Shown in pieces: positions 1 to 36,121 of a DNA stretch of 36,121 bases (position 1 is the first letter of the stretch; each line of letters starts with the position of its first letter). The position numbers and the translations under genes are program-made. Origin of the DNA: Candidatus Scalindua sp. SCAELEC01 (GTDB lineage: Bacteria; Planctomycetota; Brocadiia; Brocadiales; Scalinduaceae); the NCBI GenBank assembly GCA_004282745.1, contig SHMT01000038.1, forward strand, positions 1 to 36,121. Direction: 5' to 3'. The notes under the pieces were generated by a model. That model did not search any database. It had not been told where the DNA came from and worked only from the letters and a program-made list of their open reading frames with translations.

Positions 1-1
1 T

Positions 2-121
2 AAAGCTAAACTGACTATGAGAAGATCGTTTGGTTTTCGTACTTTAAAATCAATAGAAATTGCTTTGTATCATACACTTGGAAAATTACCAGAGCCTCCA
101 ATCACCCACAGATTTTACTAA
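2..121 (+). pseudogene. C-terminal end of a transposase (probable ISL3-like), cut by window edge
   Basis: An open frame enters from the left edge and gives 39 residues ending in TAA. The tail holds MRRSFGFRTLKSIEIALYH and ends PEPPITHRFY, which I recognise from memory as the C-terminus of DDE transposases of the ISL3 group. The rest lies outside the window, so intactness cannot be judged. It shows that the left border of the region is an insertion sequence. The family name is less certain than the call 'transposase end'. Confidence 0.5.
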
Positions 122-189
122 GGAGGCCTATTTTTTACGTATGTGAGAAGTTCGTTATAGGGTAAATCAAACGAGCAGGGAGTAAAACT

Positions 190-240
190 GCGATGTGATG
201 GGGAGTTATACTCATCACAAATTGGTTTTAGGTTTTTAGA
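190..240 (+). repeat. Possible degenerate fragment of repeat family P3
   Basis: The stretch TTATACTCATCACAAATTGG followed by a TTTTAGG-like run resembles the left part of the P3 repeat near 31.3 and 31.7 kb (consensus TATACTCATCNCATAATGG). A second shared motif, GGGATACC, lies just before the start codon at 285. It may form part of the regulator's leader. The match is partial, so this is tentative. Confidence 0.35.
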
Positions 241-284
241 ACCCGAATACTACTGAAATTTGATAGTCTATTGCAGGGATACCC

Positions 285-1661
285 ATGGAAAGTACGGAAA
301 TTTTAATTCTCGAAGATGATGATGGCTTTCGTAACAACATAAAGGACCAGTTACTACGATATAGTTTTAAGGTTTTTGAGTTATCTTTTAAGGTAGATAT
401 TTTCAGATATCTACGGAGAAAAACACCGCACCTTATAATTCTTGGTTCTTCTCCGGGTTATGTGAGTAATGATTTGAAGCTGGTCCGGGAGATCCGCAAA
501 TTTGACAGGAGACTCCCGATTATCATGATCACAGACAATAATTCTCAAGGACATATTATTGATGCTTTTAGAATGGGAGTTAATGATTATTTAAAACAGC
601 GGTTAGAAAAAGATGAGCTTATCAAGAGTATCAGACGATGTCTTTCTAAAAGCGATCGTAACAGATCACAACCGTATACTCAGGTAGATACTCAGCAGTT
701 AAGCAAGGCACCAACTATGATCGGGAAGGGGCGTGTCATGCAAGAGATTAAGACCTTTATCAGGAGAGTAGCTGCGACAGAGAGTAATGTTCTTATCACG
801 GGAGAAACAGGGACCGGTAAGGAGCTAGTTGCTGACCTGATTTACCGGAACAGTGCCAGAGCAGAGCGTCCATTTGTCAGCATTAACAGTACTGCGATAC
901 CTGACAATCTTTTAGAAAGTGAACTTTTTGGTCATGAAAGAGGTTCATTTACCGGAGCAGATACTTTAAAGGAGGGAAGGCTCAGACAGGCGGATGGAGG
1001 TACCGTATTTTTTGATGAGATTGGAGACATGGGCCTTTTCCATCAAGCTAAGATTCTCAGGGTTATTGAAAACAAGGAGATCCAGCGTATTGGTGGTATG
1101 AGTACTATTCCTTTGAACATTAGAATAATTGCTGCGACAAATCAGGATTTGGAGAAGATGGTTTTAGAAGGCACATTCAGAAAGGACCTATACTATCGAC
1201 TCAACGTTGCCAGCATTCATCTGCCTCCCTTAAGGGAACGAAAAGAGGACATCCCTGAAATACTTGATTTCTACATCAGGGACTTGAACTCCAGATCTGG
1301 GAAAAAAATAGAAGAACTATCGGAAGATACCCTGAAATATCTGCTCAGTTATGACTGGCCTGGTAATATTCGGGAGATCAAGAATATTTTAGAGTCTACC
1401 TTTATCAATCTCCTTACCAACAGGATCACTCTGAATGACTTACCTGCACCCTTCCAAAGGAGGATAATCGATGCAAAAAAGCTTACTATTAGTGAAAAGG
1501 ATCGTTTGCTATCAGCACTCTTAACTACAAATTGGAATAAAAGTCAGGCGGCAAAGAAACTTAACTGGTCCAGGATGACGCTGTATCGAAAAATTACAAA
1601 GTACCGTCTGGACCGATCGATAGAAAATGAGCCACCTGCTAAGCAGGTGACATTGTGTTAA
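285..1661 (+). CDS. Sigma-54-dependent activator (NtrC type) with degenerate receiver
   Basis: The 458-residue protein has NtrC-class order: a receiver-like domain (about 1-115), a sigma-54 AAA+ domain (about 143-370) and a Fis-type helix-turn-helix (about 415-447). The AAA+ domain has Walker A GETGTGKE near residue 173, a sigma-54 contact loop GSFTGA near 220 (canonical GAFTGA) and Walker B VFFDEIGD near 241. Such proteins remodel sigma-54 RNA polymerase at -24/-12 promoters. In the receiver the aspartate expected at the end of strand 3 is glycine (ILGSS, residue 54), while the acidic pocket (EDDD) and the DYLK lysine remain. Phosphorylation there is therefore unlikely and the domain may respond to another signal. 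No histidine kinase lies nearby. The start follows a CAGGGA ribosome-binding stretch. Confidence 0.93.
   Translation: MESTEILILEDDDGFRNNIKDQLLRYSFKVFELSFKVDIFRYLRRKTPHLIILGSSPGYVSNDLKLVREIRKFDRRLPIIMITDNNSQGHIIDAFRMGVNDYLKQRLEKDELIKSIRRCLSKSDRNRSQPYTQVDTQQLSKAPTMIGKGRVMQEIKTFIRRVAATESNVLITGETGTGKELVADLIYRNSARAERPFVSINSTAIPDNLLESELFGHERGSFTGADTLKEGRLRQADGGTVFFDEIGDMGLFHQAKILRVIENKEIQRIGGMSTIPLNIRIIAATNQDLEKMVLEGTFRKDLYYRLNVASIHLPPLRERKEDIPEILDFYIRDLNSRSGKKIEELSEDTLKYLLSYDWPGNIREIKNILESTFINLLTNRITLNDLPAPFQRRIIDAKKLTISEKDRLLSALLTTNWNKSQAAKKLNWSRMTLYRKITKYRLDRSIENEPPAKQVTLC
1633..1649. repeat. 17-bp palindrome at the end of the activator gene
   Basis: CACCTGCT and AGCAGGTG are perfect inverted arms of 8 bp around a single A, inside the last codons of the activator gene. 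No T-run follows, so it is not a classical intrinsic terminator. It could be a transcript-end hairpin or a protein-binding site. Confidence 0.45.
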
Positions 1662-2366
1662 CCCCTATAGAGGTATTCCTATCACTAGAACTGCTAAACC
1701 TGGTATATATCTTTGGTGGAACAAAGACATGCAGCAGGAAATGACCAATCTGAGAAAAGTTAAAAGTGCCTAAAGTTTGAAGTGAGCTAAAATCAAGGAA
1801 GAGTTTTTCAACCTTAGACACTAAGGCAATTCAAATAGTTGCACGTCATTTAAGGCACTTCAAATGTGGTTTCTTACCCTACATTCCTATCAGATATTGT
1901 TAAAAGGCAACGAACTCTCCAAAGACCTAACGTCAGAATTCGACGTAAACAGTATCAAACCATTCAGTGTGGTGGGCATTTCTGAAAACCTGAGAAATGT
2001 AAACCCTAGAAACACTTCACGCTCGTTTCTCACCAACGGCTTTGTCTCAATTGTAACACAGTGTCAACTATGTAACACTATTTTGTTACACATTAAGATT
2101 TCATCTCTATTCCTATTCTCGCTTCTCAGGAAAGGACTATAGGTGCTTTTTCTCAATTCTCCTCATCGTGACTGTTATTGTATTTTCTCTTTTTTAAACC
2201 ATGCAACGTAACAACGCATGTGACACATTCAAGAAAATAGAATGACTCACTAAAATAACACATAGATGTAAGGTCTTATAAAAGTATCAGTTAGGTAATA
2301 CTTGTGCCGTAGATAGAAATGTGGTACCCCGATTGCGAATAGTTCTCCTAGTGTATTAATATCTAC
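1662..2366. other. Gene-poor AT-rich spacer
   Basis: No convincing gene is seen. Short open frames (for example at 1864-2142) lack a ribosome-binding site and protein-like composition. A small inverted repeat, TGTAAC/GTTACA, lies near 2070-2095. The segment looks like decayed sequence between the activator and the accessory cluster. Confidence 0.5.
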
Positions 2367-2519
2367 CTGGTACTTGAACGGAAAACCTGTGGTTGAATGA
2401 AAATTGGCTAGATACAAGGCGCGTAATAATTCCGTGACCAGAACGTGCTAAATTACTTGAGTATTACGGAATTATTACAGCAACGAAGTAGATGGGTAGT
2501 TTTCGTTCAACGACTACCT
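2367..2519 (+). repeat. Palindromic repeat P1, copy A (long form)
   Basis: It has the P1 core GATACAAGGCGCGTAATAAT, an inner stem (TAATAATTCCGT against ACGGAATTATTA), and the right-hand part GTAGATGGGTAGTTTTCG. The outer arms, around TTGAACGGAAAAC and GTTTTCGTTCAA, are more eroded than in other copies. The left side carries the doubled TTGAA(C/T)G-AAAA motif of the long form. It lies about 60 bp upstream of the DUF3467 gene. Confidence 0.8.
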
Positions 2520-2578
2520 ATCCAGATTGTTATCTCTGTAATCATAGAGGTAGAAACCAGTGAAGGACACGGTTAATT

Positions 2579-2857
2579 ATGGGAAATGATAAGGGTGATA
2601 CCCAGCGGAATACGGAAGCAAGGGAAGGGAGATATGCTAACTGTTTTCAAATAGGCCAGAATGAATTTGAATTTTTGATCGACTTTGGACAGTCATATTG
2701 TGAGTGCGAAGAGGAGAACTTTCACACCCGGATCATCTGCAACCCGTTTTATGTAAAAGTATTATTAACACTGCTTCAAACGTCAATCAAACGATATGAA
2801 GAAGCTTTTGGGGCCATAGATGAAGAGACGGTGAGTGATTCAGAGAGTATGGAATAA
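2579..2857 (+). CDS. DUF3467 family protein
   Basis: This small acidic protein of 92 residues has a core matching the DUF3467 pattern as I remember it: GRYANCFQIGQNEFEFLIDF near residues 18-37, then FHTRIICNPFYVKVLL and a final amphipathic helix. The biochemical role of the family is unknown. No membrane segment or signal peptide is present, so it should be cytoplasmic. It is the first gene of the plus-strand accessory cluster, with the hydrolase gene 52 bp downstream. The ribosome-binding site is weak (GAAGGA lies about 15 bp upstream of the ATG). Confidence 0.75.
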   Translation: MGNDKGDTQRNTEAREGRYANCFQIGQNEFEFLIDFGQSYCECEEENFHTRIICNPFYVKVLLTLLQTSIKRYEEAFGAIDEETVSDSESME

Positions 2858-2909
2858 CTAATTTGAAGGTTGAAGGAATTGATGATGCATTAAGAAGGAG
2901 TATTTTAAT

Positions 2910-3947
2910 ATGGAGGAATCAATTTTTCAGAAAGATAAAATGGCGAAACTTGGAAAGCAAATGAAAAGGAGAGGAGTGTCTCATATCTATTTCGTCCATG
3001 GTACATGGGCTGGTAATAGTCCTTTTGGAATGATTGCAAGACTTCCTGGTATCCCGCTAGCAGTAAAACATGAATTAGAAAGGATTGTAAAAGAACAGGT
3101 GGATGAGACTTTAGGAGATCTTGGGAACTATACAAAGAGTTACGTCAATATGTTCAAAGAGTCTATTGGCAGTGATATTTCATGCCCTCCACCTTTTCAG
3201 TGGGGTTCAGGGAATTACCATAGTGCAAGGGTGAGGGGAGCCATAAGGCTGATTAAAAAATTGGCCAAGGATATCAATAACCCATCTGGAAACGAAAGGA
3301 TTTTACTTATGGGACATAGCCATGCCGGTCAGTTATTTGCCCTCTTGACAACGTTTCTTGGGGATGAAGAGATGTCACGTTTGGAAACTAGCGAAGGGAT
3401 ATCTACGGTGGAGGAGCTTGTCAACGTTGTCGGACTCGACAAAGAAGTATATAAAGATATTGCTCAATTAAAAGAAGATATAAAGAAGATTGATAGAGTC
3501 TATTTAGATATTGTTACTTTTGGAACGCCTCCGCGCTATAAATGGGGAAAAACAAAAATAAAAGGTGTGGAAACAAACTATCGTTTACTACATGTTATTA
3601 ATCATCGTTATGAGACAGTCTCTATATTCGGTCTGTTAAATACAAGGGATGGTGACTATGTGCAACAATGGGGAGTGGGTGGAACAGATACAGATATTTT
3701 TGATAAAGAAAAAAACAGTGAATTAGAGAAAATCCTAGGAGAGGAGCAATACTATATCTCTATTAAATCTCTTTTTGGGGACACAAGGCATATACCTGAT
3801 CGTAATTATGGAAAACCACTCTTGATAGATTATGCAGATGAGGGGGGGGATCTAAAGGAGACTCTTTTAGGGCATGGAGCATACACTCGCAAAGAAAAAA
3901 TGTTATTTAATACACAACTCATAGCAGATGAATTTTACAAAGATTGA
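2910..3947 (+). CDS. Alpha/beta hydrolase (lipase/esterase-like), cytoplasmic
   Basis: The protein has 345 residues. An oxyanion-loop motif, HIYFVHGTWAG, lies near residues 25-35, and the nucleophile elbow is GHSHAG with Ser137, a GxSxA variant of GxSxG. Later, DIVTFGTPPRYKWG and HVINHRYETV resemble the strand and loop regions that carry the acid and histidine in lipase-like folds. No signal peptide is seen. The AAGGAG site 13 bp before the ATG supports the start. The substrate is unknown; a lipid ester is a guess from fold and neighbours. A second, lipoprotein hydrolase lies at 8.1-9.5 kb in the same direction. Confidence 0.75.
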   Translation: MEESIFQKDKMAKLGKQMKRRGVSHIYFVHGTWAGNSPFGMIARLPGIPLAVKHELERIVKEQVDETLGDLGNYTKSYVNMFKESIGSDISCPPPFQWGSGNYHSARVRGAIRLIKKLAKDINNPSGNERILLMGHSHAGQLFALLTTFLGDEEMSRLETSEGISTVEELVNVVGLDKEVYKDIAQLKEDIKKIDRVYLDIVTFGTPPRYKWGKTKIKGVETNYRLLHVINHRYETVSIFGLLNTRDGDYVQQWGVGGTDTDIFDKEKNSELEKILGEEQYYISIKSLFGDTRHIPDRNYGKPLLIDYADEGGDLKETLLGHGAYTRKEKMLFNTQLIADEFYKD

Positions 3948-4091
3948 AATCTTCACCATTTCACGATGCTGAAGAATATTTTTTAAGAAAGGAGAAGATG
4001 AAGTAAACGATGCCGTATTTTCTACTCAAGCGGAAGTATATTTTTATCATTAATGGATACGTAAAATATTTGAAATGAACGGAGGGAGAGA

Positions 4092-5012
4092 ATGAAAAAA
4101 TATTTGATTAATAGGCTCATGTTTTTGGTAGTTTTGAGCATTCTGGCGGTAGGGTGCGCCTCGACTGACTCAGCAAAGAAAATAAAAGCCTTTTCAGACG
4201 CAACGGTATTAACCACACAAAATACCATCAATGCCTTTGATGTTGTAGAACGTAAGTATTACGACTCTCAAGTTGCAAAAATTACAGCAAACTATGATAC
4301 AGATGGCTTCAATCCAAACTCAATTGAACGATTCTTAGAACCTCCTCAGATTGAAGCTCGTATCCAAGTTTTAAATGGGCTACAAAAGTACTCTGAGAAA
4401 CTATCAGTAATAATGGGAAACGAACAGTTGGATGAATTTGATGAAGAGACAAGAAAGTTGGGAGAATCACTTACAAAGGTTAACAATAGTTTTGCAAAAA
4501 ATAACATTCTTAGCGCCGCTCCCTTTGATTCTAATCAGATTCAGATCTTTACCACGGCTGTCAATGCTCTCGGCCGTTGGTTCATTGAACATAAGAGGGA
4601 GGAGGGTGTGAAAAAGAGTGTTGGAGAAATGCAAGGAAATGTGGGAATTATTTGCGAACTTTTTGCAAAAGATATTGGTACCGTAGGTCAAACAGGGTTA
4701 CGGGAACAGTTATGGAGATCATATAGTGACATTATGAAGGCACAAGATGCGTTCATTCTCCAGAATAAAGATACGTTAGATCCTATTGCAAAAAGAGATG
4801 AGATTAAGTATCTCGCGTCTTTAGTAATAGATCAGAAAAAAGCGGATGAAACGCTTAAATCCGTACAAAAGGCATTAGAGCAGCTTAAAGAGACTCATAG
4901 CAAACTCAACGAGGCATTTTCTGACAACACGATAGAAATTGACAATTTAATAAAGCAACTCAAAGACGAAGGAAGGCGAATTAAGAAATTTTACGAATCG
5001 TTAGAAAAATAA
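4092..5012 (+). CDS. Lipoprotein, mostly alpha-helical, unknown function
   Basis: The 306-residue product begins with a lipoprotein signal peptide: MKKY, a hydrophobic run, and the lipobox LAVGC with Cys22. The mature protein is rich in charged and helical segments, and its last ~60 residues have a coiled-coil pattern. It should be anchored to a membrane on the extracytoplasmic side. The GGAGGGAG site directly before the ATG is strong. The next gene starts 22 bp downstream and is probably co-transcribed. I do not recognise the family. Confidence 0.75.
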   Translation: MKKYLINRLMFLVVLSILAVGCASTDSAKKIKAFSDATVLTTQNTINAFDVVERKYYDSQVAKITANYDTDGFNPNSIERFLEPPQIEARIQVLNGLQKYSEKLSVIMGNEQLDEFDEETRKLGESLTKVNNSFAKNNILSAAPFDSNQIQIFTTAVNALGRWFIEHKREEGVKKSVGEMQGNVGIICELFAKDIGTVGQTGLREQLWRSYSDIMKAQDAFILQNKDTLDPIAKRDEIKYLASLVIDQKKADETLKSVQKALEQLKETHSKLNEAFSDNTIEIDNLIKQLKDEGRRIKKFYESLEK

Positions 5013-5034
5013 TTATAGATGAAAGGAGTAATAC

Positions 5035-5373
5035 ATGAGTAAACCGACAGATTCAGACTTAAGGGCAGCATATCAAGACCTTTATGATCATTTGGATGAC
5101 GCATATTGGGCGGCTACCACCATTGAAGCAAAAGATAAAATTCGAGGTATTTCCGAGGTTGTCTCTGATCTTTTAACCGATATGAATCAAGCAGATCTCT
5201 CTTTGCGTACAGAGCAGTATCTTTCTCTTAAAAAATCAATTAAAGGTGTAAACAAAAACCTAGACAAATTAAAAAAAGAGATCGACGATATTATTAAAAA
5301 AGTAAAACTGGCCAGGCAGATCTTAAATGTTATTGATAAGGCTCTGGATACGGCTGCTAAATTTTTTGTTTAA
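5035..5373 (+). CDS. Small helical protein, unknown function
   Basis: The 112-residue product is strongly helical. A lysine-rich coiled-coil-like stretch follows residue 65 (for example LDKLKKEIDDIIKKVK), and the C-terminus is amphipathic to hydrophobic (LNVIDKALDTAAKFFV). There is no signal peptide. An AAAGGAG site lies 8 bp before the ATG. It follows the lipoprotein by 22 bp, so the two are probably one operon. The hydrophobic C-terminal helix could be membrane-active, but that is speculation. No family recognised. Confidence 0.65.
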   Translation: MSKPTDSDLRAAYQDLYDHLDDAYWAATTIEAKDKIRGISEVVSDLLTDMNQADLSLRTEQYLSLKKSIKGVNKNLDKLKKEIDDIIKKVKLARQILNVIDKALDTAAKFFV

Positions 5374-5394
5374 GTTTTAGTCGTATTTCATTTA

Positions 5395-5546
5395 GGCAGG
5401 GACTGAGGTTACAGAGAAGGAAGATATTCTTGCCGATGCAAAGTGTATGTTCGTTGAATCTGAGCAGGGGGGACGTGCATGGAGGTATTAAGGATGCAAC
5501 AGATCATATTTGGGAAGAGTTAAAAGAGTATTTACATTTAATTTAA
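5395..5546 (+). pseudogene. Possible C-terminal remnant of a broken gene
   Basis: Protein-like composition persists but changes frame. One frame reads ILADAKCMFVESEQGG, and another then reads GIKDATDHIWEELKEYLHL and stops at 5544-5546. No single frame covers both parts and no start codon is evident. This suggests a decayed open frame just before the phosphoesterase gene. The parent family is unknown. Confidence 0.3.
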
Positions 5547-5560
5547 TGGGAGGAAATCAA

Positions 5561-6367
5561 ATGGCCAAATTTATCCAATTAAGCGATCTTCATATTCGTA
5601 AAAGCAATGGCAAAGAAGAAAATGGTAATTGCGAGAAGATTGTTAAACATATAATCAATAAATATTCTGATGACAAACCTGTGGTTTTGTTGACAGGTGA
5701 TATTGTAGATGATGGTAGAGCCGAGCAATACAAAAATGCAGTTAATATTTTAAAGCCTTTGGTTGATAACAATTTCACTGTTTTAGCAAGCCCGGGTAAT
5801 CATGATTATGGTCCCATGGGTAATTTCTATACCGAAGTGTCACAGAGAAATTTTCAAAATTACATTTTGTGTGAACTACTTGGGAATCAGGAGGCACAGA
5901 AGGCCGGAGTCAAGATGGAAGACCTCTATCCAATGGTTACGGTTGTAGATGATGTAATATTTATAGGGATTGATTCTGTTGTTGGGGCAGAAGATCAGTT
6001 TATGCACTTTGCCAGTGGTGAGGTGGGCGATGAGCAGAGGGAAAAGTTAAAAGATATATTAAGAAGCCAAAAGGATTCTGGGAAAAAGATTGTATCATTT
6101 TTTCATCATCATCCGTTCAACAGAAAATTTGTTTTGGAATTAGATGATTCTAAAGAGGTAATGAAAATTTTGACCGGAAATGTTGATGTCCTCTGTTTTG
6201 GTCATGATCATAAATCTGAAGTGTGGTCAAGTATGCATAACATTGACTGGATTTTTGCATCAGGTAAATCTACCAGAAGAAATAAGAATTATAAATTTCA
6301 GTTTAGAGAGGTGGCCATTGACGGGGATGATAATAATGTCGCTATGGTTACTTTTAAACGAGATTAA
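5561..6367 (+). CDS. Calcineurin-like metallophosphoesterase
   Basis: The 268-residue protein carries the full set of metal-binding blocks of the family: SDLH (Asp9, His11), GDIVDDG near 47, GNHD near 79, FHHHPF near 181-186 and GHDH near 213. The family binds two metal ions and hydrolyses phosphomonoesters or phosphodiesters such as nucleotides or nucleic acids; the substrate here is not evident. There is no signal peptide, so it is probably cytoplasmic. I place the start at the ATG preceded by GGGAGGAAATC; an upstream in-frame ATG at 5510 lacks such a site. It lies between the helical-protein operon and a broken gene. Confidence 0.88.
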   Translation: MAKFIQLSDLHIRKSNGKEENGNCEKIVKHIINKYSDDKPVVLLTGDIVDDGRAEQYKNAVNILKPLVDNNFTVLASPGNHDYGPMGNFYTEVSQRNFQNYILCELLGNQEAQKAGVKMEDLYPMVTVVDDVIFIGIDSVVGAEDQFMHFASGEVGDEQREKLKDILRSQKDSGKKIVSFFHHHPFNRKFVLELDDSKEVMKILTGNVDVLCFGHDHKSEVWSSMHNIDWIFASGKSTRRNKNYKFQFREVAIDGDDNNVAMVTFKRD

Positions 6368-6397
6368 ATTTTTTTATTTTAGAATGGAGAAATTAAT

Positions 6398-6867
6398 ATG
6401 GTTGATATTCATTTATTTAAAATGTTTATTCGGCTGATTGTGATGATGTGAACACAAAATATGATTCCCCTGCAGGCCACTCATACTTCTTAAATGATGA
6501 AAAAGAGTCCCCAAAAAACAAAAAACTTGTTTCTGGCTTCGTGGTTAATCACATTTTACATTCTATCAAAACAGGTCGTGTTCAAGACGAGCCTCAAGGA
6601 AGTAGGATCATAATTCTCTAAGAGAATCAGCTAAAATTTGAGAGAAGGAGTAGTGAATACATTTTCTCAAAGAAGACCAAAAACATTTTGTTGAAGTGGA
6701 TTGTAATTAAACTTGTCGAAAAGGATTTCTTCAAAAAAATAGATTATTTCGAGGATTATCCAGGTTATCAATTACCAGTCCAGTCTGGTATAGTCGAATG
6801 GAAAATTACTGATGGAACAACTTGTGTGTTAGTCGTTAGAATATGTCGATATGTACTGGTCAGATGA
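6398..6867 (+). pseudogene. Broken gene with one frameshift and one in-frame stop
   Basis: An ATG behind AATGGAGAAATT opens MVDIHLFKMF, then the frame must shift by one base near 6425. A single frame then continues from YSADCDDVNTKYDSPAGHSY (6427 on) to 6867, interrupted only by a TAA at 6619-6621. Coding character continues on both sides of that stop (SGFVVNHILHSIK before, KNILLKWIVIKL after). The intact product would have had about 155 residues. It starts 31 bp after the phosphoesterase gene and was probably its operon partner. Family not recognised. Confidence 0.5.
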
Positions 6868-7076
6868 ACACAAAAGACTAGGATTAAGATAATTAGACGG
6901 TTCATATTCTATTAAACCAATCATATGTATGAGCGGATAAGATTGAATACCTATTTTTGCCTTGAAAGTGTATTGATTGAGAATCATTAAATTTAAATAA
7001 GGGGGGAGCTTTATTTATGGGGAAGTTACTATGTAGATATGGTCACTAAAGTATCGTTACGTGAAAACCTTGACAT

Positions 7077-7519
7077 TTATTTTGAGGCAAAATCAAACTT
7101 TTTCCATCTAAATACAACAGGGCTTGAATTTATTTCGGCGACCCCTTTTAATATTCTATTTCGTAATTCATCGACAGAATTAACTCTTATGTGCATTAAA
7201 AAGGTTCGAGCCATTTTGCCAAATAACACTTCTACAAGATTAAGCCATGAACCGTGCTTTTGTGTATGAACATAAAGAAATCTATTAGGTCGACTTGATA
7301 ATATTGCATAGTCTCTTTTGAAATATGTGCAGAATGATTGTCTAAAATAATTCGTATGGTATATTCTTTGGGATAATATCCATCCAATTCTTTTAAAAGT
7401 TCGATGAATTCTTTGCTCTGATGACGATCGTGTACTTGGTCTATTACATGCCCTGTATTCAAATCTAAAGAAACCAATATGCTTAGTGTTCCTAACCGCT
7501 TGTATTCATAGTCACTCAT
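7077..7519 (-). pseudogene. IS630-family transposase remnant, frameshifted
   Basis: On the minus strand, frame one gives YEYKRLGTLSILVSLDL, VHDRHQSKEFIELLKELD and IRIILDNHSAHISKET, the DDE catalytic core of IS630-family transposases. A one-base frame change near 7295 is needed to continue into HTQKHGSWLNLVEVLFGKMA and to the end PVVFRWKKFDF at the stop (7077-7079). The N-terminal DNA-binding part is missing upstream of 7519. The element is inactive and marks this stretch as an insertion zone. Confidence 0.85.
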
Positions 7520-7539
7520 GACTTGATGGCTTTTACCGT

Positions 7540-8020
7540 ATTGCTAAAAGCAGAAAAAGTAGTAGAGGCTCCAGAAGAATAAGCAATAGAAGGAAGAAGT
7601 CATAGTGGAAGAAGCCACAGAGCAGATTGATTAACTGATGAAAAATACTGTCTTGATGGCGTATGGGCTGGTTGTCCAAATTTAGTGCAAATTGAGTTAG
7701 CTATTTATTCTGGAGAGCGACGATTAAAACCTGTAATAAGTAGGGGCTGAAAATGTCAGATGGTGAATGATTAGCCACTTACATTAACACCTGTTAAAGA
7801 TGGTAACGTGTTTACCTGGGAAAATTATATTTCCTACTTCTTAGGATAAAAAATTCAAACAATTGGAACCGAAAGGCATTTTCCTGTTATGAAAACCTTG
7901 CATTAAAGCATATCTTCAGTGAAATATAATTGAGGATAAAGAGATAAGAGAATTTTGAATACTTGATAGTACAGGTGATTGGTAATTATGATCTTGACGA
8001 TCTGTTTTTCATTATCGTGA
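7540..8020. other. Decayed spacer with scraps of coding sequence
   Basis: Several short, protein-like stretches occur in changing frames, for example YCLDGVWAGCPNLVQIELA and SGERRLKPV on the plus strand near 7643-7747, each ended by early stops. No start or ribosome-binding site connects them. The parent gene cannot be named. Confidence 0.4.
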
Positions 8021-8077
8021 AAGGTGTTTTATGAGTTGACATTCATCTTTGAAACATTGCATTTCAAAGGAGATTAC

Positions 8078-9481
8078 ATGAAAAGAAAAAACCTTGTGTT
8101 TCGTATACTACCGATATTTTTGTTGATTTCGATAACATTTTTAATTGGTTGCGGTAATCCTCCAAAACTTTCCAAAAAAGAAAAAGCGTATGGTACAAAT
8201 AAAGAAAAATACGCGATTTTTCATAGAGTTGCTGAATCAGACCGTAGTTTAGGACTCAAGTATCCTGGATTTCTTGTCGGTATTGAGAAGGGATACAGAG
8301 AAAAGATTGATCCGATGAATACGTACGATGTTGTTGATAAACTGAATAAAGATACAACATCGAAAAAAAATTATGCAAGAGTTAAAGACATTCTGGGTGA
8401 TAGAAAATTAACCTTTGTTTCACATGTCGTGCAATATCATCTTAAATCTGGTATAAACGGAAATCCATATAATGGGATACCATATATTGATGAGAATGTT
8501 TTATATAATGCATATGACAAGGATTTTAACTCTTCAAATGCGTATGCAAACAGCAAGATTGCACTTGATAAATTAGAGGAGCAAATTACTAAAATAAAGG
8601 ACAGTGAGCAGTATACTCACATTTTTCTCTATTGTATGGGCTGGAATACAGACCAGCAGGAATCTCTGAGAAATTACAACAGTCTTTTAGGGTTAATTAT
8701 AGAGAATTACAATGGGGACAAGTCTTTCAGACCATTGTTTGTCGGAATATCATGGCCTTCTTTATGGAAATGGAATTTCTTTAAATATACAGGAATAATT
8801 TCAAGCTACTTTACAAAAGCAGATGATGCTGATGAGGTAGGGCTCATATGGGGGAACAGGGTTTTACGAGAAATATTGGTTACGCTTAAAAAAGAAAAAA
8901 AGGTTCCATTAATTCTCATTGGGCACAGTCTTGGAGCCAGGGTACTGACAAGGGCACTATTCAGCTCACCGTTAGTACCTACTGAATCTACAGATGAAAT
9001 AAGAACGGATGATGTTGATCTTGTTATTGGACTGGAAGGGGCTTTTAGTGTTAGAAGGTTTCTACATGGGGAGGGGATTGAAGGTTATCCGTATGAAAGA
9101 TTTAAAGATTATGCCAGGAAATTCGTCTTTACCTGGAGTAAATATGATAGCGCGAATTCAGTGCCTCTTATTTATGGTACTCGGTATATAGGTGGGACGC
9201 CTGGCTATAAATACACAAAGAAGTTTGGAAAAAGTTTTGACCATTTTATGATTAAAATAAGTGGGACTGACAATAATTATAATAGAAATTATGATAGTGT
9301 GCTGGATGAAGAAAAATGGAATCAGAGCTTTCGGATTTCTTCAAAAATTTCAATTGTCGATGCTTCAGAGCTCATTTATTATCGTTCGTACTTTAAAGGT
9401 GGCAAAGCTCATAACGATATTTATACACCCGGAATCGCAAAATTTATCTGGAATTGTATTGATAATATTCAAAGAAATTAG
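8078..9481 (+). CDS. Lipoprotein alpha/beta hydrolase
   Basis: The 467-residue protein starts with a lipoprotein signal (MKRKN, hydrophobic run, lipobox LIGC with Cys25). A hydrolase domain follows: a strand and oxyanion region near FLYCMGWNTD (about residues 185-195), FVGISWPS, then LILIGHSLGARV with the nucleophile Ser284 in a perfect GHSLG elbow. Candidate acid and histidine regions are GLEGAF and the C-terminal KAHNDIY. It should act outside the cytoplasmic membrane or at the outer membrane. The start is set by CAAAGGAG 7 bp upstream of the ATG at 8078; an in-frame codon at 8024 would spoil the signal peptide. It is distinct in sequence from the hydrolase at 2910. Confidence 0.83.
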   Translation: MKRKNLVFRILPIFLLISITFLIGCGNPPKLSKKEKAYGTNKEKYAIFHRVAESDRSLGLKYPGFLVGIEKGYREKIDPMNTYDVVDKLNKDTTSKKNYARVKDILGDRKLTFVSHVVQYHLKSGINGNPYNGIPYIDENVLYNAYDKDFNSSNAYANSKIALDKLEEQITKIKDSEQYTHIFLYCMGWNTDQQESLRNYNSLLGLIIENYNGDKSFRPLFVGISWPSLWKWNFFKYTGIISSYFTKADDADEVGLIWGNRVLREILVTLKKEKKVPLILIGHSLGARVLTRALFSSPLVPTESTDEIRTDDVDLVIGLEGAFSVRRFLHGEGIEGYPYERFKDYARKFVFTWSKYDSANSVPLIYGTRYIGGTPGYKYTKKFGKSFDHFMIKISGTDNNYNRNYDSVLDEEKWNQSFRISSKISIVDASELIYYRSYFKGGKAHNDIYTPGIAKFIWNCIDNIQRN

Positions 9482-9492
9482 GCTCAAACTAA

Positions 9493-9530
9493 GCTTAGAA
9501 CCCAGGAAAGAATAACTTGTTATTCTCACC
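9493..9530 (-). repeat. Truncated end of MITE-like repeat P2
   Basis: Just after the hydrolase stop, CTTAGAACCCAGGAAAG followed by AATAACTTGTTATTCTC closely matches the GGGCCC-side terminus of P2 (full copies at 20.0, 22.4 and 26.4 kb). The rest of the element is missing. Three copies of GGCTGGGA follow at 9540-9566. Confidence 0.65.
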
Positions 9531-10137
9531 TGTCTGAATGGCTGGGAGGCTGGGAGGCTGGGAGGGCGACGCTCTTTCTGGCGGGGACGGGTAAAACCGA
9601 AAACCAAATCTATTGTAGTATAAGTTCTGTGTACGGTAATTAGATTATATCTACGTCAAACTAAATAATTTAAAGGAGAATGACCATACAAATTAAGGAG
9701 AATGTTAATTTACCTTTCCTCTTTTTGTACAAAATTGCCGAGACAGTTAAGCGCTGTACCGAGTGTTTGGGATGTCGCTTTTACTGCACATTACAAATCT
9801 AGATGAGCCTTGATTGACTCTTTTATTCTTTGCGGTTCTCTGTGAGTTCTATTGGCAGATTGGTCCCTACATGTTTCTAATATTTTAGATTATTAGGTCG
9901 GGATGAATCGCTACCGTGTTGACTTCATTTTTTGTATGTTTATAAAGGTTGATTCGAAAAAAACCATAATATCTCGTGAATGCAGTAGCTATCTGGTGGG
10001 TCTTTTATTGCTGAATTCTGGATAAGCTGATCAAGTCAGAACATATCAAATCTCTCACCCTTTTGATGGTTATGTCTCAACCAGACTTGTTTTACTCCTA
10101 GTCATTTAAAGAAAAACAGCACCTCTCTTTCTTCGCA
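9531..10137. other. Non-coding spacer with a short tandem repeat and a P3 scrap
   Basis: It contains tandem GGCTGGGA units at 9540-9566 and, at 9590-9607, AAAACCGAAAACCAAAT, a motif shared with one end of the P3 repeat near 31.65 kb. No gene with a start site and coding character is visible. Confidence 0.45.
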
Positions 10138-10182
10138 TTTGTTATAGGGTCATAACAAAATTTGTTATGACCCTATAACAAA
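10138..10182. repeat. 45-bp perfect palindrome
   Basis: Two perfect arms of 22 bp surround a single A. The left arm reads TTTGTTATAGGG then TCATAACAAA, and the right arm is its exact reverse complement. Each arm contains a smaller dyad (GTTAT...ATAAC). It lies about 270 bp upstream of the nuclease gene. It could be a cruciform-forming site, a dimeric operator or a minimal transposon-like palindrome. Confidence 0.85.
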
Positions 10183-10449
10183 ACATAATCAGGAAACCAA
10201 TACAATTTCTCTATTTCATTGATTCATTGGGACTTATAAATACGTTATTGTCAGAGTGGAAGTGGCATTCTATTTGTGAGTTCTGATATCTATGTATTTT
10301 GCAACTATTTAAAAAAAATCAAGAATGTATAACAATGAAAGAGAGAAATAAATATCTCTAATAATTATAAACAAGTAGAAGGAAGAAAATATGGAGAGTA
10401 ATAGTTTTAGATTACAGAAATTCGAGATCTCTTATGAAAGGAAAATATT

Positions 10450-11379
10450 ATGTCCGGAACGTTTATGAAGGGTCTAACGTTAACCAAGGTGGTGGATGGT
10501 GATACGGTAAAAATAGAAATAGAGAGCAAGGAAGAATCTCTACGTCTCTGTTGTCTCGATACTGAGGAGAGTTGGGCCGGAGGTTCAAAACCCGTAACAA
10601 ATGCAGGAAAACTCGCATCGAAATGGGCAAAGGAATTCTTTGGGGTTGGGGAAGATGGTTTTCCTGTTGATGGAGATGTAATTAAAATAGATGTTGAGTT
10701 TGATACCAATGATCCTGTACCTGAATGCATCAAGAAACACCGGGGCAATTACGGTAGATTGATTTGTTATGTGCATAAGGGCGGCGAAAATTATAATTTG
10801 AAGGCAGTAGAAAATGGTTGGAGCCCATATTTCGTAAAATACGGACGTTCCCGATTGTATCACAGTGAATTCCTGGCTCATGAAGCTATTGCCCAATCAA
10901 AAGTTCTTGCAATCTGGAACCCTGTAACGAATGAGGGCGGTAAAAGCCGTAATTACAATGAAATGATACCCTGGTGGTATTTACGTGACAGCGTTATTCA
11001 GGACTATCGTAGAGTTGGTATCCAAGGTGGTGTGCAGTCTGTACGTCTCGATTATGAAGATATTGTTGAGGCGGCAAAAAGCGGGAGCGATCTGGCAGTT
11101 CTGTGTGATCTGCAATCGGGTGTTAACAAATGGCCCGGTGATGGCGCATTAATATATGCAGGGTCCCAGCAACATAAATTCAATCTATGGATACCGGATA
11201 GAGACTCACAATCTTCCCAGTCAATCCTCAACCTTATCGATACCAGGTACTCCAGTAGAGGACGTGGATATGTATACGTGTCCGGTAAGGCAACTCTTTA
11301 TCCTGAGAATGATAACGGAAAACCTCAAATTGTATTAAACGATATTAAGCAACTTTCAGACCTGCCGCCCAGTATGTAA
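10450..11379 (+). CDS. Staphylococcal-nuclease-like (SNase/TNase) domain protein
   Basis: The 309-residue protein has an N-terminal SNase-like domain: KVVDGDTV (Asp16, Asp18), RLCCLDTEES with Arg32 and acidic residues 37-40, and NYGRLICYV with Arg103. These correspond in order to the Arg/Glu/Arg catalytic set of thermonucleases. The spacing fits the family, which cuts DNA or RNA at phosphodiester bonds using calcium. The last ~100 residues (from about ALIYAGSQQHKFNLW) look beta-rich, possibly a second OB-like nucleic-acid-binding domain. No signal peptide is evident, so it may be cytoplasmic. AAAGGA precedes the ATG by 8 bp. It is first in a plus-strand unit with a lipoprotein and a very large membrane protein. 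Confidence 0.8.
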   Translation: MSGTFMKGLTLTKVVDGDTVKIEIESKEESLRLCCLDTEESWAGGSKPVTNAGKLASKWAKEFFGVGEDGFPVDGDVIKIDVEFDTNDPVPECIKKHRGNYGRLICYVHKGGENYNLKAVENGWSPYFVKYGRSRLYHSEFLAHEAIAQSKVLAIWNPVTNEGGKSRNYNEMIPWWYLRDSVIQDYRRVGIQGGVQSVRLDYEDIVEAAKSGSDLAVLCDLQSGVNKWPGDGALIYAGSQQHKFNLWIPDRDSQSSQSILNLIDTRYSSRGRGYVYVSGKATLYPENDNGKPQIVLNDIKQLSDLPPSM

Positions 11380-11565
11380 GATCTCATTGGGAAAGATAAC
11401 CAAGTTCCAATATGGGTAGTGTTCGTACAAAGATATGTTTGATAATTCTAAAAATCAGCTGAAACAATAGAGGGATTTACACTACTAGTTGAAAATAATA
11501 AGGGTGAAAATAAAATCTCAAGCGGGGCAGAGTTGATTTTTTCAACTCTAATGTGGAGATAGTCA

Positions 11566-12474
11566 ATGGGTAAATTCGAGCGAAGAGGTGTATTAGTTTA
11601 CTGCCTGGTTGGCCTAATACTTTTAACCGGGTCACTGGGATGTTGTTGTGGCCGAGATAGGGACAGTGGGCATGTACGTAATACACATAAAAGGTTTAGG
11701 AATATTGTTACATCAGTACAGAAACAGGATAGCGGTATTAAATCAGATACCCTGTCTGATAGCCTGATAAAGGTACAAGAGCCGTCTGATTTTCCGGTTG
11801 AAATTATCAATAGAATAGTAATTGAGGAAGAGCATAAGAAAGATGACAACATAAATAACGTTGATAAATGTGAATGTAAACCAAAAGGTAAAGTTATAGA
11901 GACTGCTGCTACCATTCCATTAAAGATATTTATTGATGGAAAGAGAAACAATGAACCGGGGCAATTATCTATTTTGAAGGGGCTACCTACAGAACTTGTT
12001 GCGGTATCAGATAATTTAGAACTGGAAATAAAACCTGAGCATCGCAAAAAAGTGGATATTTCTCTTGGGGAAATCGACAGGGAAGAGAATAGCCGAATAA
12101 TTAAACTTACGGGGAAAGGATGTGGAGACATAATAATCACAAACAGCAGAGGAGACGTTGTTCGTGTAAAAGTAATAATCCCTCTGAAGGTTTTAGAAAT
12201 TGGAGGGACTGAGCTCGATAAGACCAGACCTTTCACTATTAATAAGTGTAGAGAAACGCCGGTTATCATTGTATCAGATGGTTCAAAACCGGAAGTTGTG
12301 ATAGAACATGAAGTACGGAATAAAATGCATGATATTACGTTAGAAAAAGATGATAAAGGAAGGTGGAAAGCAACGCTTAAGGCTAATGAATCTGCCAACG
12401 TAAATGACGATTATACTATTATATTCAGAAACAAATGTGGTGGAGAAACTACAATCTGCTTAAACGTAAAGTAA
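11566..12474 (+). CDS. Lipoprotein with beta-rich mature domain
   Basis: The 302-residue product has a lipoprotein signal ending in the lipobox SLGC, with Cys26 followed by two more cysteines (CCC). A charged linker follows. From about residue 120 the sequence is beta-rich with repeated short strands (IPLKIFIDG, GDIIITNSRGDVVRVKVI, DDYTIIFRNKCGGETTICL), suggesting Ig-like modules. Paired cysteines in the C-terminal part could form disulfides. It should sit on the extracytoplasmic face. The gap to the next gene is 43 bp, so co-transcription with the giant membrane protein is likely. Family unknown. Confidence 0.75.
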   Translation: MGKFERRGVLVYCLVGLILLTGSLGCCCGRDRDSGHVRNTHKRFRNIVTSVQKQDSGIKSDTLSDSLIKVQEPSDFPVEIINRIVIEEEHKKDDNINNVDKCECKPKGKVIETAATIPLKIFIDGKRNNEPGQLSILKGLPTELVAVSDNLELEIKPEHRKKVDISLGEIDREENSRIIKLTGKGCGDIIITNSRGDVVRVKVIIPLKVLEIGGTELDKTRPFTINKCRETPVIIVSDGSKPEVVIEHEVRNKMHDITLEKDDKGRWKATLKANESANVNDDYTIIFRNKCGGETTICLNVK

Positions 12475-12517
12475 AACCGGATAGCAGAAAGCGTAATTTT
12501 GAAGTTGGAGTTTAACT

Positions 12518-15500
12518 ATGTCAAAAGAGGAAAAGGATGGATTGGGATTACCCCCAATCGGTGGAATCGTTATCGTTCTCATTGCAATAGGTGCGATTTG
12601 GTTTAGTTTTCCTAATCTGAAAAGTTCACGTCCAGGTGAGAAAGGTATCCCTACACAAGTTGTGGACCTTGAAGACGTCAGTGCCCGACTCTGGCAGGAC
12701 CCTTTTGGTCCTGCATATAAACATGAAGGGCATAAATCTAAACAAGACAGTATTCATTCACATTATGCCCTTACCAAGATGATTGCCGGTGAAGACAAAA
12801 AGAGAAGCGGGCCTGAGGCAATACACATTATAGGTGTTATGGTAGAGGGCGGACATTATTTTGAAAATGTTGAACAAAAGCGGAGACGGAGATATGCGGT
12901 AGTATCTGCCCTGAATGTCTCAGGTTACAAACCGGAGAATGCGCAGAGGATTGGCTATATTCTGGCTGACGACCATAAAGCAACAAATGGATACAATCTA
13001 GATTTGCCTGAAAAGATCCCCTTTGAATTATTTATATACAATAAAAAAGAGGAAACCTCACAAGCCAAACCCTTGATCGTACTACTCTGGTTAGATGAAG
13101 AGTTCTTTGGTTCAGATTTTCTTACGAAAATAAATGCTTTAACTGAAGTCCTGCATCTAAAGGGTACCAATTCCGAACAGGAGAGACGAGAGCAGGCAAA
13201 ATTCACAATCCTTGGGCCTGCCTCTTCTACAACTCTCAAGTCAATGGCGGAAGATTTGGGAAATACTAATAAAAAGAATAAATGGAATAATCTGCAGAAG
13301 CTTGACTTTACAATACTTTCACCTACCGCTACAGCGGAGAATAAATTTTTGATGGAAAATGTAGAGTCATATGAAAAGAATATTGGAGAGTTGTTTAAGA
13401 ATACCTTTCCGGATGGGAGGTTCTTGAGAACTATTAAATCAGATTATGCATTAGGGGGGCGTATATATGATGAGCTTACCTTAAGAGGGGTCAAACCGGG
13501 AAAAGACCACATCGTCTTTATCTCTGAGTGGGACACAAATTATGGAAGTTGGTTACCACGATCTCTAGAGAAAGCATTCAAACATAGATATAGCGAGAGT
13601 CGATTTATAGAATGCATTAGGAAGTATGTTAGGACGATCTCCGATGAAATAAGAAAAAGAAGTGAAGTTATAGGTAGAAAACAGGTAAAGACAATACTGG
13701 GAGAAATTAAAGAGAAGAGTGAAGAGTTTGAATATAAGATAATTGATGATATCGTGTATGAAAGAGAATTTTCTGAAGGAGAAGTTAATGAGCTAATTGT
13801 AAAAAGAGGAAATAATTTTACAAATTATGTAATCGAGTTACTGGAAATTTATAATACAGACAACATAGAGAAGACAATAAATGAAGCAGGCAAAGAATTT
13901 GAAACAGCTATTAGGAAAATAGAGATCAGGAACAAGGAATTTTCTGATGAAACAATAACGAGATATAGTTATATCAGAGGTCTGGATGGACATGTGTCAG
14001 ATAGCCTGACCGATACCGAAACCACTCAATTGTCTTATATAAAAAATAATCAGAAAACAGAGAAAGATAATAGGAGGTCCTGGAATGAAACCGATACATC
14101 GAGAGGCAATGGTCAGTTTGATTATCTAGAGCGGATTGGAGGAAAGATCCAGGAGAAAAACAGTGAATTAAGAAGAGAAAGTGATGGACGAATTAAGGCC
14201 ATAGGGGTACTGGGAAGCGATGCGTATGATAAACTTCTTGTCTTGCAGGCGCTTCGAAAAAGCTTTCCAGGAGTAATATTTTTTACTACTGACTTGGATG
14301 CGCGCCTTTCAGATAAAAATGAGATGCGATGGACGAGGAACCTGATTGTTTCATCAAATTTTGGACTGAGTTTACACCCAGATTTGCAAAAAAATATTCC
14401 TCCATTTCGGGATAACTATCAAACGTCAGTTTATCTTACTACCCTTCTAGCGTTAAACACTGATGTTAAATCTTCTCAATATACTCCCAAGCAAGATCAA
14501 ATGTATAGCCTCATAAGACCGAAGATATTTGAGATTGGCCGTCATCATCCTTGTGAATTACTATCGGGTAAGGAATCGACTATAAATAGTGCAAATGTCA
14601 ACCCTATGTTAGAGATATTATATAAGTCAATAAAAAATTCCAATGGTGACATGAAAAATAGTATTTATCCCACATCGCCGACATATATTCCAGATTCAAA
14701 TCGGATATATCTTTTATTCTATAGTGTAATGTTCGGAGCAATATTGGTCGTAGCAGTGGTTGTGAAAAATAAGGGAAAGATTCTTCCGTTAATTCTCTTT
14801 CCCGGTTATGGGGTGTTTATCCTATTGTGCTATTACTCTTATAACGGTTATTTTGATAAAGGCTATTGGCTTGAACCCTTTACCTTGTTTGAAGGAGTGA
14901 GTATTTGGCCTGCTGAGTTGTTGAAGATTGTTTCTATTATATGCTGCGGTCTGTTTTTGTATCTTGGTTCCAAAAGATTAAAAGAAAATATCGTAGAGTT
15001 AGGGGAGAAATATTTTGGTGATAAAAAAGATGACTCCTTATTAACGGAGAAGAATAAGTCTCATTTTCCTATTAATAGTGTGTTATTTATACTCTTAACC
15101 TCTTTTGCGTGTTATCTTTTTTTGTGGGATCTTTTTAATGGAACTTGGGGAGCAATGTATAACTTACTATGGATTGTTCCAACTTCTGGATTCTTCATAT
15201 GGAGGATCGTGGACTATTTAGACAAAATAGCGCCTTCAAGAGATAAGAGAGGAAAAGAGGGTGACGAGAGAAAAGCGTCAGATACTCGTAATCCTACACA
15301 GGTAAAAAAATATTCTTCAGGGCAGAATAAAACAGCTCGTGTCATGAGCAACATGTTTGCGAATCCACAGATAATCGCCATCGTAATAATTCTGTCAGTA
15401 ATCATATCCATATGTTTACTATTAAGCTGGAAATATCTGGATAAATATTTGGGAGTCTATTTTTATGTTATATGGGTAATTCCAATTGGATTGTTAGGAT

Positions 15501-16372
15501 GGTTGATTCTTAAGCATCTCGATACGTTTGCTATAGCTAGGAAACGGAACGGGACAAGAGGTGGTGAAGATAAATATAAAAATATGGCAAATTCTGTATG
15601 GAGCTCCTATTGCTTCTATGGCGAAACTCAAAATCGATACTTCAGAACTTCAGTGATAGTCATCTCCTTCTTCTTTTTCTCTGTCTTTATCATGAAACTG
15701 TTTGGGGAACTCCATGTACCATATCGTGGATATATGAGCAAATATATTGACATGACCATAACCTATATATCCTTTCTCCTCTTTGTCGTTTTACTCTTTT
15801 ACGTAGTTGATGCAGCCGGGCTTTGCGTCCGGTTTGTTCGATTAATAATGAATGAACAGAGAACCTGTTCTGGTGAAACAAAAAGCAAATTTGGTGTTAT
15901 TTCCAGCATAGATGATGTTGCGACAGATCATTGGCTAAAGATTAAGCTGATTGCGGAGAGGACAGCGTCTGTGAACACATTAACCAATTATCCAATTTGG
16001 GTAATACTGTTTATCGTTGTTTCATACATTACTTACTTTGATAATTGGTATGTACCGGTGTCACTCTATCTGCTTTTTGGTATCAGCCTGGTGATACCGA
16101 TATTGTGCAGTTATCTCTTGCACCGCGAAGCTATGGCGGCTAAGGATACTGCTTTAGAGGTTCTGAACAAGGAGCTTATGAAAGAAACCACAAAACTGTT
16201 TTCAGGGCATCAAAAGAAAATTATCAATCAAATCAATCTGTTTATTCGTGAGGTGAAGGGAATTCAAAAAGGGGCGTTTGTACCATTTTTCCAACAGCCT
16301 TTCGTTCGATCAATCGTATACCTTCTTGGTATAATAGGGGCCTTGCTTGGTCAATATTACTCCCATCGTTAA
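12518..16372 (+). CDS. Giant membrane protein with receptor-like extracytoplasmic half
   Basis: The 1284-residue protein starts with one membrane anchor (about residues 14-31). A ~690-residue soluble part then contains patches resembling periplasmic-binding or ABC substrate-binding folds: AIHIIGVMVEGG and NVSGYKPENAQRIGYILADD near 100-150, and IGVLGSDAYDKLLVLQALR near 565 with FPGVIFFTTDLDARL. About a dozen membrane segments follow from residue 728 to the end. Two adjacent two-helix modules look duplicated (LLWIVPTSGFFIWRIVDYLD and YVIWVIPIGLLGWLILKHLD). No enzyme motif is seen. It is probably a membrane sensor or channel-like protein receiving an extracellular or periplasmic ligand. GGAG lies 9 bp before the ATG. 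Confidence 0.75.
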   Translation: MSKEEKDGLGLPPIGGIVIVLIAIGAIWFSFPNLKSSRPGEKGIPTQVVDLEDVSARLWQDPFGPAYKHEGHKSKQDSIHSHYALTKMIAGEDKKRSGPEAIHIIGVMVEGGHYFENVEQKRRRRYAVVSALNVSGYKPENAQRIGYILADDHKATNGYNLDLPEKIPFELFIYNKKEETSQAKPLIVLLWLDEEFFGSDFLTKINALTEVLHLKGTNSEQERREQAKFTILGPASSTTLKSMAEDLGNTNKKNKWNNLQKLDFTILSPTATAENKFLMENVESYEKNIGELFKNTFPDGRFLRTIKSDYALGGRIYDELTLRGVKPGKDHIVFISEWDTNYGSWLPRSLEKAFKHRYSESRFIECIRKYVRTISDEIRKRSEVIGRKQVKTILGEIKEKSEEFEYKIIDDIVYEREFSEGEVNELIVKRGNNFTNYVIELLEIYNTDNIEKTINEAGKEFETAIRKIEIRNKEFSDETITRYSYIRGLDGHVSDSLTDTETTQLSYIKNNQKTEKDNRRSWNETDTSRGNGQFDYLERIGGKIQEKNSELRRESDGRIKAIGVLGSDAYDKLLVLQALRKSFPGVIFFTTDLDARLSDKNEMRWTRNLIVSSNFGLSLHPDLQKNIPPFRDNYQTSVYLTTLLALNTDVKSSQYTPKQDQMYSLIRPKIFEIGRHHPCELLSGKESTINSANVNPMLEILYKSIKNSNGDMKNSIYPTSPTYIPDSNRIYLLFYSVMFGAILVVAVVVKNKGKILPLILFPGYGVFILLCYYSYNGYFDKGYWLEPFTLFEGVSIWPAELLKIVSIICCGLFLYLGSKRLKENIVELGEKYFGDKKDDSLLTEKNKSHFPINSVLFILLTSFACYLFLWDLFNGTWGAMYNLLWIVPTSGFFIWRIVDYLDKIAPSRDKRGKEGDERKASDTRNPTQVKKYSSGQNKTARVMSNMFANPQIIAIVIILSVIISICLLLSWKYLDKYLGVYFYVIWVIPIGLLGWLILKHLDTFAIARKRNGTRGGEDKYKNMANSVWSSYCFYGETQNRYFRTSVIVISFFFFSVFIMKLFGELHVPYRGYMSKYIDMTITYISFLLFVVLLFYVVDAAGLCVRFVRLIMNEQRTCSGETKSKFGVISSIDDVATDHWLKIKLIAERTASVNTLTNYPIWVILFIVVSYITYFDNWYVPVSLYLLFGISLVIPILCSYLLHREAMAAKDTALEVLNKELMKETTKLFSGHQKKIINQINLFIREVKGIQKGAFVPFFQQPFVRSIVYLLGIIGALLGQYYSHR

Positions 16373-16451
16373 TAGAGACTTTGTTGTTTTATACGTGGAT
16401 TACAAATGGACTACCATTTGTGTCAGGAACAAGAAATTGAGTATGAATGAC

Positions 16452-16820
16452 CTAAGATTCGAGATCAATGAGTTTTTTTTTCGTGCGTTTTTTCCTCTTT
16501 CTCTTCTGGTTCCTGATCTTTTCTACACGTTTTTCCTCCTCCTTAACAAAACCTTTTTGCTTACGTTCTATCTGATCTAATAAAATACGACGTGCGAAAA
16601 ACCTGTTGAGAGATTGAGAACGCTCTTTTTGATATTTCACTGTTATGTCGGTGGGTATATGGCGGAGGCATACACAGGAAGAGGTCTTGTTTGTTTTTTG
16701 ACCTCCAGGACCGGAGGAGCGGACAAATTTCTCTTCAATCTCTACCTCGTGAACATTCAATTCCAGCATTCTATCGAGAAGGGCTTTTTCTTTTTTTTCG
16801 GATACGTTAAATAGAGACAT
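16452..16820 (-). CDS. Release-factor-like protein with GGQ motif (RF-1 domain family)
   Basis: The 122-residue protein has the catalytic GGQ motif at residues 39-41 within RSSGPGGQKTNKTSS, the signature of class I release-factor peptidyl-tRNA hydrolase domains. It lacks codon-recognition domains and ends in a very basic tail (KRKRKKRTKKK), as in ribosome-rescue factors of the ArfB/YaeJ and C12orf65 type, whose tails enter the empty mRNA channel. It probably releases nascent chains from stalled ribosomes. AAGGAAAT lies just upstream of its start on the minus strand. It is convergent with the giant membrane protein gene. Confidence 0.85.
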   Translation of the reverse strand: MSLFNVSEKKEKALLDRMLELNVHEVEIEEKFVRSSGPGGQKTNKTSSCVCLRHIPTDITVKYQKERSQSLNRFFARRILLDQIERKQKGFVKEEEKRVEKIRNQKRKRKKRTKKKLIDLES

Positions 16821-16922
16821 AACATTATTTCCTTGGTTTTTTATTCACCTGAGTCTACCATATTTAAAATGGATTAACAATATAACGATTAAAAATATTT
16901 GAACGTATTACAAATAAGTAAT

Positions 16923-17005
16923 CACACAAAGACACAGAGACTGCTCAGAAAAGAAATTTAATGAAGGTATACTCATCTCATAATGGTTTTCTGAGAGCAT
17001 CCATT
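16923..17005 (+). repeat. Short repeat scraps, including a P3 fragment
   Basis: ACACAAAGACACAGAGAC at 16925-16942 is a half-palindromic motif of a kind often scattered in environmental genomes. At 16965-17002 GGTATACTCATCTCATAATG with TTTTCTGAGAGCATCC matches the outer 38 bases of repeat family P3. It lies 24-60 bp before the next gene and may contribute promoter sequence. Confidence 0.55.
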
Positions 17006-17028
17006 TATTTAAGAAAAGGAAAATCACA

Positions 17029-17748
17029 ATGAGTAGAGAATTACAAAAGGAACAATATGTATGTTTAGTGTGCGGTTTTAATATGGTGGGATATCATCCT
17101 GAGAAATGCCCATTCTGCGGTGCATCAAAGAAAGAATTCATAACATCTGAGGAGTGTTCTGCCAGATTTGCTGTGCAAGGCTTCACGGTAAATGAAAAGG
17201 TTACACGACTCAATTCCGTCCCTTCACTTGGTCTGGAGCACTCAGCGTATCGTATTAAAACAACGAAGAATACCTACTGGATTGATTGCCCATCGTCCTT
17301 CGATACTCGACTCGAACCAATGGATATCATAACCTTTACCCATCACCACTTCCTTGGTGCATCAAATCAATATAGAGAGCATTTCTCATCACAAGTGTGT
17401 ATACACAAACTTGACTCTGACCATGCAATATGTCAGGCATTTACGTTTGACAAAACATTTCAGGATAATTTTACAGAAGATGGAATTGAAGCCTTCCCTA
17501 TAGATGGTCATACCCCAGGTTTCACTTTCTATATCTTCGATGATATTCTCTTTGTTTGTGATTATGTCTTTATTAAGGACGGTAAGATGTTATATAATCC
17601 TTTTGGACCTGAAAAAGAGACCAGAGAGGGTGGTGCAAAGCTAAAGGGTATAATTAGAAATAGAGATATTAAGATAGTTTGTGGTTACAACTATGTAGTT
17701 GATTATGTAGAGTGGCAGAAAAAGTTTGATAAGCTATGTGTGTGGTAA
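17029..17748 (+). CDS. Rubredoxin-like zinc/iron ribbon fused to metallo-beta-lactamase fold
   Basis: The 239-residue protein begins with a rubredoxin-type ribbon, CLVC (Cys12, Cys15) and CPFC (Cys27, Cys30), as in rubrerythrins. A metallo-beta-lactamase-like domain follows: FTHHHFLGASNQY near residues 102-114 where HxHxDH is expected, DGHTPG near 163 and LFVCDYVF near 182. The Asp-His end of the first motif is replaced by Leu-Gly, so one metal site may be altered. Ferredoxin/flavodiiron-like proteins combine similar parts, suggesting redox or thiol chemistry, but the substrate is unknown. AAAAGGAAAA precedes the ATG. Confidence 0.75.
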   Translation: MSRELQKEQYVCLVCGFNMVGYHPEKCPFCGASKKEFITSEECSARFAVQGFTVNEKVTRLNSVPSLGLEHSAYRIKTTKNTYWIDCPSSFDTRLEPMDIITFTHHHFLGASNQYREHFSSQVCIHKLDSDHAICQAFTFDKTFQDNFTEDGIEAFPIDGHTPGFTFYIFDDILFVCDYVFIKDGKMLYNPFGPEKETREGGAKLKGIIRNRDIKIVCGYNYVVDYVEWQKKFDKLCVW

Positions 17749-17971
17749 TTAGATTAAACCGTATAAACTGAAAAAGGCTGCTTGAAAGCACAATATACTA
17801 CAGTCGGATTACCACCACCAGAGGAAGTGGCTTAAAAGATTAGTCATAAAAGAGACCTTGTGTTATTGCCATACACTATAGTTGATATTTTGAAGATTAT
17901 GATCCGAAATTGGCTTCTTAAAGGAGAGGGGTACTCTTCTATGAAAAATCATTTATAACCTATTGATTATG
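17749..17971. other. Spacer with no identified gene
   Basis: No gene is supported. A short protein-like stretch (VGLPPPEEVA) occurs near 17800, but it is soon closed by stops. An AAAGGAGAGG site before an ATG at 17941 leads to only a few codons. Confidence 0.4.
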
Positions 17972-18100
17972 TAGTGTTTGAACGAAACTATTCAGATACA
18001 AGGCGCGTAGTAATTTCGCAACCGGAATGTACCAATGTACTTGAGGATTGCGAAATTACTATAGCAACACAGTAGGTGAGTAGTTTTCGTTTAACCACTA
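17972..18100 (+). repeat. Palindromic repeat P1, copy B (short form)
   Basis: This copy of 129 bp has outer arms TAGTGTTTGAACGAAA and TAGTTTTCGTTTAACCACTA, the core AGATACAAGGCGCG and an inner stem TAGTAATTTCGCA against TGCGAAATTACTA. The inner stem sequence differs from copies A and D yet still pairs. Its right end lies 9 bp before the ATG at 18110. Confidence 0.85.
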
Positions 18101-18109
18101 AGTAAACCT

Positions 18110-19102
18110 ATGACCTTACCCTCATTTCTCCCGCTCTTAATTACGGGCGTAACCGGTGTTCCCGGGTATAACGCCTACACCTATTTTCAAGCGAAATATC
18201 CTGGCTACGTAACTGCAATTCGTCCAATTCGTTATTGGCCTCTCAAAGGTGAAGGGATTGTACCCCTTGATATCGAGGATAATGATGGATTAGCAGCACT
18301 CATGAAGGAAAAGAAGTTCAATTCTGTCTTACATGCAGCAGGGACCTGTGCATTGAAATCGTGCGAAAAGAGTCCGGAATTGGCGTATCAGGTAAATGTG
18401 CAGACGGTAAAGAATGTATTAAAGATGATCGGTAGCCGTGATATTCGGCTTATTGTCCTCTCAACAGACCTGGTATTTCCCGGGAAATTATCGGGGTCAT
18501 ATGTAGAAGAGGATGTTGTCTCTCCCGTTACGGTTTATGGAAAAACGATGGTTATGGCAGAAGATCATGTGGCAAGCAACTTTCCATCTGCCGTGGTTTT
18601 CCGAATTTCACTACCCATGGGAATGAGCGTAAACGGACATGCAGGGGCCATAGATTGGATATTGTCACGATTTAAAAAGAACAATACGGCAACGCTCTAT
18701 TTTGATGAGGTGAGATCTCCCTTTTATTGTGAAGATTTTAACAGAATTGTAGAACGTGCTTTGGGAAACACTATGAAGGGCATATACCACCTCGGGTCCC
18801 GACGAGGGCTCAGTCTCTATCAAATAGGACAGATAATTAATAAGCTGGGTGGATACTCTCCACACCTGCTCAAAGGATGTATGCGCGAAGAAGCCGGGCC
18901 AATGCCTCCGCGTGCGGGAAATGTTACCATGAGTTGTCGGAAACTGATTCGTGCTTTGGGGATTGACCCCTTTCGTGATTGGCCCTACCATGACGACCAT
19001 GTCCCAAGTAAAGAGGACTGGCATTACGACCGACCAAAACATGTCGTCTATTGTCCCAGCCATATTCATAAATACCTTTACAGAGTGCCTGCTACCTGTT
19101 GA
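18110..19102 (+). CDS. RmlD-like NAD(P)-dependent sugar reductase/epimerase (SDR)
   Basis: The 330-residue protein is an extended short-chain dehydrogenase. The nucleotide-binding loop GVTGVPG lies at 13-19, NSVLHAAGTCAL near 75 resembles the family's HAA region, and LIVLSTDLVFPG near 117 resembles the STDYVF motif of dTDP-4-dehydrorhamnose reductases. The catalytic Tyr143 is present in YGKTM, but the usual Lys at +4 is Met, with a Lys at +2 instead, so activity is uncertain. The probable role is nucleotide-sugar metabolism for cell-surface polysaccharide. No good ribosome-binding site precedes the ATG, because repeat P1 copy B ends 9 bp upstream. A displaced or leaderless start is possible. 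Confidence 0.8.
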   Translation: MTLPSFLPLLITGVTGVPGYNAYTYFQAKYPGYVTAIRPIRYWPLKGEGIVPLDIEDNDGLAALMKEKKFNSVLHAAGTCALKSCEKSPELAYQVNVQTVKNVLKMIGSRDIRLIVLSTDLVFPGKLSGSYVEEDVVSPVTVYGKTMVMAEDHVASNFPSAVVFRISLPMGMSVNGHAGAIDWILSRFKKNNTATLYFDEVRSPFYCEDFNRIVERALGNTMKGIYHLGSRRGLSLYQIGQIINKLGGYSPHLLKGCMREEAGPMPPRAGNVTMSCRKLIRALGIDPFRDWPYHDDHVPSKEDWHYDRPKHVVYCPSHIHKYLYRVPATC

Positions 19103-19499
19103 TTAAACAAGACTGAAAAAACAACTGACAAAACAACTGACAAAACTTGATTGTATAGGGCATTCCATTTTAAATATATGGGAGTTTAGATTTTAGCATT
19201 CTCTTTTAACGCAGAGGCGCGAAGGTCGCAGCGCTTGAAAGGAAACTTTCTGTAGTTTATTGACTACCCGGACAATCCCTTCTTCTTTTTCATCAGTATT
19301 TGCAACTCTCTGCGTCCGCTGCGTTAAATTAAAATACCAACTACCTGGGAATCCTTAAGTTACATTGGTTCAAGAAGGAAATATCTCATATTAAATGATT
19401 AACACCATATTGGTCGTTACGCTCTTCTCAGCGCTAAAATGTCTAAACGCTAGTTGGTAAGCCTAGTAGGGCAGGCATTGCCTGCCAACCAAAACTATA
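19103..19499. other. Repeat-rich spacer without genes
   Basis: No coding sequence is supported. An inverted-repeat unit at about 19205-19330 has ends TTTTAACGCAGAGGCGCGAA and CTCTGCGTCCGCTGCGTTAAA. At 19466-19487 a palindromic motif, GTAGGGCAGGCATTGCCTGC, resembles one at 22022-22046. Its partner motif lies beyond P1 copy C. Confidence 0.6.
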
Positions 19500-19648
19500 T
19501 AGTGTCTGAACGAAAACCCTGTGTTTGAGTGAAAAGTGCACAGGTACAAGGCGCGTAACAATTTCGTAACCGGAACGTACAATTGTACTTGAGGATTTAG
19601 AAATTGTTGCAGTAACGTAGTAGATGGGTAGTTTTCGTTCAAACACTA
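19500..19648 (+). repeat. Palindromic repeat P1, copy C (long form), inserted into another repeat
   Basis: This 149-bp copy has arms TAGTGTCTGAACGAAAAC and GTTTTCGTTCAAACACTA, a doubled left motif, the core GGTACAAGGCGCGTAAC and a stem around CAATTTCGTAA against TTAGAAATTGTTG. It is flanked by TATA on both sides, consistent with a TA-type target duplication. GTAGGGCAGGCATTGCC lies on its left and GGTAGGCAATGCCTACCCTA on its right, which suggests it landed inside a palindromic repeat. Confidence 0.88.
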
Positions 19649-19847
19649 TATAAATGATGGTAGGCAATGCCTACCCTACTTGACTAATCAAGATGTGACC
19701 CCAATCCCAGAATATATGTGCCGAAGCATTCAAAGTCGTTTCGCATAATTCCTCAGACAAATCCGGTTAACAAAAGATGCACATAATGATGCCATAGGAG
19801 GTCAGGCCACGCTAACTTGCTGAACATCGTTAAATATACAACAGCTA

Positions 19848-19888
19848 TGATATTCGAAATATACGGCGCCTGCATATTTCGAATATCA
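19848..19888. repeat. Inverted repeat with perfect 15-bp arms
   Basis: The left arm TGATATTCGAAATAT (19848-19862) is exactly complementary to ATATTTCGAATATCA (19874-19888), with an 11-bp spacer. A partial copy of the right arm (CCGAATATCATTACAAA) occurs near 20867, on the other side of the small membrane-protein gene. Confidence 0.8.
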
Positions 19889-19937
19889 TGACAAAATTCT
19901 GAACAATTTTTGATAAATCTAAAGAATCATATCAACT

Positions 19938-20000
19938 ATTCCCCACCCCTTCAATTCTGACCACTCCTTTTTTTGGGTGGTGGGGGTGTTTGGGGGAAGC
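19938..20000 (-). repeat. G/C-rich repeat R, copy 1 (IS21-end-like)
   Basis: On the minus strand it reads CTTCCCCCAAACACCCCC, ACC, ACCCAAAAAAAGGAGTGGTC, AGAATTGAAGG, GGTGGGG. The GTGGTCA-AATTGA motif resembles the repeated terminal sequences of IS21-family elements, as remembered. It is joined directly to P2 copy 1. The inner ~34 bp is inverted relative to R copy 3. Confidence 0.65.
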
Positions 20001-20187
20001 TAAGGGCCCAGGAAAAAATAACTTGTTGTTCTCGCATCTCATTTTAAGGTCACCTTCGGCCGCTCTTCACTCGCAGCATCCTCGCTGTAGCTTAGGCTAT
20101 ACCTGCGGTTCTGCTCGGTCAGATCGACCAAATCTGACATAAAACTTAGCGCGATAAAACAACAAGTTATTCTTTCCTGCACCCTAA
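20001..20187 (-). mobile_element. MITE-like element P2, copy 1
   Basis: This 187-bp non-coding unit has terminal inverted repeats of about 28 bp that start TAAGGGCCCAGGAAA on one side and TTAGGGTGCAGGAAAG on the other, both continuing to AACTTGTTGTT. Inside are small hairpins GTCAGAT/ATCTGAC and a GTAGC/GCTA(C)-type dyad. It is nearly identical to copies at 22372 and 26362 but in opposite orientation. It encodes no protein and would need a transposase in trans. Confidence 0.88.
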
Positions 20188-20217
20188 ATACCCTCCTTGA
20201 CGTGATTAAAACGCTTC

Positions 20218-20346
20218 CTACTTTGCTTTTCTCTTTTTGACTGAGAACTTCTTATTCATTCGTTCTTCAATCTTTCTCCCGATTCTTGATTTTTCTTTGT
20301 CATTATTAGTTTTAGAATCTTCATTTTTCTTGTCTTTATCACTCAT
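20218..20346 (-). CDS. Small lysine-rich protein, 42 residues, coupled to upstream gene
   Basis: The start codon overlaps the stop of the 162-residue membrane-protein gene as ATGA (20343-20346), a classical translational-coupling arrangement. The product begins MSDKDKKNEDSKTNNDKEKS and continues highly charged to a basic end (KKFSVKKRKAK). There is no hydrophobic segment. It stops at TAG, 30 bp before P2 copy 1. The charged, low-complexity composition and its short length make function unpredictable; it may bind the membrane partner's cytoplasmic face or nucleic acid. Confidence 0.5.
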   Translation of the reverse strand: MSDKDKKNEDSKTNNDKEKSRIGRKIEERMNKKFSVKKRKAK

Positions 20347-20831
20347 GAATTCGCTCTCCAAATATAAGAATAAAAAACAATTATGTGGCAGAATAGACCA
20401 GTAAATATTAAGTACGAAGACAATTGTAGTAGCAATGCTCGTCGATCATTCTGTAGCGAGTTTCTCTCGTAAGCTACTGCCATATCTGCTAATCTATCCT
20501 CGTAAAACTCTGCGTTCGGTTTGCCAGCATCATCGAACTTTAGTAGTTCTGTCTTAATGTTACACAACCCTTCGTATTTAAAAATTCCCAGAGCAAGAAC
20601 ACAAGCCAGTAGTGCAAAAATGAAGCAGGCACCAGTTGCACCGAGTATAACTTTTGAGTACCATTCATTACCAACTAGTGTGGCAATGTCCTGAATTTTT
20701 AAAGTGAAGACGCCAATGTATACGGTAATTATGGAGAGGTATATTTTTCCTCTATTAATCAACTCGGAAAAGCGAGCATCCTCCTTCTCGTATACATATT
20801 TGAATTCGTCGAATTGCTCTTTAGTAAACAT
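20343..20831 (-). CDS. Small membrane protein with three predicted helices (SLATT-like layout)
   Basis: The 162-residue protein has hydrophobic helices at about 28-48 (IYLSIITVYIGVFTL), 62-86 (GATGACFIFALLACVLALGI) and 138-158 (LIFTGLFCHIIVFYSYIW). A long charged helical stretch lies between the second and third. This layout resembles small SLATT/2TM-type effectors linked to nucleotide-second-messenger conflict systems, but I see no diagnostic motif and no nucleotidyltransferase beside it. AGGGAAC precedes the ATG. A 42-residue gene overlaps its stop. It lies between two copies of repeat R (19.94 and 20.92 kb), like a cassette. Confidence 0.7.
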   Translation of the reverse strand: MFTKEQFDEFKYVYEKEDARFSELINRGKIYLSIITVYIGVFTLKIQDIATLVGNEWYSKVILGATGACFIFALLACVLALGIFKYEGLCNIKTELLKFDDAGKPNAEFYEDRLADMAVAYERNSLQNDRRALLLQLSSYLIFTGLFCHIIVFYSYIWRANS

Positions 20832-20854
20832 GTTCCCTAATATTTAAACAAGGT

Positions 20855-20940
20855 GCAGTATATTCCGAATATCATTACAAATTTTTGAATAATTTCTGAA
20901 TAACCATTCCTCACCCTTTAATCTTGACCAGCCATCATTG
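20855..20940 (+). repeat. Degenerate direct repeat with R copy 2
   Basis: CCGAATATCATTACAAA, TTTTTGAATAA and then CACCCTTTAATCTTGACCAG repeat, in the same order, the sequence at 19878-19965 (GAATATCATGACAAAATTCT, ..., CACCCCTTCAATTCTGACCA). The two copies bracket the small membrane-protein gene. Confidence 0.6.
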
Positions 20941-21054
20941 CAGTTAAGGAGAGATTTAACCTGTTTTACGTTTTACAAGCAAATGCTGCCAATCAGTGCC
21001 TGATTTAGTTGGTACAAAAATGCGCTTCACTATTCCTCCCTGTGCGCTCTAACG

Positions 21055-21097
21055 CAATAATCAGGTGCGCTGCTTTTTTAGCGTCACCTGAATTATT
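21055..21097. terminator. Hairpin after the CopG-type antitoxin gene
   Basis: AATAATCAGGTG and CACCTGAATTATT pair around a loop that itself contains GCGC/GCGT. The structure starts at the antitoxin stop on the minus strand. No T-tract follows, so Rho-independent termination is uncertain, but its position fits a transcript end. Confidence 0.5.
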
Positions 21098-21407
21098 TTG
21101 TTATCAATTTTTGTTTATTTAACAACTGAATGCTTTTAATAATATTTTTTTGATCAATAAGTTGATCAGTTACAAACTTATGCAAAACACTTGAAATTAG
21201 GGTTTGATAGGGAATTCCTTCACGTTCGGCTTTTAGTTTTATTTGTTCTAAATCCTGGTTATTTACCCTGAGACTAATATTTTTTTTTTCGTTAGCTTTT
21301 TGAATAATATCTTCAATTTTTTTGAGTTTTCTTGAGGACACTTTTTTGAATTTTGAAATATCTTTTTCAATATTTTTTTCAAAATCATCTAATTTATTAT
21401 TAATCAT
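21093..21407 (-). CDS. CopG/BrnA-like ribbon-helix-helix antitoxin
   Basis: The 104-residue protein has a charged N-terminal helix and a ribbon-helix-helix segment at about 43-78: ISLRVNNQDLEQIKLKAERE, then IPYQTLISSVLHKF. That is the pattern of CopG-family antitoxins, in which the RHH part dimerises and binds the operator. The gene starts inside the last codons of the toxin gene (8-bp overlap), so it is translated after the toxin. It should neutralise the upstream toxin and repress the shared promoter. Confidence 0.82.
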   Translation of the reverse strand: MINNKLDDFEKNIEKDISKFKKVSSRKLKKIEDIIQKANEKKNISLRVNNQDLEQIKLKAEREGIPYQTLISSVLHKFVTDQLIDQKNIIKSIQLLNKQKLITK

Positions 21408-21666
21408 TATTTCCTCCGTATTTTTTGTTTAATTTCCTGCTTGGGAAAATAGTTTTAAGAACTATGTTTGATTCTTTGTCGATTATAAAAGGAACCGCAT
21501 AGATGTATTTGTTTACTTCAATGACAAATAAATTTTGGTCTGCTCTCGAAGGATTGTCTAAGATATCCAAGTACTGTTTGTTTAAAATAATGTCAGAAAC
21601 AGTTTCGAACGAAATATTTCTCTCTAGCTTTAGTTTTATGTTCTTCTTTTCATCCCAAACAATCAT
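21400..21666 (-). CDS. BrnT-like RNase toxin
   Basis: The 88-residue protein begins MIVWDEKKNIKLKLERNISF and ends in VLKTIFPSRKLNKKY, the pattern of BrnT and related RelE-fold toxins: an N-terminal WDExKN motif and a late LKTIFPSRK strand with basic residues. Members are ribosome-independent or mRNA-cutting RNases. The order toxin then antitoxin with a short overlap is usual for brnTA. The start codon lies only about 7 bp from the predicted -10 box, so the mRNA may be leaderless. Confidence 0.78.
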   Translation of the reverse strand: MIVWDEKKNIKLKLERNISFETVSDIILNKQYLDILDNPSRADQNLFVIEVNKYIYAVPFIIDKESNIVLKTIFPSRKLNKKYGGNND

Positions 21667-21672
21667 ATTGTC

Positions 21673-21700
21673 AGTATATCTAATGTATATACTTTGTCAA
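21673..21700 (-). promoter_or_regulatory. Promoter and palindromic operator of the toxin-antitoxin pair
   Basis: On the minus strand TTGACA (21700-21695) and TATACT (21678-21673) are separated by 16 bp. An inverted repeat with arms AGTATAT (21673-21679) and ATATACT (21687-21693) and a 7-bp centre overlaps the -10 box and spacer. This fits autorepression by the RHH antitoxin. Confidence 0.7.
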
Positions 21701-21940
21701 TGATAAGTTGTGAGGAGCCATTTAATTTGATAATGCGGAGCTGAGCGAAGTTGTAGCAGGCTCAAGCAAAACTTGAAGTCCGATGCGACTTTGCTCCAAC
21801 GATTTGTTCGGACGCGCTCCACTGATTTGTTGGACGAAGCCGTTATAGCGGAGAACAGAATTCTGAAATTTATTATAGAATGTAACCTCACACCCTCAAC
21901 GGAAGGGTGAATCTATTAACAAATAGGAGGTTACCGGTCT
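21701..21940. other. Spacer between toxin-antitoxin pair and recombinase remnant
   Basis: No gene is supported. The sequence around 21733-21850 has a GC-richer, mosaic look with short related pieces (GATTTGTTCGGACGCGCTCC and ACTGATTTGTTGGACGAAGC). It ends in the leader of the recombinase remnant. Confidence 0.35.
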
Positions 21941-22371
21941 ATGAAAACATTATCTCAATCCGATTTCAACAAGAATTACCAAACGCCTCTAAAACACCTT
22001 CGCTTGAAAGGTCTCCAGCCTAGTAGGGCAGGCATTGCCTGCCCTACTTGACTACTTGACTTTTCCAATCTCCTCGATACCCATTCATGGAGCACGGTCA
22101 AATTAGACCTCTACGGTCTCAAGTTTTTCTACACTCATGTGCTTCATAAACGTTGGGTGGAAGTTAATCTTATTAAACCACCCAAGATGCAACGCTTGCC
22201 CGATATTATCACCGTTAGTGAAGCTCACCAACTATTTCAGGCGACCAAAAGGCTCAGTTAACGGGTTCTTTACTTTGTGCTTTACAGTCTTGGTCTCCGT
22301 CTGGGTGAAGGACTACGCCTTGAGGTTGGCTATGTCAATGGTCAGCGAATGAGGGTGCATATCCGCGATAG
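21941..22371 (+). pseudogene. Tyrosine recombinase/integrase, internally damaged and 3'-truncated
   Basis: An ATG behind ATAGGAGG opens MKTLSQSDFNKNYQTPLKHL, the N-terminus of a tyrosine recombinase family I recognise. After about 26 codons the gene is interrupted by the palindrome GTAGGGCAGGCATTGCCTGC (22022 on), and a stretch of SAM-like domain is missing. Sequence resumes as LLDTHSWSTVKLDLYGLKFF, then PPKMQRLPDIITVSEAHQLF, has an in-frame TAA near 22260, and continues YFVLYSLGLRLGEGLRLEV into the catalytic domain with its first Arg. P2 copy 2 begins at 22372 and removes the rest. It is non-functional. Confidence 0.85.
22022..22046. repeat. Palindromic repeat GTAGGGCAGGCATTGCCTGC-type
   Basis: GTAGGGCAGGC and GCCTGCCCTAC form a near-perfect dyad around ATT. 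Related half-units flank P1 copy C at 19466 and 19659. Here it sits in the middle of the recombinase remnant, where coding sequence is missing. Confidence 0.75.
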
Positions 22372-22558
22372 TAAGGGTGCAGGAAAAACTAACTTGTTGT
22401 TTTATCGCGCTCAGTTTTAGGTCAGATTTGGTCGATCTGACCGAGCAGGACCGTAGGTGTAGCCTAAGCTACAGCGAGGATGCTGCGAGTGAAGAGCGGC
22501 CGAAGGTGACCTGGAAATGAGATGCGAGAACAACAAGTTAGTTTTTCCTGGGCCCTTA
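22372..22558 (+). mobile_element. MITE-like element P2, copy 2
   Basis: This 187-bp copy has TAAGGGTGCAGGAAA at the left and TTCCTGGGCCCTTA at the right as terminal inverted repeats, with the internal AACTTGTTGTT motifs and the same inner hairpins as copies 1 and 3. It truncates the recombinase gene and is followed immediately by R copy 3. Confidence 0.88.
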
Positions 22559-22622
22559 GCTTCCCCCAAACACCCCCACCCCTTCAATTTTGACCACTCC
22601 TTTTTTTGGGTGGTTGGGGAGT
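22559..22622 (+). repeat. G/C-rich repeat R, copy 3 (inner segment inverted)
   Basis: CTTCCCCCAAACACCCCC, ACC, CCTTCAATTTTGACCACTCC, TTTTTTTGGGTGGT, TGGGGAG. The outer part matches R copy 1 read on the minus strand, but the middle ~34 bp is in the opposite orientation, between short CCCCACC/GGTGGGG inverted repeats. Confidence 0.7.
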
Positions 22623-22672
22623 ATAATTCCAAATCATCAATGCAACAGTACCGCTCAAGGGTATCGTTTTTA

Positions 22673-23143
22673 TTACTTTTGTTTATTCTTAAATGGCTTT
22701 ATTGTGCAATTCAGAAGTTTGTTTAAGTTGTTTTTTGCAAGGTTTTTTAATGTGTCAATTTGCATTAAAGCAAGACCTATCATAACCACTGTTAGCCAAA
22801 AAATTCTATTAGTTAAAGATTCCATTTTTTGATTCGATTCCTTGCTAGACGCAATCAAATTTACTATTTGTTCTGTTAATTGATTATTACTTTTTAAGAT
22901 GTCTATCATATCCTTATTTGATTCTTTGTTTAGTTCCGTCAAACTAACCGTTCTTTCAGTTAATTGGTAATCGCTGTCCAAAATATTAATAATTTTATCG
23001 ATTGAAGCTGTTAATTCCACGATTGATGCTTTTAAATCCTGTAAAGTTGTTTCTTTTGCCGAACCATCATCCCAGCAATATGCAAATGAAGTGTGTAAAA
23101 ATATAAGAACAAAGACAATTGATATTCTTTTCAATACAAACAT
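22673..23143 (-). CDS. Exported or membrane-anchored coiled-coil protein with C-terminal membrane helix
   Basis: The 156-residue protein has a signal peptide or first membrane helix (ISIVFVLIFLHTSFAYCW, about 8-25). A heptad-like helical region follows with two similar units (IINILDSDYQLTERTVSL and MIDILKSNNQLTEQIVNL, about 20 residues each). A second membrane helix lies near 110-128 (IFWLTVVMIGLALMQI), with a basic tail (KPFKNKQK). The two-helix topology places the coiled coil outside the cytoplasm. Family unknown. R copies 3 and 4 lie on either side, as with the gene at 20343. Confidence 0.65.
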   Translation of the reverse strand: MFVLKRISIVFVLIFLHTSFAYCWDDGSAKETTLQDLKASIVELTASIDKIINILDSDYQLTERTVSLTELNKESNKDMIDILKSNNQLTEQIVNLIASSKESNQKMESLTNRIFWLTVVMIGLALMQIDTLKNLAKNNLNKLLNCTIKPFKNKQK

Positions 23144-23183
23144 TAGAATTCTATCAGTTTAATAAGATACTATTCAGCGTTAG

Positions 23184-23232
23184 CTTTCCCCACCTTCAAT
23201 CTTGACCGCTGGTTTTCTTGGGTGGTTGAGGT
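23184..23232 (+). repeat. G/C-rich repeat R, copy 4 (degenerate)
   Basis: TTTCCCCACCTTCAATCTTG, ACCGCTGG, TTTTCTTGGGTGGTTGAGG repeats the order of R copy 3 (CCCCACCCCTTCAATTTTGA ... GGGTGGTTGGGG). It lies between the coiled-coil gene and the ATPase gene. Confidence 0.6.
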
Positions 23233-23307
23233 TAATTGGTATCTGAAGACTTGGGCCTATCATGTTATCTAGCCACCGCTGTTATTGACTTGGATTGTTA
23301 TCAAATT

Positions 23308-24585
23308 TCATATTGGCAGATCCAATTCTTCAAGAACTTCATCTTTATTTGCATTCCGGAGAAAAAAATAAAGAGTTGAGTCAATAATTTTAAGCTTTCT
23401 AGTACTTCTATCATAATCAAACAAGGGAGGAATGATATTTTTTTTTACCTGTGTAGCAACAATGTTGTGTAAGAAATAACTTATATCAGAAGCTCTAACA
23501 TCGTTAGGGCGGTGATGTATGCTTTTAATGCCTTCATGCAAAACAGGCCGTTTGATACCTTCCTGAATGCTGTCAAAATTAAGACTGAATAAGTGTTTAA
23601 TAAAGTAATAGGCAATATATAGTGGTACCTCGTTTGAGCTTTTCGCTCTTTGTTCAACAAATGTTTCTATACTTCTAATGTGCCTTCCAGAGTAATCATC
23701 TAACTTTTTGGTCTTAGCTACATCCAGGTGCTCCTCAGTAATATGCACTTCTTTTATTTGAGTTTCGGTTACATTTCCCGCTAAACAGGACTCTTTGCAT
23801 AATTCCTGGAAAACTCCGATGCTATCAAATGAGTTTAAAATTATGTCATCAATTATTTGGATTAATGAGACTTTTAATAAATTCTCTCCAATTTCAGCGA
23901 CTTTCCTGAAATTGACTTTTGTCCATGGCTCCACCGGTATTTCAATAAGGCGGTCCTGAAGATCGCCATTATACTGAGCAAGTCGATTCTTTTCTCTCCA
24001 TATCCCAAGAACAATGAATAGGATGTTGGCATCCTCAAAAACCCTGAGATGAAATGCAAGTTCTTTCTGGATGTCTTCGTCTAAGTAGTGGAAATTTTCC
24101 AAAATAATTCGTTTGTTAAAAGTAATAGCCTTTAATATTTCGGAAACATCTTGAGGGAGAGCAAGGTTGTATTCTATCGATGTATATTTTGTTTCATTTT
24201 CTTTTTCGCATTTTCCTTCACCCTCAGTACCAGCTTCACCGCTGCCGAAAATAGGTATTTTGACCTTCACTTTTAATAATGCTTTTGCGGAAGTTTCAAC
24301 GGAGCTTCTTTCCGTACGTTCTTCTTCGAACTCGACATCCAATTGTCTTAGGATTGATTTATAGATATCGATTGAAGTTGTTTGAGGAGCGCAATTGACC
24401 CTAACAAATTGATCTTCTTGAAGGTGTTTGTTTGTTAATGCAGTTTTGCCCTGTTTGGATGCGCCAAAAATTATTATGTGCTTATTTAGCTCTAGGCCTT
24501 TAACAAATTCTGTATCAACCTCTTCTCGCTCAATATATGAAGCAACTTGTTTATTTGAGACACCGAAGACTTCTGAAGTTTTCAT
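23308..24585 (-). CDS. P-loop ATPase (AAA/ORC- or STAND-like), unknown role
   Basis: The start is set at the ATG at 24585, preceded by AAAGGAAAA; a codon 18 bp upstream lacks a site. The 425-residue protein begins MKTSEVFGVSNKQVASYIER, followed by Walker A GASKQGKT (41-48) and a Walker B-like RIILENFHYLDE near 165, with acidic ENF/DE. FIVLGIWREKNRL near 195 may hold sensor or arginine-finger elements. The C-terminal ~200 residues are helical, then a possible winged-helix end. Such ATPases often act as regulated switches in mobile or defence-linked loci. The 91-residue gene upstream (59 bp away) may be co-transcribed. Its exact function cannot be read from sequence. Confidence 0.75.
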   Translation of the reverse strand: MKTSEVFGVSNKQVASYIEREEVDTEFVKGLELNKHIIIFGASKQGKTALTNKHLQEDQFVRVNCAPQTTSIDIYKSILRQLDVEFEEERTERSSVETSAKALLKVKVKIPIFGSGEAGTEGEGKCEKENETKYTSIEYNLALPQDVSEILKAITFNKRIILENFHYLDEDIQKELAFHLRVFEDANILFIVLGIWREKNRLAQYNGDLQDRLIEIPVEPWTKVNFRKVAEIGENLLKVSLIQIIDDIILNSFDSIGVFQELCKESCLAGNVTETQIKEVHITEEHLDVAKTKKLDDYSGRHIRSIETFVEQRAKSSNEVPLYIAYYFIKHLFSLNFDSIQEGIKRPVLHEGIKSIHHRPNDVRASDISYFLHNIVATQVKKNIIPPLFDYDRSTRKLKIIDSTLYFFLRNANKDEVLEELDLPI

Positions 24586-24643
24586 AAGTTTTCCTTTTGC
24601 CATAACATTGAAATAAACTGTAACAACGGTAACCTCAAAATCT

Positions 24644-24919
24644 TTAATTTTGCCAGCTATCTACTACTAAAACACTTTCAGAAAACCAAGACCCATTTTC
24701 ATTATCATAAACATGCACCTTGATCCTGCGTTCAGTCATACCAGAACGTGTGATAGGGTTTTTACGTCTTTCCGGTCTTTCCATTCTGATCCATAGCTTG
24801 TCACCACAAAAAAAATTGATATTTTGTGTGAGTGCTTCTTTGTGTAGATCTTCCTTACTTCTAAATATTTCAACGAGCTTGTTGACTATGTGCTGTTCAT
24901 CCTTTGAGCAATGTATCAC
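24644..24919 (-). CDS. Small protein, possibly 5'-truncated by repeat P1
   Basis: The 91-residue reading begins at a GTG (24919) without a ribosome-binding site. Upstream, the frame stays open for 15 codons into P1 copy D and has no ATG. Coding character is reasonable: IVNKLVEIFRSKEDLHKEAL is a helix, WIRMERPERRKNP is basic, and IKVHVYDNENGSWFSESVLV is beta-like. The product may be the remainder of a longer protein whose 5' end was cut by the repeat. It precedes the ATPase gene in the same direction. Family unknown. Confidence 0.45.
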   Translation of the reverse strand: MIHCSKDEQHIVNKLVEIFRSKEDLHKEALTQNINFFCGDKLWIRMERPERRKNPITRSGMTERRIKVHVYDNENGSWFSESVLVVDSWQN

Positions 24920-24943
24920 ACAGGCGTTTGAATCGAGCGTATC

Positions 24944-25092
24944 TAGTACGTGAACGAAAACTCAGTGTTTGAACCAAAACTGCCCAGGTACAAGGCGCGT
25001 AATAATTACGTATCTGGAGCGTACTCAAGTACGTGAGAATTACGTAATTATTGCAGCAACGCCGTAGATGGGTAGTTTTCGTTCAAACACTA
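24944..25092 (+). repeat. Palindromic repeat P1, copy D (long form)
   Basis: This 149-bp copy has arms TAGTACGTGAACGAAAAC and GTTTTCGTTCAAACACTA, a doubled left motif (CAGTGTTTGAACCAAAAC), the core GGTACAAGGCGCGTAATAAT and an inner stem TAATAATTACGTA against TACGTAATTATTG. Its right end is 1 bp before the stop codon of the receiver gene. Confidence 0.88.
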
Positions 25093-25093
25093 T

Positions 25094-25459
25094 CTATCCT
25101 AAATATCTACCCAACAATGTTATGGTATCGTTGTCATGGAGCTTCTCTTTCCCATATCCCATAACGGCCCCATTTTCGATCGCTAAATCCATCTGATCCT
25201 TGTAATTGGTAACCATCATTAATGGTATGTTCTTATTGCCCTCTTTTTTTATCTCCTTAATGAGCTCTAATCCGCTATGGCCGTCAAAGGCACCTATCCG
25301 GTTAATGATGACCAGATCATACTTCTGTTTTTCGAGAAAACCTTTTGCCTCTTCGATCAATTTTGCCCGTGTCACCTTTGCAGAAAAATTATTTTCAATC
25401 AGTGAGGTTATTTGAGGGTGATCCTTGTCACAATGCCCAACTATTAAGACCTCTTTCAT
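25094..25459 (-). CDS. Receiver-only protein with Asp-to-Asn phospho-site
   Basis: The 121-residue protein is a single CheY-like receiver domain: LIVGHCDKDH with Asp11/Asp13, DLVIINRIGAFDGHSGLELI with Asn53 where the phospho-acceptor Asp is expected, MMVTNYKD with the conserved Thr, and a late Lys in GYGKEKL. Because Asn cannot be phosphorylated, it may be a pseudo-receiver that binds partners constitutively or responds to another signal. AAAGGAATTC precedes the ATG and a TATAAT box lies upstream at about 25500. It is a single gene with P1 copy D at its 3' end. Confidence 0.8.
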   Translation of the reverse strand: MKEVLIVGHCDKDHPQITSLIENNFSAKVTRAKLIEEAKGFLEKQKYDLVIINRIGAFDGHSGLELIKEIKKEGNKNIPLMMVTNYKDQMDLAIENGAVMGYGKEKLHDNDTITLLGRYLG

Positions 25460-25689
25460 CGTAGAATTCCTTTCTCAATAAAATCGTCGAAAATTCCATT
25501 ATAATGGATGTAACGTTTCCATTAAAGCTTAATCTGTAATTGAAGAGAATACACATAAATGCTTAATATTACCCAACCTTGCCGAGCCAGATTGTCTATT
25601 GAAAATCTACGGTTTTCAAACTTTCCCTGAAGAATAAAGCTGCTTGTTTTTTGCTCAACAGGGTTTCATATAAACTCGTTGAAAAAAAC

Positions 25690-25728
25690 TTGACAAAAAA
25701 TCTTTGAAGTGTACATTAAGAGTGTACA
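25690..25728 (+). promoter_or_regulatory. Promoter and operator of the Phd/PIN toxin-antitoxin pair
   Basis: TTGACA (25690-25695) and TACATT (25712-25717) are spaced by 16 bp. Two TGTACA hexamers, each palindromic, lie at 25710-25715 and 25723-25728 with centres 13 bp apart. They overlap the -10 box and transcript start, as expected for autorepression by the antitoxin. Confidence 0.65.
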
Positions 25729-25745
25729 CGAAAGGGGGTTGTTTT

Positions 25746-25997
25746 ATGGAGGCATCTATCGTAGATTTGAGACGAAAAATGAGTGAAGTGATAAAGGCTC
25801 TGGATCGAAATGAATCGGTAACTATTCTTTACCGGGGGAAAAAGAAGGGGGTCCTCGTTCCAATAAAGAAAAGATCCAATAAAGAAAAACCAATCAAAGA
25901 ACATCCTGCATATGGTATTTGGAAAAACCGTGATGATATGAAAAATGTTGGTGAGTATGTAAGGAAGTTACGAAAAGGAAGGATTGATGATCTTTGA
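25746..25997 (+). CDS. Phd/YefM-like antitoxin
   Basis: The 83-residue protein begins MEASIVDLRRKMSEVIKALD and continues NESVTILYRGKKKGVLVPI, the alpha/beta DNA-binding fold of Phd/YefM antitoxins. The charged C-terminal part (HPAYGIWKNRDDMKNV) should wrap the toxin. The start ATG is preceded by AAAGGGGG; an in-frame ATG at 25704 lies inside the promoter and is unlikely. The PIN-toxin gene begins inside its last codons. Confidence 0.85.
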   Translation: MEASIVDLRRKMSEVIKALDRNESVTILYRGKKKGVLVPIKKRSNKEKPIKEHPAYGIWKNRDDMKNVGEYVRKLRKGRIDDL

Positions 25998-26364
25998 TAC
26001 AGACATATTGATATGGTTTCTGAGAGGTAATGAGAAAGCTGCTCATGTAATCGAAAATGAAGATTTAAGAAAGATTTCAACAATAACCTATCTAGAATTG
26101 TTTCAAGGGGTAAAAAACAAACAAGAGAGTAAACAGATACGTCACTTCGTATCTGACTATTCATTTGAAGTAATACCTCTAAGTGAAAATATTGGCCATA
26201 GAGCAATTATATATATGGAACAATATGGCCTTAAGGTCGATATATGTTTATCTGATGTCTTAATTGCTGCATCGACAGTAGAGACCAATGAGATATTATA
26301 TACAGGAAATACAAAGCATTATAGAATTATACCAGATTTAGAAATCAAACAGTTTCGTGTGTAA
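25987..26364 (+). CDS. PIN-domain (VapC-like) RNase toxin
   Basis: The 125-residue protein has a PIN-domain arrangement: MIFDTDILIWFLRG with Asp4, TYLELFQG with Glu37, LSDVLIAAS with Asp90, and NTKHYR at the fourth site. These acidic residues bind Mg2+ for RNA cleavage. It overlaps the antitoxin gene by 11 bp, giving coupled translation. The C-terminus has normal family length, yet the TAA stop (26362-26364) is the first codon-sized piece of P2 copy 3, so the original end may have been altered. Confidence 0.87.
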   Translation: MIFDTDILIWFLRGNEKAAHVIENEDLRKISTITYLELFQGVKNKQESKQIRHFVSDYSFEVIPLSENIGHRAIIYMEQYGLKVDICLSDVLIAASTVETNEILYTGNTKHYRIIPDLEIKQFRV

Positions 26365-26548
26365 GGGTGCAGGAAAGAATAACTTGTTGTTTTATCGCGC
26401 TCAGTTTTATGTCAGATTTGGTCGATCTGACCGAGCAGGACCGCAGGTGTAGCCTAAGCTACAGCGAGGATGCTGCGAGTGAAGAGCGGCCGAAGGTGAC
26501 CTGAAAATGAGATGCGAGAACAACAAGTTATTCTTTCCTGGGCCCTAA
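26362..26548 (+). mobile_element. MITE-like element P2, copy 3
   Basis: This 187-bp copy has TAAGGGTGCAGGAAAG at the left and CTTTCCTGGGCCCTAA at the right, 26 of 28 terminal bases pairing between ends, plus the inner AACTTGTTGTT motif and hairpins. It is almost identical to copy 2 and unaccompanied by repeat R. It begins exactly at the toxin's stop codon. Confidence 0.9.
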
Positions 26549-26566
26549 GCACATCTAGGCCGAACT

Positions 26567-26636
26567 CAGTTTCCATCCTCCCGTCCGAATGTCAGGGTTT
26601 TCCTCCCGTATTGGTACGGGCTGGGATAGAAACTGG
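26567..26636. promoter_or_regulatory. Imperfect long hairpin upstream of glnS
   Basis: CAGTTTCCATCCTCCCGT pairs imperfectly with ACGGGCTGGGATAGAAACTG, and inside it CCCGTATTGGTACGGG forms a second hairpin. It lies about 50 bp before the predicted glnS promoter, so it is more likely the end of an upstream transcript or a remnant than a glnS leader. No T-tract is seen. Confidence 0.45.
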
Positions 26637-26684
26637 TGCATGCAAAGCTCTATCATTCATGTGGTAACAAGATGGTGAGAATTA

Positions 26685-26712
26685 TTGACAGAATTGTCGA
26701 TGCGGTTATAAG
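26685..26712 (+). promoter_or_regulatory. Predicted sigma-70 promoter of glnS
   Basis: TTGACA at 26685-26690 and TATAAG at 26707-26712, 16 bp apart, lie about 50 bp upstream of the glnS start codon. Confidence 0.6.
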
Positions 26713-26763
26713 AACGATATTGTAGTTGCCCAATTCGTTGGGTTACGTATAAAGGAGTAATAA

Positions 26764-28488
26764 ATGAAATCTGAAAACAACAAACAGGAAAGTGACAGTG
26801 AAAATGGTAAAGGTCCCTCTGTGGACTTTATCAGGGCAATGGTTGCTGACGATATAAAAACAGACAGATGGGGGGGTAAGGTAATCACGAGGTTTCCTCC
26901 GGAACCGAATGGCTATTTACATATTGGGCATGGGAAGGCAATCTGTCTCAGTTTTGGGATTGCAGCGGAAAACAGGGGTGGTCGTTGCCATCTGAGGTAT
27001 GATGACACCAACCCTGTCAAAGAGGAAGAGAGGTATGCGGATTCCATTCAGGAGGATATCCGTTGGTTGGGTTGGGATTGGGGTGAAAGTCTCTTTTACG
27101 CTTCCGACTATTTTGAGAAGATGTACGAATATGCAGTAATTTTGGTGAAAAAGGGTCTTGCATATGTGTGTGATTTAACGTTTGAGGAGTTCAGTGAGTA
27201 CCGCGGTACATTGACGACACCTGGCAAGGAGAGTCCTTCCCGCACCCGGAGTGTTGAGGAGAACCTGGATCTCTTTCGGAGAATGAGGGAGGGTGAATTT
27301 GAAGATGGGTCGCATGTTCTGCGGGCAAAGATTGATATGAAATCACCCAATCTCAACATGCGTGACCCCGTTATGTACCGCATTATTCATGCTGACCATT
27401 TCCGAACAGGCAGTAAATGGTGTATATATCCGACCTATGATTGGGCCCATGGTCTGGAGGACTCTATCGAGGGTGTTACCCATTCAATCTGTACGTTGGA
27501 ATTTGAGAACCACCGACCATTATATGACTGGTATCTTGATAAACTTGCAATTCATCATCCCCAACAGATCGAATTTGCCCGTCTGGAACTTACCTATACG
27601 GTTATGAGTAAGCGAAAACTGTTGCAACTGGTAGAGGATGGCCACGTAAATGGATGGGATGATCCTCGCATGTCAACTATTTGCGGTATGCGGAGACGTG
27701 GATATAGCCCGGGATCCATTCGCACATTCTGTAGACGTATTGGTGTGAACAAATTTAATAGTACGATTGATATTGCGTTGCTTGAGCACTGTTTACGGGA
27801 AGACCTCAACAAGTCATCTCGTCGTGTGATGGCGGTGTTAAGGCCATTAAAAGTTGTTATCGACAACTTTCCTGAGAGTGAGGTTGAGTGGATGGATGCC
27901 GTTAACAATCCCGGTGACCCAGATGCAGGTACGAGGAAGGTCCCATTCTCAAAGGTGCTCTACATAGAGCAAGATGACTTCATGGAAGATCCTCCCCGGA
28001 AGTTCTTTCGCCTCTCCCCTGGGAGGGAGGTTAGATTGCGTTATGCATATTTTATTACCTGTACGGAAGTTGTTAAGGATGAGCATGGACAGATTGTCGA
28101 ACTCCATTGCACCTATGATCCGGCTACTCATGGTGGTAATGCCCCTGACGGACGTAAGGTCAAGTCAACACTGCACTGGGTTTCAGCAGATCAAGCAAAG
28201 AGCGCCGAGATCAGGTTGTATGAGCACCTTTTTACCCAGGAACGACCGGAAGATGTCGCAGATGGGAGCGATTACACCTCAAACCTGAATCCGAATTCGT
28301 TGAAAGTCCTTACCGGCTGCATGGTAGAGCCGAGTTTGGGAAAAGCAGAGCCGGGGGATAGATTTCAATTTGAAAGACTTGGCTATTTTTGTGTGGATCC
28401 AGACGGAAAAGATGAGAAACTTGTCTTTAATCGAACGGTAACGCTCCGTGATACCTGGGCAAAGGTACAAAAGAGTCAGACAAGATAG
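26764..28488 (+). CDS. glnS: Glutaminyl-tRNA synthetase
   Basis: The 574-residue class I synthetase attaches glutamine to tRNA-Gln in the cytoplasm. The signature motifs are HIGH at 53-56 ([13 protein letters not shown]) and the KMSKS-equivalent VMSKRK at 280-285. [14 protein letters not shown] and [11 protein letters not shown] are typical of GlnRS rather than GluRS, and a C-terminal beta-barrel anticodon-binding region follows from about residue 350. Length is close to the usual ~550. The start is fixed by AAAGGAG 8 bp upstream. A fragment of repeat P1 lies just after the stop, and the phosphatase gene converges on it from the other side. Confidence 0.97.
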
Positions 28489-28490
28489 AG

Positions 28491-28509
28491 GTTTTTCGTT
28501 CAAACACTA
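28491..28509 (+). repeat. End fragment of palindromic repeat P1 (copy G)
   Basis: GTTTTTCGTTCAAACACTA is the right terminus of P1 without core or left arm. It fills the 18 bp between the glnS stop and the convergent phosphatase stop. Confidence 0.7.
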
Positions 28510-29520
28510 ATTTGGTTCGATGATAATAAACGTTGTATCATCACTAAAATTCAATACACTATTTAAGTATTGAAGGAAAGCCTCTTTTATGTCTGGATAT
28601 TTATCAAAATAGCCGAGAATGAATGCGCCATATCCATCATCAGCTATTGTGCTGTTTGTGTAATGATCTCTCATTTTTCTCATATTGACATTATTACAAA
28701 ATTGGTCAAAAATGGGATCGAGCATGGACAGAATGCTCCGTTCTTTTAGGTGGTTCTCGATAAAAAATTCAAGATGGGTGATAAATGTTTCACTTATTTT
28801 ATTTGGATATTCAATGTGCGACACTAATTTGTCTGAAGCATCTTGCAGATTTTCAATGATTAACGCCTCCCTGATCTCATCGTCAATGGTGAGGTCGGTT
28901 AAACCGTCAGTTGTCATCACAATCCTCTTTACCTCTAAAAGTGATATCCGTTCAAATTGGAAAACTTTGTCATGCTTAGAATTGTGATCTCCGATCCAAT
29001 GAGACGGCATGTAGCTGTTGGTGAGTGAAAGGATCTTCCTTTCTATCTCATTTTGTGGTGCTCTTCCGTGGTAGGTAAACTGGGGCCTGGCCATATCGTT
29101 GGTGATCTGCTCAAAGTAGAGGTTCTTGTACAGGAGGTAAACTCGGCTATCACCAATATGTGCAAGGTGAAGAGCGTTATCCCTTACGATGCAGATATCA
29201 ATAGTCGTCCCTGAGCGTCCCTTCAAAGCGGTAACTTCTCTGTCCGCTTCTTTCAACAGTTTCTTTAGAGTCGTACTCATGTTATCATTATCCAGGCGAC
29301 AGGCTCTCTTTTCCTCTAGAGAGTTGGAAATAGTATTTATGGCTGTATCGCTGGCTTTTTTACCATTCCAGCCACTCATCCCATCAGCAACCATGAAAAT
29401 GCCGTCCTTTTCTCTTACGAGAAAAGAGTCCTCATTCTCCAGTTTGCCCTTACCAATTATTGATTTGTGTATAGTTTTCACTGTATGGGTACGATTTTCT
29501 AAATTGGTATTTTGACACAA
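28507..29520 (-). CDS. PP2C-family protein serine/threonine phosphatase
   Basis: The protein has up to 337 residues and carries the PP2C metal-site motifs in order: GKGKLENEDSF, GIFMVADGMSGWNG, GRSGTTI, LHLAHIGDSRVYL, MTTDGLTDL and, near the C-terminus, SDDTTFI. These bind Mn2+/Mg2+ for removing phosphate from Ser/Thr. A longer helical stretch lies between the last two motifs than in minimal PP2C. There is no membrane helix, so it is cytoplasmic. The first possible start is TTG at 29520 without a clear ribosome-binding site, and a GTG 13 codons in is an alternative. No kinase gene lies next to it. Confidence 0.88.
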   Translation of the reverse strand: MCQNTNLENRTHTVKTIHKSIIGKGKLENEDSFLVREKDGIFMVADGMSGWNGKKASDTAINTISNSLEEKRACRLDNDNMSTTLKKLLKEADREVTALKGRSGTTIDICIVRDNALHLAHIGDSRVYLLYKNLYFEQITNDMARPQFTYHGRAPQNEIERKILSLTNSYMPSHWIGDHNSKHDKVFQFERISLLEVKRIVMTTDGLTDLTIDDEIREALIIENLQDASDKLVSHIEYPNKISETFITHLEFFIENHLKERSILSMLDPIFDQFCNNVNMRKMRDHYTNSTIADDGYGAFILGYFDKYPDIKEAFLQYLNSVLNFSDDTTFIIIEPN

Positions 29521-29627
29521 TTTGCGGGTAAAAATTAAGCCGAGTCTTTAAACCTGCGTAATCAACCGCCTGTTTCTTGAAATGCCCTTTTACTTGTTGC
29601 TCTTCCCTATCTTCCCGTTATCGGAAC

Positions 29628-30191
29628 CTACTGATAATCATCGGTTATACTAGTACACTGAGAGGTTACTCGATGAGCATACGGGCAAACCGGTGGAGCA
29701 TCTTGAGGTTGCAGCCAGGAATGTCTGTGGACCTTACACTGAAAGAGCTCTATTTTGTTCTTTTTCAGCAGATTAGGCCAGGATTTGAAGAGTGGTGAGA
29801 TGGCATCACTGATAGAAGCAAATGCAATCTGTGTATTCAGTAAACCATCCGCCCGTTGCAATCTTTTCGCTCCTTCAAGAATGCCCTGCATCATGTGACG
29901 ACCCGGGTTCTTGGTTTCTGTTTCAGTTCCTTTTGTGGCATAATCGATAAGTAACTGTGATAATTCTGGAACATGATTTAGTTGTCTATCACAGATATTT
30001 TCGTATACCTCCTCATATACTGATAAAATAGATTTCACGTACGTGTAGGTCGATTTTCCGATTGTTATCTTCTCGGCGCTATGTGAGTGATCATCTTCTT
30101 CGTGATGAGCATGGATAACGGTATTCAACCAACAACAACAAAACAGCAAAAAGCATATAGCAGTTTTGGGGACAAGACTCCTTCTCCTCAT
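29628..30191 (-). CDS. Exported His-rich protein, DUF3347-like
   Basis: The 187-residue product has a signal peptide (residues 1 to about 28, ending VIHA), then a His/acidic stretch HHEEDDHSHS suited to metal binding. The following helical domain (YVKSILSVYEEVYENI ... SDAISPLFKSW) and the tail QCKVHRHSWLQPQDAPPVC resemble the DUF3347 type found with heavy-metal efflux and copper proteins, as remembered. It should be periplasmic. AAAGGAGG before the ATG sets the start, 13 bp after the barrel-protein stop, so the two genes form an operon with a likely metal-related role. Confidence 0.65.
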   Translation of the reverse strand: MRRRSLVPKTAICFLLFCCCWLNTVIHAHHEEDDHSHSAEKITIGKSTYTYVKSILSVYEEVYENICDRQLNHVPELSQLLIDYATKGTETETKNPGRHMMQGILEGAKRLQRADGLLNTQIAFASISDAISPLFKSWPNLLKKNKIELFQCKVHRHSWLQPQDAPPVCPYAHRVTSQCTSITDDYQ

Positions 30192-30204
30192 AAATCCTCC
30201 TTTT

Positions 30205-31380
30205 TTAAAAAGAAACGGTGAATGTTAAAATCGCTCTGTAATTTTCAAGACCTTCTGAGCCCTGTTGCAAAGATTCATTGTTTAGGCTCTGCCAAACAGG
30301 AAACTTGATGAGAGTGCCGACACTTATATGTTGACCTAGTGACATCCTGAAACCAGGAGATAGGTAAAGAATGGTACCTCCACTCTCGTGGTCTGTTTTA
30401 TTGTCTTCAGCCCGGTCTTTTGTCAGATGCAATCCATTTGCCTCTGTGATAATATCCACTCTTGAGAGAAAGCGGTCCCGGTTTTCATAAACCACGAATC
30501 CACCGGCCACATTAAAACGTATCTCATTACCAGCCTTCTTATCTTTGTATTTGAGAAACGTTTTGATTGAGGTGTCAGCAGTTAATGTGAAATATGGTAA
30601 TAACCGTTGTGAGGCGGAGAAACCGAGAGAAAATGATGGGGCTCCAAACCCTGGCTGTAATCCAATATCAAATCTGTTACCTAAATCATCGTTATTTGAT
30701 GTCGTCCCTATGGGCAGGGAGCCACTACCGGTGAACGACATTTTCAGGTCATCCGTAGTGTAAGGGGCGCCGTCAGAGTCATCCGGGCCGTTACGATAAA
30801 GACCTCGAATACCATCTCTTTCACCAAGCTTAAATCCGTATTGGGCCACAAATTCAAGATCTCCAAATCCGCTGGATTTCCCCAGGCTATCTTGCTCCTT
30901 AATGGCTACCGGTATCGTTATGTAAAGTGACAATGCGTCGGTAAGGCCTAAGCCAGCAAGCGTATTGAAAAAAGCAAAAGTGTCAATATTTTCAGGCTCT
31001 GCATTATTTCTCTCTCTAAAAGAAACATACTCTATCCTTTCATATAACAGGAATTTTCCCTTGCCCAAAGTCATGGGAGAAGCTGTTTCAACGGGAGATC
31101 CCGGACCAAATGCGGTAGAGATCCCACCATGATGGGCGTAGGTGGGCAGACAGATGATGGCGAGAGAAGAAGAGAAGAGGAGTATCGCTATGAGAATATT
31201 GCGGATACTAAAACCGATCCGGTTTTTGGTTTTACCCGTCTGAACGGTTGACAGTCCGGGTTGGCTGGAAACCAAATCTTGGTTGGCGTTATCCGCGAAC
31301 AAATGACGCCGAGGACGATGCCTGCTCAATTTTATACCGGATTCTAGCTGAAAATCATTATCAGATGAATATGTGTACAT
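30205..31380 (-). CDS. Outer-membrane beta-barrel protein with repeat-derived N-terminal extension
   Basis: A conventional signal peptide lies at about residues 57-83 (SIRNILIAILLFSSSLAIIC ... YAHHGG). The rest is beta-barrel-like, with alternating strands such as YERIEYVSFRER, FGDLEFVAQYGFKLGE, FSLGFSASQRLLPYFTL and a final ILTFTVSF ending in Phe, typical of outer-membrane proteins. It resembles transporter-type porins of metal or aromatic pathways. No Met, Val (GTG) or TTG start lies between residues 2 and 57, so the reading from ATG 31380 includes about 55 residues encoded mainly by repeat P3. The native start may have been displaced. The His-rich exported protein follows by 13 bp. Confidence 0.72.
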   Translation of the reverse strand: MYTYSSDNDFQLESGIKLSRHRPRRHLFADNANQDLVSSQPGLSTVQTGKTKNRIGFSIRNILIAILLFSSSLAIICLPTYAHHGGISTAFGPGSPVETASPMTLGKGKFLLYERIEYVSFRERNNAEPENIDTFAFFNTLAGLGLTDALSLYITIPVAIKEQDSLGKSSGFGDLEFVAQYGFKLGERDGIRGLYRNGPDDSDGAPYTTDDLKMSFTGSGSLPIGTTSNNDDLGNRFDIGLQPGFGAPSFSLGFSASQRLLPYFTLTADTSIKTFLKYKDKKAGNEIRFNVAGGFVVYENRDRFLSRVDIITEANGLHLTKDRAEDNKTDHESGGTILYLSPGFRMSLGQHISVGTLIKFPVWQSLNNESLQQGSEGLENYRAILTFTVSF

Positions 31381-31383
31381 CAA
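31285..31383 (-). repeat. Repeat family P3, copy 1 (inside the barrel gene's 5' end)
   Basis: Read on the minus strand: ATTCATCTGATAATGATTTT, then AATCCGGTATAAAATTGAGC, then CGTCCTCGGCGTCATTTGTT and GGATAACGCC. It aligns along its length (~75% by eye) with the copy at 31650-31762. Confidence 0.6.
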
Positions 31384-31404
31384 TACTATACCAACTTTCC
31401 TATC

Positions 31405-31553
31405 TAGTGTTTGAACGAAAACTACCCATCTACTACGTTACTGCAAAAATTTCGAACTCCTCAAGTACAATTGTACGTTCCGGTTACGAAATTGTTACGC
31501 GCCTTGTACCTGGGCACTTTTCACTCAAACACAGGGTTTTCGTTCAGACACTA
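31405..31553 (-). repeat. Palindromic repeat P1, copy E (long form, reverse)
   Basis: The 149-bp reverse-oriented copy is nearly identical to copy C, with arms TAGTGTTTGAACGAAAAC and GTTTTCGTTCAGACACTA and a core GCGCCTTGTACC on this strand. CTATC occurs just before it, and TCTATT just after. It separates the barrel gene from its upstream region. Confidence 0.88.
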
Positions 31554-32016
31554 TCTATTAAAGAGAAAAAGTAATATTTATATTTTATTCGTGCTACTGG
31601 CAACAAAAAATTTTTTTGCAAAGATTGATCTTGTCTGTCATGTTATACTAAAACCGAAAACCAAATATTGGTGAAGGTATCCCCGGACAAGGCGCCGAGG
31701 ACTTTACTCGCTCAATTGATCTCGGATTTTATCCGAAAACCATTATGCGATGAGTATAAAATAATCGGTGTTATTAATTAAATATACGTGCTATCCACAG
31801 TGCCGAAGATACCACTAGTTGAATAAAAAGTCAATAGAAAAAAGAGAACAAGAGTAGATAGAAGACAGGGGAGTTAGATTTGCACTGTCGCAGGCGTGGC
31901 GGAGGAAATGATACAAACAAAAGCTGTATTAAAAAATAAAAGAAGTTGACCACAAACTGGAGAACCGGCAACTCCTTAGGGCCTTAAGTCATAGACGGCT
32001 ATTATTTGCAGGATTT
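31554..32016. other. Spacer holding P3 copy 2
   Basis: P3 copy 2 lies at about 31650-31762 (minus strand: TATACTCATCGCATAATGGT, AAATCCGAGATCAATTGAGC, GTCCTCGGCGCCTTGTCCGG, GGATACC, then TTTGGTTTTCGGTTTTAG). The remainder to 32016 shows no gene. Confidence 0.55.
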
Positions 32017-32056
32017 CAATCATTACAGGGCTTTTAAATTAGCCCTGTAATGATTG
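32017..32056. terminator. Strong hairpin downstream of the peroxidase gene
   Basis: CAATCATTACAGGGCT (32017-32032) and AGCCCTGTAATGATTG (32041-32056) are perfect 16-bp arms around an 8-bp AT loop. T-runs are short on either side. It probably ends the peroxidase transcript. Confidence 0.6.
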
Positions 32057-32242
32057 ATGTTGTTTACAGGCAAAAATAATGTATGGGTAAGGCTCTATCT
32101 TAGCCATGAGAAGCATGAGCATTCCGCTCAGTGATCTGAGCTGCTCTTGGCAACGGATTGGTTCGTCTATGTGCGTGACGGTGAGCAGGGGCTCCTGACT
32201 CATATTCCATTGCCCACATTGATACACAGAGCGTCTGATCAA
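32039..32242 (-). CDS. Possible small gene overlapping the peroxidase stop
   Basis: A 67-codon frame starts at TTG overlapping the peroxidase stop, or at an internal ATG giving 54 residues (MSQEPLLTVTHIDEPIRCQE ...). It ends inside the hairpin. No ribosome-binding site is clear and no family is recognised. It may be chance. Confidence 0.25.
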   Translation of the reverse strand: MIRRSVYQCGQWNMSQEPLLTVTHIDEPIRCQEQLRSLSGMLMLLMAKIEPYPYIIFACKQHQSLQG

Positions 32243-33357
32243 TTCCTATTTGGTTGTGGTGTTGCCTTCGTTGAAGGGGGGAGAATGGGGAGAACGATTT
32301 GAGGCTGTTCCCCCGTTAAGGTCTTCAAGAATGCAACAATCTTTTCATTCTCTTCATTTGATAAGGAAATTCCGAGCTGATATTCAGTCATGACATTTAC
32401 CGCTTCACTTAAATCCCACGTGCTTGCATCATGAAAGTAGGGAGCGGTGAGTTCGATATTCCTGAGAAGTGGAACCTTGAATACAAACTTATCTTTCTCC
32501 TCTTTTGTCACGTCATATCTTCCCTGTGTGTGTGGATCCTTATCATAAGGCTTTGCGAGACCAAATTTCTGATAAGAGTTTCCTCCCACGCCCATACCGT
32601 TATGGCAGGTGATACAACCTTTCGTTTTAAACAACTCATATCCCTCTTTTTCAGAATCGGTAATAGCGTCACCGTAACCGTTTAACCACTGATCAAATCT
32701 GGATCCAGGTGTGGTTAATGTCTCCTCAAACGCTGCAATTGCGTCAGTCACTTTAAGAATGTCTATCTTACCACTTCCGTACAACTCTTTTCCTCCGTAG
32801 ACCTCCTCAAACCACTGCACATACTGGGGTATTGATTGTAATATGTTGATCGCGAGTTCATGGTTTGAAGCCATTTCAAGAGGGTTTGCGATCGGTCCTC
32901 CTGCCTGCTCTTGCAGGTCCTTTGCGCGGCCATCCCAGAACTGAGCAAGATTGAATTTTGAGTTAAGGACGGTAGGAGAGTTTATGGGGCCGAGAAACCA
33001 TTTATGTCCAATAGAGGATGGCAGATTGTCAGCGCCACCTGTTGAGAGATTATGACAGGAATTACAGGAGATCCAACCGGATTTTGACAATCGGGGTTCA
33101 AAAAACAGTTTCTTGCCTAACTCAACCTTAGCTCTGTCATAGTCAAAGCTGAGCGGTATTGGTTGGATAGCTTCCTTTGCATGCTCAGATGGAGATCCGG
33201 CCTGGACCCTTCCACCTCTCCCATAACCCACCTGCTTCTCTTTCAATGTTTTCTGATCTTCCGATGCATTTACCGTAACATATGGTGGAAACACGAAGGT
33301 GATAATGGCAAGGGCTAAAACAGAGACAACGACACCCAATTTAATTCTGATCATCAT
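32239..33357 (-). CDS. Di-heme cytochrome c peroxidase (CcpA/MauG family)
   Basis: The 372-residue protein has a signal peptide (MIRIKLGVVVSVLALAIITF..., to about residue 31). Two c-type heme sites follow, CNSCH at 98-102 and CITCH at 248-252, the arrangement of bacterial di-heme peroxidases. Between them FDYDRAKVELGKKLFFEPRL, PSSIGHKWFLGPINSPTVLN and FWDGRAKDLQEQAGGPI are family motifs. It reduces H2O2 to water in the periplasm with electrons from small c-type cytochromes, or acts as a MauG-like oxidase. AAGGAG lies 3 bp before the first of two adjacent ATGs, so the second is equally plausible. The distal C-terminus is proline-rich. Confidence 0.93.
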   Translation of the reverse strand: MMIRIKLGVVVSVLALAIITFVFPPYVTVNASEDQKTLKEKQVGYGRGGRVQAGSPSEHAKEAIQPIPLSFDYDRAKVELGKKLFFEPRLSKSGWISCNSCHNLSTGGADNLPSSIGHKWFLGPINSPTVLNSKFNLAQFWDGRAKDLQEQAGGPIANPLEMASNHELAINILQSIPQYVQWFEEVYGGKELYGSGKIDILKVTDAIAAFEETLTTPGSRFDQWLNGYGDAITDSEKEGYELFKTKGCITCHNGMGVGGNSYQKFGLAKPYDKDPHTQGRYDVTKEEKDKFVFKVPLLRNIELTAPYFHDASTWDLSEAVNVMTEYQLGISLSNEENEKIVAFLKTLTGEQPQIVLPILPPSTKATPQPNRN

Positions 33358-33801
33358 GTACTCCTTACTGAAATTAATGGTTAGATTAGTTACTTTTCCG
33401 TTACTACTTTAAAAAAAAGTATTTTCTTCAGAGAAAACCCTTTCTATTGATGATAGGGAATAGAGAGAAAATAGTCAAGAGTATATATTGGTTATTACGA
33501 TATATTGTTAACGAGTAATCACTCTTTTTCTACCTGTCCGAAAAAAAATGAAATGTTTCCTTAGATACAAGGATTATTAATAAACTTCACAAAAATACAA
33601 CGGGGAGTAAAACGTGTAATTAATGACGGACATTAAAAGAAACAACTATAAGGAAGCCAGGAATTCAGGAAAAAAAAATTTAATTTACCGTACTTTTGTT
33701 TTAAGTGTTATTTTAGAAAGGACTTACAATGTGGTCAGGATGCAACCATGCCTATCCTGTTATTCCATCAAAGTAAATATTTTAATTGTTTAACGGAAAC
33801 C
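33358..33801. other. AT-rich intergenic region
   Basis: No gene or clear repeat is visible. It holds the upstream region of the peroxidase gene on the left and joins P1 copy F on the right. I cannot assign a promoter with confidence. Confidence 0.5.
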
Positions 33802-33931
33802 ATCAAGTTGGATTAAAACTACCCAGATACAAGGCGCGTAATAATTTTGTAACCGGAACGTGCTCAAGTACGTGAGGATTACAAAATTATTATTGCAACG
33901 CCGTAGGTGGGTAGTTTTAATCCAACTTGAT
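33802..33931 (+). repeat. Palindromic repeat P1, copy F (variant arms)
   Basis: This 130-bp copy has the core CAGATACAAGGCGCGTAAT and inner stem TAATAATTTTGTAA against TTACAAAATTATTA. Its outer arms differ from other copies but are perfectly complementary over 24 bases (ATCAAGTTGGATTAAAACTA plus CCCA; the right arm is its exact reverse complement). The right arm reaches into the SulP stop codon. Confidence 0.88.
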
Positions 33932-35631
33932 TAATCAAGTTCATCAGTAGCAATGTGATAATCGGGGTCGTGATGAGTATCAATCTCTATTATGCTGTTG
34001 GCTTTCTTGATGAGGGTTTGGCACTCTTTGCTCAAATGCTTAAGCCTGAGAATCTTTCCGAGCTCTTTGTATTTTTCACTAATGGTGTTGATGGCCTCCA
34101 AGGCAGAGTGATCATATACGCGGGTATTCTGGAATTCAATAACAACATTTTTAGGGTCTTGAGAGGGTGTAAAGAGATTTTTAAAACTGGTAACAGAACC
34201 AAAGAATAGGGAACCATCGAGAATGTATGTCTTGACTCCATTGCTCTCCTTTATCTCTGCACTGATACGTTGCGATTTCTTCCAGGCAAAAACTAAAGCA
34301 GAGATGATCACGCCGATGGTGACGGCGATTGCCAGATCGTGGGTTACCGTAACTGCCGAGACGATCGCTATAATCATGAAGTCACTCTTCGGGATCTTGT
34401 TCCAGAGGCGTAGGCTCGTCCATTCGAAAGTACCGATCACGACAATAAACATAACGCCGATCAGGGATGCTATGGGTATCATTTCAATAAATTTCCAAAG
34501 GGGCGGGAATATGATAAAACAGAATAGGAACAGGGCTGCGGAGATACCCGACAGACGGCCACGTCCCCCGGAACTGATATTAATCATCGATTGCCCTATC
34601 ATCGCACAGCCACCCATACTTCCAAAAAAACCTGATACCATATTGGCAATCCCCTGTCCCACACACTCCCTGTTGCTTTTTCCACGGCTCCCGGTCAACT
34701 CATCAATCAGCGTTAGCGTCATGAGGGATTCAATGAGGCCAATTGCTGCAAGCGTAATCGCAAGGCCAAATATTATCTCAAAGTCTTTCCAGGATAATGA
34801 GATTTTCGGGACACCAAAACGACCGGCTTTGCGTGTCTCGTTCTGCTCATAAACCTGGTCTTTCGCTTCCGCAATTATAGAACCAATTGAATCAACATCA
34901 GAGAGTCTCAGTTCATCCTTGATTTTGTGAAACTCCTTTGTTTTAAAATTCTTCTCCAGTGCTAATTTCGACTGCGTGTCAACAAAATCTTTCACGGTAA
35001 CCGTCTCAATCGGCGAGAGTTGTATTACTGAAGTTGTTAAGAGGATTGCCACGAGAGTAGCAGGGATGACCTTTGTAACTTTTGGTAAGAAGTAGATAAT
35101 CGACATGGTCACTATCAGGATTCCTATTGCAGTATAGAGGCTGTTACCGCTAATCCATTGTGCAGCTACCTCAAAAGTCTGAGTAGCATTGTTATACACC
35201 ACATGATGATCACCTTTTAGCTGACCGAACTGCGACCTGAAGATCACGATTGCAAGTCCATTTACAAACCCTAACATAACCGGATGCGGTAAGAGTCGCA
35301 CAAACTTTCCCAGTTTAAAGAGGCCACAGAGTATCTGAATGACACCACAGAGTATTACTGCAGCAAGTAGATATTCCAGGCCATAGAGAATAACAAAGCT
35401 TGTCATTACTACGGCCATTGCCCCGGTTGCTCCGGAGATCATTCCTGGCCGTCCCCCAATCGAAGCGGTAATGATGCCAACAAAAAAAGCGGCCCAAAGT
35501 CCAACTGCAGGATCTACACCTGCAACGAAGGCAAAGGCGACAGCCTCAGGAACTAATGCGAATGCAACCGTCAACCCTGAGAGCAAGTCATTTTTTACAT
35601 TATGCCTTTGTCTTAAGATTAAATCAAACAT
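33931..35631 (-). CDS. SulP-family anion transporter with STAS domain
   Basis: The 566-residue protein has a SulP transport domain: LSGLTVAFALVPEAVAFAFV near residue 18 and GGRPGMISGATGAMAVV near 60 are family signatures. About a dozen membrane segments extend to residue 430, including ECVGQGIANMVSGFFGSMGG near 325. A C-terminal STAS domain (about 440-545) contains YILDGSLFFGSVTSF, NVVIEFQNTRVYDHSALEAI and KECQTLIKK. SulP proteins move sulfate, bicarbonate or other anions at the inner membrane, and the substrate cannot be decided here. An insert of ~60 residues with helices lies between membrane segments near 210-270. AAGGAC lies 11 bp before the ATG. The stop codon overlaps the arm of repeat P1 copy F. 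Confidence 0.95.
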   Translation of the reverse strand: MFDLILRQRHNVKNDLLSGLTVAFALVPEAVAFAFVAGVDPAVGLWAAFFVGIITASIGGRPGMISGATGAMAVVMTSFVILYGLEYLLAAVILCGVIQILCGLFKLGKFVRLLPHPVMLGFVNGLAIVIFRSQFGQLKGDHHVVYNNATQTFEVAAQWISGNSLYTAIGILIVTMSIIYFLPKVTKVIPATLVAILLTTSVIQLSPIETVTVKDFVDTQSKLALEKNFKTKEFHKIKDELRLSDVDSIGSIIAEAKDQVYEQNETRKAGRFGVPKISLSWKDFEIIFGLAITLAAIGLIESLMTLTLIDELTGSRGKSNRECVGQGIANMVSGFFGSMGGCAMIGQSMINISSGGRGRLSGISAALFLFCFIIFPPLWKFIEMIPIASLIGVMFIVVIGTFEWTSLRLWNKIPKSDFMIIAIVSAVTVTHDLAIAVTIGVIISALVFAWKKSQRISAEIKESNGVKTYILDGSLFFGSVTSFKNLFTPSQDPKNVVIEFQNTRVYDHSALEAINTISEKYKELGKILRLKHLSKECQTLIKKANSIIEIDTHHDPDYHIATDELD

Positions 35632-36062
35632 TGGGGCTGTCCTTTATTATCATGAATTGTCTCTACGTTTTTGAAAAGGGGAGAAACGAATCTCTTGCGG
35701 GACTGCAGACCTTTTCTTACTGTTATGTGTTGCAAATTTTTGAGCATCTTCCTCATAACCGTGGTTAATGGAAACCAATTGTTACCGACGGTAGTTCCAG
35801 GAATTGGACATAAGTCCACCAAAACCAAAATAGTCGATCGGGAGACTATGCTGTAATGGTTTGAAGGAAAAGGGTACCGTGAAGTGTAGGTCAAGGTAAC
35901 AAATTTGGTAGGTAATTACTACACATTTTTATTTTTGCATATTCAAGAGCTCAAATACTGCTTCTTTGGGCTGTTTGTTCCGTTAAAGAGTGTCTATGTT
36001 AGCGGCGGTGTGAAAATGCTGTGAAAAAGGCGGTTTAAAAATGTGGCAGAGATGCCATGGAC
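35632..36062. other. Upstream region of SulP gene and end of the IS21-like element
   Basis: No intact gene is supported. Short open frames on both strands lack starts with ribosome-binding sites. From about 36000 on, repeated pieces such as GGCGGTGTGAAAATGCTGTG and AAAAAGGCGGTTTAAAAATG look like the multiple terminal repeats of an IS21-type end. Confidence 0.4.
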
Positions 36063-36121
36063 TTAAGCCTCGATCCGGTCTTTCATGCGATAGCTTTTTC
36101 CCTCGATAACCACTGTTTCAG
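36063..36121 (-). pseudogene. C-terminal end of IstB-like IS21 helper ATPase, cut by window edge
   Basis: On the minus strand the frame entering from the right edge reads ETVVIEGKSYRMKDRIEA and stops at 36063-36065. IEGKSYR-x-K near the end is typical, as remembered, of IstB-type proteins of IS21 elements. The repeated GGCGGT-containing ends lie just beyond the stop. Only 18 residues are visible. Confidence 0.5.

Follow-up and report, generated by a model that had tools for sequence, protein, structure and literature searches.

A widespread bacterial receptor family that couples a Venus-flytrap ectodomain to a membrane half, possibly of the insect chemoreceptor channel fold

A 1284-residue membrane protein of the anammox bacterium Candidatus Scalindua sp. 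SCAELEC01 belongs to a widespread and as yet unnamed family of receptors. Its ectodomain is securely a Venus flytrap, and its membrane half may have the fold of the insect chemoreceptor channels; the nuclease system that a preliminary description had proposed for this gene and its neighbors is absent. The window, meaning the whole stretch of DNA analyzed here, is a complete contig of 36,121 bases from a 4.59-Mb genome, which carries a single copy of the receptor gene (the core). The core is best read as a ligand-gated receptor in the membrane, perhaps an ion channel, and in anammox bacteria it stands beside an exchangeable set of hydrolases.

Gene organization of the locus

The three plus-strand open reading frames (ORFs) described earlier are borne out at 10450-11379, 11566-12474, and 12518-16372. 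They encode, in this order, proteins of 309, 302, and 1284 aa, with intergenic gaps of 186 bp (ORF 1 to ORF 2) and 43 bp (ORF 2 to ORF 3). The island is larger than was first described, with co-oriented genes that have relatives at other core loci starting at 2910:

2910-3947, plus strand: alpha/beta-hydrolase-like protein with a conserved GHSHAG motif (homologue at core locus L017)
4092-5012, plus strand: lipoprotein (homologue at core locus L123)
5035-5373, plus strand: small helical protein (homologue at core locus L123)
5510-6367, plus strand: calcineurin-like metallophosphoesterase (homologue at core locus L017)
8078-9481, plus strand: alpha/beta-hydrolase lipoprotein (relatives at two core loci, L016 and L157/L018)
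10450-11379, plus strand: SNase with a C-terminal domain, catalytically intact by its residues (Pfam, alignment)
11566-12474, plus strand: lipoprotein-like protein, lineage-specific partner of the core (homologues directly upstream of the cores at L041 and L016)
12518-16372, plus strand: core receptor, 1284 aa (hydropathy, alignments, fold search, homologue models)

The ORF of the alpha/beta-hydrolase lipoprotein was called from 8024, and the ATG with a ribosome site at 8078 is the likelier start. To call the zone IS-rich was an overstatement: a single decayed IS630-type fragment (DDE_3, 7235-7519) lies in the stretches examined. It is surrounded by a gene-poor region with the look of gene remnants, at about 6370-8020. 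A short tandem repeat, ctgggagg, occupies 9540-9570 in the gap 5' of the SNase gene. A scan of the locus for promoters and terminators returned nothing above chance level.

Three classifications of the locus were considered and rejected. A plasmid-borne system had one partial plasmid match to its name, and a defense system recognized by PADLOC had the SNase domain as its sole match. As for an island of eCIS cargo, eCIS_core is present in four genomes (G000, G001, G003, and G004) but missing from two that bear the core (G007 and G009), and the core loci showed no eCIS gene.

The core combines a periplasmic binding fold with a polytopic membrane half

The preliminary description had seen in the third gene a sensor that spans the membrane and has a binding-protein-like half. 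A receptor of this kind, itself undescribed, is present, built from a type-1 periplasmic binding protein (PBP) ectodomain and a polytopic membrane half. Aligned to its family, the window protein has 1 + 1 + 7 transmembrane (TM) helices plus two tandem 2-TM hairpins:

12542-12598, plus strand: N-terminal TM helix or signal anchor, aa 9-27, N-in (hydropathy; AF2 helix 13-27 in a homologue)
12818-14587, plus strand: type-1 PBP domain, about aa 101-690, with limits mapped approximately from homologue L041 (fold search, alignments)
14705-14761, plus strand: extra TM helix TMx, aa 730-748, which would return the chain to the cytoplasm (model, charge, alignment)
14777-16360, plus strand: S1-S6, S7a, and S7b region, aa 754-1281 (mapped from the model of homologue L017; positive-inside)
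15077-15592, plus strand: lineage-specific tandem pair of 2-TM hairpins, about aa 854-1025 (internal duplication)

The ectodomain was modeled on the homologue at L041 (1103 aa, 43% identical to the window protein), for which a full-length AF2 model built from 62 sequences reached a pLDDT of 79.2 and a pTM of 0.78. In a fold search, residues 98-556 of this model matched LivK, LivJ, AmiC, and the ectodomains of mGluR, with a best match of Z 21.9 over 310 aligned residues at 3.8 Å. The model has the two Rossmann-like lobes of the LivJ/LivK-like type, and the predicted ectodomain is clearly a type-1 periplasmic binding fold. Invariant residues persist in it across very distant members and hint at a conserved ligand or interface.

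The window protein carries two lineage-specific elaborations. Its PBP domain contains a lineage insert at about aa 350-475, and its hairpins are inserted in the loop between S2 and S3. One hairpin is a tandem duplicate of the other: aligned with each other they score 91, whereas 500 shuffles gave at most 43. Near relatives also have extra TM hairpins between S2 and S3, and as far as the loci seen show, the subclade with these hairpins is also the one with the lipoprotein.

A family of nitrifiers, anammox bacteria, and others

Pfam, NCBIfam, and PADLOC gave no acceptable match to the core of the window, and none of the three holds a model for its family. A scan with the single window sequence gave no match, while an alignment-based profile of the soluble half found 185 species-level loci among 84,980 species genomes, the best 80 of which were retained. 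The family includes Nitrospira, Nitrosomonas, Nitrosospira, Nitrotoga, Nitrospina, Nitrococcus, and anammox genera, and also Variovorax, Accumulibacter, Methylococcales, and Desulfobacterales. Within the source family, the core occurs besides the window in G004 (on two contigs), G007, and G009, and in 0 of 13 other genomes.

A full-length profile matched 42 of the 81 genomes in the family of Nitrosomonas nitrosa (G310) against 7 of 398 Pseudomonadota, a sample that overlaps the former, and it matched 40 of 198 genomes in the phylum of a Nitrospira. The enrichment is one of raw genome counts, uncorrected for phylogeny. Most of these matches run end to end across both halves, and the gene is mostly single copy.

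A tree of 62 members places the anammox cores at three separate positions, a pattern suggestive of transfer or old paralogy. Three genomes of the Nitrosomonas family (G744, G765, and G792) hold two or more core paralogues each, some with in-frame stops, suggestive of turnover. Two different cores lie at the ends of two contigs of G004 (C2 and C3; the end of L016 and the start of L019), and the Vps62-like genes that precede them are nearly identical; the array may have been duplicated in tandem. Broken core remnants occupy one syntenic site in two related genomes (L127:9876-10355 and L129:9419-9898), and that of L127 adjoins a probable transposase.

The lipoprotein accompanies the core and the SNase does not

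The preliminary description joined the core with an Ig-like lipoprotein and an SNase-like nuclease into one three-gene unit. The lipoprotein features of ORF 2 hold (a hydrophobic N terminus and a lipobox-like GSLGC); its Ig-like character was not confirmed, and the protein has no Pfam or NCBIfam match. Its homologues lie directly upstream of the core at L041 (Anammoxibacter), with a better lipobox, LTGC, and a gap of 52 bp, and at L016, with a gap of 144 bp and the gene split over two overlapping reading frames. Elsewhere, one weak partial match was found (G110). The lipoprotein-receptor part of the proposed unit therefore survives, as a pair of neighbors in three anammox lineages (window, L041, and L016) of one subclade, in which the lipoprotein is a dedicated companion gene and probably an accessory of the receptor.

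ORF 1 is a genuine SNase-like nuclease by its match to Pfam PF00565 (24.2 bits with a cutoff of 21; E value, 4.7e-5), and in an alignment with the Staphylococcus aureus nuclease, read by eye, the equivalents of D21, R35, D40, E43, and R87 are all kept. The protein shows no evident signal peptide, and homologues share the extension at its C terminus. Among 17 genomes of the source family and 294 of the phylum, however, SNase and core share a locus only on the source contig. In the source family, the other core-bearing genomes (G004, G007, and G009) have no SNase match, and three genomes with weak SNase matches (G012, G013, and G015) have no core. In the phylum, 58 of 294 genomes have SNase relatives and 12 have the core; both occur in four genomes (G138, G169, G171, and G284), on different contigs or 0.3 to 3 Mb apart. 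No SNase was found at the other core loci examined. In G138 and G169, an SNase with the same C-terminal domain sits among genes for eCIS_core-like proteins, subtilases, and metalloproteases, and the core is a broken remnant.

Homologues occurring apart were the outcome that the preliminary description had itself named as speaking against its unit, and the co-occurrence search found this for the SNase. Since the SNase stands apart from the core and the lipoprotein lies upstream of the core in relatives, the pair is supported and the nuclease is a passenger, one of the exchangeable genes beside the core. In Brocadiaceae-like genomes (L151:4283-9504 and L152:1429-9757), eCIS_core-like proteins, subtilases, and SNases are clustered, which suggests that the SNase is injected cargo there.

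Exchangeable hydrolases beside the core

At other anammox loci, the genes upstream of the core encode patatins, Vps62-like proteins, metallophosphoesterases, a subtilase, an astacin, a papain-alpha/beta-hydrolase fusion, alpha/beta hydrolases, and a caspase fusion. The alpha/beta hydrolase and the metallophosphoesterase of the window have counterparts at L017, the hydrolase lipoprotein has them at L016 and L018, and the other lipoprotein and the small helical protein have theirs at L123. Downstream of the core are ArfB (window, L018, and L019), a rubredoxin-like protein (window and L018), and an SNF2 helicase (L017 and L019). With neighbors recurring on both sides of anammox cores, the position of the core is partly kept while the cargo changes.

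Away from the anammox bacteria, most cores have housekeeping neighbors, and in a Pfam tally of 95 near neighbors, the hydrolase signal comes mostly from Nitrospira loci; hydrolase arrays are therefore not required by the core. In many Nitrospira (L042 to L118; for example, L058:2456-13000), SelO, a protein adenylyltransferase, is encoded upstream of the core and two alpha/beta hydrolases downstream, all co-oriented. Mapped on the tree of 62 cores, the hydrolase label changes 8 times compared to a shuffled mean of 10.3, and the arrays are therefore weakly clustered. Coupling of the receptor to hydrolases would be weak, because the neighbors are unrelated outside the anammox bacteria and a few others. 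The earlier proposal of signal-dependent nucleic-acid processing is likewise without support, since core neighbors outside the anammox bacteria are mostly housekeeping genes or other hydrolases.

The predicted membrane half resembles insect receptor channels

The membrane half of the homologue at L017 (443 aa), modeled alone from 56 sequences, reached a pLDDT of 80.7 and a pTM of 0.79. In a VIA-align search with this model, insect GR/OR structures fill the first 11 rows and take 18 of the first 21 places, led by BmGr9 (Z 11.9, 271 aligned residues, rmsd 5.3); the fold tool cautions that a shared arrangement of helices can bring helical proteins to Z 13. Foldseek returned GRs as its two best matches and as five of its seven best, including Gr43a and BmGr9, with a probability of 0.91 and E values of 0.04 and worse, which are not significant. 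A class C GPCR 7TM was dropped as a candidate, if not firmly: GPCRs matched the full-length model via the PBP domain alone and were unranked for the membrane half by itself. No sequence kinship of the membrane half with known families was detected: a profile search of the PDB was empty, and Pfam 7tm_7, at an E value of 0.046 in 1 of 56 members, is noise.

The insect receptor channel fold (7TMIC) has been defined by seven TMs, a cytoplasmic N terminus, cytoplasmic loops longer than the outer ones, long TM4 to TM6, and a split TM7 (PMC9998090). The predicted model shares most of these features. The seven TMs are found within a family consensus of eight in the membrane half (TMx plus S1-S7b), TMx being needed because the ectodomain lies outside. 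The predicted helix order is S1-S6, S7a, and S7b, with S4 and S6 long (47 and 49 aa). Model helices at 234-280, 286-322 (two segments), 335-383, 390-407, and 421-442 (with a break also predicted at 431/434) reproduce the long TM4-to-TM6 anchor and the TM7 split into 7a and 7b. In the predicted topology, the N terminus of the 7TM unit is cytoplasmic, and loops of 15, 74, 56, and 61 aa inside compare with 21, 18, and 13 aa outside. K plus R per 100 aa amounts to 20.3, 15.7, 15.3, and 15.0 in the predicted cytoplasmic loops and to 2.8, 9.1, 9.8, and 0 outside.

Against Orco (6c70), the membrane half scored a VIA-align Z of 9.0 (rmsd 5.2 to 5.9 for the Orco and BmGr9 comparisons), while the published screen used a threshold of Dali Z >10 (PMC9998090). 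Divergent 7TMICs accepted there scored Dali Z 9.1 to 25 against Orco and negative controls 4.0 or less, and that 2023 structural screen found no prokaryotic 7TMIC (PMC9998090). A review (PMC11526382) credits prokaryotic 7TMICs to Himmel et al. 2023, and these may include the present family. Judged from the models, the chance that the membrane half is a 7TMIC falls just short of even.

Proposed mechanism and competing explanations

We picture the core as a self-contained extracytoplasmic sensor in which a Venus flytrap drives a 7TMIC-like membrane domain, a reading we hold to be about evenly balanced between right and wrong. The PBP domain, anchored by the N-terminal helix, would close on a small ligand, and the closure could be transmitted through the one crossing helix and conserved extracytoplasmic loops to the membrane domain. 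The outer loops carry the most conserved motifs of the membrane half (LEPF..GVSIWP, PYRG, and YITYFDNW in the window; GEPF..GISIWP, P.RG, and RS.YFD.W in the family) and lie where the ectodomain would make contact. The movement might open a pore or alter a membrane complex; given the predicted 7TMIC architecture, ligand-gated ion flux through an oligomer would be the likeliest output. In anammox bacteria, the receptor gene closes a co-oriented array of exchangeable hydrolases, perhaps made or used in the same condition. The fuller proposal, in which nitrifiers and anammox bacteria have conserved a Venus flytrap fused to a 7TMIC that probably responds to a single conserved ligand, is tentative, with nearly as much for it as against it.

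The membrane half could instead be an unrelated fold that merely resembles the insect chemoreceptors, in a PBP-linked receptor or transporter-like protein whose ectodomain signals or delivers a ligand. Middling Z scores arise by chance in helical bundles, the rmsd is above 5, no sequence links the membrane half to 7TMICs, and the extra TM and the lineage-specific hairpins are consistent with this explanation; yet the top ranking of GR/OR structures argues against it, as do a helix order, topology, and split last helix that are all correct for a 7TMIC. We regard it as a serious possibility, if on balance improbable.

Two other explanations place the function in the neighboring enzymes. One is an anti-invader or self-killing system, in which the receptor senses attack and releases neighboring hydrolases (lipases, proteases, a caspase, and the nuclease). 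The anammox neighbors are indeed typical effector enzymes, turned over between loci, and the PADLOC candidate family SNc+LTD matches the SNase domain. However, the core, lipoprotein, patatin, and Vps62-like proteins scanned had no PADLOC match, the surroundings of the core showed no P-loop NTPase or death-like adaptor, housekeeping genes flank most members of the family, and several neighbors are lipoproteins or have signal sequences, making such a system unlikely. The other is the original unit of receptor, lipoprotein, and SNase as one nuclease system; the three genes are close and co-oriented on the source contig, but the lack of any second shared locus in the genomes searched and the eCIS-associated setting of SNases in other genomes leave it scarcely credible.

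Implications and comparison with known systems

Should the membrane half prove to be a 7TMIC, one ancient bacterial protein would unite the Venus flytrap with the insect receptor channel, the two great modules by which animal chemoreception senses ligands, offering a simple system for studying 7TMIC gating and when the fold arose. Enrichment in ammonia oxidizers, Nitrospira, and anammox bacteria would make the core a candidate environmental sensor of nitrogen-cycle organisms, whose sensing is poorly known.

Bacterial 7TMR receptors, such as RgsP, also have a multi-TM domain; unlike them, the core has no recognized output domain (kinase, GGDEF, or HD), its cytoplasmic parts being loops and helices alone. 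Its anammox neighbors overlap with the effector types of NTP-dependent conflict systems, such as calcineurin-like phosphoesterases and caspases, but the core family is mostly without effectors, and none of the anammox core-locus genes scanned encodes the STAND, MoxR, or GTPase component of those systems (PMC7159879). With LivJ/LivK, AmiC, and mGluR, the core has the two-lobed ectodomain fold in common; unlike in these, the domain is held by an N-terminal TM and leads into a polytopic membrane domain, and unlike type-1 periplasmic binding proteins, the core has no identified ABC permease partner. The best structural match remains the 7TMICs of the insect GR/OR kind, with which the predicted core shares the N-in, C-out topology, long cytoplasmic helices, and split last TM, whereas it lacks sequence similarity to them, is bacterial, and has, ahead of the 7TM unit, a large PBP domain outside the cytoplasm and one additional TM.
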